DNA from: Puccinia triticina
Lineage: Eukaryota > Basidiomycota > Pucciniomycetes > Pucciniales > Pucciniaceae
NCBI RefSeq assembly: GCF_026914185.1
Contig: NC_070572.1
Span: forward strand, 1,674,001 to 1,738,000
Direction of reading: 5' to 3'
DNA: 64,000 nt
Shown one piece after another: positions 1 through 64,000 of this stretch. The notes beneath the pieces are model-generated. The model saw nothing but the letters and a program-made list of their open reading frames with translations, was not told the origin of the DNA and ran no database searches. How positions within the stretch are numbered: position 1 is the first letter of the stretch; each line of letters opens with the position of its first letter. The position numbers were made by a program, and so were the translations under genes.

Positions 1-2455
1 TACCAAATTAGTGATATTTGGCAACTGATCACATTGTGGCTGCTACATTTGGGGGTTTTGTGGTCATTCAAGGTAAACCATGATCCCTTGAAGCCATTTG
101 ATCATTTTTGTACCAATATCATGGAAGAACTCCCATGCTGCGCTGAGATATAGTGGCAGAAACACCAAGAAACTACCAAATTAGTGATATTTGGCAAACG
201 ATCACATGGTGGCTGCTACATTTGGGTGTTTTGTGGTCATTCAAGGTACCCAATGAATCTTTGAGGGCATGTGAACATTTTGGTACCAATATCATGGAAG
301 AACTTCCATGCTGCGCTGAGATATAGTGGCAGGAACACCAAGAAACTACCAAATTAGTGATATCTGGCAACTGATCACATTGTGGCTGCTACATTTGGAC
401 GTTTTGAGGTCATTCAAGGTACACAATGATCACTTGAGGCCATTTAATCATTTTTGTACCAATATCATGGAATAACTCTTATGCTGCGCTGAGATATAGT
501 GGCAGAAACACCAAGAAACTACCAAATTAGTGATATTTGGCAACTGATCACATTCTGGCTGCTACATTTGGGGGTTTTGTGGTCATTCAAGGTACCCAAT
601 GAATCTTTGAGGGCATGTAAAAATTTGGGTACCAATATCATGGAAGAACTCCCATGCTGCCCTGAGATATAGTGGCGGAAACACCAAGAACCTACCAAAT
701 TAGCCATATTTGGCAACTGATCACATTGTGGCTGCTAAATTTGGACGTTTTGAGGTCATTCAAGGTACACATTGATCCCTCGAGGCCATTTGATCATTTT
801 TGTACCAATATCATGGAAGAACTCCCACACTGCGCTGAGATATAGTGGCAGAAACACCAAGAAACTACCAAATTAGTGATATTTGGCAGCTGATCACATT
901 GTGGCTGCTACATTTGGGGGTTTTGTGGTCATTCAAGGTAAAACATGATCCCTTGAAGCCATTTGATCATTTTTGTACCAATATCATGGAAGAACTCCCA
1001 TGCTGCGCTGAGATATAGTGGCAGAAACACCAAGAAACTACCACATTAGTGATATTTGGCAACTGACCACATTGTGGCTGCTACATTTGGGGGTTTTGTG
1101 GTCATTCAAGGTAAACAATGAATCTTGAACCCATTTGAACGTTTTGGTACCAATATCATGGAAGAACTCCCACACTGCGCTGAGATATAGTGGCAGAAAC
1201 ACCAAGAAACTACCATATTAGTGATATTTGGCAACTGATCACATTGTGGCTGCTACATTTGGGAGTTTTGTGGTCATTGAAGGTACACCATGAATCTTTG
1301 AGGGCATGTGAACATTTTGGTGTCAATATCGTGGAAGAACTCCCACGCTGCGCTCAGATATAGTGGAAGAAACATCAAGAAACTACCAAATTAGTGATAT
1401 TTGGCAACTGATCACATTGTGGCTGCTACATTTGGGGGTTTTGTGGTCATTCAAGGTACACAATGAATCTTTGACCCCATTTGATCATTTTGGTACCAAT
1501 ATCATGGAAGAACTACCATCCTGCGCTGAGATATAGTGGCGGAAACACCAAGAACCTACCAAATTAGCCATATTTGGCAACTGATCACATTGTGGCTGCT
1601 ACATTTGGACGTTTTGAGGTCATTCAAGGTACAATATGATCCCTTCAGGCCATTTGATAATTTTTATACCCATATCATGGAAGAACTCCCATGCTGTGCT
1701 GAGATATAGTGGCAGGAACACCAAGAAACTACCAAATTAGTGATATTTGGCAACTGATCACATTGTGGCTGCTACATTTGGGGGTCTGTGGTCATTCAAG
1801 GTATACCATGAATCTTTCAGGGCATGTGAACATTTTTGTGTCAATATCGTGGAAGAACTCCCACGCTGCGCTCAGATATAGTGGAAGAAACATCAAGAAA
1901 CTACCAAATTAGTGATATTTGGCAACTGATCACATTGTGGCTGCTACATTTGGGGGTTTTGTGGTCATTCAAGGTACACAATGAATCTTTGACCCCATTT
2001 GATCATTTTGGTACCAATATCATGGAAGAACTACCATGCTGCGCTGAGATATAGTGGCAGAAACACCAAGAAACTACCAAATTAGTCATATTTGGCAACT
2101 GATCACATTTTGGCTGCTACATTTGGAGGTTTTGAGGTCATTCAAGGTAATCTATGATCCCTTGAGGCCATTTGATCATTTTTGTACCAATATCATGGAA
2201 GAAATCCCATGCTGCGCTGAGATATAGTGGCAGAAACACCAAGAAACTACCAAATTAGTGATATTTGGCAACTGATCACATTGTGGCTGCTGCATTTAGG
2301 GGTTTTGTGGTCATTCAAGGTATACAAAGATCCCTTGAGGCTATTTGATCATTTTAGTACCAATATCATGCAAGAACTCCCACATTGCGCTGAGATATAG
2401 TGGCAGAAACACCAAGAAACTACCAAATTAGTGATATTTGGCAACTGATCACATT
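1..2455 (-). repeat. 173-bp satellite array, left arm
   Basis: About 14 head-to-tail monomers of 173 bp, marked by landmarks such as GATATTTGGCAACTGATCAC, CATTGTGGCTGCTACATTTG and CTGCGCTGAGATATAGTGG. The array continues beyond the window start. Monomers differ by scattered substitutions and small indels. The right arm carries the reverse complement, so this arm is labelled minus relative to it. The unit is near nucleosome-repeat length, which is common for centromeric or heterochromatic satellites, but nothing here proves a centromere. I see no gene in it. Confidence 0.97.
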
Positions 2456-5400
2456 GATGATCAAATGGCCTTGAGGGATCAATGTGTACCTTGAATGACC
2501 TCAAAACGTCCAAATGTAGCAGCCACAATGTGATTCTGCCACTATATCTCAGCGCAGCATGGGATTTCTTCCATGATATTGGTACCAAAATGTTCACATG
2601 CCCTCAAAGATTCATTGTGTACCTTAAATGACTACAAAACCCCCAAATGTAGCAGCCACAATGTGATCAGTTGCCAAATATCACTAATTTGGTAGTCCTT
2701 GGTGTTTCTGCCAACATATCTCAGCGCAGTGTGGGAGTTCTTCCATGATATTGGTACAAAAATAATCAAATGGCCTCGAGGGATCAATGTGTACCTTGAA
2801 TGACCTCAAAACGTCCAAATTTAGCAGCCACAATGTGATCAGTTGCCAAATATGGCTAATTTGGTAGGTTCTTGGTGTTTCCGCCACTATATCTCAGGGC
2901 AGCATGGGAGTTCTTCCATGATATTGAAACCAAAATGTTCACATGCCCTCAGAGATTCATTGGTACAGTGAATGACCACAAAAACCCCAAATGTAGCAGC
3001 CACAATGTGATCAGTTGCCAAATATCACTAATGTGGTAGTTTCTTGGTGTTTCTGCCACTATATCTCAGCGCAGCATAAGAGTTATTCCATGATATTGGT
3101 ACAAAAATGATTGAATGGCCTCAAGGGATCATTGTGTACCTTGAATGACAGCAAAACGTCCAAATGTAGCAGGCACAATGTGATCAGTTGCCAAATACCA
3201 CTAATTTGGTAGTTTCTTGGTGTTTCTGCCGCTATATCTGAGCGCAGCGTGGGAGTTCTTCCACGATATTGGTATCAAAATGTTCACATGCCCTCAAAGA
3301 TTCATGGTGTACCTTGAATAACCACAAAACCCCCAAATGTAGCAGCCACAATGTGATCAGTTGCCAAATATCACTAATTTGGTAGTTTCTTGGTGTTTGC
3401 CACTATATTTCAGCGCAGCGTGGGAGTTCTTCCATGATATTGGTATAAAAATGATCAAATGCCCTCAAGGGAACATTGCGTACCTTGAATGACCTCAAAA
3501 CGTCCAAATGTAGCAGGCACAATGTGATCAGTTGCCAAATACCACTAATTTGGTAGTTTCTTGGTGTTTCTGCCGCTATATCTGAGCGCAGCGTGGGAGT
3601 TCTTCCACAATATTGGTACCAAAATGTTCACATGCCCTCAAGGATTCATGGTGTACCTTGAATAACCACAAAACCCCCAAATGTAGCAGCCACAATGTGA
3701 TCAGTTGCCAAATATCACTAATTTGGTAGTTTCTTGGTGTTTGCCACTATATTTCAGCGCAGCGTGGAAGTTCTTCCATGATATTGGTATAAAAATGATC
3801 AAATGCCCTCAAGGGAACATTGCGTACCTTGAATGACCTCAAAACGTCCAAATCTAGCAGGCACAATGTGATCAGTTGCCAAATACCACTAATTTGGTAG
3901 TTTCTTGGTGTTTCTGCCGCTATATCTGAGCGCAGCGTGGGAGTGCTTCCACGATATTGGTACCATTATGTTCATATTCCCTCAAAGGTTCATTGTTTAC
4001 CTTGAATGACCACAAAACCCCCAAATGTAGCAGCCACAATGTGGTCAGTTGCCAAATATCACTAATTTGGTAGTTTCTTGGTGTTTCTGCCACTATATCT
4101 CAGCGCAATGTGGGAGTTCTTGCATGATATTGGTACTAAAATGATCAAATGGCCTCAAGGGATCTTTGTATACCTTAAATGACCACAAAACCCCTAAATG
4201 CAGCAGCCACAATGTGGTCAGTTGCCAAATATCACTAATTTGGTAGTTTCTTGGTGTTTCTGCCACTATATCTCAGCGCAATGTGGGAGTTCTTCCATGA
4301 TATTGGTACTAAAATGATCAAATGGCCTCAAGGGATCTTTGTATACCTTGAATGACCACAAAACCCCTAAATGCAGCAGCCACAATGTGATCAGTTGCCA
4401 AATATCACTAATTTGGTAGTTTCTTGGTGTTTCTGCCACTATATCTCAGCGCAGCATGGGATTTCTTCCATGATATTGGTACAAAAATGATCAAATGGCC
4501 TCGAGGGATCAATGTGTACCTTGAATGACCTCAAAACGTCCAAATGTAGCAGCCACAATGTGATCAGTTGCCCAATATGGCTAATTTGGTAGGTTCTTGG
4601 TGTTTCCGCCACTATATGTCTGGGCAGCGTGGGAGTTCTTCCATGATATTGAAATAAAAATTTTCACATGCCCTCAGAGATTCATTGGTACAGTGAATGA
4701 CCACAAAACCCCCGAATGTAGCAGCCACAATGTAATCAGTTGCCAAATATCACTAATTTGGTAGGTTCTTGGTGTTTCCGCCACTATATCTCAGCGCATC
4801 ATGGTAGTTCTTCCATGATATTTGTACCAAAATGATCAAATGGGGTCAAAGATTCATTGTGTACCTTGAATGACTACAAAACCCCCAAATGTAGCAGCCA
4901 CAATGTGATCAGTTGCCAAATATCACTAATTTGGTAGTTTCTTGATTTTTCTTCCACTATACAAAGATTCATGGTGTACCTTGAATAACCACAAAACCCC
5001 CAAATGTAGCAGCCACAATGTGATCAGTTGCCAAATATCACTAATTTGGTAGTTTCTTGGTGTTTGCCACTATATTTCAGCGCAGCGTGGGAGTTCTTCC
5101 ATGATATTGGTATAAAAATGATCAAATGCCCTCAAGGGAACATTGCGTACCTTGAATGACCTCAAAACGTCCAAATGTAGCAGGCACAATGTGATCAGTT
5201 GCCAAATACCACTAATTTGGTAGTTTCTTGGTGTTTCTGCCGCTATATCTGAGCGCAGCGTGGGAGTTCTTCCACAATATTGGTACCAAAATGTTCACAT
5301 GCCCTCAAGGATTCATGGTGTACCTTGAATAACCACAAAACCCCCAAATGTAGCAGCCACAATGTGATCAGTTGCCAAATATCACTAATTTGGTAGTTTC

Positions 5401-8400
5401 TTGGTGTTTGCCACTATATTTCAGCGCAGCGTGGGAGTTCTTCCATGATATTGGTATAAAAATGATCAAATGCCCTCAAGGGAACATTGCGTACCTTGAA
5501 TGACCTCAAAACGTCCAAATCTAGCAGGCACAATGTGATCAGTTGCCAAATACCACTAATTTGGTAGTTTCTTGGTGTTTCTGCCGCTATATCTGAGCGC
5601 AGCGTGGGAGTGCTTCCACGATATTGGTACCATTATGTTCATATTCCCTCAAAGGTTCATTGTTTACCTTGAATGACCACAAAACCCCCAAATGTAGCAG
5701 CCACAATGTGGTCAGTTGCCAAATATCACTAATTTGGTAGTTTCTTGGTGTTTCTGCCACTATATCTCAGCGCAATGTGGGAGTTCTTGCATGATATTGG
5801 TACTAAAATGATCAAATGGCCTCAAGGGATCTTTGTATACCTTGAATGACCACAAAACCCCTAAATGCAGCAGCCACAATGTGGTCAGTTGCCAAATATC
5901 ACTAATTTGGTAGTTTCTTGGTGTTTCTGCCACTATATCTCAGCGCAATGTGGGAGTTCTTGCATGATATTGGTACTAAAATGATCAAATGGCCTCAAGG
6001 GATCTTTGTATACCTTGAATGACCACAAAACCCCTAAATGCAGCAGCCACAATGTGATCAGTTGCCAAATATCAATAATTTGGTAGTTTCTTGGTGTTTC
6101 TGCCACTATATCTCAGCGCAGCATGGGATTTCTTCCATGATATTGGTACAAAAATGATCAAATGGCCTCGAGGGATCAATGTGTACCTTGAATGACCTCA
6201 AAACGTCCAAATGTAGCAGCCACAATGTGATCAGTTGCCAAATATGGCTAATTTGGTAGGTTCTTGGTGTTTCCGCCACTATATGTCTGGGCAGCGTGGG
6301 AGTTCTTCCATGATATTGAAATAAAAATGTTCACATGCCCTCAGAGATTCATTGGTACAGTGAATGACCACAAAACCCCCCAATGTAGCAGCCACAATGT
6401 AATCAGTTGCCAAATATCACTAATTTGGTAGGTTCTTGGTGTTTCCGCCACTATATCTCAGCGCAGCATGGTAGTTCTTCCATGATATTGGTACCAAAAT
6501 GATCAAATGGGGTCAAAGATTCATTGTGTACCTTGAATGACCACAAAACCCCCAAATGTAGCAGCCACAATGTGATCAGTTGCCAAATATCACTAATTTG
6601 GTAGTTTCTTGGTGTTTCTGCCACTATATCTCAGCGCACCATGGGAATACTCCCATGATATTGGTACCAAAATGTTCACATGCCCTCAAAGACTCATTGT
6701 GTCCCTTGAATGACCACAAAACCTCCAACTGTAGCAGCCACAATGTGATCAGTTGCCAAATATCACTAATTTGGTAGTTTCTTGGTGTTTCTGCCACTAT
6801 ATCTCAGCGCAGCATGGGAGTTCTTCCATGATATTGGTACCAAAATGTTCACATGCCCTAAAGGATTCATTGGGTACCTTGAATGACCACAAAAACCCCA
6901 AATTTAGCAGCCACAATGTGATCAGTTGCCAAATATCACCAATGTGTAGTTTCTTGGTGTTTCTGCCACTATATCTCAGCGCAGCATGGGAGTTCTTCCA
7001 AGATATTTGTACAAAAGTGTTCATATTCCCTCAAAGGTTCCTTGTGTACCTTGAATTCCCACAAAACCCCCAAATGTAGCAGCCACAATGTGATCAGTTG
7101 CCAAATATCACTAATTGGCTAGTTAATTGGTGTTTCTGCCACTATATCTCAGCGCAGCATGGGAGTTATTCCATGATATTGGGACCAAAATGTTCACATG
7201 CCCTCAAAGATTTATTTTGTACCTTGAATGACCACAAAAACCCCAAATGTAGCAGCCACAATGTGATCAGTTGCCAAATATCACTAATTTGGCAGTTTCT
7301 TGGTGTTTCTGCCACTATATCTCAGCGCAGCATGGGAGTTCTTCCATGATATTAATACAAAAATGATCAAATGGACTCAAGGGATCATGGTGTACCTTAA
7401 ATGACCTCAAAACGTCCAAATGTAGCAGCCACAATGTGATCAGTTGCCAAATATCACTAATTTGCTAGTTTCTTGGTGTTTCTGCCACTATATCTCAGCG
7501 CAGCATGGGAGTTCTTCCATGATATTGGTACCAAAATGTTCACATTCCCTCAAAGGTTCGTTGTGTACCTTGAATGACCACAAAACCCCCAAATGTAGCA
7601 GCCACAATGTGATCAGTTGCCAAATATCACTAATTTGGTAGTTTCTTGGTGTTTCTGCCACTATATCTCAGCACACCATGGGAGTTCTTCCATGATATTG
7701 GTACCCAAATTTTTACATGCCCTCAAAGATTCATTGGGTACCTTGAATGACCACAAAACCCCCAAATGTAGCAGCCAGAATGTGATCAGTTGCCAAATAT
7801 CACTAATTTGGTAGTTTCTTGGTATTTCTGCCACTATATCTCAGGGCAGCATGGGAGTTCTTCCATGATATTAGTACAAAAATGATCAAATGGACTCAAG
7901 GGATCATGGTGTACCTTAAATGACCTCAAAACGTCCAAATGTAGCAGCCACAATGTGATCAGTTGCCAAATATCACTAATTCGCTAGTTTCTTGGTTTTC
8001 TGCCACTATATTTCAGCGCAGCATGGGATTTCTTCCATGATATTCCTACAAAAATGTTCATATTCCCTCAAAGGTTCATTTTGTACCTTGAATGACCACA
8101 AAACCCCCAAATGTAGCAGCCACAATGTCATCAGTTGCCAAATATCACTAATTTGGTAGTTTCTTGGTGTTTCTGCCACTATATCTCAGCGCAGCATGGG
8201 AGTTTTTCCATGATATTAGTACAAAAATGATCAAATGGACTCAAGGGATCATGGTGTACCTTAAATGACCTCAAAACGTCCAAATTTCGCAGCCACAATG
8301 TGATCAGTTGCCAAATATGACTAATTTGGCAGTTTCTTGGTGTTTCTGCCATTATATCTCAGCGCAGCGTGGGAGTTCTTCCATGATATTGGTAACAAAA

Positions 8401-11400
8401 TGTTCACATTCCCTCAGAGATTCATTTTGTACCTTGAATGACCACAAAACCCCCAAATGTAGCAGCCACAATGTGATCAGTTGCCAAATATGACTAATTT
8501 GGTAGTTTCTTGGTGTTTCTGCCACTATATCTCAGCGCAGCATGGGAGTTCTTCCATGATATTGGTACCAAAATGTTCACATTCCCTCAAAGGTTCGTTG
8601 TGTACCTTGAATGACCAGAAAACCCCCAAATGTAGCAGCCACAATGTGATCAGTTGCCAAATATCACTAATTTGGTAGTTTCTTGGTGTTTCTGCCACTA
8701 TATCTCAGCACACCATGGGAGTTCTTCCATGATATTGGTACCCAAATTTTTACATGCCCTCAAAGATTCATTGGGTACCTTGAATGACCACAAAACCCCC
8801 AAATGTAGCAGCCACAATGTGATCAGTTGCCAAATATCACTAATTTGGTAGTTTCTTGGTGTTTCTGCCACTATATCTCAGCGCAGCATGGGAGTTCTTC
8901 CATGATATTAGTACAAAAATGATCAAATGGACTCAAGGGATCATGGTGTACCTTAAATGACCTCAAAACGTCCAAATGTAGTAGCCACAATGTGATCAGT
9001 TGCCAAATATCACTAATTTGCTAGTTTCTTGGTGTTTCTGCCACTATATCTCAGCGCAGCATGGGAGTTCTTCCATGATATTCCTACAAAAATGTTCATA
9101 TTCCCTCAAAGGTTCATTGTGTACCTTGAATGACCTCAAAACCTCCAAATTTAGCAGCCACAATGTGATCAGTTGCCAAATATGACTAATTTGGCAGTTT
9201 CTTGGTGTTTCTGCCATTATATCTCAGCGCAGCGTGGGAGTTCTTCCATGATATTGGTAAAAAAATGTTCACATTCCCTCAGAGATTCATTTTGTACCTT
9301 GAATGACCACAAAACCCCCAAATGTAGCAGCCACAATGTGATCAGTTGCCAAATATCACTAATTTGGTAGTTTCTTGGTGTTTCTGCCACTATATCTCAG
9401 CGCAGAATGGGAGTTCTTCCATGATATTGGTACCAAAATGTTCACATTCCCTCAGAGATTCATTTTGTACCTTGAATGACCACAAAACCCCCAAATGTAG
9501 CAGCCACAATGTGATCAGTTGCCAAATATCACTAATTTGGTAGTTTCTTGGTGTTTCTGCCACTACATCTCAGCACACCATGGGAGTTCTTCCATGATAT
9601 TGGTACCCAAATTTTCACATGCCCTCAAAGATTTATTGGGTACCTTGAATGAGCACAAAACCCCCAAATGTAGCAGCCACAATGTGATCAGTTGCCAAAT
9701 ATCACTAATTTGGTAGTTTCTTGGTGTTTCTGCCACTATATCTCAGGGCAGCATGGGAGTTCTTCCATGATATTAGTACAAAAATGATCAAATGGACTCA
9801 AGGGATCATGGTGTACCTTAAATGACCTCAAAACGTCCAAATGTAGCAGCCACAATGTGATCAGTTGCCAAATATCACTAATTTGCTAGTTTCTTGGTGT
9901 TTCTGCCACTATATTTCAGCGCAGCATGGGATTTCTTCCATGATATTCCTACAAAAATGTTCATATTCCCTCAAAGGTTCATTTTGTACCTTGAATGACC
10001 ACAAAACCCCCAAATGTAGCAGCCACAATGTGATCAGTTGCCAAATATCACTAATTGGCTAGTTAATTGGTGTTTCTGCCACTATATCTCAGCGCAGCAT
10101 GGGAGTTCTTCCATGATATTGGAACCAAAATGTTCACATGCCCTCAAAGATTTATTGTGTACCTTGAATGACCACAAAAACCCCAAATGTAGCAGCCACA
10201 ATGCGATCAGTTGCCAAATATCACTAATTTGGCAGTTTCTTGGTGTTTCTGCCACTATATCTCAGCGCAGCATGGGATTTTCCCCATGATATTGGTATAA
10301 AAATGATCAAATGGTCTCAAGGGATCATGGTGTACCTTGAATGACCTCAAAACCTCCAAATTTAGCAGCCACAATGTGATCAGTTGCCAAATATCACTAA
10401 TTTGGTAGTTTCTTGGTGTTTCTGCCACTATATCTCAGCACACCATGGGAGTTCTTCCATGATATTGGTACCCAAATTTTCACATGCCCTCAAAGATTCA
10501 TTGGGTACCTTGAATGACCACAAAACCCCCAAATGAAGCAGCCACAATGTGATCAGTTGCCAAATATCACTAATTTGGTAGTTTCTTGGTGTTTCTGCCA
10601 CTATATCTCAGGCCAGCATGGGAGTTTTTCCATGAAATTAGTAAAAAATGATCAAATGGACTCAAGGGATCATGGTGTACCTTAAATGACCTCAAAACGT
10701 CAAAATTTAGCAGCCACAATGTGATCAGTTGCCAAATATGACTAATTTGGCAGTTTCTTGGTGTTTCTGCCATTATATCTCAGCGCAGCGTGGGAGTTCT
10801 TCCATGATATTGGTAAAAAAATGTTCACATTCCCTCAGAGATTCATTTTGTACCTTGAATGACCACAAAACCCCCAAATGTAGCAGCCACAATGTGATCA
10901 GTTGCCAAATATCACTAATTTGGTCGTTTCTTGGTGTTTCTGCCACTATATCTCAGCACACCATGGGAGTTCTTCCATGATATTGGTACCCAAATTTTCA
11001 CATGCCCTCAAAGATTCATTGGGTACCTTGAATGACCACAAAACCCCCAAATGTAGCAGCCACAATGTGATCAGTTGCCAAATATCACTAATTTGGTAGT
11101 TTCTTGGTGTTTCTGCCACTACATCTCAGCGCAGCATGGGAGTTCTTCCATGATATTAGTACAAAAATGATCAAATGGACTCAAGGGATCATGGTGTACC
11201 TTAAATGACCTCAAAACCTCCAAATGTAGCAGCCACAATGTGATCAGTTGCCAAATATCACTAATTTGCTAGTTTCTTGGTGTTTCTGCCACTATATCTC
11301 AGCGCAGCATGGGAGTTCTTCCATGATATTCCTACAAAAATGTTCATATTCCCTCAAAGGTTCATTGTGTACCTTGAATGACCACAAAACCCCCAAATGT

Positions 11401-12195
11401 AGCAGCCACAATGTGATCAGTTGCCAAATATCACTAATTGGCTAGTTAATTGGTGTTTCTGCCACTATATCTCAGCGCAGCATGGGAGTTCTTCCATGAT
11501 ATTGGTACCAAAATGTTCACATGCCCTCAAAGATCTATTGTGTACCTTGAATGACCACAAAAACCCCAAATGTAGCAGCCACAATGTGATCAGTTGCCAA
11601 ATATCACTAATTTGGCAGTTTCTTGGTGTTTCTGCCACTATATCTCAGCGCAGCATGGGAGTTCTTCCATGATATTGGTACCAAAATGTTCACATTCCCT
11701 CAAAGGTCCATTGTGTACCTTGAATGACCACAAAACCCCCAAATGTAGCAGCCACAATGTGATCAGTTGCCAAATATCACTAATTTGGTAGTTTCTTGGT
11801 GTTTCTGCCACTATATTTCAGCGCAGCGTGGGAGTTCTTCCATGATATTCGTACAAAAATTATCAAATGGCTTCAAGGGATCATTGTTTACCTTGAATGA
11901 CCTCAAAACCTTCAAATGCAGCAGCCACAATGTAATCAGTTGCCAAATATGACTAATTTGGTAGTTTCTTGGTGTTCCTGCCACTATATCTCAGCGCAGT
12001 GTGGGAGTTCTTACATGATATTGGTACAAAAATGACCAAATGGCCTCAACGGATCATGGTGTACCTCTAATGACCTCAAAACCTCCAAATGTAGCAACCA
12101 CAATGTGATCAGTTGCCAAATATCACTGATTTGGTAGTTTCCTGGTGTTTCTCCCACTATATCTCAGTGCCGCGTGGGAGTTCTTCCATGATATA
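2456..12195 (+). repeat. 173-bp satellite array, right (inverted) arm
   Basis: About 56 monomers in the opposite orientation to the left arm. Landmarks are GTTGCCAAATATCACTAATT, TTTCTGCCACTATATCTCAG and CCATGATATTGG. Variant monomers recur at multiples of 173 bp: one type at 8308 and 9173 and another at 9000 and 9865, each pair 865 bp (five units) apart. This indicates partial higher-order organisation. The last recognisable monomer breaks off at about 12195 inside the CCATGATAT landmark. Short open frames recur but begin at TTG and shift frame in each monomer because 173 is not a multiple of three. Confidence 0.97.
3295..6627 (+). repeat. 1,669-bp segmental tandem duplication inside the satellite
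   Basis: 3295-4958 and 4964-6627 align at a constant offset of 1,669 bp. They share private variants, including a short monomer type with TTTGCCACTATATTTCAG, a variant with CCATTATGTTCATATTCC, and the TATGTCTGGGCAGCG variant. The length is about 61 bp short of ten monomers, and a truncated monomer sits at the junction near 4958. This looks like unequal crossover or replication slippage on a multi-monomer scale. Confidence 0.85.
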
Positions 12196-12640
12196 AGACA
12201 CCTTACTCAAATCTGGTACAAATGTTAAATCAATCCCAGGCCTAGTAGAAATTCATGATATTGGATATGATGAGTCATATATACAAGCCATTAAATATGA
12301 ACAAAATTGATGTAGCATGATATATTGAGACTGATTGTTTTTTTTTTTTTTTTTTGGAAAGTAGATTTCAACACTTCTGCAAGGTTCAAGTGACAATAAT
12401 TCATGCCTCCCCATTCCTCCTCCCCCCTTCCCCTCCCTGCCTGACTTAACAGACTATTTTTTCTCAGGAATAATTCATATGAGTATGTAAAAATGACCTA
12501 TTTGATCTGGCAACAAAATGAAGCTTTTACTATGGTTGAAAACTAAGAAAGGAGGAAATCAAGAGAAAGAGAGATGATAGAAGGGTTATAATGTTGCAGG
12601 AAGGAAACAAATTAAAGGGAAATTTCAAAAAAAAAAAAAA
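12196..12640. other. Non-repetitive AT-rich spacer
   Basis: Sequence between the satellite and the foldback element, with a T-tract near 12338-12356 and a short C-rich patch near 12410-12435. I see no gene, RNA or terminal repeat in it. Confidence 0.6.
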
Positions 12641-13384
12641 CGGACATACTTCGCGCACTGCGAAAAACACTTCGCGCACTGCACAGTGCGCGGATTCCCA
12701 AACACTTCGCGCACTGCGGGTAAAATACGCAACTTTTTGAAGTTTTTTTTTGACCAATCAATAGACAGGCCTCTCATTGGCCTCTCTGAATTTTTTGGGA
12801 GTTTTTTGAAGCATTCTTCTATGTTAAAAAAAATCATTGAAAACCAGAAGAAATGTAGGATTTGGGCGCCTAAAAAACAAGGTTCCCATAGCCCAAAAAT
12901 TTCAAATAATTTATTGAGTACTGAAACATGTAAGAACAGCTACTTCAGAAGTTTTCAGCCACTTTGTGCAAGCATACGGGTCTGAAAAATAACAAACTTC
13001 ACCACATATTAGCACATTGCATCTAAATTATCCTGATTTTTCAGACCTGTATTCTTGCAAAAAGTGGCTAAAAACTTCTGAAGTAGGTCTTCTTGCATGT
13101 TTAATTACTCAATAAATGATTTGGAATTTTGGGGCTATGAGAACCTTGTTTTTTAGGCGCCCAAATCCTACATTTCTGCTGGTTTTTAATGATTTTTTTA
13201 ACGTAGAAGAATGCTTCAAAAAACTCGCAAAAAATTCAGAGAGGCCAATGAGAAGCCTGTCTATTGATTGGTCAAAAAAAAACTTCAAAAAGTTGCGTAT
13301 TTTACCCGCAGTGCGCGAAGTGTTTGGGAATTCGCGCACTGTGCAGTGCGCAAAGTGTTTTTCACAGTGTGCGAAGTATGTCCG
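12641..13384. mobile_element. 744-bp foldback (palindromic) element
   Basis: Two arms of about 350 bp are near-perfect reverse complements (12641-about 12990 and about 13035-13384) around a loop of about 45 bp. The ends are CGGACATACTTCGCG and its complement. The outermost 80 bp contain repeated TTCGCGCACTGCG words in both orientations. The element sits in an A-tract, so a target duplication cannot be read. No transposase is present. It would form a very long hairpin if transcribed. Confidence 0.9.
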
Positions 13385-13449
13385 AAAAAAAAATGATCAA
13401 TATAATACGATCAATATATGCCATATTGATCAATATATGCCTTCCCAAA

Positions 13450-13965
13450 TTCATCCATGTTTGTAGTGTTTATGAGCAATCAAGCTCAAGTTATTCGAGT
13501 CCTATATTCTGTATTAAAAAACAGGATGGAAAATTGTGAATTGTGCATGACTTACAACCTTTAAATAAAGTTACTATAAAAGATGCCGGGTTACCACCTT
13601 TGCCGGAAGATCTAGTACAATCTTTTACGGGTCGAGCATGTTATGGGCTAGGGGATATAATGGGGGGATACGACGAGCGTGAATTAGCGCTAGAGTCTCG
13701 TCCCATGACAACATTTGAAACTCCCTTAGGAAGATTTCAGCTTACACGTTTACCTCAAGGCGCCACGAATTCCGTCGCGGTGTACCAAGCCCAGATGACT
13801 TGGATCCTACAGGATGAGATTCCTCATAATATTGGTATTTTTATCGACGACGGGGGAATTAAAGGCCCTGAATCAGATTATAACAATGAAGCATTAGCCG
13901 AAAATCCTCAAATAAGGCGCTTTATTTACGAGTATGCTGTAATTTTAGAAAGAACTAGAGGCTAA
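13450..13965 (+). pseudogene. Ty3/gypsy element A: reverse transcriptase N-terminal part (broken)
   Basis: The translation shows a gypsy-type reverse transcriptase core: a VHDLQPLN-like palm start, FQLTRLPQGATNSV, and the active-site region GIFIDDGGIKGP (FIDD in place of the commoner YLDD). A stop at 13537-13539 interrupts the entry into the domain, where CGA (arginine) would be expected. The frame runs to a region reading RRFIYEYAVILERT and is then broken. The continuation is found from about 16746, after 2.8 kb of unrelated DNA. Gag and protease are not visible upstream, so the element is truncated as well as interrupted. The family assignment is firm; the exact ends are not. Confidence 0.85.
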
Positions 13966-14242
13966 GGCGGCTTCGCCGCTGCAGGGGGGGTGTTGAAACT
14001 CATTCTCAACTTGTGGCTGTGTGTGCTCAATACTGTTGCAAGCTGCAAATCTCCGCTTTGTTCCTAATCAAGCTGTGTGAGACAAACAACTGATTAGCCT
14101 CATCAAACCTAATTCAACTTTGATTGTGTATTGCTCACACTGTCCGTAATTTCCCTGATTCTCATCCTGACAAATCAAACCGCTTCTGTCCATTCACCTA
14201 CATACACCTGCTAACAATATCAATATCAATATCATTTCAACA
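13957..14242 (+). other. GC-rich hairpin, G-tract and candidate solo LTR
   Basis: 13957-13989 holds a GCGGCTTCGCCGC hairpin followed by a G-run that resembles a polypurine tract. From 13991 the sequence starts TGTTGAAA, and TTTCAACA ends at 14242, giving a 252-bp unit with the TG...CA ends expected of a copia-type LTR. I see no target duplication or primer-binding site, so this stays a candidate. Confidence 0.4.
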
Positions 14243-15052
14243 CTTGAAACATGCTCATCAAAACTCACACTGCCTTCATGAAGTAACAGAAAAGCTTTAA
14301 CATTCTTCATCAAGCATTTCTTAGTCATCTCCCTTTCTTTTGTCTTCCAATATCTTTATAACTAATCTGACCTCTTTCTTAGATCTTTTTTCCTTTATAT
14401 CTATCTTTGATCAGTTGCTGATCATTGATATATTTAGGGTTTGTTTGCTTCTATTCTTGTCATCTATCTTGACCAAAATAAATAACCATCTGATTCACTC
14501 TTAGTTCCTCACATCAATTCCCTGTCCTCACAAATCTCATTTGTACTTATTTGAAATACTTCCTATCAGCTATTGGGTTTGTTTCTCCTTATTTTATTTA
14601 CTGTTCTACTTTGATTATTATTTGTCCTTTCTTTTAGTTCTGTTTTTTATGGTTTCTTTGAAATCAAATAGTCTTAGTTTAAATAGGGGGGAGTTAGGCC
14701 ATTGCCAACTCCCCCCCCCCCCTCTTGCTCTGTTCAAATTCAATCTGGATGCACTGGCCAGCTCCCGCCAGGCTGCCAGGGTATGGCCCAGGAAAATGTG
14801 AGAGTCTGACAAGACTCTTCACTTAATATTGAAGATGAAGACCTTTGAAGATTTGGGCTCAAGGAAAGACATGGGAAAGACTTATCCTTGGCAAGGAGAT
14901 TTCTAGAAACCACAAATGATTGTATTCCTAGTGCATTCGCGGCATCTGAATCTGCCCATGGACAGATTCTGATCACAGCCAAAGACACCCTGGCCGCCAA
15001 ACATGTCAGGGTATCTCGACCAATGACAAGATTCAGATCCTCATGAGGATCG
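14243..15052. other. Pyrimidine-rich spacer, no gene seen
   Basis: A T- and C-rich stretch, possibly the rest of a degenerate LTR. A hairpin with GGGGGGAGTT and AACTCCCCCC arms lies at about 14684-14715. Nothing coding is supported. Confidence 0.5.
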
Positions 15053-15864
15053 GGACCGTTTGGGTGCCAAGAATCTCGGCTCATCCAGAGTCCGTGGACC
15101 CTCATCCCAAGAAGAGGAACTCGTACCCATAAACAACCGGTCAAATCGGTCATCCAGACGGAAATTCAAAGTACACCCTTCTGGATGACCTGTTCAACCG
15201 GTCATCCAGAGAGTGCTCACCCGTCTGGATGATCGCTTAGACCAGTCATCCAGAGGAGCGTACATCCTCTCGATGACCGGTGGTCATCAAAAGAATGTGA
15301 ACCTCTTGATGACTGCGCGAACCAATAATCGAGAGGATTTATCCATCTCTTGTTTGACTGATCATCCGGAGGAGCATACAATCTCTTGATGACCTGTTCG
15401 ACCGGTCATCAAGAGGATGTACATATCCTCCTCTGGATGATTGGTCTGACCGGTCGAACCAGTCAGAAGGTTACATACACATACTCTTGACGACCGGTCC
15501 GACCGGTCATCTCATCCAGAGGACATGTATACCTCTGGATGACTGGTCGGACCGGTCATCAACAACTCTGGATGACCAGTTTCACCGGTTATCCAGAGGG
15601 GTATACATACTCCAGTCGTCCAGAGGGTGCCTCGGCGTGTGTGTTGTGGTGGCATCCTCGGAGAGGGTTGTATTTGTGCAGGTGGAGGTGGTGAGGTGAC
15701 GAGGTGACCAAAAAGAAAGGACTCATGTCTTTTCTTTTGAGTCTGAGGCAGGTGAGATCCAGAATCTCGCGTGAGATTCAACAAAATAGGTGAATCTCAG
15801 CTTGGTGGAGTGCGAGATCCTGGATCTCATATTTTTATGAGATTTTTTGCCAGCCAAACGGGTC
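15053..15864. mobile_element. Candidate TIR element carrying a palindrome array
   Basis: The left end GACCGTTTGGGTGCCAAG and the right end, read in reverse complement as GACCCGTTTGGCTGGCAA, form an imperfect inverted repeat around the array at 15165-15640. No transposase is present and no clean target duplication is visible, so the superfamily is not assigned. Confidence 0.45.
15165..15640. repeat. Palindrome (double-hairpin) array, locus 1
   Basis: A tandem series of short inverted repeats of the form GGATGACCGGT, short spacer, ACCGGTCATCC, alternating with CAGAGG, spacer, CCTCTG. The central spacer is often CCGACC or a close variant. Arms vary between GACCGG and GACCAG. It belongs to the same class as the arrays at 20.8, 31, 40.5, 57.9 and 63 kb. 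Confidence 0.85.
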
Positions 15865-16745
15865 TTTGGGATCTGGGTTGAATCTGAGACCTTGAGATTC
15901 TGGATCTCGCGAGGATCTCAACTTTTGCGGGGGCTCGCAAGATTCAGTTGAGATTCACCCGCGCGTCCGAACGGCCCGGGACCGGGAGCTGTGAGGACCA
16001 GTAGTCTCGCGCTTGAGACTTTTGTCAAGGAGGATTCGTTTCCGAACTTAAACAGGAGCAAGTAGCTGGGGGGGGACAAACAATGAATACTGCTGAGACT
16101 TCCTACCAATGGTGAGGGGATCAAATTTATCATGTGGACGGTTGCGAGCGCCGCGGGGTGGGTTGGGTCCAGGTGAGGCCAAAGAGTGTTCTCAATATCA
16201 GCTGGCGCGGTTGCCATGGAATCAATTGCGGTTACGGGGCCGCGCCGTGGCGTGGCGATTGCGTCAGGGGAGCGAACATTCTGGCCTGAGTGAGGAGCGG
16301 AGAGCTTAAAAGGCGGTAGCTTGGTAGTGTAGCTGTTTCCCCAGGCAGTTGGAGATGCTGCACTTCCAGCTATCCGTTGTCCTCAACCCCTCCGCTGTTG
16401 CGCGTGCGCAGCCTGAGGGGCAAAGAGTGGGCCCCCCACTGGTCAGCAGCCTTTGCTGCAGGCCGGGGGCCTTCACGTCCAACCTTTTTGACCCGCGCGC
16501 TTGACGCGGGCTGGAGGTTGAGCCTGTGGGCACAGCACTGCTGATGTTGGAAGGCTAGGTTGAGAAGTTAGAGAGCTACATTTTTTTAGTTTTTGATTCT
16601 TATATTGATTGTTGCGGATTTTGCATTGGTTTTTTTGTCCAATGGGGAAACCCATGTTTTTTTTTTCTCTCATTTTGTGTATTTACAGGGGGAACCCTTG
16701 AATTTTTTTTTAGGGTTCTGGCAAATCTGTGTCTTTAATAAACTT
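15865..16745. other. Spacer inside gypsy A, partly GC-rich
   Basis: The first part is rich in GAGATTC and GAATCTC words in both orientations (15760-15960). The 16100-16540 part is GC-rich with a TTAAAAGG box at about 16309, which could be LTR promoter sequence. No gene is supported. Confidence 0.4.
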
Positions 16746-17791
16746 GGATATTGTTTAGAATTGAAGAGGCGGGACTTACAATCTCTGCGAAGAAATTTGC
16801 ATGTTGTGTACCGGCTCTTGACTTAGTAGGCCATGTTGTATCCAAGGAAGGCCGACATATATCGAAAAAGAAGTTGAATAAAGTCAAAAACTGGCCGACG
16901 CCGCGTAATGTAACCGAAGTTCGTGGTTTTCTAGGGCTTTGCGTATATGTACGCATGTTTATAAAGGGTTTTTTGACTGTTGCGGCGCCTTTGCGACAAT
17001 TAACCTGGAAGGACGCAGTTTGGTATTGGTCAGCGGACTGTCAAAAGTCTTTTGATGAATTGAAAAGAATCGTAGGAAAAGATATTACCCTGAAGAAACT
17101 GGATTTTGGCGAACAAGCAGGCAAGATTAAGCTATCCATTGATTCAAGTAACATCGCAGCGGGCGGGGTCCTTACGCAAGAGGATGCGGAAGGTCGTGAT
17201 AGGCCTGTTGTATACGAATCAATAGTATTTGCGCCTTGAGAAGCTAAATACTCGCAGTCAAAGCTTGAGCTTTGCGGCGTTGCTAAAGTGTTAAAGAAAC
17301 TGCAAACCATGCTGTGGGGTCAGCATTTCGAATTAAGGGTAGATGCTAAATGTTTAATAGGAATGATAAATAATCCCTCTCTACCCAACGCCCCGATGAA
17401 TAGATGGATAAGTTTTATTCAGTTATTTTCTTATGATTTGATTCACGTGCCAGCAAAAGAATTTCTGGGACCGGACGGCTTGTCACGGCGGCCGCCAAAC
17501 AACAACGAAGAAGCGGAGTACTTCGATGAAGATTATGAGTGGATCAAGCCGCATCCTGGTTTCGGCACTAAAGAAGCGTTTTCAGTTCAGCTTCTGGGGA
17601 CATCAGCTAAGTTCGGAGGGGAGGTTAGAAATCTACAAGAAGGATTCTGGAAAAGTTTGGAATATTACCTTACCATGGCACGATGAATAAAGCACCGGGC
17701 GTTAGCGCAGAAGATTTTAGACAGATTATTCAAAAATCTGCATTCTTTTTTATATCTAATGGTGTATTAAATAAGAAAAGTCAACCTATTT
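16746..17791 (+). pseudogene. Ty3/gypsy element A: RT thumb, RNase H and tether (broken)
   Basis: The translation resumes with LFRIEEAGLTISAKKF, the continuation of the reverse transcriptase interrupted at 13965. It runs through LVGHVVSKEGRHISKKK and NWPTP (RT thumb and connection) into RNase H, with LSIDSSNIAAGGVLTQED and, after a TGA at 17237-17239, YSQSKLELCGVAKVL. A tether region with LIHVPAKEFLGPDGLSRRPP follows. The TGA sits where CGA (arginine) would read through, in TCGA context. A one-base frameshift lies near 17680, just before a 267-bp tandem duplication. Confidence 0.9.
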
Positions 17792-18058
17792 GATGAAGAT
17801 TATGAGTGGATCAAGCCGCATCCTGGTTTCGGCACTAAAGAAGCGTTTTCAGTTCAGCTTCTGGGGACATCAGCTAAGTTCGGAGGGGAGGTTAGAAATC
17901 TACAAGAAGGATTCTGGAAAAGTTTGGAATATTACCTTACCATGGCACGATGAATAAAGCACCGGGCGTTAGCGCAGAAGATTTTAGACAGATTATTCAA
18001 AAATCTGCATTCTTTTTTATATCTAATGGTGTATTAAATAAGAAAAGTCAACCTATTT
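17525..18058 (+). repeat. 267-bp in-frame tandem duplication in gypsy A
   Basis: 17525-17791 is repeated almost exactly at 17792-18058. The length equals 89 codons, so the duplication itself preserves frame. Both copies carry the same frameshift around the ACGATGAATAAAGC junction, so the frameshift came first. Confidence 0.9.
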
Positions 18059-19221
18059 CGCAAGTGTTTGTCACGGTACCCGCAATTCAAAAGAAGATAC
18101 TGGAAGAATTGCATGAAAGTTTGGGTCATCGGGGAACGGAGGAAACTTACCGTTGAATTAAGCTTAGATTCTGGTGGCCAAATCTAAAGAAAGTCGTAAA
18201 GAATTGGGTTCAATCCTGTGAATCATGTCAGAAAAGAAGCAAGATAATGCCGTCGGAGGATAAGAAACCTACGGGCAAATCAGTAATTTTTGGACGAGTT
18301 AGTTTAGATACTGTACACATAAAAGCTGGAAAATGGAAGTATTTAGTAGTTGCGAGGGATGATTTTTCAGGCTGGATTGAGGCGGTTGGGATGGAAAAAA
18401 TTCAAGCAAAGAAGATAGCGGGTTGGTTTCAGGAGAATTGGGTTTACCGATATGGAGCACCTGTGAAAGTTGTTGTGGATGGAGGATCCGAGTTTGGGGC
18501 GCAATTTCAGAATTCCCTCAAAGATCTAGGAATTAAAATTCAAGTTACTACACCATATTATCCCAAAGCTAATGGGATGGTGGAGCGTGGTCATCAAGCA
18601 CTGAAGGACATGTTGGTTAAACTCTGTGGCTCAGAAGGAAAGAAGTGGCGCTCTTTCTTGCCTTTGGTTCTTTTTGCGGACCAAATTTCAACTAAAAGAA
18701 CAACAGGCTATTTGCCATTTGAATTGGTTTTTGGTCAACAAGCTATATTGCCGTTGGATTTAGAACTAGAAACATATTTGGGAATAAACTGGGGAGACAT
18801 TACAAATTTGCAAGAGCTGCTAGAAGCTAGAGTATTACAATTGTGCCGACGCGATGAGATTTTACAAAAGGCACACGCTCATTTGGTTAAAACGCGGCAA
18901 CAATCGGTTAACTACTTAAATGAGAAAAGAAAAACTCGAGGCCCTTTAAAGAAAGGAGAAATAGTATTAGTATATAATAAAAGTTTGGAGTCCCAGTGGG
19001 GAAAACTTTTTGAAAATAAATGGAACGGACCGTATCGGATTCGAGAACAGATGCCTGGTGGATCCTACGAATTAGAAGAAATGGACGGCACGGTGTTAGC
19101 TCGGAAATATGCTGCTACCCATGTTAAAAGATTCTATTCAAGAGATAAAGAAGAATCAGATCAACTTACAATATTGGGTCCCATAGTAGATAGGGTAACC
19201 ATTAGCGTTTTGGGCCAGTAA
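17792..19221 (+). pseudogene. Ty3/gypsy element A: zinc-binding and integrase region
   Basis: An HHCC-type integrase zinc domain is visible (LHESLGHRGTEETYR, then CESCQK), broken by a TGA at 18154-18156 that again replaces CGA in TCGA context. The integrase core follows without stops from 18247. Its catalytic positions are DTVHIKAGK (first D), VVDGGSEFG (second D) and GMVERGHQ (E), spaced as in the D,D35E family. A C-terminal part with KRKTRGPLKKGEIVLVYNKS and NGPYRI matches the GPY/F module. No chromodomain is seen. Function would have been insertion of the retroelement cDNA. The copy is dead because of the upstream stops. Confidence 0.9.
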
Positions 19222-19264
19222 CTCGTCCAACTTGTCTATTTTGTCGTCATTCGGGCTTTCTTCC

Positions 19265-19645
19265 TTAATATTGTGTAAAAAGACGTGTATGTTGGTCTAA
19301 ATGAGGAAAGATATATATCAAAGTTAGCCGAATTCCATAACATAAATAAATAAATAAATAAAAAAAACAACGGACCATAGCAAAAGCGTCTCGAATTTCG
19401 CGATATAAGTCGATTCGGTTCATTTGTTCAGTAAAATTGTGAGGAAAATTCTGGTGGCAGTATTGGATTATTTGATGTAAGACATAGTTTTCTAAAAAAT
19501 CGAATTTGACTTGGGAAAAAGAATGGCCAATAGTAGGGGCAATCCCGTTTGGCAAAAGTAGTCGCGCTATCTCTTCGTTGTCAGCTTCTTGGGCCGATCT
19601 AGCGGAGTAATGCGAGGGGATGAAGATAGGCGAGTGTTGTGACAT
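19265..19645 (-). CDS. Antisense open frame downstream of gypsy A integrase, unknown function
   Basis: An ATG at 19645 opens a 126-codon frame on the strand opposite to the element. The first 95 residues look protein-like, with hydrophobic and charged residues mixed (SFSQVKFDFLENYVLHQII, NFPHNFTEQMNRIDLYREI). The end is low-complexity and probably lies past a splice donor after residue 93. I recognise no domain. It lies between the integrase and the expected 3' LTR, so it may be an accessory gene of this gypsy lineage or a chance frame. Confidence 0.35.
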   Translation of the reverse strand: MSQHSPIFIPSHYSARSAQEADNEEIARLLLPNGIAPTIGHSFSQVKFDFLENYVLHQIIQYCHQNFPHNFTEQMNRIDLYREIRDAFAMVRCFFYLFIYLCYGIRLTLIYIFPHLDQHTRLFTQY

Positions 19646-20789
19646 AGTGAAGAATTGATGGTTTAGTTGGTATACTAGAGGCCAAGGCGGCTGCGCCGCT
19701 GCAGGGTCTCAAGAGAAATGGTTGTCTTGCTGCACTGGTATACAATTGGAAAAAAACACCGGAAAACAAAGAATTCATTCTGGAATCTCCAAAATTGATC
19801 AAAAAAATTTCCCCATCTTGTTTGGTTTCTTAGGCAAAAAGTGATACAGTTTGCGGCCATTTTCCTACTAAGCCCTTTGCACACCCCTTATATTTCAATC
19901 TCTGTTGAAACACCATTGCAAATAGTTTATCAGCTCAAATAATATGCAACATTGAAGAATTCCTGAAAGTTTTGGACTATGAGTCTGTGTGGGTGTGTAA
20001 CAACAAATTTATATGTGTTAGCAGTCATTTTACTACTAATCCTGCAGCTTACCCCTTATATCTCATTTTAATTTCCCTGTTATAAAATAAATAAAAAATC
20101 ATAAATTTTCAATGATTTAAAATACTTTAACAATGTGTTTCAAGTTGCATTTGCAAAAGCCAGCCTGTAACTGCTGTTTTCAGGGGTATTCATTTATCCC
20201 TCAAGGCTACCTTTAGCTTACTATTTTTTTGATATTTTATGATATGCTACAGTTATGTGTAAATTTAACAGCCCACCGTTGTAGCACATGATTACCTCAT
20301 GCCAAGGGCTGTCATGCATGGCCTTGCTTGGCAAGATCTCACACCCACTACAGAGTGCTTTTTTGAGCTCAAATCTGCTCATGATGATTCATGGGTTTGG
20401 CTCAGGAGTTAAGCAGTGCAGCTTTGAAACATGCAGGGAGAAAATTGGCCAAATAGTTCCCAAACTTGGCTGGAAAAATCAATTTTTTTGTAATTTGGAA
20501 TCAGCAAAAGGTACATCCAAAAAGAGGGACCATCAAAAATTGATCAAATGGTTAATTAATCAACACTAAAGATCACAGAAAATCAAAAAAGGACAAGACA
20601 AGGATATACCCAAAGGGGATTTTATTCAGAAAGATATCAATTATTTAGCTGTGATCTTTATCAAAATTGATTTCTAAAAGTGGATAATGCTTTAGATTCA
20701 TAAGATAATCTCTGAGATATAGAATCATTTTCAAGTTATGATCCTCTATAGGTTGAGAATGCATAGGGACTCAGTAAGAGTGGGATATA
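19646..20789. other. AT-rich spacer with relics of a dispersed foldback family
   Basis: A GC hairpin at about 19679-19706 resembles the one at 13957. The stretches near 19860-19910 and 20030-20070 (CCTACTAAGCCC, then ACCCCTTATAT) match the arms of the foldback element at 60836-62628. Nothing coding is supported. Confidence 0.45.
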
Positions 20790-21912
20790 TCCACTCGATG
20801 GCCTGGTGTGCCGGTCATTGAGCGGGCTTAGACCCACTCGATGACTGGCGTGTGCCGGTCATCGAGTGGGTTATGTATCCACTCGATGACCGGTGTGTGC
20901 CAGTCATCGAGTGGGTTATGTATCCGCTCGATGACCGGTGTGTGCCAGTCATCGAGCGAGCTGAGACCCACTCGATGACTGGCGTGTGCCGGTCATCGAG
21001 TGGGTTATGTATCCGCTCGATGACCGGTGTGTGCCGGTCATCGAGTGGGTTATGTATCCACTCGATGACCGGTGTGTGCCGGTCATTGAGCGGGCTGAGA
21101 CCTGTAAGAATTCACAAACTGAGAGAATTTTATTTCTAAGTCAGGTTATATGCACAATGAAGGAGAGCAAAGTGCTCTTAAGAGTGTGAGGTGAAGTAGG
21201 TCATGCTCTTACCTGAGAGCAGGAACGCTGGCGCAAATGAGTAAAGAAAAAGAACAAGTGAAGAAAGAAAGCTGAATCGCTTGAGAGCGGTCTGACAAGG
21301 AAAGCGGTCTAAAGTTTAGACAGGAAAGTGAGAAAAGGGAGTAGAAAAAGAATTGCAAAAGGCGCGGCGAGATGATGATGAGTAGTGAAGCTGGATAGTA
21401 GCGGTAAAACGGTGAGAAACGGAAATTTTGTGAGCAACTGTTGATTGATGATTGTGTAAAAGGGAAGATGGTAGGCTGAGAGAGACGAAGAGGATGAGAG
21501 AACCACGTTAGCCATTGGTCTCAACAGATCCTCCTTTTATAGTCTTTTTAGCCCAATCTCGCAGAGAAAAACTCTTACGGTAAGACAACGGCCAGCCCAG
21601 TCAGAATGGTCCTGTACCGTCTAGGGGTTCATGTCCCCCATGGAGACATCCTGGGTGAAACCAGGGTAGTTGGAAGTGGAAGTTCAAGCATCATTTTCTG
21701 TAGACACGGTAACAAGCCAGATTAGTTTTATTCCGCCCATTGGAGTGAGGTGGCTTGCTAAGGGTCTGGTTACTTACTGGAGGCAACGGGAACCTCAGCG
21801 TCATCATGCGAACTCTGACAAGACCCACTTGATGACTGTCGTGTGCCGGTCATTGAGTGGGTTATGTATCCACTCAATGACCGGTGCGTGCGGGTCATCG
21901 AGCAGGCTGCCG
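20790..21912. repeat. Palindrome array, locus 2, split by a solo LTR
   Basis: Units of GATGACCGG-TGTGTG-CCGGTCATCGAGTGG followed by GTTATGTATCCACTC repeat from 20790 to 21097 and resume at 21821-21912. The spacer TGTGTG is shared by nearly all units here and differs from other loci. This points to local homogenisation. Confidence 0.88.
21103..21820 (+). mobile_element. Solo LTR (718 bp)
   Basis: It begins TGTAAGAATT and ends CTCTGACA (TG...CA). It is flanked by perfect 5-bp direct repeats AGACC at 21098-21102 and 21821-21825, inside a unit of the palindrome array. No internal region is present. It is the product of LTR-LTR recombination after a retrotransposon inserted into the array. Confidence 0.85.
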
Positions 21913-22790
21913 GGTCCGTTTCTGATACTCCTTGCTGCTGAGCTGGACCTTCTTGTCCATCTCAGCCATCGGGTCTTCCAGGCCTCTCACCGACGCTCAT
22001 TCGGCCGCGCCTTGTCGACAAACTCTTGCCAGTTTGCGCCGCGCCTTGGGGCTCTGTCTGGGTGGCCTTGTTGGACAGAGGGGCGTGCTGAAGGCGTGGC
22101 GTGGGGCGTTCTTGGTTGGTGTTTCGCCAGGGCAATGGGCGGGCGTGGTATCAGGAGCGTCCCCGTGGCAGTTACGGGTTGGCGAGGCGTGGTGTGGCGA
22201 GAGGTGTGGTGCGGTGGTGCTGGTGGGTATATAAGGGGAGGGAAGTGGGACCATTAATCCGCAGGGGATTCGGTTTTGTCCGCCCCCTCCCTGGGAGCCC
22301 CCTAACTGCTTGGTTAGGCCCTCCCTGGACAGCTTACCAACCGGCCCACTTTTGCTCGTTGCTCCGGCACAGCTGGAGGGTCATCCATAGGGCCTTCGGG
22401 TCTTTGGGGATATTCAACGTGCCAAGTGAGATTAAGGGGCAAGTTTTGCCCCATTTTGTGAGAAAAAAACACCCCAAAACTTAGATCTACAGATCTAGAA
22501 TTCTGTGGATTTAAGAAAGTGGGATTGGATGAAGATCGACTTGAGGGGTTGGTTGGAGTCGGAAAGAAGGGAAATGACGGGCTTAAATACTCGAGAAATG
22601 AGCGGTCAAAATTTCCATAGCAATCAGAGTTGGATACCGCGCTGTGAAGATAAGATAACAATGTTGGACCAATCTGGTGAAGTCCTGAAAAGCAGCCGTG
22701 GATGAATCAGCTTTCAGATTTCGGATTATGATGAAAGATAGTTCGTCATCTAGCCTGTTAAGAAGGAATAAAGCAAAGGAAGCGCTGTAC
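21913..22790. other. GC-rich stretch with a TATA-like box, no gene called
   Basis: 21960-22400 is GC-rich, with TATATAAGG at about 22224 followed by a purine-rich leader. This is the layout of a promoter, possibly from an LTR. Open frames here overlap on both strands and resemble no family. No gene is supported. Confidence 0.35.
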
Positions 22791-22905
22791 ATACGTTGAA
22801 ATCTTCCAGAGTAGGCGCAACTCGACTTAAGATTCGCGCTAGTCAACGAATTGCAAATATGCTCACTGAAAATTTGTATAAAAAAAAGGGAGGAACGTGA
22901 ATGTT
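22790..22905 (+). pseudogene. Ty1/copia pol tail and polypurine tract (fragment)
   Basis: A short frame reading RASQRIANMLTENL resembles the end of copia RNase H, where the family usually has a DQIADILTKPL-like stretch. It is followed by AAAAAAAGGGAGGAACG, a plausible polypurine tract, and then TGTTAGCAAG at 22902, a plausible LTR start. The body of the element is missing. Confidence 0.4.
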
Positions 22906-23591
22906 AGCAAGTTGAAAATTGGTCACAGGAGGAATGGTTGTTCACCTTTTGATCACCGCAAATTGCTGGCAAAGTCAAGTACTCGGTTGATCAGTTAAAG
23001 GATACGGCCAAAGGTAGCGGAAAGCTGTGAGGAGTGATTGAAGAGGATGATTGGACGAATTGGTAGGAAGATCGTGCGATGAGCGGAGAGGGTTGTTTAG
23101 CTTTGAAGATGAAAGTTGAACTCGGCAGAATCAAAAGTTGATGATGAAAATTGTGAAATTCCAATTATCCTTCATAGTTAACATGGTCTATGAAGGCGGA
23201 TATATTAAATTTGATAATTGTAGATTTGAACATTAAGATTCTGGCCAGCTCAATGATCTGAATTGAAACTTTATAACTTTTTGGACTGCGAAGTGCGATT
23301 CCTCCGAACAAAATGTTTAATCATGCGCTCTAAGAACACTACGCCGCAGCCTAGTCGCAGACTCAGATGTCCATTTCAATCAAAAATAAAAGACAAAAAC
23401 TGAATTAAAATCTTTGCCGCAGGTCGCAGAAATCATCACTATCTTTATTTAATACCTTCATTTACAAACATCACACACACTGAGGCGCAGGATCAGCACT
23501 CAGACACTAAGAATTAAATTTATTTCTTTACAACTTCCCTTATTAAAGATTGGATTTTGTCTGAGGGCAGACAAATAAGTTGGGAGGGGAT

Positions 23592-24682
23592 GTGGTAAGA
23601 CCAATCAAGACCAATATCTTTGAAAATAGGTTAAAAATACATTTCACATACATTGAAGTTATGTACACACCGTCAAAAGCGTGGAAGAATTTAGTTTACA
23701 AGTTATAAGGTTATTACATGCAAATTACATAAGAACTGTTCATCTTAATGCGCTGTGGAACTTCTACGCAGGGCGTGATCTGAGCTTGGAAGGGAAATAG
23801 CAAAAACTAAGTAAGTTTAGGCTAAAGGTGCTTGAAGGGCTGCCTTCCTATAATAAACTCTGGAAGAATTTTACACTAAGAATTTAGTGTGGCTAAATCA
23901 GAAGAAGTATTCTTAAATATTTCTACTACAGACCCTAAGAACCAGGACTCTGTGCGTGGGATGAGAGATGTTATAGTTTGACGTAAGTGACTTTTTTTTA
24001 GAAGGGTCAATTTATATTTGTTATGTTATCAAGTTCTCAATTTATAATTCAATTTATATTATAATTATTACTATTATGATCTTACTATTTAGATGGGTGA
24101 TGGAAGCGGAAGTAATTTCTTAATATTACTATTTATGCTGGCATGGGGAAGAAAGGGAACAAGAAGGGGCAGAAGAGGCCTCCTTATATAGTAAATAATC
24201 TAGTCTGAGAGTGGATTTTACAAGTGTGAAATAGAATACTACTTTGGGATGCTGTACAATTGTAGTGTGAAATAATAACCTATATTGGGATGCTGTACAT
24301 GATATTTGTGAAATAGTATTCTACTTTGAGTTGAGATCACTTGGCTTGTTCCTCTTTGGGGTGAAAACATGATCTAAGAGTAGATTTTCTAACATGTGAT
24401 AATGGAATCTTTCAGCAGTGTCCCTTTCAGTCCTAGTGTAGATTTGTACTATGTAATGTGTGTGATTTGTATGTGAAAACTAGAATTCTACTATGTACTT
24501 GAGTATGTAACTAAATAGACTAGTACTGGTTTTCTGGGTGATAATTTAATTGACAATTCTATGTAATCTGTAGCTTGTATGTTAATTTGTACTAGAAGGG
24601 TTTTGTTTGTACTTTATAATATACTATTATATTAATTCTTCCCTATTTTTGATGTGTTTGTAAGTGGATTAGTCTTACCACA
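23592..24682 (+). mobile_element. LTR, about 1.09 kb
   Basis: It starts TGTGGTAAGAC directly after the purine tract TTGGGAGGGGA and ends GTCTTACCACA. The ends are therefore mutual inverted repeats with TG and CA, as in an LTR placed 3' of its element. It is AT-rich with no coding sequence. Confidence 0.65.
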
Positions 24683-24699
24683 GCGCTCAAAAGCGCTGA

Positions 24700-25455
24700 A
24701 CACCCCTGAAAATACATGTACACATATTTGTTTTCACATAGTGTTTCTTTTATCACAGATGCACGTAGGAATCACTCATATCTTGGCAATCATCTGTTTT
24801 GGGTCAAGTTTTCCCCAATAGGATCTTTTCTCCACATTGATTTACAATCACACATATTAAATCACTTCTCAGACGTAATTTTCCTTCCCAATTAGTCCAA
24901 GCCAAGTGATCATAACCCAAAAGGGGAAATTGTTTTCATTACATATGTAAATCTTTCCCAACTGGTACATTTATTTCACATTACATTGAACAGCTTTCCT
25001 CATTAGTACATTTATTTCACTACATTGTAAATCACTCTCAGACATGATTTTTCCTATAAAAGGAGGCCTCTCTTGCCCCTTCTTGTTTTCTTTTCCTCCT
25101 CATGCTTGCATTAGTGAATGATAATTGATATTATTCAGCAGACATCACATCAAAAATTGCCCCCATCAAACATTGTCTTATAAAATTGCCCCCTTATCAA
25201 ATATTGCCTCAACCTCTCACTTGACTCGAAAATCTGACTTATTAATTTAAGTTCAGGAATCTCCCAGAGTACTCATCACGCCAAAACTCTTCTAAAATAT
25301 AACATTACATCAAAATTACATATTACAAGGTTTATAAATAGCAACAAGATTTAAATAGCTAAATTCAGGAAGATTGCGCCACACTAAATTAATAGTGTAT
25401 CTCCTAGAGCTTATTTACAGGAGGGCAGCCCTTCAAGCACCCGTGTAAATTGTCA
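24700..25455 (-). mobile_element. Inverted, partial copy of the same LTR family
   Basis: The reverse complement matches parts of 23790-24400. Shared stretches are GGTGCTTGAAGGGCTGCC, AATTTAGTGTGGC, AAGGGGC with GAGGCCTCCTT, and GATCACTTGGCTTG. The two copies meet head to head near 24690, giving an imperfect palindrome of about 1.5 kb. Confidence 0.6.
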
Positions 25456-25484
25456 AATCCTTGATATTTTCATTTCCCCTCCAA

Positions 25485-25800
25485 GCTCTGCTTACGCCTT
25501 GCGTGAGAGTTCCACAGCGGGAGCGCACTTGCTTGCCTGGAAATCGTCAAAGCAAGCGACTGTGTCCTTATCAACGACGGAAGCTGAATACAAGGCCTTG
25601 TCGGACTTGGGCCGGGAACTCACCTGGCTCTCCAACCTCATATCTGAAGTCAAGATCCGTGATAACTTAACGAACATCCAAGTCCTAGTTGACAACAGGG
25701 GAGCCATCGACCTTGCAAAGTCGGAAACCTTGCAGAACAGCTTTCACACAAAGCATATGTCAATACGGCTCCACTTCGTTCAAGGCTGCATAGCAGTCAA
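25485..25800 (+). pseudogene. Ty1/copia RNase H fragment
   Basis: The translation contains LLAWKSSKQATVSLSTTEAE followed by YKAL and VDNRGAIDLAKSE, hallmark positions of copia RNase H (the E of TTEAEY and the D of the VDN block). Only about 100 residues remain, with unrelated DNA on both sides. It was separated from its element by rearrangement or by insertion of gypsy B. Confidence 0.85.
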
Positions 25801-26129
25801 ATTTTCTATTTGTTTTCTTTATACCGGAGCCGGCTATTGTTCCGCTCTCAGGTACATATTTCTTGTTTTCTTATTCATCTATGTCTCTGAGATTGTCAGA
25901 TAGACCTTTACCTAACAAGAAATATCATCTCAGTGTTCTGGATTCTATCAGAGTCCACGACCCTCCCACTCTCATTAGATTCGTTAGGAACCGCTGGCAA
26001 GCGGTCATCTTTCTTGGAATTCCAGCCCCAGGCACCGGACCCGACTCCTATTGGCAACCCTGGGGACCGCATCGCAGCCGCTACGGCGGCTTCGTCTTTA
26101 CCGCAAACAGCCTCGAAAGACGGGGGGGG

Positions 26130-29100
26130 AGCCCGTGAGGCACGCTAGGTTAAATGACGAGGGGGTGCACACATTGTGTGAGATAACACCCCCGCGATGT
26201 GAGTCCACGATCCTCCCTTCTCAGTCATATTTATCAGAAGCATCTGGCAAGCCATTACCTCTTCAAAAAAGCGCAGGAGCACGACTATCCGTCGACGCCG
26301 CTAAGGTTTCTTGGTCTACATCCGCAAGACTGGCCGCCGAAGCAAAGAAGAGCGACCCAGAACTATTGGCCAATGAGCTAGTTCAACGACGGTACCATCA
26401 ATACCTTGACATGTTCCAAAAGTCCGGAGCCCAGAAGTTACCCCCCGCAGGAAGTACGACTTCCGAGTGGACCTCGTCCCGGGGGCACTGCTGCAGGCCA
26501 GCCGCATAATCCCACTCTCGCCGGCCAAAAACACGGCGCTCAATGTGCTGATCCGGGAGGGACTGGAGAACGGGACCATCAGAAGGACAACCTCCCCTTG
26601 GGCGGCCCCGGTCCTATTTACCGGGAAGAAGGACGGCAATCTCAGGCCTTGCTTCGACTACAGGAAGCTGAACGCGGTAACCGTCAAAAATAAGTACCCC
26701 CTCCCGTTAACCATGGATCTGGTGGATAGTTTGCTTAATGCCAACACTTTCACCAAGCTTGACCTCCGCAACGCGTATGGCAACCTGCGGGTGGCAGAGG
26801 GTGATGAGGAGAAGCTTGCGTTTGTTTGTCGGGCCGGGCAGTTTGCGCCTTTGACAATGCCCTTTGGCCCTACTGGAGCCCCCGGATTCTTTCCATTTTT
26901 CATCCAGGACATCCTGTTGGGGCGCATCGGCAAGGACACGGCGGCGTACCTCGACGATATCATGATTTACACTCAGAAGGGTTCAGATCACAAGGCGGCC
27001 GTCAGCAGTATACTAGATATACTCAGCAAGCACACGTTGTGGCTCAAGCCAGAAAAATGCAAATTTTCGCGGGCGGAAGTGGAATACTTAGGTTTATTGA
27101 TCTTGTGTAATAGGGTGAGGATGGACCCCGGAAAATTTAAAGCAGTGACGGACTGGCCAATCCCCGCAAACATCACGGAACTGCAACGCTTCATCGGATT
27201 TCCTAATTTCTACCGGAGGTTTATTGACCATTTCTCCCGAACCACCCGACCTTTGCACGATCTGACGAAGGCCAACCAGAGTTTTGTATGGAGCATACCG
27301 TGCCAGCAGGCCTTTGACACCCTGAATACGGCGTTCACGACGGTGCCGGTGCTCAAGATCGCCGACCTGTACCGCCCGTTCATATTGGAGTGTGACTGCT
27401 CTGATTTTGCACTGGGAGCAGTCCTGTCGCAAGTCTGTGAGCAAGACGGGGAGCTTCATCCGGTGGCGTTTCTTTCCAGATCCCTAATCCAAGCGGAGCG
27501 GAACTACAAAATCTTCGATAAAGAGCTACTCCCCATTGTAGCATCCTTCAAGGAATGGCGACATTACCTAGAAGGGAACCCCAACAGATTGGAGGCCATA
27601 GTTTACACCGACCACCGAAATTTGGAGAGCTTTATGACGACCAAGAAGCTGACGCGCCGTCAAGCACGATGGGCCGAGACACTTGGTTGTTTTGACTTTG
27701 AGATTGTCTTCCGACCGGGGAGACAAGCCAGTAAACCAGACGCACTGTTGAGACGTCCGGACTTGGCCCCAAGACAAGGGGACAGGCTCACTTTTGGGCA
27801 ACTTTTGCGACCGGAGAACATTACCCCAAAGACGTTTGCGGAGGTTGCGGAGGCTGCGGAGATCGACGAGTGGTTCCTCGATGAGTCGGTGGACCTGGAA
27901 GACGCCGACCGTTGGTTCCAGGTGGACGTGTTGGGGATCCGGGAGGAGCAAATCAACTCGACGGTCATCTCGGAAGGGGAAGTACTTTCTGATATAGAAA
28001 TGTTATCCCTGATCCAGAAAGCCACCGCTAGTGACCCTAGACTGATGAAGTTGATGGAAAATTGTGCGGAGAAGGCGGGACGGCGGGATCCGCAGGAGTA
28101 CACACTGCACGACGGGTTGGTCTATTGACAAGGCCGGATTGAGGTACCGGCCAACAATGACATCAAGACTGCAATTCTCAAGAGCTGTCACGATAGCCGG
28201 CTAGCGGGACACCCCGGAAGAGCCAGAACTTTGGTGCTTGTGCGGCGCTGTTTCTCATGGCCATCAATGAAAAATTTTGTCAACCAATACGTCGACGCCT
28301 GTGATTCTTGCCAGCGCGTAAAGCCGTCGCTTCAAAAGCCTTTCGGGACTTTGGAACCCCTTCCAATACCTGCAGGCCCGTGGACTGACATTTCCTACAA
28401 TCTCATTACCAATTTACCTGAGTCCAACGGCGCCGACTGCATCCTAACAGTTGTAGACAGACTGACTAAAATGTCTCACTTCATCGCATGCAGGAAGTCC
28501 ACTACAGCCAAAGGGTTGGCGGATTTGATGATCCGCCACGTGTGGAAGTTACACGGAACGCCTAAAACGATAATTTTGGACAGAGGTAGCGTGTTTATAT
28601 CTCAAATCACGAGAGAACTGAGCAGACGGTTGGGGATACGGTTATGCCCGTCGACAGCTTACCACCCTCAAACAGATGGCCAGTCAGAAATCGTCAATAA
28701 ATCCATTAAACAATACCTGCGGCATTTCATCGGCTATTGACAGGATGATTGGAAGCCACTGCTCGCAACAGCCGAATTCGCATACAACAACAGTGAACAC
28801 CAGTCCATAGGAATGTCACCATTCCGGGCCAACTACAGATTTGACCCAACGTTCGCGGACGTGCCGTCTTCGGACCAATGCCTACCAATGGTGGAGGCTC
28901 GCATGCGGAACTTAGCAAAGGCACAGGAGGAGCTGACGGCAGGGCTCGAAGAGGCGCAAGAATCAATGAAACGGCAATTTGACCGCAGCGTCAGGGAGAC
29001 CCCAGATTGGAAAGTTGGAGACGCGGTTTGGCTTGACAGCCGCCATATTTCAACAACAAGGCCAAACGCCAAATTGGGGCATAGATGGCTAGGACCATTT

Positions 29101-29472
29101 GCTATCTCATGCAAAATATCCCCATCTGTATATAGGCTGACTCTCCCAATTTCCATGCGTGGAGTACATCCAGTGTTTCACGTGTCAAAACTCAGGAAAC
29201 GCGCGATGGACACAATCCCAGGACGGACAGCGGATCAACCGGAACCAGTCGTGGTCGAAGGACAGGAGGAATGGGAGGTGGATCAGATTTTGGACTGCAG
29301 GAAAAAGGGAAAGCAAAACGAGTATCTTATCAGTTGGAAGGGATGTGGACTGGAGGACAACTCGTGGGAACCGGAAAACCACCTGACAAATGCGCAAGAA
29401 CTGTTATTGGATTTCAACTCAAAATATCCAACAGCGGCGGCACGGCACCGAAGGTCAAGGAGATTCAAGTGA
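26130..29472 (+). pseudogene. Ty3/gypsy chromovirus (element B) pol polyprotein
   Basis: Domains appear in order. A degenerate linker (26130-26450) is shifted out of frame at a C-run near 26443. Reverse transcriptase follows (LRPCFDYRKLNAVTVKNKYP, then AAYLDDIMIYT with the YLDD catalytic pair). RNase H shows LECDCSDFALGAVLSQ and ERNYKIFDKELLPIV. The HHCC zinc module has AGHPG and CDSCQRVKP. The integrase core has D in PWTDISYNL, D in IILDRGSVF and E in GQSEIVNKS. A chromodomain (EEWEVDQILDC, YLISWKGCG, DNSWEPENHL) ends the protein at 29472. Two TGA codons, at 28126-28128 and 28738-28740, replace tryptophan codons. The chromodomain would target integration to marked chromatin. Gag and protease are not visible. 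Confidence 0.93.
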
Positions 29473-29560
29473 AGGCTAAGCTTTTTTACCCAAAGGGTTT
29501 TTTTAATTCTGCCTGGGGGCGAGAGAGCAGAGCCGGGGGCTTGGGCGTTAAGGGCGGGGT

Positions 29561-29754
29561 AGTGTTATGAGCTGCGTTCACGCGCTGTGCGCTGCCCCAG
29601 GAGGACATGTCACCCAATTGTACATACATGTCACGCGCCTCTGCTACTTAGAGGCGCCGGGGGGAGATCATTACAGTTTCCCCATCTAGCAATCTAATTC
29701 ATTCTAGGTCTTCATCAGGACTCAGTCCTTCTCTCCCATAGATTGATCATAACA
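29561..29754 (+). mobile_element. 3' LTR of gypsy B (194 bp)
   Basis: It begins TGTTATGA after the purine-rich AAGGGCGGGGTAG and ends TCATAACA, so the termini are perfect 8-bp inverted repeats with TG...CA. It lies 88 bp past the chromodomain stop. No matching 5' LTR is visible upstream of 26 kb, so the element is 5'-truncated. Confidence 0.8.
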
Positions 29755-30234
29755 CTAACCCCACAGGACTGAGGTGGATAGCCAAAGCAGTGGCCACAGG
29801 GCTGATGAAATTTACAAATAGCAGGAGTCTGGTAACCAAAAGTGGCAAGCACAAGCGCAATGTATGCTGATACCGCCCAATGCTTGAGACAAAAGTCACG
29901 AGCTGGAGGCAAGCTCCAAATCAGGTATATAAAGGGCTCTCAAGCCACATATTTTAAGGTTTTTCCCCCACCCGGATCAAGTGGGGATCCATCAGGGCAT
30001 AGCACGGTGGTATTCAACGCGTTTTTTGGGCCCCTCAAATACTGATTTGTCAAATATTCGAGTATTCGGAGATATCCAACGGAAAAACTTCCAAAATACA
30101 TTAAAAACACCAGAAAAATTACATTTTTTGTGTTTTTGACTTCTTTTGGCCCATTCCTGGGCCATATAATTTTGAGGGGGTCATCTGTCAAAAAGATCAT
30201 GGTGCCAAAGGTGCTTATAATATTGCCGGAGGCA

Positions 30235-30640
30235 TATCTCATAATGGCGGACGCACTATTCAGAGTGGTGGACGCACTATTCAGAGTGCTTGCCGCACTT
30301 TTGATAGCGCCAGCCGCACTTTTCATAGTGGCGGAAGCACTTTTGATAGTGGCAGACTGACTATTCAGAGTGCCGGAAGCACTTTTGATAGTGCCAGATG
30401 CACTTTTGATAGTGCCAGACGCACTTTTGATAGTGCTGGACGCACTCTTCATAGTGGCAGACACACTTTTCATAGTGACAGACACACTTTTGATAGTGGC
30501 GGACTCACTTTTCAGAGTGCCAGACACACTTTTGATGGTGGCGGACACACTTTTCAAAGTGGCGGACGCACTTTTCATAGTGGCAGATGCACTTTTTGTA
30601 GTGGTACTGGACACACTTTTCAAAGTGCCAGAGGCAGATT
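30235..30640 (-). repeat. 21-bp minisatellite inside the hAT element
   Basis: About 19 degenerate copies of a 21-bp unit, with CGCACTTTTGATAGTGCCAG as a typical form. On the minus strand the unit encodes a heptad such as MKSASAT and stays open for a 227-codon frame. The same array occurs in the relative at 61480-61860. Whether it is translated is unknown. Confidence 0.85.
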
Positions 30641-30900
30641 TTTTTGTGTTGCACCAAAGGGGCTGGTATAGGGCCTGTGCAAACTCATCTGGGGCCTTTG
30701 GGCCCTAGAGAAGCTTGCATTGGCCCTGGCCTCTATGCGCCCCTTTGAGCCATTATTTGAATTTTTCTGAATATTTGAGCTTAAATTTGCCCAGGCATTA
30801 GGGGGTTTCAAAGTTGGCAGATCCCGCGTCCAGGACCGGAATCAGGTCCCAGGAGCAGGGAAAAAATTCCCCCGCCAAATACAACCTGATACTTGTGTAA

Positions 30901-32015
30901 GGGCCTGTACCATAGCTTTCCGTGGATTCACACCTCGGATTCCGAGCCGCCAAAAATACCGGTTCGTCAGGATTATTTTCCCTGCACGGTTTCCCCGAGC
31001 TCAAAATCCGACCTGCTCCAAAAGGCGTACCATGGGACCGCGGATTCATCAACAACTCCTTGGTCACCGGTACTGAACGGTCAGCCAGAGCGGTACACAC
31101 CGGCCATCGGGAACATATTCCCCTCGATGGCAGGTCCGTTCAGTCATTGAGGGCTCCCTTCAATGGGCTGTCCTCTTAGTGGCCATCGAGATAAGTATAC
31201 ATTATACACTCCTCAAGATGACCGGAACAAACCGGTCATCGAGAGGAGTATGTACTCCTTAAGATGACCGGAACAAACCGGTCATCGGGAGGAGTATGTA
31301 CTCCTCTAGATGGCCGGAATGAACCGGTCATCGGGAGGAGTGCATACCCCCTCAATGATCGGAACGAACCGGTCATCTATCTACTCCTCAAGATGACCGG
31401 TTCGTTCCGGTCGTTTTGAGGAGGACATCTTTCTCTCGATGACCGGTTTGTTCCGGATCTTGGGGAGTACATACTCCTCTCGATGACCGGAACGAACCGG
31501 TCATCTCGAGAAGTACATCTTCTTCTCGATGACCGGAACAAACCGGTCATCAAGAATGTGGCGAGTGACTATTGATGGCCGGTACAGACCGGGCATCAAC
31601 GGAGGTGTGGACTCCTATCAATAACCGGTCTCCACCGGCCATTGAGAGTGCAGAACCTACTGACCAGCCATCGGTGGAGGGTGTATGCACTCCGCTTGAT
31701 GACTGGCTTCGGCCGGCCATCGAGGGTGTAGTGAGCTGCTCTCGATGGCCGGTACTCACTCCATGGGTAGGGGAGGCGATACGAGGATGTGCTGTGTATC
31801 TGATGGTGCGGGTGGCTGGGGAAGGCGTACATAATCCGAGGTGAAAAAAATAGGTCCGACCTATTTTTCCAAACTGAGGAAAACAGACCATTTTCCTCGG
31901 ATTATGAGGACGCCAATTAGGCGCTATGGTACTCCGGATTCTGGGTCGCTCGGATTTCACAGAAAGTTGCGAATCCCGGGCGAGATCCTTGGAATCCGCG
32001 GGCTATGGTACAGGC
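30901..32015. mobile_element. TIR element inside the Harbinger 5' region
   Basis: It is bounded by GGGCCTGTACCATAG and its exact complement. The flanking triplets TAA and TCA are near-matching. It consists of subterminal GGATTC words and the palindrome array at 31040-31770. A GGGCC start and a 3-bp TWA-like target suit a non-autonomous PIF/Harbinger element, but the family is inferred from termini only. Confidence 0.75.
31040..31770. repeat. Palindrome array, locus 3
   Basis: About 15 units of GATGACCGG, AACAAA or AACGAA, CCGGTCATC, joined by GAGAGGAGTATGTACTCCTC hairpins. From about 31560 the arms change towards GATGGCCGG and the spacing loosens. It lies wholly within the TIR element at 30901-32015. 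Confidence 0.9.
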
Positions 32016-32168
32016 CCTCAGTCTCCATCCTCTTCAAATCTTGCTGTTGTCAACGGTCAGCTTAAACTTTCTCTGTAAGTCATTTTTTCCATTCTTCATT
32101 CCAAGACACTTGTTTTTGATCAGTTGATCTAAATTCCCTGCCCCGTTCCACAGCTTGTACTTACACAG

Positions 32169-33541
32169 ATGGTTCGCACCTCAACACGGAAATCGATGAT
32201 TTGTCAGTTGGAGAGTGCCATTGAAGACACACAGATGCAGGTTGCTGTTTTAGGATTACTCGGTCTTGATGAGGGAGATTCATCCGACAGCAGCACTGAT
32301 AGCTCAGACGACTCAGACAAAGACTTTGAAATCAATCAAATCTATGATTTACAAACTACTCTTGCGGCTCTTCTTTCGTCTCGTTACCTTGCACATCGTA
32401 ACCCAGTCGCCAAACCACCATTCATCCACGAATATCTCATGCATGATCTAGATGAAAAGCGATTTAAACAAGAGTTTTGCATGTCTCGCAGCGCCTTCTT
32501 AAAGCTATGCGACCAAGTCTCTAACGATCCGGTCTACCATAATAACTCTCAAAACCCACAGAGGCCTGTCTGTGAGCAAATGATGGTGGCTTTAAAACGT
32601 CTTGGATGCTTTGGAAATGCGGCTTCTGTGGGCATGATGGCTAGGTTCTTTCGACTTGCAGAAGGTACTGTTGAGCTCTACACCGATCGTTGCATCATGG
32701 CCATCTTACGGCTTCAAAATCAGCTTCTCAACTGGCCAAATGAATAAAAGCGGAAATCTCTGAAGGATCAGTACTGCAATCTTGGATTTGACGGATGCAT
32801 TGGGCTTATTGATGGCACCTTGGTGGTCTTGCATGAGTGTCCGCAGGAAGATGGATCCGATTACTATTCTCGCAAGGGATTCTACGCCATCGCCACTCTC
32901 ATTGCATGCGATCAAGAAAAGAACATCACTTATGTGTATACGGGATGGCCAGGCTGCTCCCACGATCAACGCATGACCAGTAACTCTGGACTGACAAAAA
33001 CTCCAAACAATTTCTTCTCAGACGGCGAGTACATCTTGGCAGACTCCGCTTTCGCACCCACACCAAACATTGTCCCTGCTTTCAGGCGCCAACGCGGAAT
33101 CCAACTTACTGACGATCAGCACAAGTTCAATCACTACCTGTCAACAGTCCGCGTCCTTATTGAAAACTGCATCGGACTTTTGAAGGGACGATTTCAAAGC
33201 CTCAAAGGCCTGCGCATGCGGATAATGGGGAAGAAGGATTTGGTGCGAGTGACTTCCTGGATAATGGTAAGCCTCCTCCCTGCCACTTTGATAATCTGCT
33301 GGTCTTAATTCCTGTTCGCTAATATCAATTGGAACAGGCATGTGCGGTGCTTCACAACTATCTGAATCAGACCGACAGCTTTGATCCCAGTGTTCTTGAT
33401 CCAGATTCATCTGAGCTAGAATTACAACCACAAGAAAATCCACAAACAGATTCAGATTCAATTGCTCTCCGTCCAACTCTTGCTGGGATAAACAAACAAA
33501 AAGATGTAATGACTCGTGTTTTATCTTTTCTCAATGATTAA
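32169..33541 (+). pseudogene. PIF/Harbinger DDE transposase (HARBI1-like), one in-frame stop
   Basis: This is the DDE transposase that would cut and paste the surrounding element. Two exons (32169-33266 and 33338-33541) are joined by a 71-bp GT-AG intron and give 433 codons, the usual size for the family. The N-terminus is acidic (DSSTDSSDDSDKD). Then come FIHEYLMHDLDEKRFKQEF and MVALKRLGCFGNAASVGMMA, the helix-turn-helix part. The catalytic domain has D215 in CIGLIDGTLV, D292 in YILADSAF and E332 in VLIENCIGLLKGRFQSL. The second exon completes a family-typical AVLHNYL ending. A TAA at 32745-32747 (codon 193) splits the protein just before the catalytic domain; a single C-to-T change in CAA would explain it. 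A 5'-UTR intron is likely (GTAAGT near 32075 to CAG before the ATG). Confidence 0.92.
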
Positions 33542-33664
33542 TGTTTGAAAATTGATTTCTACTCGAAAGAAACATGTTTTGTTGCCTTTTTTGCACAACC
33601 CTTTAATTTTAATACTGAAAGGGTGCGCTTGTAAGACTGGGGACACATTTTTCTCCAACGTAAT

Positions 33665-35057
33665 TTAATCATTATCAGGAAACATGGCAGTTCCGAAGGC
33701 GCGGCTTTCTTCCAATGTCCTCATAACAAGTGGGTCTGTAGTACAAGTTTGTAGGTCTTTGGCAATCAGACACATCGCAGCCTCCGGTAACATTGCCTTG
33801 CGCACAAGATAATCGGGTGATACTGGGTGGACCAATGCAGTAATTGGGGCAAGATGAGTGGTATCTAAGAACATTGAATGGAGTGCCCGATAAATTTCTT
33901 GATAACCTTGGACACCATAGCTTCAAAAATTTAAATAAAAAATCAGTTTCAATTGTATTGGGGTTGGATTAGATCATTGACTCAACTATCCTGGCTGCTC
34001 AAGCTCCAATGTCCCCATCTCACTGAAGATAATTCGAACTTTGGTAGGTCCAAGATCGTTCCAGCCTTTCAAAGCGGCATCCATGAAAGATGATGGAATC
34101 TCTCTAGCAAAGACCTTTCGAAAATAAATTTCATAAGATTTGACCCGCCTTTGATGAGAAAAAGTGTTAGAATTATTTAAAATGATCAAAAAACTACAAA
34201 TATCCACCCAACTTGTTGAGAGCGTCAAAGTCAATTCTACTGGGCCATCCTCTTTCAATTCCTTCCGGAATAACAGTGGCCTCGGCCCGATGAAGCTGGC
34301 AGTACCCAGCAGTCCTAGGAAACTAAGATATAAGATATATTGAGGTCCACTGTTTATTAAATAACAGTAACACCAATCCATCAAAAAAAAGTGTGTTGTC
34401 ACTCACGGGTAGATGTAACGCCAGCGGGTTACTGAGTTCGATCCTACTTCGAACTTCTGGTAAGTTCTTGAGATAGTTGCCGAGCTTTGTGAGCTTTTCT
34501 GAAGGCGCCTGTGGAAGCTCCTCGTCACAAAAGCAACATAGCTTATCTGTTCAGCGCAAACTTTAGTATCTTTTCATATTACAATGGAAGTAAGTAGGTA
34601 AAAACATACTTGGGTCGTCAAAAATTGGTTCATTCCTCCAGTCAGCGGGCAAGTCATTGTCGGATAGAAGAGCTGGATCAATTGTGGCTTGAATCCGATC
34701 ACTCCCCTCTTTCGGCGCATTAGCACCAAAATTATGTAGCGGTAGGCCTTGCTCAGCCAGAATCCTCTCAATATCCCCCCGAAGATCTGGAACCTGTGTG
34801 CCTGCTGTTGGCTTCTGTAAACGGTTTGAGCGAGTGCTTGAGGAGGTTGCAGTCGTATAACATTCCAATTCACTGTGCGGTTCCACAGATTTGGGTAGCG
34901 CACGAGATCCACCAGCAGTTTCCGGCTCAATTTTTTCTGATTTTGCTAGAGATGAGATCTTTTTTCGGCCTTTGCCTTTGGACTGCTTTTGAACCGGTAT
35001 CTTGAAGTTGAATTTGCACTTGAGTTTGGCGAGGATATCAAAGGACTTTTTGGGCAT
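33665..35057 (-). CDS. RTC4-like protein carried by the Harbinger element
   Basis: Five exons on the minus strand (35057-34610, 34546-34407, 34322-34213, 34148-33990, 33920-33665) join in phase to 370 codons. The N-terminal third is basic and low in structure (KQSKGKGRKKISSLAKSEK). The rest matches the RTC4 domain: CCFCDEELPQAPSEKL, then CQLHRAEATVIPEGIERGWP followed by SRIDFDALNKRV, then YGVQGYQEIYRALHSMF and AMLPEAAMCLIAKD. RTC4 takes its name from restriction of telomere capping in yeast; its biochemical role is poorly known. The fourth intron lacks a GT donor (GG then AT), which may be a disabling change. The ATG at 35057 is preferred to an in-frame ATG at 35204, which would leave only 34 bp to the divergent gene. 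Its place between transposase and SANT gene makes it a passenger or accessory gene. Confidence 0.85.
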
Positions 35058-35238
35058 CTTTACTTTGGAGAATTCGGAATCTTTGAAAGCAATACGACGT
35101 GGAGGGATATTTGAAAAAGCCACGCTTTTCAGCCACTTTAAGTGTGGGTAAAAATTGCTCAACTTATGACTTTGCTCTAAACTTTCCATTGGAAATTCTA
35201 CCAACTAAACAATCGAACTCCAACTACTTTAGCAGCCA
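35058..35238. promoter_or_regulatory. Candidate bidirectional promoter
   Basis: 181 bp lie between the start codons of the divergent RTC4-like and SANT-like genes, so both must share promoter sequence here or overlap each other's 5' region. I cannot point to a clear TATA box. Confidence 0.4.
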
Positions 35239-35839
35239 ATGGCAACCAATCAAACAACCTCCACCCAAAGGATCGAATCTGAAAGAAGAATACGGATACC
35301 ATGGGACCGAGATGGAGTTGATGGTAGAAGCTCAAGCATTCAAATCATTGTCCGCTGGCTTGCCATGCCAAACAACTATGATCGGTGGCAGGGTCTCGAT
35401 CCAGATGGGATGACTAGACAAATGCTCTGCTTGGAAATAATGAATCTTCTGAATGAACAAGGCATAAATCACCGTGATTTAAGAGGTATGTTTCTATAAC
35501 ATATGATAATTGTTTTATGTTTATAAATATTTCTAAAGTAGCTTGCTTTCCTTAGGAGTACACACACAAGTCAATAATCTGATAGAATCCTACAGGTTTG
35601 CTTATCAATTCATGATTCGTGCAGAGATGGCTAATAACCAGCATGGCAACGAAGTGGTTATGGGTGAATATTATTTTTTTCAGACATGAAGTGATGGCGA
35701 ACCTAATTTGACCCAATCATCATTTTGATCTTCAGCTCGCACTCGAAGGTTATGCCGCTACTGGGATGTCTTGACACCTGTGTTGAGCCAAGATATCATA
35801 GAAGATGGATCGGATTCTGCATCAACCAATAGCTCCTGA
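35239..35839 (+). CDS. Small SANT/Myb-like protein of the Harbinger element
   Basis: Three exons (35239-35485, 35556-35663, 35736-35839) with clean GT-AG introns give an uninterrupted 152-residue protein. The core reads WDRDGVDGRSSSIQIIVRWL, then a spacer, then MLCLEIMNLLNEQGINHRDL, then a third helical stretch VNNLIESYRFAYQFMIRAEM. This three-block layout parallels the Myb/SANT-like protein that PIF/Harbinger elements encode beside the transposase to bring it to the terminal repeats. The same blocks recur in the longer gene at 36121-37952, so the two are paralogues. The C-terminus is short, acidic and serine-rich (DGSDSASTNSS). The domain name is inferred from the pattern and the context. 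Confidence 0.7.
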
Positions 35840-36120
35840 TTTAATATTGCAAATCACTCCTAAATCTTCTTGTGTTCAGGCTCAAAGTTTTTGAATTCCA
35901 GATTGATCTTTTTTCTGATATTTTACAAAGATTTTTTCCAACATTGAACAAGCAAGACAGCAAAGCATGTATGTGATGATTTGATGAAGTTCAGTGAGGC
36001 AGAGCATATCACGAAAGCTTGACAGAATCCAAGGGAAAACCAACACATGGTGAGAGGAGATATCAAATGAAACTAAAGGCACGATCGAGAGGAAAACACC
36101 TGCAAATAGCCTATTCAAAG

Positions 36121-37952
36121 TTACAATTATTCGGAATCTGAGTCATCCGAGTCATCTGCCTCTTTGCGGATGTTGCTGCTACCTTCGCCCTTCTGGAAAT
36201 GCTTGTTGAGGAATTGTTCGATGGTGGCTTGGTCATAGCCCTGGGCCTTCAAATCTTGCATAAATTGAAACCGGGCTTGTACCTCCTCCTAGCTTAACTA
36301 AGCCTCTTGAATGGAGGGTCCGGGGGACCCCGCCCGGAGGGCTCTCCGCAGGAGAGGCTTATGAGTTATGTCTTGATTTAAGCAGGAGCAGAAAGGATCT
36401 GCTACACTAAAAATCCCAACCAATATGGAAAAACTGAATACACAGAGCTGTAGGTTCTGTTCTTGCAATCAATTTGAGCCACTTATCTATCTTGTAGCCA
36501 GAAAAACAACTCCTGGAGTCCCAAACAAGTGGAGCCTCATTTGGAAGACTTGTGCATTTTTGATCTTTTGAAAAGGTCAACAGATTGAGATAGAAAAAAT
36601 CTGAGTAGACCAAAATGTAGAGAAAGAAAAGTAGCATAGGGTACAGATAGGGCATATTGGTGGAGAGGCTGGGGGAGGAGCTATAAAAATTTTAAAAACC
36701 TCTCAGCCAAATGAACTTTCTGCTCCCGCGTAAAATTTGGGATAATGCACAAGTCCCTCCCTGCGGGAGGGGCGGCTTCGCCGCCAGCCACAGCGCTCCC
36801 ACCAGGGGGGACTTGTGTTAAGTTAGTACCTCCTCCATCTCCGCTTTCCGTACTCGCAAGTTGGCATCCATCTCAAGCACATTCATTTGTTGCTCCTCCA
36901 ATCAAAGCTTTCTTTTCTCTCGAGAGTCGACCATCTTAGCCCGAACATTTTCTGCTTCAATCTTCAACCGATCACGCCGTTCTTTGGATGCAATACATTG
37001 AGCGCGGTAAATTTTGGTCTCTTCAATAGCTTTTTCAAGAGGCAGAGGCTCGCGACCTAAGACATAAATAAGTAAGAATAATGTTGGTCACTTCGTTGAA
37101 ATAAGTTTAAGCACAATGCGAGTCAAAAAATAACATACCTTTACTAGGCCTGCGTTTTGCAGCGCCAGATTGAGCTCCAATCGGATTTTCTGTGGCCACC
37201 GGAGTTGAAGAGTTCGGGGGAGAGTTTTGGTTATCATCTATTCTATTAATCTCATTAGTGCTCTGAGAATCATGCTCGTTGTCGTCTACTTCACAATTCA
37301 GCAAGTCTGGAACACCACTGTTGGTCAATTCCACCGTGACTTCAGGGTTCGCACAGCTTTGTGTACCCATTATGGGATTTAATTTGTCCCAATATTTACA
37401 TCTCTTAACTAACGCAGCTAGTTAATTAATATCAAAGGCAAAATATTCAGCTGTTGATGAACAATCTGAGAATCAGACGGAGAGGGAGGTAAACTAAGAC
37501 TAACCAGGAACAGTTGATGTGCCATTTAAAATGTCTTCCTCAAGAACTCCAGCTCCAGTGTTACGAAGCCAATCACTTGCCTTGCTAAACGCTCCCTGAA
37601 GCTCTTGCATCTTCTCCTGAATTCCTTTGTTATCACGGTGCGTTATTCCAGCACCTTCCATAATCAGCAAGATCTCCGAGGCTAAAGCCGATTTGGTCAA
37701 GCCGTTTCTCGTATCACCTCTCCTGCGCTGGTAGTTGCCATCAACAGCAAGCCAATCGAGCAAGATTTGTATACTTGAGATCCCATCTTCACCATCCTTT
37801 TCCCAACTGACAGGCTTTTGGCGTTTTTCAGCAGCAGAGTTGGTGGTGTTCGGTGTCAATTGTGAGTGTTTCTCAGCGGCTGATTTTTGTTTCCTGGCCG
37901 GTTGGGTGGATCCTTTTTGGGAGTTGGTGGGATTTGGTAGAGTAGGAGCCAT
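36121..37952 (-). pseudogene. Longer SANT/Myb-like protein of the Harbinger element, interrupted
   Basis: The first exon (from ATG 37952 to about 37505) encodes a basic leader and the SANT-like block: WEKDGEDGISSIQILLDWLA, LTKSALASEILLIMEGAGIT, then KGIQEKMQELQGAFSKASDW. A second exon (about 37370-37107) is polar and acidic. A third (about 37060-36837) is a predicted coiled coil (EKAIEETKIYRAQC, RRDRLKIEAENVRAKM). It is broken twice: by a TGA read from 36904-36902 where CGA would fit (TCG context), and by a 537-bp insertion at 36290-36826. Beyond the insertion the coiled coil continues to an acidic end (EADDSDDSDSE, stop near 36121). It is a paralogue of the gene at 35239 with an added dimerisation tail, and probably a DNA-binding partner of the transposase. 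Confidence 0.7.
36290..36826. mobile_element. MULE-like insertion in the second SANT gene
   Basis: Perfect 10-bp direct repeats TACCTCCTCC (36280-36289 and 36827-36836) flank 537 bp. The ends are imperfect inverted repeats (TAGCTTAACTAAG versus CTAACTTAACACAAG in complement). Each end carries a GC-rich hairpin module. Target duplications of 9-11 bp are typical of Mutator-like elements. The disrupted reading frame on both sides proves insertion. No transposase is present. Confidence 0.75.
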
Positions 37953-38493
37953 TGAGTTTGGTTTCGTGGATATGAAAGAGTTGGATAGAATATTTTATAG
38001 GGTGATGTGATGAAAAAGTGCGGTGTTGAAATTATTGAGCGAGTGGTGGGGCCAAGAGAGCAAGAAGGCAAGCTTTTATTAAAAGAAGTATACATATGTA
38101 TATGATTGCACCCAGGTGTGATGATGGGAGCGGGAAAGTGGAGTTGGTGGAGTGGTTGAGTGATGGTGGGACTTGGCCAAGTGGGAATGCTGGATCAGTG
38201 GAGTGATAATGTGAAGGGATACATACGGAATTGGGATGTTGGATGAGTGTTCGGGCCCCGGGGGATGAGATGGATGTGAAATTTTTGCCGGTTTAAGACA
38301 TAATCTCCTGGTCTTCTGTGGCAGAAAGGACCTTTCCTGACTGCTAGATCGAGGAAGGAGATCAGGTCATCAGAAGCCAAATCAGGAACTTTTTTTTTCC
38401 TGATTTTGAGTTCTGGATCCGCTCCTGGAAGCGGGATCTGCCAACTTTGAAACCCCCTATTATTCAACTCAAATCAAATTCAAAATACAAATA

Positions 38494-38951
38494 CAGCCAA
38501 TCCGAAAAAGCTTGGTTTCCTTGAAAGGAATTTCCAGCGGAAATTCCTTTTGGATTTGCCAACCTATGTGCATCCAACATCAAGGTTGGACACATGATAT
38601 TCAGACCTGCAAGCGCAGTCGCTTGCAGGATGCCACGAACCAAGCTGTTTGGTAGCAAAAAAAAACACACGCCGGCCACTGGGACCGGCACTGTCCAACC
38701 TCGCAACCGGCGGAGGAGGGGCATCCGGAGTAAAATCAGCTGAATCACTCAATTCTGAAATCAAAATGGAGAAAAAATAAAAGGAAGTGGCTTATTGGAT
38801 TTACTTGGCTGATGTATATGCAACCTGCATATAAGAATGAGGTGGGCATGAATATACATATGTCCAACCTTGACAGCAATTATTGGCAAATCCAATACAT
38901 AGTTTGGGTGGAAATTCCTCCCAAGGAAGCCAAGCTTTTTCGGATTAGCTG
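38494..38951. mobile_element. Non-autonomous Tc1/mariner- or pogo-like element (458 bp)
   Basis: The ends are CAGCCAATCCGAAAAAGC and the complement of CAGCTAATCCGAAAAAGC, with about 30 bases of inverted similarity. It is flanked by TA dinucleotides at 38492-38493 and 38952-38953. It interrupts the right end of the hAT element, as comparison with the relative at 61.3 kb shows. It holds no gene. Confidence 0.75.
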
Positions 38952-39076
38952 TACTCAAACAGATTCGATTCAATGTGCTATGCCCTGGGATCCATGGTCC
39001 TCACGGGGTGGTCTTGCGCATTTCTTGAGGTTGATTTTGCTGTGTAAGGTATACTAAGAATAGAATTTACAATATT

Positions 39077-39793
39077 GGAGGACTTCCCGTTGATCTGGAA
39101 GGCCTTCCAGAGTCAGATCTGGATTTCCAGATTGTGCCAGATTGTTTTTTCTGTCACTCGCACTCCTCAGATTTACAAGTCACTGCAATATATCTAGCCT
39201 TGGCGCATCACCAGAGGCCAAGCCCTCACTCCAATCAACTCACCCCAACATCTCGGCTCCACAGCCTCCTCAATCAATGTGTGCTTATCAATGGACACCT
39301 CTGATTCCAACCAACACTCATCCTTAATACGCCATTGACAGCACCAAGAACGTCTCATTCAGCATCATTTCCAGCAGCTACAAGCTGCTCGTCAAAACCA
39401 AGAAGCATTCCTTGGGTTAGTTGTTTGAACTTTGGGTGGGTCCACTTGAGTTTGAGTTCTTGCCGTGCTATTTTGTGCCATTGATTGGTGTTTGCTGGAG
39501 GACTTCCCGTCGGAATCTTTGGGTCTCTCAGAAGTGATCTGGACCCCAAGAACGCTAGATTTCCCTGTGAAAATCTAGAATTTTCGGGTCTATATTGACA
39601 TCTGCAAGAGTCCCAGATCGCACAGGAAGTCCTCCACTTGATGCGGAAATGGCTGGCAGGAGATCTAGGATGCTTAAAGACCTTTGAATATTTCCAGAGC
39701 TTGGGTTCTCCCGTGGACCTACCAAAAATCTGAAATCTGGGGGGTCAGATCTGAAATTCCAGATTGACAGGAAGTACTAGGAAGTCCTCCATT
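39077..39793. mobile_element. Nested TIR elements with GGAGGACTTCC ends
   Basis: GGAGGACTTCC starts occur at about 39077 and 39494, and complementary GGAAGTCCTCC ends at about 39631 and 39793. This suggests a 138-bp unit (39494-39631) within a 717-bp unit. The subterminal word ATCTGGAA recurs. A third relative lies at 63513-63685. No target duplication was found and nothing is encoded. Confidence 0.5.
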
Positions 39794-39951
39794 GGTGAAC
39801 AAGTAAAACAACAAGAGGGCCAAGGAGTTTTCCGCGGCCCACTGACCCAAGCGCCCATCACGGGCCAGCAGATTGGATGATGCAAAAAAAAACCCCTTCA
39901 TCAAGCCCCAAATTTGTTCCCTGCCATGCCAACTTTCAGCGCTTAGGTGTA

Positions 39952-40200
39952 CATAGGTCCCTCCTGCGCTGCGTTCAGGCCCTTCGGGCCCCCTTGGGAC
40001 AAGTTTGGGAGGTCGTGCTTCGGGCCAGCCCAGGCTGTACCACTAGGCCGCTGCAAGCGTTCTCGGAGCTGCGGTATCCGGGGTCTGGACGGTGATTGTT
40101 GCGTGGGCCTGGATGCGAACTTAACCCAAGTCCCTCGCTGCTGCGGGCGTCTGGTCTTGCGAAGCAAGCCTCCGATAGCCCTCGGCAGGAGGGACTTGCG
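39952..40200. repeat. GC-rich hairpin modules (AAGTCCCTC family)
   Basis: GTCCCTCCTGCGCTGCG starts at about 39957. A second module (ACTTAACCCAAGTCCCTCGC to GGCAGGAGGGACTTG) occupies about 40107-40199. The modules share GCGAAGC-type hairpin tips with copies at 42.2, 46.8 and 63.5 kb and with the ends of the MULE-like element at 36.3 kb. Confidence 0.6.
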
Positions 40201-40739
40201 CGCTATCACCCCCTTTCGCAGAGCCTAGAATCCCAGTTTGGCTGGGTGGTTTATTCAAACCAACACAGTTTCTTGCACTCACAACATTAGAACTTAAAAA
40301 TTGGCTTGGCACAAAGCCTTGCATCTTGCGCATCATCCCACACAATCTAAGCTAAGTTACACCCCTTCTTCAAGGTTAAAAAAATTATCAAAGTCAACCA
40401 AACCTTGAAGTTTACTGAAGTCGAGTAACAGAGAAGATCCGTGCTCACATACTTATAAATATACTTTTTTTTTTGACTTACAGTCAAGCCTCTGAGCCCT
40501 TGATCGCCGGCACAGACCCGCCATCAAGACCGCATAGCCCTCTGGATGACCGGTAAAGACCGGTCATCGAGAGGGATATATACAACGCCCTGGATGACCG
40601 GTACAGACCGGTCATTGAATGGATATGTAGAACCTCTCAATGACCGGTCTGTGCCGGTCATTGAGGGGACTCGACACTCTCAATGGCCAGTACAGACCGG
40701 CCATCGAGAGTATACAACCCTCTCAATGACCGGTCTGTG

Positions 40740-41739
40740 TAAGGATGGCAATTGGGACCCGGGTACCTGCGGCGGGTCCGGGTACCGGGTCAATTTTTAG
40801 CTGAAACCTGACACCCGGCACCGCCTCTGGTACCGCCGTGCGGGTATCTGCGGGTATACCGGCGGTACCCGCCCTCATAATTCAACACATATAATTTCTT
40901 AGCATTCAGTTCTTGATAGTTTATCTAGTCTACTAATATGATTTTGTTTTTCCCCTTCTCTTTTGCCTTTACCTTCCTCCCAACCTTGATTCCTTCCTTC
41001 CACTTATTCAAGGTCCCCTCTTATGAACTTACATTCGGCAAGGATAAGCTATCATCCGCCGGCCATACTTATCAAGCTGGTCGGACAGAACGGGTAACGC
41101 ATATGATTTGTAGCTGAGACTGATGCCGTTTGTCGCGACTTTCTGAGCCTTTTCTGGATAAGAAATGACATAGTCAGAAACCACTGTCAAACTATAATAG
41201 AATAGGAAATAGACATTGTAACTCACGTAACTCTTCCTCATCAGTGAGAGGGCGTGCTCCAGACGGCGGTGGCTGGCTGCTAGATGGAGTGATATCGAGC
41301 TCTTCTCGGGCAGGTGTTTTGTTGGTTGCCTTCGCTTGGTCGTTTGGAGGGGGTGAGGCGGTTGATTCGCGGGATCGGTTGGTTTTTTTTTGCTTGCGGG
41401 TGGCCATCGTGGTTTGGTTGGTGGATGGATGTTGATGCGGGATATGAATTCCGACCTCGGACTTCATGTCCAGATATCCTGCCAACGGGGGGCGGGGGAT
41501 CCGATGTCCCGTCCGAGTCGGACGGGACACAGTGACTTCCCATCCAGATATCCGCCCCCCAACGGGGGCCGGGGGATCCCGACGGGGATAGCGGGTATGT
41601 CTGGGCGGTACCCGGGTGCCACCATTTTTTTGGCGAAAATCAGATACCCGGCACCGCCCCGCGGGTATTAGGGTGGTATGAGCGGTACCCGCCCGCGGGT
41701 CCCGGGTACCGCCCAACGCGTACCTCTTTGCCATCCTTA
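40740..41739 (-). mobile_element. Deleted hAT element of exactly 1,000 bp
   Basis: The terminal repeats TAAGGATGGCAA and TTGCCATCCTTA are perfect, and the 8-bp target duplication GGTCTGTG is perfect (40732-40739 and 41740-41747). The subterminal regions are rich in GGTACC and CGGGTA words. It retains the first two exons of a hAT transposase and has lost the rest, so it is an internal-deletion derivative. Confidence 0.92.
41033..41407 (-). pseudogene. hAT transposase, exons 1 and 2 only (BED-finger start)
   Basis: Exon 1 (41407-41227) encodes a basic, proline- and serine-rich leader (MATRKQKKTNRSRE). A GTGAGT donor and a CAG acceptor lead to exon 2 (41153-41033). It reads SLSYKSYALPVLSDQLDKYG followed by RRMIAYPCRM, the start of a BED zinc finger with its first cysteine, and ends at a GTAAGT donor. 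Everything beyond is deleted. The same exon pattern appears in the pseudogene near 53.9 kb, supporting one hAT lineage. Confidence 0.75.
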
Positions 41740-41935
41740 GGTCTGTGCCGGTCATTGAGGGGACTTGACACTCCCAATGACCGGGATCGACCGGTCATCG
41801 GAAGGACTCGACCCTCTCGATGACCGGTACTGTGCCGTTCATCGAGAGGGCTTTATCCTCTCGATGACCGGAACATACTGGTCATTGAGAGGGTCGAGTC
41901 CCCTCGATGACCGGTCGATTCCGGTCATCCTCAAG

Positions 41936-42345
41936 CTAGCTGCGTGTGAAACACGCTATGTATTAAACAGAGAGTCCGTGCTCTCATTCTGTGATTAATT
42001 TCTGCAATTCTGGGTTGCAGACTCGGTAACAGGCTTGAGGTTTTTTTGTCTTGTTTAATTTTTCAGGACATGCTGGTATCAGTACATAAAGGGAAAAAAA
42101 TATAGGTCTCAGCCGTAGCATGTTGGGCAGACCTGGAGCAAAAAAAACAAAAAAAGGTTGTGGTATGAGAGATGTACAAAGGGGAAAGTAAAAAGAGGGG
42201 TGAAAATCCCATTCTCCGTGCGCCAGGATGGGGAGGTACGGTATAAGTCCCTCCTGCCGAGGGCTGTCGGAGGCTCGCTTCGCGAGTCCCAAGCCCGCAG
42301 CAGCGAGGGACTTTGTTAAGTTCGGGGCTTGGATGATGTGCTCGT
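41936..42345. other. Spacer with one GC hairpin module
   Basis: The only recognisable item is the AAGTCCCTCCTGCCGAGG to GCAGCGAGGGACTTTG module at about 42245-42321, followed by TTAAGTT as in other copies. No gene is supported. Confidence 0.55.
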
Positions 42346-43375
42346 TACAACCAATTTGCAAGGTCATTTGAGGTTTTTCTGAAAAGAAATCTGAGAAGAA
42401 TTAGATAGACAAAGTTTGGATTGTCTTGAAGTCTCAATAACCGTTGATATGTAATTGCATGGAGGCACGGGCTGTTCTCTCTTCCAAGGGCCGGTCTGTG
42501 GCCGTCTTGTGCCGCTCTTCTGCCGGCGGTCCCCATCCCGTCCACTTCCCCCCACTTCCCATGGATCCAAGATATGAAGATGCCGATATCTGCGGGGAAG
42601 CGGCGGCTTGGCTGTGTTCCTCGCTCTATGTATTATGCATCACGGGAAACCCGGGCAGTCTTTCCCGCAATTGCATAGCATGTTTGCCACAAGCACAGTC
42701 TCCGCCGGCCGGGCCGTGAGCTCCGGCCGAGGGACGAAGAAGGCCCAGTCGCGGGGTTCCCGCTGTTCCGTTGGCGGGGCTGCGAGCTGGTCTGTGCAGA
42801 TCCTCCGCTGAGACGCTCTTCCCCCTCTTCTCCGCTGGGACGTGTTTGGGATGTGCTGTGTGCTGGGCTGCAGCTGGCCGACGCCGAGCTCGGGGTGGCG
42901 GCTGAAGGGGCAGGCTGCTCAGCTCCGCGGATCGCGAGCACCGGCCAGCCGCCATGGACACGCAGCGTGCCTCCGCCAGCCCGGGCGCGCCCCGCTGCCT
43001 GCAAACGCGAGATGGCGGCGCCGGCTGGGCGAAGTAAGTGCCTGGGAATGGGAGAGTGTCGATGCCCTCCTTACGCCCGGCGCCGGCGCGCCTGGGCAGC
43101 CACCAGCTGGCGCTGTACAGCCGAATACAGTCTCCAATCGACATGCTTTGCGGCGCCAGAACGAGCGAGGGACTGCTGCGAGGGATCCTCCCTGCCATCG
43201 CCACCGCTCAGCAGCCTCTCCATCCTCATCCTCATCCTCCACCCCCACACATACATATAGCAGTCCCCCTGCATTGCCCTCCAAGCAGCGCATACACCCC
43301 GATCAACCGCCGGGGAGACCACCTAACGCCGCCCCCACACACAACTCGCACCACCACACACACACCCGCACGACG
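42346..43375. other. GC-rich upstream region of the sugar transporter
   Basis: Composition turns abruptly GC-rich near 42450. The last 130 bp before the ATG are CA-rich (CACACACAC and CCACCACACAC), as in many fungal 5' leaders. Long open frames on both strands here are a by-product of GC content. I see no second gene I can defend. Confidence 0.5.
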
Positions 43376-46300
43376 ATGGCCGAGCTATCGACGACGGCCG
43401 AGAAGCAGTCGCTCTCGGGCGACCTGCACGCCGACAAGCCCGCCCTCGACCCCGAGCTGCAGCGGATCGCCCAGCTGTCGGCCAAGCTCGAGAACCCGCT
43501 CTCGGGCTTCTCCACCCACGAGCTCGTCCTCCAGGCCGAGGAGTTCTGCCAGGCCCACGGCTTGACCGACCAGCGTCCGTCTCTCTCTCCCCCCCATCCG
43601 TCCCTCAAAACTGACGCCATGGGTGCTTGCAGTCGAAAACTTCAAGCGAGGCGCCATCCTGGCTGCCAACCCCCACGACCTGGACCGGATCCCGGCGATC
43701 ACGGCGGAGGAGCGCCAGTTCATCGACTGGGAGAGCAGCCGGCGCTGGAAGCAGCCGCGAATGATGTCCGTCCCTGCCCCCCCCCCCCCCCCTCCTCCTC
43801 CCCCCACCCAAGCTCACACGCGGGGCGTGCGCTGCAGGTACTTCATCGCCGTGCTGTCCTCGATGGCCGCGATCGTCCAGGGCATGGACGAGGTGAGAGC
43901 ACCCCCCGTGCCTCCGTGCTCCATCGGCCCGCTCACCCGCCCGCTCTCTCTCCACAGGCCGTCGTCAACGGCGCCCAGATCTTCTACTACGACCGCTTCG
44001 GGATCTCCGACTCGTCGCGGCGGACGGCGATGATCCAAGGGCTCGTGAACAGCGCGCCCTACCTCTGCTGCGTGCGTCTCTTTCCCATCCCCCAAGAGAG
44101 AGAGAGAGAAAAAAGCATGGTCTGAAGCGCTGGAGAGTCCCGTGCAGGCCGTGTTCGCATGCTGGATCACCGACCCGGCCAACCGGATCCTCGGCCGTCG
44201 CGGGGTCATCTTCTGGTCCTGCTTCATCGCCGGCGCCGCCTCGATCTGGGAGGCGTTCACGTACTCGTGGCCGCAGCTGTTTGCGGCCCGGCTGCTGCTG
44301 GGCCTGGGCATCGGCCCCAAGGCGCGTCCTCCTCCCCCTCCCTCCCTCTCTCTGCCAGCCCACACTCACATACTTGCCCTGCAGTCGGCGACCGCTCCGA
44401 TCTACACCGGTGAGCGTCGCCCCGCTTCCTCCCCCCCCACCCCCCGTCCGTCCCCACGCTCATCGACGGCTTCTCTTCCCGCAGCCGAATGCGCGCCGGC
44501 GCCTATCCGGGGCGCCTTGGTCATGCAATGGCAAATGGTCCGTCCTCTCTCTCTCTCTCCGCACCCCGTCCTCCCGCACGCCGGCTGACGCCCACTCCCC
44601 GCCCGTCTCCCGGACAGTGGACCGTGAGTATCCCGCTCGAATCTCCTTGGGCAGCGCCGTTTACTGACCGGTTGGTATAGGCCTTCGGGATCGCGCTGGG
44701 CGACATCGTCAGCGTGGTCTTCATGGACATCGAGCCGGACGTGGCCTGGAGGTAACGTCTCTCGCCGCCCGCTCCCGCGAAGAGCCGACACACGACTGAC
44801 TGAGGCTTGAGAGCCGCAGATTGATCCTGGGCTCGACGGTCGTGGCGCCGGTGCTGGTGTGCTGCATGATATACTGTGCGCCGGAGTCCCCGCGCTGGTA
44901 CATGTCGAAGGGGCGGGTGGCCGAGGCGTACCACGCGATGCGCAAGCTGCGCTTCTGCGACCTGCAGGCCAGCAGGGACCTGTTCTACATCGCCAAGCTG
45001 CTCGAGATCGAGAACCTGTCCCTCGAGGGCCGCAACCTGCTCACCGACATGTGGCGCGTCCCCCGCGTCCGCCGCGCCGCCCAGGCCTCCGGCCTCGTCA
45101 TGTTCATGCAACAGTTCTGCGGCGTCAACGTCCGTCCCCTCCTCTCGCCTCCTTCCCCGTCTCCCAGCACTGACCCGTGTGTGTGTGTGTTTATAGGTCA
45201 TTGCTTACTACAGCTCGTGCGCACAGATGCTCTGCACTATATGCTGCATCCACATCCGCTGATCTCCTTCTCTCCCTCACGAAAAAACACACACGCTCGT
45301 GACAGGCAAGTGTTCATCGAGGCGGGCTTTTCGCGCAAAGATGCGCTCCTGACGACGATGGGCACGGGGCTGGTGAACTGGGTGTTTGCGATCCCGGCGC
45401 TGTACACGATTGATGTAAGCACACGGCATCAGACCGAAGTGTTATAGTGCGCAGAGGGGCTGAGTGGGGGCGAGAGAGAACAGACCTTCGGGCGACGGAA
45501 CCTGCTGCTGGCGACGTTCCCGGCGATGTCGGCGTGTCTGTTTGTGACGGGGATGGCCTTCTTCATCCCGGTCGACGGGCCGGACGACCACCGGCGCGTG
45601 GGCGTCGTGGCCGCCGCGATCTACCTCTACATGGCCTTCTACAGCCCGGGCGAAGGCGTGAGTCCGCCGGCTCTCTCCCCTCTCTCGCGCCCTCCACTCG
45701 CTGACCCCCCGCGTGTTGCGTCAGCCCGTGCCGTTCACATACAGCGCCGAGGCCTTCCCGCTGTACATCCGCGACTTCGGGATGTCGTACGCGACCGCCG
45801 TGTGCTGGTTCTTCAAGTTGAGCCCCCCCCCCCCTCCGCCCTCGTCCAGCCCCGCAGAGCCGCTGACGCCCGCTCCAAAAAGCTTCGTCCTCGCCATCAC
45901 CTTCCCGCTCATGCTGACGGCCTTCAAGCCGCAGGGCGCCTTCGGCTGGTACGGTAAGCCCCGCCCCCCTCTCCCCCCTCCGCGCGTGCTCACAGCGCCT
46001 CGTCTGTCGCCAGCCGCGTGGTGCCTCATCGGCTGGGTCGCCGTCTTCTTCACCCTGTGAGTCCCTTTCCCCCGGCCTCGGGGGCCCCTCTGACCAACCC
46101 TCTTTTCGTGTGTGGTGTAGGCCGGAGACGAAGGCGCTCACGCTCGAAGAGCTAGACTACGGTCCGTCCCTCCCTTTAGCTCTGTGCCCCCCCCGTCCCC
46201 AACAGCACCTCTGACCCATGTGCATCCGGGCCCCCAGTCTTCTCCGTCCCGACCGCCAAACACGCCTCCTACCAGGTCAAGAACTTCATGTGGTGTTTCC

Positions 46301-46451
46301 GCAAATACGTCCTCCGCCAGCCCGTCAAGCCCTTGCCTCCCTTGTCAGTCCCCCCCCCCCCTCCCCTCCTCTCTCTCTGCGTCCGCCAGCCACTCACCCC
46401 TTCCGTTGGTCTCCCCTCAGATATCAGCTCAACTTGAGCGTCAAGAATTAA
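43376..46451 (+). CDS. MFS sugar/polyol transporter (SP family), 19 exons
   Basis: This is a plasma-membrane proton-coupled sugar porter of the major facilitator superfamily, by family. Nineteen exons with in-phase junctions give 608 residues, the usual size for the fungal branch with a long cytosolic N-terminus (NPLSGFSTHELVLQAEEF, then FKRGAILAANP). Visible motifs are MAAIVQGMDE in TM1, GRRGVIFWSCF, RLLLGLGIGPKSATAPIY, AECAPAPIRGALVMQWQMWT, PESPRWYMSKGR, FMQQFCGVNVIAYYSSQVF, IDTFGRRNLLL, YSAEAFPLYIR and PETKALTLEELDY. Twelve membrane spans fit. The start ATG follows a CA-rich leader. Oddities are a 6-nt exon (44618-44623), a GC-AG intron at 44322, and five donors of the form GTCCGT. The substrate (hexose, polyol or inositol) cannot be read from sequence. 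There are no stops or frameshifts. Confidence 0.94.
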
Positions 46452-47640
46452 AAAACGCTGCCCGACCTCAGCCCGGGTCTCTCTTCCTCTCTCCATATCG
46501 TATCCGCTTCCGTATACTCGCACCCAACACACGCCCATCCGGCCGCCCGCCCGGCGCCATCATCCCTGCCCCATCCCGGGGCCCCGCCCTCGTCGTTTGT
46601 ATGTCTAGTTCTTCGCTTCTCTCTTTGGTTCGCCTCGTGTCTGGAGCCTGGGAAATGCATGCATGCGCCGCCCGCCGGCCTGTGTTTTGTGCCATGCAGA
46701 GAGCGCGGGGCCGGAGGAGGCGCGGGCCCGGCTGGATGCCGCGCTGCTGCGGGCGCGTGACTCGCGGCGCGAGCCGCCGACAGCCCTCGGCAGGAGGGAC
46801 TTTCGCATAAGTCCCTCGAGACTCCGGGGACTCGCGCAGCGAGCCTCCGTCAGCAGGGACTTAGACCCCCAAACTAAGATTGGGCTTTCGATGCACCATG
46901 TACATCCGTTTTGCTGGTCATCTCCTGCAACCCTCTGTGTGATTATCAGCTGGTTGGAAGACGGAAATGCAGCAGAACACAGCAGCATTCTCTGCGGCTC
47001 AAACGGCATCCAGCACCAGAGAGGACTCCGAAAACTGCGCTGATGGGCACCGTCCCAGTGCGAAACCCCGTGTTCCGGGGTGGTTCGGATGCGTTCCGGC
47101 GCGGACGGAGCTTTGTGCATGCTCGAACTGTGGCGGCCTGACACTTCCTCGTCGTCGGCCTCCGCAATCCCGTCCCCAAGATGCGTGGCACGGATTGGAG
47201 GCGGTTGAACAGCCCCCCCGCGCCGGCCTCAGATTCTTAAAGGGGCGACGGCGCCCAAGGGCCTCCGGGGGCCTGCTTTGCAAGACGGGCGCCCGCAGCA
47301 GAGGGGCTTCGTTCGGTTTGGACTTGCGGGCTAGATTCTAAACTTGGGCCGAAGGGATGTCCAGATGTGCATGATTCCTTGCGTGCTTCTCGAGGTTGGC
47401 GACTGGCTTGGGCCTGGCGGACCCCCAGGACCCGAGCCCTCTGAACGCACGCCTTCGACCCCACACAAACACGGCCAATCCAAATATGCGTTTCGCACAC
47501 CGCGGGGCTGTGCGCACCCGCCCTGTGTCCACCGCGGGCTCTCCCCCAGACCGTCGAGGGGATCCGTGGCAACGAAGAACAGGGCGCTGTTTTCGCTCGC
47601 ATGTTGTGGTGACAGTGAGCTGACGATACAGGAGCAGATG
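46452..47640. other. GC-rich 3' flank of the transporter with hairpin modules
   Basis: Two GC hairpin modules lie back to back at about 46733-46862 (GGCAGGAGGGACTT, CATAAGTCCCTCGAG, CAGCAGGGACTTAG). A degenerate one lies at about 47235-47312. Open frames on both strands overlap and show no family features, so no gene is called. Confidence 0.5.
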
Positions 47641-48484
47641 TGGGGGGTGATCAGCTCCAGAAAAATGAAACAAACTGTAAGTCCATTCTTGGTGTGCAAG
47701 GTTGGGGCCTCCTGACGGAGGCTTGCTTTGCGAGTTCCCCCCCAAAGTCTCGAGGGACGTTGTCACGTGCAGGCCTTTCTCCCCAGGGGGGGGAATGGTT
47801 GCACTCTCCAGAGAGTGCCAGACAGCAATCTGGCCGTTGGAGTTGTCTGATGTCAGTCCAATTCCAGCACCGATTTCACCTGCACCTCATGCTTATCCCA
47901 TGCCCAAGTCATCCTGAGTTCTGCGGGAGAAGCTTGCTGAATTTATTTGTATCCCAGTCTGAACCCATGAGTGACTCCTCCTGATGTGAGTTTTGCCCTC
48001 AGTCCATCATCCTTGCATTTGCAGGAGGTCCGATCAATCTCAATGGGACCATAGATGAGCCTGGGGCCAAGCAAGCCATAGACATGCTACCAGGCCATCC
48101 CTCTTGCCCAATCAAATCAAATGCCAATCTACGTTTCTTCAGTTCCTGATGTTTTTGGGGGACTGTGGTGTGGAAGTGATTCCAAGCCACGCTCCAGCAA
48201 GACTCTACCACGCTCTGACACCCACATGATTATATTCATCATCTGATTAGCCGCGTTGTGTTGAGTGCCATGCAATTCATTGGAAACAAAAGTGCTCTTC
48301 ACATTTTACCCAAAATCATAGCCAAGTCCCATTATCGGCACATGGCAAACGGTCTGGAAGAAACACCATTCAGTTTGCCATCTTGTAGTCACATCTTCTC
48401 AGAGCCAGATTCGCACCTGATGGGGCCTTCCTCATTCAGACCAATTGTGGATGTTGCACGCACCTGCCAGATTTGAGGTCATGG
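47641..48484. other. Spacer with possible transposon-protein relics
   Basis: A minus-strand frame at 47999-48211 (GQEGWPGSMSMACLAP, SSMVPLRLIGPPANARM) and a plus-strand frame at 48258-48476 look protein-like. Neither shows a domain I can name. They may be scraps of a transposase disrupted by the hAT element that follows. Confidence 0.3.
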
Positions 48485-49483
48485 TAGAGATGGCATTTGG
48501 GACCAGGCACCTGCGGGCGGGTACTGCTCACACCAGCTAGACACCCGCCAGGCGGTGCCAGGTCTCTGTTTTTCAGGCCAAGAGGGGGGGGGGGGGGGGG
48601 GGGAGGGGGGTACCCGGGTACCCTCAGCGGTACCTGTGTTGGATGGAAATGTCACAGGTGTGTAATGACTTGTGATGTTGTGGAATATTCGATGACTTTC
48701 TGGGAACTCGAATGCAACAAGTAAAAGTCTGGCGCAAGATACACACTGAACTCGTACAACAACCAACTGAAGATCAAGAAACCAAAGAAAGCTCGCTCAA
48801 GAAACCAAACAATCGGAGTTCTCAGATCCACTAGACTTCAAAGCCAGTCAGTCATTTGACCAAGAGGATACTTTCAGGGGGAGGAACTTAGGTATTTTTT
48901 GTTATTCACTCTGATCAAACTTGTTTGTTGTTACTTATATTTGAGTGTGTGTCTATTTGTTTTTATTGTTTCTTCATTATAGTTCTGTCTACATTTTTTC
49001 ATCGTATATTTGTCTGTCTGCCATCACACTTGTTCATCACTCTCATCAGGTAAAAAATCAATCTTATTTTTTTTCTATCCATATTGTTTCTTTGATGTTG
49101 ATCTTAAGCTCTTGATTCTCAGTTTGTTACTGCTACTGGTTTTAAAGTGTTTGCAATTTCAACAATTATCATCTCTCAAGCTCACAACCTGCCATGTACC
49201 CGGGGGCCTCTGACCTCCGGTCACTGGTCAGCAGCACATTTTGCTGCCCACTACCACTGCTGAAGCTGGATATAGCTCCCTGCGCTCATCCACCAAACGC
49301 GCGCCACGTCAGCCTACCACCATCATCCACCACAACCAGCCACAAGGGGCGGATTCCTTTGAGACACCACCGGTGAATCAGAGCCAATCCGCCGCCACTC
49401 AACCACTCACCATTGTTTAGTAGTGCAGGTATCTGTTTTATCCAAAATAACGGGGGGTACCTGGGTAGCAAATGCCATCACTA
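48485..49483. mobile_element. Non-autonomous hAT element (999 bp)
   Basis: The ends are TAGAGATGGCATTTG and the complement of TAGTGATGGCATTTG. The flanking 8-mers GGTCATGG and GTTCATGG differ at one position. Subterminal regions contain GGTACC and a run of about 20 G (from 48586). It resembles the 1,000-bp element at 40740 in ends and size but holds different internal sequence, including a purine-rich GGGGGAGGAACTTAG near 48880 that looks like a retroelement polypurine tract. Confidence 0.75.
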
Positions 49484-49937
49484 GTTCATGGGAAACCTAC
49501 TGCTTGCAACAGAGACCTTCTGTCAATTATTGTGAAGTAAAACCTTTTGTTGACCACAAAACAGCCTAATATTGAAGTTGGGATTTTGGCCGGATGTGCT
49601 CCCTGTTATAACTCCAAGTTCATGAGGGAGGGAAAGGTGGGCAGGAAACCAGACGTAAAAGTCTGGAGATTGAAGGGTGAATTGCCCCTCTGAAGGGATT
49701 CCTTTCAGGCAGGCCAGTTGCCTTTTTTTGAAGGGTGTGGGTGTGCCCCCAGAAAGGGGTGTGCCTTGATCAATGCTCAAAAGTAAGGACCAACCTGCGC
49801 CCTTTTCCGCCGTAATTTTTGGCCAAACCTTGTGGACCAGATGACAGCTGCCCCAGACTCCAGAGGGTAGAAGTAAGTGGTAGGGCAACAAGGATGTATA
49901 GCCTCATCACCCGACTTGCTATCACAGAGAAACTCCT
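49484..49937. other. Spacer, no gene seen
   Basis: Ordinary-composition sequence between the hAT element and the next array. No repeats or coding features are supported. Confidence 0.5.
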
Positions 49938-51170
49938 CCAACAGCCAGGTTGCACCGGCCATTGAAGGGAGTGTGTCTCCTCAATTGCTGGTGCAATCCT
50001 GCCATCAAAAGGAGTGCACACTCCTTTTGATAGTCGAGTCATACCAGCCATTGAAGGGGGTGGGTACTCTGTTTGATGGCTGGTACAAGACAGCCATCAA
50101 TGGGAGTGCGAACTCCTCTAGATGGCTGGTACAACTCGGCCGTCAAAGGGAGACTCACTTCAATGGAAAAGTTGTGCCAATCGTCCAAGGGAGTGTGTAC
50201 CCCCTTAGATGGTCGGTCTAACCCCGCCATCATAGGGAGTAAACATCCCCTCCAATGGCTGGTACAACTTGGCCATCAAAGGGGATTTGTGTTCCCTTTG
50301 ATGGCTGGGTTAGACCAATCACAAATGGGGTGTACCCCCTTGATAGCCAAGTTTTGCTGGCCATCAAAGTGAGTAAACATTTTCCTCAATGGCCGGTACC
50401 ATCCGGCTGTTGGAGGGAGGCTCCCTTTGATGGCCAAGATGTGCCAACCATTGAAGGGAATGTGTACTCCCTTCAATGGCCGGTACTACTCAGACATCAA
50501 AGGGAGTCTGAACTCCTTGCAATGGCTGGTAAAACTTGGCCATCAGAGGCAGACTCCCTTTGACGTTGGGCTGTACCGGCTAGAGATTGTCATTTGGCAC
50601 CTGTTGGGGGGTACCTCAAACTGCCACACTTCAGAACAAGTGCTGCATACTTTTTGCCACCAGCCAAGCAGGTGAAGGGTCCAGGACTTAACCTTGAGGA
50701 TTACTGCACCCTCTGCCTGCATTGCTGGTGCCTGGTTGTGTGGATAGCATGGTTTCAAGTGTGACAGGTACCCCCCAACAGGTGCCAAATGACAATCTCT
50801 AGTACCGGCCATTGAAGGGAGTACACACACTGTTCAATGGATGGTGCAACTTGGCCATTGAAGCCCTCTGATGGCCAAGTTCCACCAGCCATCAAACAGT
50901 ACTCCCCTTGCTGGCTGGTACAGCCCGGCCATTGGAGGGATTCTGCCTCTGATGGCCAAGTCGTACCAGCCATTGCAAGGAATTCTGACTCCCTTCAATT
51001 GCCAGATTGTGCCAACCATTGAAGGGTGTGTACTACCATTGGTGGCCGGTACTACTCAGCCATCAAAGGGAGTCTAAACTCCTCACAATGGCTGGTATGG
51101 CTTGGCCATCAGAGGCAGAATCCCTCCAATGGCCTGGCTGTACCAGCCATTGAAGGGAGTCTCCCGGAGA
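49938..51170. repeat. Palindrome array, locus 5 (AATGGCCGG type)
   Basis: Degenerate units of the form CTCCCTTTGATGGC(C/T)GG, short spacer, CCGGCCATCAAAGGGAG. Many arms vary between GGCCATTGAAGGGAG and GGCCATCAAAGGGAG. The layout (arm, loop, arm, linking hairpin) is as in the GATGACCGG arrays, but with different arms. It is interrupted by a 221-bp MITE. Confidence 0.8.
50581..50801. mobile_element. hAT MITE with perfect 35-bp TIRs (221 bp)
   Basis: The ends TAGAGATTGTCATTTGGC and their complement extend as a perfect inverted repeat for 35 bp to GGTACC. The 8-bp target duplication GTACCGGC is perfect (50573-50580 and 50802-50809) and lies inside a palindrome unit of the surrounding array. It has no coding content. 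Confidence 0.93.
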
Positions 51171-51239
51171 TGAACCATTTACACCTGTGACATAGGTGTG
51201 CAATGTCACAAGGGTCCGTGCTTCACATTTCCACCCTCA

Positions 51240-52010
51240 GGTTTGCCCAAGCCTGAAGGTGGACATGGGCAACAACATTCCTTGCCAATCTGGACATATG
51301 TATATAAATATATCCAGCTTGCCAAGAGGAATCCTAACAGCAAGCTGGATACATAAGTATCCAGCTTGCTGGGAGGACCCCCCCTGGCGAGCTGTATACA
51401 TAAGAATCCAGCTCTCTGGGAGCAGTCCTCTTGGCGATCTGGGTATATATATATATATATCCAGATTGGCAATGGAGGTCTCCAGCTCGTGGGGAGGACC
51501 TCACTCACCAAGCTGGATACATATGCATTGGGCAAGGCATCTTGGAAAGCTGGATTCATATGTATCCAGCTCACTGGGAGGAGTCATCCCAGCGGCAGAC
51601 TGGTATGTCAGCTCCCCAAGAGGCATCCTCCTGGCCTGCTTGGCTGAGAGGGCTTGTTAGGAGCAGTCCCTTGTCTTGGCAAGCTTATCCAGCTTGGCAA
51701 GGGAGGTCCTCCCAGCAAGATGGTCACATATCCAGCTCCCTGAGTGGACTTGCCTATTTGATGGAAGGCATTCCTCTGATCAACAAGGTGTACACAAATC
51801 CAACATAAGGGATTGATTCCTCCAGTCAGAGGTGTGTTATAAACCTCCTCAACCACAGTGATTCCTCTGGTGGAAGAGTTTTACATAAATCCAACAGGAG
51901 GGATTGATTAATGTGGTCAGAGGTATGTACACCTTGACCGCAGTTATTCCTCTGGTCAAAGAGGTATGTACACCTGCTTGACCAGAGGGATCCCTCTGGT
52001 CAGTACTTGC
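51240..52010. repeat. Palindrome arrays of CAAGCTGGATAC and CCTCTGGTCA type
   Basis: 51280-51740 holds inverted units such as CAAGCTGGATACATA, then TATCCAGCTTG, followed by GGGAGGA linkers. 51760-52010 holds units of the form CCTCTGGTCAAAGAGG and TTGACCAGAGGGATC. The TATATA core at about 51445-51460 forms one loop. Sequences differ from the ACCGGT arrays but the arm-loop-arm-linker layout is the same. Confidence 0.7.
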
Positions 52011-52308
52011 TTGTAATCCAAAGCCCAGAACAACATGGATTTCTTAATGCAGGAGGGTAAACTCAATCCTCATTTGCAATTACAGTCAAAAGGCCAGCGG
52101 TGATTTGATTGATGAAGATGACCACTTTGGCCACTCAAGCTGAGCCCTCTGTTGATACTTGAAGTGTCATTTTGTAGAAGGGTTTCAGAACCTGCACCAG
52201 GCCTGCCGCCAAGTCAAATTCTTGCTGGTTCACATGGTTGTTGCAAGCTAAGGCAAAAAAATTATCACACTGCCACATAATACTGGCATATATAATATTT
52301 CAGTTGGG

Positions 52309-53960
52309 TCAATCCCTGCAGCGTTTATAAATAGACTTACATAGCATTCTTGCATCTGACAATGCTTGAAAGCTGCAGCTATGTGGAGTTTCACCAAGTC
52401 CGGACGTCCCGCTCAATGTTATGAGGCTTTTGGAAATTAATTTCTTGACAAAGTGGATAAAATTTAGCCTTTGAGTTTGGCGACTTCCTAAATTGGGTTG
52501 CAATAGCGCGGAACTGGATAAAATAAAATAAGAGAGCATTGAATCTGGGATGGTTAAAGGAGGAGGAAAGTGATTAAACAACCTTTTCAAGGGATCAACA
52601 ACACAAGTCCAAAGTATAAGCATCATCATCATTCTCTTCTTCAAGATCAATGAGATCAGCAAGAGTGAAATCATCATTGTCTGGCAAATTGCCTTTGGTC
52701 CTGGGTAATTCATGAATATTGGTGATCTCCTCTTCATCTTCATCTTCACTATTGTCTGCCTCCAAATCCAACCTTTCAATAAGATTGGAGGTCTCATATT
52801 CTTCATCAGATTCATCCACCTCAGTCGCTTTAGTGTCTCTGTTTTTGATACGTCCAAATGGTCAAAGGATTGCCTTGACAATGAGGTTAAGGATATGTGT
52901 CAAGCACCTCATCCACTGCGGCTCACCTTGGAACCGCTTCCTCAGCAATCATTGACCCATTGTTTCCGGTGTTTTTGGAAACAATGCTGCAGATCTTGTG
53001 AGAGTAATGGGCCGTTAGAGGCATTCAGAAAATGAAAACAATAAAGAAAAAGTGAGTGTACCCAATTTTGCAATTCAAACTTCTTGACTATGTATTGGAC
53101 CATGCGTGCCAAGTAATCACCAGTATGCCTTTCTTGAAGCAGAACAAAGTCAAGTAGCATTGAATCCATCTTGATAGCAGTACTGCTATCTAACAGTTGG
53201 TAGATCACAGCCCCAATGATGTCATATCCATTTGGTATCTGCCACGTTTCCACACCCAAGTAAAGTGCCCCCTGGTGGACCTGAAGCACTCAAGCCAGTT
53301 TTTTCAACAGTCAAAATTAAACCATTCTTTGAAGTTGATATGTATAAATAAAATCATAGCCAACTTAATCTCAATCCCTTGCACAGTTTCTCCTGAACAC
53401 ACAAATAGAGCCTGTGAATTGCTGTCAAACCCATTTTTGATTGGGGAGATGCAAAATCCTCTTGATGATATTTTTTGCAAAGGCCAAGAAGGGTTTGGCT
53501 CCCTTGGCACACCAAGCAGCACACTGTTGCAAAACCTAGAGGGAGAATACCAGTAAGCTGAGAAAAAAGGTGCAAACAGATTCCTGATCATCTTCACCTC
53601 TTGTGGGTCTATTTCACCTGTTCCAAATACACCAAGCAAAGAAAGAGACTTGTGATTTGATGGTTTTTGATGGTTCCTCAAGCATTTTCCCGCGTGTATG
53701 AGAAGATTGCTGCAAGATAAGTCATATGCAGTTCAATTGATATTTTTACCACATCTAGCAAGAATTTAAACTTGTTAGCTATTTTTTATTACATTTTCAA
53801 ATCTGACAGAGATATACATACCTTTTACATTTCCATTGCATTCATTGGGTGGTTGAATTTATTGAGCTGATCCAACAATGTGGGTGACTTGTAAGATGCA
53901 TAGGCAGAACTGACTTGATTGTGCGCGAGTTTCTTTGCATGTTCTAATAATTAAAGATAT
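52309..53960 (-). pseudogene. hAT transposase pseudogene
   Basis: On the minus strand, from 53960 down: a BED-finger half (SSAYASYKSPTLLDQLNKFN), an intron, SNLLIHAGKCLRNHQK with the finger's last histidine and cysteine, then SLSLLGVFGTGEIDPQEVKM. Next come YLGVETWQIPNGYDIIGAVI, SMLLDFVLLQERHTGDYLAR and NASNGPLLSQDL, which correspond to the RNase H-fold core region of hAT transposases. An acidic insert (DNSEDEDEEE) follows. Stops and frame changes occur between the blocks, and the C-terminal dimerisation domain is absent. It shares its finger region with the deleted element at 40740, so this is a decayed relative of the autonomous form. Confidence 0.75.
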
Positions 53961-54054
53961 CATAAATCAGCTGAAGATACACCAGGAAAAAAAATAGTCA
54001 CTTGATACCTTTCAGAATTTCCACAGGAGATCCTCAGTTTTGACTGGGCACCAC

Positions 54055-54330
54055 TAATCCTCATTTCTGGTCAGCTGATACTCAGCTTTGGCTCCCAGCT
54101 CATGCTCAGCTTTGGTGCCCAGCTCATGCTCAGCTTTAGTGTCCAGCTCATTCTCAGCTTTGAACCAGTCCTGGCCCAGCTTATTCTCAGCTTTAGTCCA
54201 GTCATGGCTCAGATTAGCCTCATATTAGGGCTATCATTGGCCCAGCCAATGCTCAGGTTTGGACCAGTATTGGCTCAGCTGATCTTCAGCTTTGGATCAA
54301 TCTTGGCCCAGCCATTGCTCAGCTTCTGAC
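54055..54330. repeat. CTCAGCTTTGG minisatellite, block 1
   Basis: Degenerate repeats of about 30-33 bp built on CAGCTCATGCTCAGCTTTGG. They are related to the larger array at 58590-59760. Confidence 0.75.
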
Positions 54331-54990
54331 CACTCCTGTCACAGCTGTGACAGCTCTGTTTATGAAGCTTAGGGCAAAAAACTCTTCAAAATAAGGGTTT
54401 CGGGCCCTAGCACTACAACTGTGCTGATTTAAACACTAGTAATGTAAATTACTAAACTTGCTACATGGTAAATACGGCCACTACAAGGGTTTTAAACACT
54501 CTTCAAAAGAGGAGGATTTATTATGTAATTAATAATGTATAATTATTAATTACAGGGAATAAATTTGGCGTAAAAGTAGGTGGTAACACCACCCAAAAAA
54601 AGAAGGCAATGAGTGCACATTGCCATGCTGAAATATATATATAACAACATTTGTAAACACAGCAAATCCTTCTGAAACTTTTGTTGTATATTTTTCTTAT
54701 ATATTCTCAACTTTGAACCTAAAAAGATCATATATGCTTTTTTCTACCTTCTACCTTGAAGAATCCCAAAGGTGTGCAGTTTCTAATAAGATATGTAATT
54801 ATTTATGGACCTAAATTAAAAACTCAGTTGAATTAGGATTCTGGCTCCCAGGAGGTTGCTTACACCACCTTGGCCATTTTGAATGTGGGTCTTGCAGCTT
54901 CTTGTGAGTCAGAAATACAATCCCCCTCTTGGAAGGGAAGTTGGAATAGAGTTCTAACTCTCTTTTTCTCTTTTCTTTTTTCTTTTGGGT
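54331..54990. other. AT-rich spacer, no gene seen
   Basis: AT-rich sequence without recognisable repeats or coding regions. Confidence 0.5.
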
Positions 54991-54997
54991 CATGCTA

Positions 54998-55602
54998 AAT
55001 GCACACCAAATTTTTCCTACGTGCGCGCCAAAAAGCCATACACAGGTGTGTATGCCATTGGGTTTTGGCGTGCAGGGAAAAGTACGCCAAGACACCCCGG
55101 CAAGCTGGTAAAATTCCAGCTCGCCAAGAGAAATTTATATCTCTATGTGAGATGAATTTGTACCAGCTCTCTGGGAGGAATACATACCTCCCGGCGAGGT
55201 GAATTTGTAAACCAGCTTGCCAAGGGTATTCTTCCCGGCGAGCTTGCCAAAGCCCAGCTCGCCAAGAGCAATGTATTCTTCTTGGTAAGATGGTACAAAT
55301 CCATCTTGCCGAGCGTTTTGTATTCCTCTCGGCGAGCCAGTCAAATTCCATCTCTCCAAGAGGTATGTATTCCTCTTGGCGAGCTGGTCGAAGTCCATCT
55401 CGCCGAGAGGTATGTATTCCTCTCGGCGAGCTGAAGTTTGGGGAATTGGTGTCCCCAGTCCCGTACGCCAATTATGCAGGCTTACGGGACTGAGGACCGG
55501 GTTTCTTGGCGTACGTGTCTCTGCCCGCCAAACATGATGGCGTACACACTTGTCTACGCCCTTTATGGCGTGCGCGTAGTAAAAACTTGAATGTGAGTGC
55601 AA
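54998..55602. mobile_element. TIR element carrying a GGCGAGCTGG palindrome array
   Basis: About 90 bp at each end are imperfect inverted repeats. The left words CTACGTGCGCGCCA, GTGTGTATGCCAT and AAGTACGCCAAG find complements at 55505-55590. Between them (55090-55440) are units of CTCGGCGAGCTGG, spacer, CCATCTCGCCGAGAGG, linked by TATGTATTCC hairpins. No target duplication was fixed and no gene is present. Confidence 0.65.
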
Positions 55603-56241
55603 CATCCGATGAACAGAGGTTGTACTTCCAACCAATGGGTGTACAACCTCCATTTGATGAGGGTACAGCCTCTATCTGATGGGGGTACAACCTCCATTTG
55701 ATGGAGGTCCAAATGGAGGTCATACCTCTTTTTGAATCAAAATGGAGTTTGCACTTCATCAGCGAGGCCAAATAAAGGCCGAGTGAATTTGGACGATCGT
55801 CCAAAGTCGCTTTTAGCATAGAGGTGCACCTAGGCTAGAACTCGCGGGGTACCCGGCCGTTTTAGGGTTGTCCCGTGACCCAAACCCAGCGGGAATGGAC
55901 ATGATATACCTGTGAAGCCCTGGTCCATGTTCCAGGGTTACAGCGCGCCCGGAAGTGTAAACAAGGCGTCCGGCACCCCATAACCTCCTGGACCCTCCTG
56001 GACCGGACAGGGTAATACCCGCTGGGATCAGGTAGGGGTTACAGCGCTGCAACCTCCACCCAAAGGATCTTACTTGGATGAGTTTCCAAAGTCACCTGGC
56101 CTGTTTCAGCCATTTTTTACACAAAAGCATTTATCTAATTTCAAAGAGGAAATGAATTTATGATAGAAAAACAACAACTAAGCAGTAAAACTGATTTGAG
56201 AAAACACATTATCAACAATTTTATTTTCAATACAAGAAGAG

Positions 56242-56272
<31 letters not shown>

Positions 56273-57270
56273 AAGTGTGTTATCAAATCTTTTATGGTAC
56301 CTCCATTTGGATAAAATACAACAACTAAATGGGGATTTCAGAATGATAAACCCTGAAGATAGGTTCCTACATATGGGGCTAATGCACTTTCCAAGGATTT
56401 TAAACCAATGACAGTGTACTCCAGGGCATGAGTTTTAAACCACACCAAAAAATATTTTCATCATAATAATCAGTTAAAATTTCTTCTTGATTTTTTTATT
56501 ACATGGTTTCAACTTCTGTGACAACTGAATTAAGCTTTTGTAAGAGGGTTAAACTTCTGTAAAAAACTTCTGGAACAACAAGGTTAATAATCTGTAATAA
56601 CTAGGTTAGCCATGTGAAATGCCTTGGTATTAACAATGTATTGAACATGGCAATGTGTGCACATTGCCTTCCTTTTGGGGGTGGTGTAAGCGCTTAAACT
56701 GATTGGCTGCTTGACAGAGGCGGTGGTCTTATGGCAACTACTTGCGAGGATAAAGCTTTAAATATGCTAATAAGGGATTTTTGATAATTTAAAGGGTTTG
56801 ATCCAGTGGATTTTGTGTACTGGGGATGGTTTAAAGGGAAAAGGGGCTACAGTAGTAGCAGAGGAGAATATGCACAGCAAACTTACAGTTTCTGGGCGGT
56901 GAATGGTCTGGGGGATCTTTCCCTGAGGGCCAAATAGGCCTCTATCTATAGAGGGGACTTCAGTGGGCGCAACCACTAAGTCCTTTTCTCCCTATGGGAG
57001 TATCCTGGGGTGTAGACGTGAACAAGGCTTGGCTCTGGGCAATTTATTTGTATTATAATAGACTAATTTCCCTGACTCTGTCACATGACATGTTTATAAC
57101 CAATTGTAATGTGGAAGAGCTTCAGTAGAAGACTACATAATGTTTTCACGGGGTATTTTTACATGATTAATATTACCCTTTCATGTACTGTAGTTTAATT
57201 GTATGTACTTTGTTTATTTTACTAATTTTTTGTATGTAACCACAACTCAATGAATTTTTATTGGGTCCCG
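55603..57270. other. Spacer with simple repeats, no gene seen
   Basis: 55620-55750 holds small direct and inverted repeats of GTACAACCTCCATTTGATG. A (TA)n tract lies at about 56244-56271. The remainder is AT-rich without coding features. Confidence 0.5.
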
Positions 57271-57274
57271 CAAC

Positions 57275-57425
57275 TCAATCAAAATCCATTGAGTCGCGGG
57301 ATGCAATCAAAATTCATTGAGTCGTGGGACCCAATCAAAATTCATTGAGTCGCAGGACCTAATTGAAATTCATTGAGTCGTGGGACCCAATCTAAATTCA
57401 TTGAGTTACGGGACCCAATTGAAGG
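57275..57425. repeat. 28-bp tandem repeat
   Basis: About five copies of a 28-bp unit containing AAATTCATTGAGTCGTGGG, with point differences between copies. Confidence 0.8.
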
Positions 57426-57693
57426 AATCTTGATCTTGCTGCCACCATGACTGAAAATTGAATGCGCCCCCAGCGCTACGGGTTTGGCCACCACAGCGCT
57501 TTCTGGGGTCAATTCTTAATTATACAATTAGTACATGAAGGAATAGGAATAAGGGGTTACTTTAAGTGGGTGACACCCCTCAATTTATGATGAGGAATCT
57601 GAATCTGCAACAATAATTCACTAATTATTATTATTTACTAAGTTATTGCAGTCTTTTGGACACTTGGTGTATCTCTAAGGCTGACAAGCTGAT

Positions 57694-58589
57694 TAGAGAA
57701 TGTTGACTGGTACCTGGAACCCGTGAGCGGGTACCTGCCACACCCGCCCCACACCTGCCAGGCGGTGCCGGATGCGGTGCAGGGTGTGGTACCTGGGTAC
57801 CACCCATCCCCGGTCAGGGTACTGGGTAGCCTGGCCCAGGGCCACCTTTGGCCGGCCATCAAAAGTGTGTTCAGAACCAAAAAAGTATCTCAATGGCCGG
57901 TCATTTGGCCATTGAGAGCAGCTTGGATGGCCACTGATACAGCAGGCCATTGCAAGAGTTGTATATACTTCTCTCAATGACCAGTCAAAGCCTGTCATCA
58001 AGAGGACTAACTCCTCTCAATGACCAGCTGCTAGAGAGTACATGCTCCTCTCTAGCTGTTTGCCAAGAGGAACTGTGTACTCCTCCCAATGAACAGCTAG
58101 AGAGGAAGAATGGACTCCCCTCTAGCTGGTTGTTGAGAGGAGTACATGTATACTCCTCTATAGCTGGTTGTTGAGAAGATTACATGTTCCTCTTGAGGAG
58201 CATCTATGTGCTCCTCTCTAGCTGGTCATCAAGAGGACACTCCTCTGATGGCCCCCTTGACAACCGGTCACACCAGTCATTGAGAGGAGCCGGCAGTCTT
58301 ACTGGCTATCCAAGCATACACTGCTCTTGATACCCGGCACTGACTGGCCATCAAGGGACTGTGTGAATTTCCTCTTGATGACCGGTCTTTGACGTCCATC
58401 AAGAGAGGGGCTTGGGAGTGAGTTTTGATGAAGAAAAAAGAAAAGAAGAAAAAAACCCAGCGGATACCGCTGGTACCTGCCAAAAAGACCGCTGGTACCT
58501 GCCAGGCAGTGCCAGGTGCCCGTTTTTAAAAAAAAAAACGCAGGTACCAGTGGTGTAAATTATACCTGGGTCTGTTTTGACATTCTCTA
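57694..58589. mobile_element. hAT-like element carrying a palindrome array (896 bp)
   Basis: The ends are TAGAGAATGT and its complement. Flanking 8-mers AAGCTGAT (57686-57693) and CAGCTGAT (58590-58597) differ at one base. Subterminal GGTACC words match the other TAGAGA-type hAT elements. The interior (57860-58420) is a degenerate palindrome array with CTCAATGACCAGT and CTCCTCTCTAGCTG units. Confidence 0.7.
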
Positions 58590-59760
58590 CAGCTGATGCT
58601 CATCTGTGGGCCAGCCTTGGCCCAGCTGATGCTCATCTGTGGGCCAGCCTTGGCCCAGCTGATGCTCATCTGTGGGCCAGCCTTGGCCCAGCTGATTCTG
58701 AGCTATGGACCAGCCTTGGCTCAGCTGTGGAAAAAAAAGCCTAGGATCAGACAATGCTCAGCTGTGGACCAGCCTTGGCTCAGCTGTGGAACAGCCTTGG
58801 CTCAGCTGTGGAACAGCCTTGGCTCAGCTGTGGAACAGCCTTGGCTCAGCTGTGGAACAGCCTTGGCTCAGCTATGGAACAGCCTTGGCTCAGCTGTGGA
58901 ACAGCCTTGGCTCAGCTGTGGAACAGCCTTGGCTCAGCTGTGGAACAGCCTTGGCTCAGCTGTGGAACAGCCTTGGCTCAGCTGTGGAACAGCCTTGGCT
59001 CAGCTGTGGAACAGCCTTGGCTCAGCTGTGGAACAGCCTTGGCTCAGCTGTGGAACAGCCTTGGCTCAGCTGTGGAACAGCCTTGGCTCAGCTGTGGAAC
59101 AGCCTTGGCTCAGCTGTGGAACAGCCTTGGCTCAGCTGTGGAACAGCCTTGGCTCAGCTGTGGAACAGCCTTGGCTCAGCTGTGGAACAGCCTTGGCTCA
59201 GCTGTGGACCAGCCTTGGCTCAGCTGATGCTCAGCTATGGAACAGCCTTGGATCAGGTGATACTCATCTTATGAGTAGTCTCAAAACACCTGATTCTCAG
59301 CTTTTGACCAATGCTCAGCTTTTGACCAATGCTCAGCTTTTGACCAATGCTCAGCTTTTGACCAATGCTCAGCTTTTGACCAATGCTCAGCTTTTGACCA
59401 ATGCTCAGCTTTTGACCAATGCTCAGCTTTTGACCAATGCTCAGCTTTGGACCAGTATTGGCTCAGCTGATTCTCAGCTTTTGAAAATTCTTGGCACAGC
59501 TGGTGTTAATCTTTGGAAGAGTGTTGTCCCAGCTGATCCTCAGCTTTGCACAAGCCTTTTCAGAGATGATACTCAGCTTTGGACCATTTTTGGCTAAGCT
59601 GATGCACAGATTTGGAATATTCTTGGTCCAGCTGACACTTGGCTTTGTATCAGGCTTGAAATAGCCGATTCTCAGCTGTGGCCCAGGCTCACCTAATGCT
59701 CAGCTTTGGCCCAGGCTCATTCAATGCCTACTGCCCAGCTTTTGATGAGGATCAGCTGTT
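58590..59760 (+). repeat. CAGCTG minisatellite block 2, with a perfect 21 x 22-bp core
   Basis: 58592-58690 holds three 33-bp units (CAGCTGATGCTCATCTGTGG start). 58759-59220 is exactly 21 copies of a 22-bp unit, CAGCTGTGGAACAGCCTTGG plus CT, without indels and with few substitutions. 59290-59450 holds about nine 18-bp units (CTCAGCTTTTGACCAATG). Degenerate units continue to about 59760. The 22-bp unit has no stop in any forward frame, so all three frames are open across it. These frames are not taken as genes. Confidence 0.95.
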
Positions 59761-59959
59761 CCTGGGAAAAATCTAGGATCAGCTTGAGCTGACTGTGCCA
59801 CATTGAGTGCTCTGGTGCAGTCCTGCAAGCTCTATAAGTGCTGGTGGAGCAGACTTGGAGCAGCGCTGGAGAAGCTCTGAAGCAGAAACCAAAGCTGCAT
59901 CATGTCACTTGCCATCAAGTGACAATATTTTTTTTCCTGATGATAAGGTGATATAAATA

Positions 59960-60120
59960 AACCTGAGGAAATTACCTAGGTGCTGTGCATTGGTCCCTTT
60001 AGCTACCGCCCCATATTCAGCATTGTCCTGTTTGTGTTGGTCATTTGAATGTTTGGGGGGATCTTGGGTTTTGTCCTGTTGTGCTGGCCCACACTGGAGC
60101 CTCTTGCTTGGTTGAGCCAT
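59960..60120 (-). pseudogene. Possible hAT transposase first exon
   Basis: An ATG at 60120 opens a polar, lysine- and glutamine-rich leader (MAQPSKRLQCGPAQQDK) running to a GTAATT donor-like site. Its composition and length resemble exon 1 of the deleted element at 41407. It lies on the same strand as the transposase pseudogene at 52309-53960 and could be its detached first exon, but that is inference. Confidence 0.35.
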
Positions 60121-60555
60121 TGCTCGGGATTTGGAGGATACAGACAGTGCAGTGGTGTTTTTTTGAGGGATCGGGCAGACAGTGGAGGGGGGAATGAGTA
60201 AGGGGGCTGGTGAAACTCCTCAATGGTCAGAAATCCTAAGGTACACAGCTGTGGCCAACCAAGCCTTAATGCTTACATCCTTGGGCGGGTTTGAGAAGGT
60301 GTGGCTTTAAATACCGGGGTACCAGCACAATTTTACCCAGAATCTCAGACACCCTTACCCGCTAGCCATAGCGGGTTTGTTTTCCCAGCTCTATTTTAAA
60401 CCTCTATAATTCCTTGATTTCTTAAATTTATTTGCAATGAAATTGCTTAGGTTGAAGACTAGCTTGTGCCTTTCCAACCTAGAGAATTTGGGTAAATTCA
60501 CAACATTCCTTGCACTCCAAAAAAAAAACTTTTAAAAACACTCAAAATAGGTTGT
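60121..60555. other. Spacer with hAT-like subterminal words
   Basis: GGGGTACCAGCACAATTTT and ACACCCTTACCCGC near 60314-60362 resemble the subterminal zone of the hAT element at 40740. No terminal repeat could be fixed. No gene is seen. Confidence 0.35.
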
Positions 60556-60685
60556 TAACAAACGTACCCGGTAATCTCACTAAACGTACCCGGTAATCTC
60601 ACTAAAAGTACCCGGTAATCTCACTAAACGCACCCGGTAATCTCACTAAACATACCCGGTAATCTCACTAAACGTACCCGGTTTT
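60556..60685. repeat. 22-bp tandem repeat
   Basis: Six copies of AAACGTACCCGGTAATCTCA plus CT with single-base differences. The last copy is truncated. Confidence 0.85.
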
Positions 60686-60835
60686 TGTACTGCACCCCCT
60701 TTTCCGTGTAAGTGCCTGGTTTTTTTCCGCTCATTTTTACGCAACACAAATGATATCACAATTCATCTAAAATTATGAAAATAATTATCATGCAATCAGA
60801 ATTGCAGAAAACTCAATTTTCAATTGATTAATTAA

Positions 60836-62628
60836 TGTACCCCTTTTTTGCGTACCCGCTCTTCTGGGGTACATGCTAATGGAATAACTTTTGTTTACAT
60901 GTCCCAGATGCACAAAAATATCAGGGCACTTATAATTTTGATTATTCTGCATTGCCTGAAATTTTTAGGATTTTCAGGGAGTGCGCAGCGGGCTTAGTAG
61001 GAAAATTCTTGCTAGCTGGATAACTTTTTCATTACATTTTCAAGAAGGCTAAAAATATCAGGTATATTTAAACTTTTTATTTTCTCTGTGCCCTGAAAAT
61101 TTGAGCAATAGGGTGGCATAAGAAGATGACATATAAGGGGTGTGCAGCAGTCTTAATAGGAAAAATCTGTCTAATTGGATAGTTTTTTTTGTTACATGTC
61201 ACAGCAGCCTGAAAACTTAAGTGAACTTTCACATATGCATATTATACGCAGGGCATAGCACATTGAATTGAATCAATTCAAGTATTTGTATTTGAATTTG
61301 ATTCAAGTCAAATAATGCCTGGGCAAATTTAAGCTCAAATATTCAAAAAAATTTGAATAATGGCTGAAAGGGGCGCGTAGAGGGCCAATGAAAGTTGCTC
61401 TGGGGCCCAAAGGCCCCAGATGAGCTTGCACAGGCCCTATACCAGCCCCTTTGGTGCAAAACAAAAAAAATCTGCCTCTGGCACTTTGAAAAGTGCATCC
61501 GCCACTACAAAAAGTGTGTCTGCCACTATGGAAAGTGCATCCGCCACTTTGAAAAGTGTTTCTGCCACTATGAAAAGTGTGTCTGCCACTATGAAAAGTG
61601 AGTCCGCCACTATCAAAATTGCGCCTGGCACTATGAAAAGTGTGTCTGGCACTATGAAAAGTGCGTACACCACTATGAAAAGTGCATCCAGCACTATCAA
61701 AAGTGCTTCCAGCACTATCAAAAGTGCGTCCAGCACTCTGAATAGTGAGTCTGCCACTATCAAAAGTGCATCCGGAAGTATGAAAAGTGCGTCTGCCACT
61801 ATGAAAAGTGCGTCCAGCACTCTGAATAGTGTGTTGGCCATTATGAGATATGCCTCTGGCAATATTATAAGTGACTTTGGCACCATGATATTTTTGACGG
61901 ATGACCCTCTCAAAATCATATGGCCCAGAAATGGGCCAAAATAAGTCAAAAACACAAAAAATGTAATTTTTTGGTGTTTTTAATGTATTTTGGAAGTTTT
62001 TCTGTCAAATATCTCCAAATACTCAAATATTTGACAAATCAGTATTTGAGGGGCCCAAAATCGCGTCAAATACCGCCGTGCTATGCCCTGATTATACGTA
62101 CCCTGAAATTTTTAGCAATTTTCTGGCTTCAGAACCTGAGATTTAAGGGATGTGCGGTAGTCATAATACCTACTAGTGCACACCCTGTAGAACTCATGTT
62201 CTGATGCCAAAAAAAAGCTAAAGATTTAAGGGCACGGGTAGTATGTTTTTTTGAAACTTCCCTGAAGTTTTTAGACTGCTGTGACATGTAACAAAAAACC
62301 TATCCAATTAGACAAATTTTTCCTATGAAGACTGCCACACACCCCTTATATCTCATTGTTTTATGCCACCCCATTGCTCAAAATTTCAGGGCACAGAGAA
62401 AATACAGAGTTTAATGATTCCTGAAATTTTTAGACTCTTTAAAATGTAACAAAAAAGTTATTCAGCTGGCAAGAATTTTCCTACTAAGCCCACCGTGCAC
62501 TCCCTGAAAATCCTAAAAATTTCAGGGAATGCAGAATATTACAGTTATAAGTACCCTGAAATTCTTTTGCGGCTTGGACATGTAAAAAAAAGTTATTCCT
62601 TAGTATGTACCCCAGAAAAAGGGGTACA
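60836..62628. mobile_element. Large foldback element, entered by a hAT element
   Basis: 60836-61240 and about 62230-62628 are imperfect reverse complements. Shared words are GTACCCC...TTCTGGGGTACAT, GGAATAACTTTT, CAGGGAGTGC and TAATAGGAAAAAT, plus the complement of ACACACCCCTTATATCTCA. Internal sub-repeats make each arm itself semi-tandem. Without the hAT insertion it is about 0.94 kb. Diverged arm sequence recurs near 19.86-20.07 kb. Confidence 0.7.
61249..62090. mobile_element. hAT-type element (842 bp), uninterrupted relative of 29993-38987
   Basis: CAGGGCATAGCAC ends are flanked by a perfect 8-bp target duplication ATTATACG (61241-61248 and 62091-62098). It contains a 21-bp minisatellite (61480-61860, AAAAGTGCGTCCGCCACTAT as unit). 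A plus-strand frame at 61420-61944 covers the MKSASAT heptads and ends in a stretch (RYASGNIIS, FLTDDPLKIIWPRNGPK) also present in the other copy. This uninterrupted copy documents the pre-insertion target of the Harbinger and TA-target elements. Confidence 0.92.
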
Positions 62629-62766
62629 CAAAAAAAAGGATTTTGCACAGAGAGGGTCTGTGCTCACCAGCTCAGCTTCCACAGTTCACTCTCCACCAGA
62701 ACATAGAGTGGATCATGGGAGATATAAAAATTTGTATGTTTTTCTGCAGCATGTTCCAATGACAAT

Positions 62767-63121
62767 AGGAGGTTTCAAACCACCTCCAGGAAGTTGTCCA
62801 GGTCGCACTTTCCAGGAAAAAAACACCTCCTGGAACGTCTCCTGCAGACCTGTGACCGGCAAGACTCTCCAGGAGGTCCAGGAAATCAGGAAAAAACAGT
62901 CCAAAACAAAGAAAAAAACATATTTTACCTTGCCCCCAACAGAACTGAACCCCCGGGAGTTCTTTTCTTGCCATCTTCCCACCGCACGGTCATTTAGAGG
63001 ACTCAAAATAACCCACTCAATGACCGGTCTGACTGGTCATCTCAAGGAATCAAGCTGCTCAATGACCAGTGTTTGTACTGGTCATCAAGATGACTCAAGC
63101 TGAGGTGGTTTGAAACCCCCT
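62767..63121. mobile_element. Harbinger-type MITE carrying palindromes (355 bp)
   Basis: The ends AGGAGGTTTCAAACCACCT and the complement AGGGGGTTTCAAACCACCT are flanked by a perfect 3-bp duplication AAT (62764-62766 and 63122-63124). The first 12 terminal bases resemble those of the four-gene Harbinger element at 30800, so it could be mobilised by that transposase family. Two GATGACCGG-type palindromes lie at 63020-63095. Confidence 0.85.
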
Positions 63122-63364
63122 AATGTTGAGGCTGGCACCCGGGTTTTTGTCCCAAACCCCAGATCCAAAACCACCCAGGTGGTCACAATTGTTTTTTTAC
63201 GGATTTACTTTGTGCACAGAGGGAAACTTGTTGCGCACAGGAATTTCCGTTGACTTGAAGTCACGTGACGTTGGGACCCCCTCCGTGCGCGCCACCAGCT
63301 CCCCCCAAAAATCTGTCCGCACACGGGGGTGCCGTGCTGTGACAGGTGGCCGGGTTGAGACACT

Positions 63365-63460
63365 CCAGCCATCCAGAGGAAACAATCCCCTCAATGACCG
63401 GAATAGACCAGTGATCAAGAGGATACATCCCTCTCAATGACTGGCATTCAGGTCATTGAG
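63365..63460. repeat. Palindrome array, short locus
   Basis: Three degenerate units (CTCAATGACCGGAATAGACC, then CTCAATGACTGGCATTCAGG) of the same class as the larger arrays. Confidence 0.7.
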
Positions 63461-63477
63461 AGGACACAGAGGTACGT

Positions 63478-63690
63478 GCATAAGTCCCTCCTGACAGAGC
63501 TTGCTTTGCAAGTGGGGGACTTCCTGTCAATCTGGGAACCCAGATTTTTCCAGATTTTGCAGGGAAATCTTGGCTCAATTTTGCGGGGAAATCTGGGCTC
63601 AATTTTCCCAAATCCTAGATCTGCCTAGATTTCCCTGCAAAATCTGGGAAAATCTGGGTTTCCAGATTGGCGGGAAGTCCTCCAGTTCAC
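63478..63690. repeat. GC hairpin module adjoining a GGAGGACTTCC element
   Basis: TAAGTCCCTCC to GGGGGACTTCC (about 63481-63522) is a roughly 42-bp hairpin module. It runs directly into a unit whose ends are GGGGACTTCCTGTCAATCTG and the complement of GGAGGACTTCCCGCCAATCT, with CCAGATTTT words inside. Confidence 0.55.
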
Positions 63691-63722
63691 CCCTGAAGTC
63701 TTGAGTAAGGCTGTGACCAAAA

Positions 63723-63865
63723 GCGGGGTTTGGGGCATGCCCCGGGGTTTGGGGCATGCCCCGGGGTTTGGGGCATGCCCCGGGGTTTGGGGCATGACCC
63801 AGGGCTCATGCCCCGGGGTCCGGGGCATTGGGATTGGCTTTGAAAATGCCTCGAACCCCGGGGCA
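63723..63865. repeat. 19-bp GC-rich palindromic tandem repeat
   Basis: Four near-perfect copies of GGGGTTTGGGGCATGCCCC followed by degenerate ones. Each unit contains the self-complementary core GGGGCATGCCCC. The window ends shortly after without a further feature. Confidence 0.85.
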
Positions 63866-64000
63866 TATGTTTTTTTTTGCAAAGGGGGGATTACCTGGGG
63901 GGATGTGATGTCTTTTTTTGGGATTTTATGTTTTTCTTGTCATTCCAGTGGCCATGATATGTATGTAAAAGTTGGTTTTAGTTAGAGCTTGAGGGAAAAA

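What the first reader, a model, noticed from the sequence alone, without database searches (positions are those of the whole stretch)
30800..38458. PIF/Harbinger element that carries an RTC4-like gene plus two SANT-like paralogues
Seen: one pair of terminal repeats and a 3-bp duplication enclose a DDE transposase, an RTC4-domain gene and two SANT/Myb-like genes. Known: Harbinger elements normally encode a transposase and one Myb/SANT protein. RTC4 is a poorly understood domain named for telomere-capping effects in yeast. Inference: here an RTC4 protein is a mobile passenger or a working part of the transposition complex, and may explain repeated RTC4 genes in related genomes. I know of no description of this arrangement.
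Basis: partly seen in the sequence, partly recalled or inferred. Interest (0 to 1): 0.92.

Follow-up and report, generated by a model that had tools for sequence, protein, structure and literature searches.

The report
RTC4-carrying Harbinger-type transposon family in rusts
A jumping-gene family in a rust fungus carries, beside its transposase, a relative of the little-understood yeast telomere gene RTC4, which offers a simple reason why rust genomes can hold many RTC4 copies.

Summary
Window 30800-38458 is a DNA transposon: terminal inverted repeats (56 of 67 positions identical), a perfect 3-bp duplication (ATT), a DDE_Tnp_4 transposase, a five-exon RTC4-domain gene and two SANT-like genes. 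This copy is decayed: the transposase has an in-frame stop and one SANT-like gene holds an insertion; RTC4 is open. In the genome (taken to be Puccinia triticina from protein matches) 13 of 14 RTC4 hits lie 0.3-3.9 kb from a DDE_Tnp_4 match, all tail to tail; the fourteenth is a resident gene beside RAD23-, GDT1- and DBF4-like genes. Four 5.9-kb copies, about 99% identical at four sites, carry RTC4 between their repeats, each with its own duplication, so RTC4 moves with the element. RTC4 distances track transposase distances (r = 0.94), and its conserved part is about as constrained as the transposase (dN/dS 0.13 against 0.12). Seven more distant transposase loci examined lack RTC4. Conclusion: one transposon lineage gained RTC4 once and kept it as a selected component; its biochemical role is unproven. 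ANT target sites and AG ends point to the Pangu group rather than PIF/Harbinger proper. A published RTC4 expansion in rusts, read as DNA-damage adaptation, may be transposon copy number (inference).

The parts
30797..30799 (.). left target-site duplication ATT
30800..30866 (+). left terminal inverted repeat, starts AGGGGGTTTCAAA
30900..32017 (.). stretch not shared with the sister copy on contig 11; bounded by an inverted repeat read by eye and full of inverted GACCGG/CCGGTC repeats; probably a nested element
32169..33541 (+). DDE_Tnp_4 transposase gene, first exon to about 33266, short second exon from about 33340 read by eye; in-frame TAA at 32745-32747; three catalytic acidic positions present
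   Evidence: second exon by eye
33665..35057 (-). RTC4-domain gene, 371 aa, open; exons 35057-34610, 34546-34407, 34322-34213, 34148-33987, 33920-33665
35239..35840 (+). SANT-A-like gene; first-exon frame 35239-35499, later exons placed by eye
   Evidence: later exons by eye
36178..37952 (-). SANT-B-like gene with a charged C-terminal part; interrupted by the insertion at 36290-36826 and by an in-frame stop further on
36280..36836 (.). nested insertion (36290-36826) with its 10-bp duplication TACCTCCTCC; absent from the sister copy
38392..38458 (-). right terminal inverted repeat
38459..38461 (.). right target-site duplication ATT

Best explanation
[quoted passage not shown] The lineage gained an RTC4 gene once, before its subfamilies diverged, and kept it as a selected component beside the transposase and the SANT-like protein(s). 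Shown: RTC4 lies inside the terminal repeats, moves with the element, is inherited with the transposase and is under purifying selection. Inferred: the transposase cuts and joins DNA, the SANT-like proteins bind the ends (by analogy with the two-protein PIF/Harbinger system), and RTC4 acts with them in the nucleus, most likely as a zinc-binding helical adaptor in the transposition complex or on how the host treats the broken DNA ends. The confidence given is for the shown part; given that, I put about 0.6 on a role in the transposition machinery or at DNA ends.
For: 13 of 14 RTC4 hits pair tail to tail with a transposase; a second RTC4 query finds the same 14. Four copies, 98.9-99.6% identical in pairs over 5.9 kb, at four places with RTC4 inside; a contig-11 copy 97-99% identical to the window element in the shared stretches compared. 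Duplications: 10 of 12 bounded copies perfect, 2 with one mismatch. Ranked by similarity to one RTC4-linked transposase, the 12 best matches are all RTC4-linked loci. Mantel r = 0.94 over 10 loci, 0 of 20000 permutations; 8-locus subset, 3 of 40320 orders. The trees agree in outline, with resident RTC4 used as root. dN/dS by NG86, C2 against C9: RTC4 exons 2-5 0.13, whole RTC4 0.25, transposase 0.12, SANT-A 0.16, SANT-B 0.14.
Against: No role of RTC4 in transposition is shown. Three 2.07-2.09 kb derivatives moved without RTC4 or transposase genes of their own, so RTC4 is not needed in cis. One degenerate transposase locus inside the group, C2:7778695, has no RTC4 in the 4.5 kb fetched and no genome-wide hit nearby; a transposase fragment at C2:7870410 (76% over 86 residues) has none either. 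YN00 estimates for RTC4 are higher (0.23 for exons 2-5, 0.38 whole, against 0.15 for the transposase), and the four young copies are too alike to tell. The P. striiformis RTC4 is placed with low support (0.46). Only one genome was seen with context, and the window copy itself is broken.
Confidence: 0.82

Rival explanations
1. RTC4 serves the element indirectly, as an anti-silencing or host-physiology factor (comparable to transposon-borne TET/JBP or SET genes), not as part of the transposition machinery. This is not exclusive of the element-level claim.
For: TET/JBP genes sit in several transposon lineages of rusts, and SET genes in HarbingerS (PMC12730594, passages and introduction). It would explain retention equally well.
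Against: TET/JBP genes pass between transposon superfamilies, whereas RTC4 here stays with one transposase lineage, which suggests a tie to that transposase. No epigenetic activity of RTC4 is known to me.
Confidence: 0.3
2. RTC4 is a passenger, captured once by chance and carried along without a role.
For: Gene capture by transposons is common (recalled); RTC4's function is unknown; deletion derivatives move without it.
Against: RTC4 is retained while transposases diverged to 44-60% identity, at 13 loci and in a fixed tail-to-tail place, with low dN/dS and co-divergence.
Confidence: 0.1
3. Coincidence: a transposon inserted beside a duplicated resident RTC4 gene.
For: A resident RTC4 does exist on contig 12.
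Against: RTC4 is inside matching ends in nine copies at distinct sites; four of them are about 99% identical from end to end.
Confidence: 0.01

Closest known systems
Pangu group of the PHIS superfamily (Han et al. 2015, PMC4482050; passages and the Pangu section seen)
   Same: 3-bp ANT target duplications, ends beginning AG or GG, a DDE transposase plus a second protein; reported in three basidiomycetes.
   Different: Reported Pangu elements have two ORFs and TIRs of 11-40 bp; this one adds RTC4 and, in most copies seen, a second SANT-like gene, and its imperfect TIRs reach 55-68 nt. RTC4 does not appear in the passages seen.
PHISTA, TET/JBP-carrying Harbinger-type transposons of Puccinia (PMC12730594; passages and introduction seen)
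   Same: Same superfamily, same genus, transposase plus extra genes.
   Different: TA duplications, a TET/JBP gene, and a third protein without Myb/SANT. The paper is not among the 4 that hold 'rtc4' and 'transpos'.
PIF/Harbinger group proper
   Same: DDE transposase with a separate Myb/SANT-like partner.
   Different: TWA duplications there (PMC4482050), ANT here; no RTC4 known to me there.
RTC4-domain proteins (PF14474; yeast Rtc4)
   Same: Transposon copies score above the Pfam cut-off and share the domain with the resident rust gene.
   Different: The two transposon forms modelled are short (371 and 396 aa) with a basic N-terminus; the resident gene has long outer parts resembling P0005 (656 aa).

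Membership tests
PHIS superfamily | DDE transposase of the DDE_Tnp_4 type with its catalytic triad | tested here: met
   PF13359 at 106.7 bits; D, D and E aligned in 10 of 11 copies checked, the eleventh with a substitution at one of them
PIF/Harbinger group proper | TWA target-site duplication | tested here: not met
   10 perfect duplications: AAT 4, ATT 3, ACT 2, AGA 1; 2 more copies imperfect
Pangu group | ANT target-site duplication | tested here: met
   9 of 10 perfect duplications are ANT, one is AGA; 2 further copies have one mismatch, GAT/AAT and ATC/ATT
Pangu group | ends beginning AG or GG | tested here: met
   AGGGGG at both ends of all 12 bounded copies
Pangu group | TIRs of 11-40 bp and two ORFs | tested here: inconclusive
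   imperfect TIRs of 55-68 nt; transposase and SANT-like ORFs present, RTC4 and a second SANT-like gene added
Pangu group | transposase falls in the Pangu clade | not tested
   no Pangu reference transposases were used
PHISTA | TA duplication and a TET/JBP gene | tested here: not met
   3-bp reading fits 7 of 7 copies and the C2 copy has no TA; no TET/JBP match in the 8 window pieces scanned
RTC4 domain (PF14474) | score above the curated cut-off of 23.7 bits | tested here: met
   window 45.2, C2 copy 60.8, resident gene 64.9 bits
Myb/SANT DNA-binding proteins | Pfam Myb/SANT match above cut-off, or a confident three-helix fold | tested here: inconclusive
   15.4 bits against a cut-off of 27 for a relative's SANT-B, none for the window proteins; single-sequence helical model at pLDDT 54

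The most novel reading that the evidence does not exclude
RTC4 is an obligate third subunit of a transposition machine, recruited from the host protein that in yeast affects the capping of chromosome ends, and it handles or shields the DNA ends (or the checkpoint they trigger) during excision and integration. That would give RTC4 its first molecular role and tie control of telomere ends to control of transposon ends.
Probability: 0.25. Interest if true: 0.88.

Novelty: new variant of a known kind. Interest (0 to 1): 0.72.

Why it matters
The function of Rtc4 is described as unclear in the yeast literature seen (PMC6162548, passages). Finding the domain as a selected, co-inherited transposon gene says where to look: DNA ends or the transposase complex. 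It may also correct a published reading: 45 RTC4 proteins in Puccinia novopanici against 15 in P. sorghi were taken as help against DNA-damage responses (PMC9370660, passages), but in the genome studied here 13 of 14 RTC4 places are transposon-linked; P. novopanici itself was not examined. RTC4 joins YqaJ, SET and TET/JBP as accessory genes of this superfamily.

Tried and rejected
A 2-bp TA duplication was rejected: with ends read as GGGGG..CCCCC the C2 copy has no TA on its left, while a 3-bp duplication outside AGGGGG..CCCCCT fits 7 of 7 copies. The window's end motif finds 15 places with up to 3 mismatches (control 0); a looser pattern gives 391 against 56 for the reversed control, and the C2-type end 41. 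With only 14 RTC4 places in the genome, most elements with similar ends cannot carry RTC4, so the end motif alone does not define the RTC4 lineage.

Protein database: the RTC4 searches returned 8 proteins each, named ones all from Puccinia, so RTC4 of other fungi could not be placed; locus tags showed no neighbouring pair of RTC4 and transposase. Literature searches with RTC4 terms: RTC4 with Harbinger 1 paper, with 'transpos' 4, 'restriction of telomere capping' with 'basidiomycet' 0, 'RTC4-like' 0, a loose yeast search, with 'fungal' and 'expan' 3. I read passages of PMC9370660, PMC5948300 and PMC6162548 and saw the other papers only as listings; the passages link RTC4 to no transposon. Passages of PMC12210899 (no 'rtc4') and PMC3579696 (no 'rtc4') were also seen. 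Only this open library was searched.
Full report
What is there. The window is contig 15, 1674001-1738000, of a 122.8-Mb genome in 18 contigs. An RTC4 copy matches a Puccinia triticina protein at 96% over 56% of its length, and another (C9) agrees by eye with PTTG_28588 of that species, so I take it to be wheat leaf rust. The element runs from 30800 to 38458, with ends AGGGGGTTTCAAA (56 of 67 positions alike) and ATT on both sides. It holds a transposase on +, RTC4 on -, a SANT-A-like gene on + and a SANT-B-like gene on -. The copy is broken: a stop inside the transposase, a 537-bp insertion with a 10-bp duplication and a stop inside SANT-B, and an extra repeat-rich stretch of about 1.1 kb near the left end. 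RTC4 is open across five exons and scores 45.2 bits to PF14474.

RTC4 across the genome. A six-frame search with PF14474 gives 14 places, 13 over the cut-off; a query with the resident protein gives the same 14. Against the DDE_Tnp_4 matches (151 reported, list cut), 13 of 14 have one 0.3-3.9 kb away, and all 13 pairs are tail to tail. These are 12 of the 13 hits over the cut-off plus the one below it (C11:4552271). The exception, C12:5894592, shows no transposase, SANT-like gene or pair of matching ends in the 20 kb fetched around it. It lies beside frames with XPC-binding/UBA (RAD23-like), GDT1 and Dfp1/Him1-DBF (DBF4-like) domains, and by eye has long outer parts like P0005: a resident gene.

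It moves as a unit. Four copies (C2:5528843, C1:9161282, C6:2331392, C11:2697892) are 98.9-99.6% identical in pairs over 5.9 kb at four sites, and carry all four genes. The C9 copy is 77% identical over 5.0 kb. The window's subfamily has a second copy at C11:1991413-2003431, 97-99% identical in the shared stretches compared and enlarged by an insertion with long, by eye retrotransposon-like, frames. Flanks of the 12 bounded copies: ATT (window), AAT, ATT, AGA, ACT, AAT, AAT; GAT/AAT; ATC/ATT; and ATT, AAT, ACT for three 2.07-2.09 kb derivatives that keep only the two outer parts of the C2-type element, and so lost transposase and RTC4 together. Ten of 12 are perfect.

Gene order varies, content nearly does not. 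In the C2 type the order is SANT-A, transposase, RTC4, SANT-B; in the window, SANT-A lies between RTC4 and SANT-B. C8 has transposase, RTC4 and SANT-A with a left end, but no SANT-B and no right end in the 20 kb fetched. C10 has transposase, RTC4 and SANT-B between its ends, and no SANT-A was found there. C15:1324339, C17:1375008 and C11:4552271 were seen only in part.

One gain, then co-inheritance. Ranked by similarity to one RTC4-linked transposase (111 of 321 candidates scored), the first 12 matches (44-100% identity, nearly full length) are all RTC4-linked loci; pieces of the thirteenth (C17) follow, mixed with the best RTC4-less loci. In the transposase tree the RTC4-linked loci form one group (support 0.95) with P. 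striiformis, P. graminis and P. sorghi proteins; five RTC4-less loci form its sister, and two more lie further out. One degenerate member of the group, C2:7778695, has no RTC4 found. One sister locus (C16, L001) has the same kind of left end and a SANT-like gene, but no RTC4 in the 3.5 kb read. RTC4 and transposase distances over 10 loci correlate at r = 0.94 (0 of 20000 permutations); over 8 loci without close pairs, 3 of 40320 orders reach the observed value. Roots were set by chosen outgroups, and some inner supports are low (0.00-0.66).

Selection. Between the C2 and C9 copies NG86 dN/dS is 0.13 for RTC4 exons 2-5 (222 codons), 0.25 for all RTC4 (381), 0.12 for the transposase (370), 0.16 for SANT-A (67) and 0.14 for SANT-B (235). 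YN00 gives 0.23, 0.38, 0.15, no value and 0.21. The four young copies differ too little to tell. So RTC4 has been kept for its protein, in its conserved part nearly as strictly as the transposase.

What it does. Nothing here shows a biochemical role. Most copies have a C-x-F-C ... Y-C-x-x-H pattern ahead of a helical domain (C1a and C15b depart from it); that it binds zinc is inference. Yeast Rtc4 is found in cytosol and nucleus, has an unclear function and is genetically linked to telomere maintenance (PMC6162548, passages). I favour a part in the transposition complex or at its DNA ends, because RTC4 stays with one transposase lineage, unlike TET/JBP genes, which pass between superfamilies (PMC12730594, passages). 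An indirect, host-directed role is the main rival.

Comparison. The superfamily is PHIS. ANT duplications and AG ends match the Pangu group (PMC4482050, passages and the Pangu section) and not PIF/Harbinger (TWA), Nuwa (CWG or TNA) or PHISTA (TA). Membership by tree was not tested, and the repeats here are longer than the reported 11-40 bp. Six literature searches with RTC4 terms brought up no report of a transposon-borne RTC4 in what I saw. The one paper on RTC4 numbers in rusts reads them in terms of DNA-damage response (PMC9370660, passages). Two P. graminis RTC4 proteins group inside the transposon type (support 0.95) and one from P. striiformis does so with weak support (0.46), so that count may be one of transposon copies; this last step is inference.

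Noticed in passing
window 30240-30640: A run of degenerate tandem-like units such as GCACTTTTGATAGTGCCAGA just left of the element, open on both strands for over 110 codons.
   Followed up: no
window 28231-29472: Two frames that by eye look like the integrase and chromodomain end of a Gypsy retrotransposon pol gene.
   Followed up: no
window 31200-31560, also about 20780-21096, 40500-40733 and 41750-41930: Inverted GACCGG/CCGGTC repeats inside the element recur elsewhere in the window, which suggests a separate dispersed element.
   Followed up: partly
C4:8133924-8135990, C7:1507284-1509350, C3:1390794-1392882: Three deletion derivatives with the same structure and perfect 3-bp duplications that keep SANT-B's first exon at 98% identity; they look like a young non-autonomous subfamily.
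   Followed up: partly
protein P0044 (Ramazzottius varieornatus, RvY_02306): A tardigrade DDE protein, 40% identical over 97% of the query, is the only named match outside Puccinia among the 50 listed for this transposase.
   Followed up: no
C10:4951133-4951291: A SANT-like gene fragment abuts the outside of the C10 element's left end, as if the element had landed in another SANT-like gene; no other half was found at the right flank read.
   Followed up: partly
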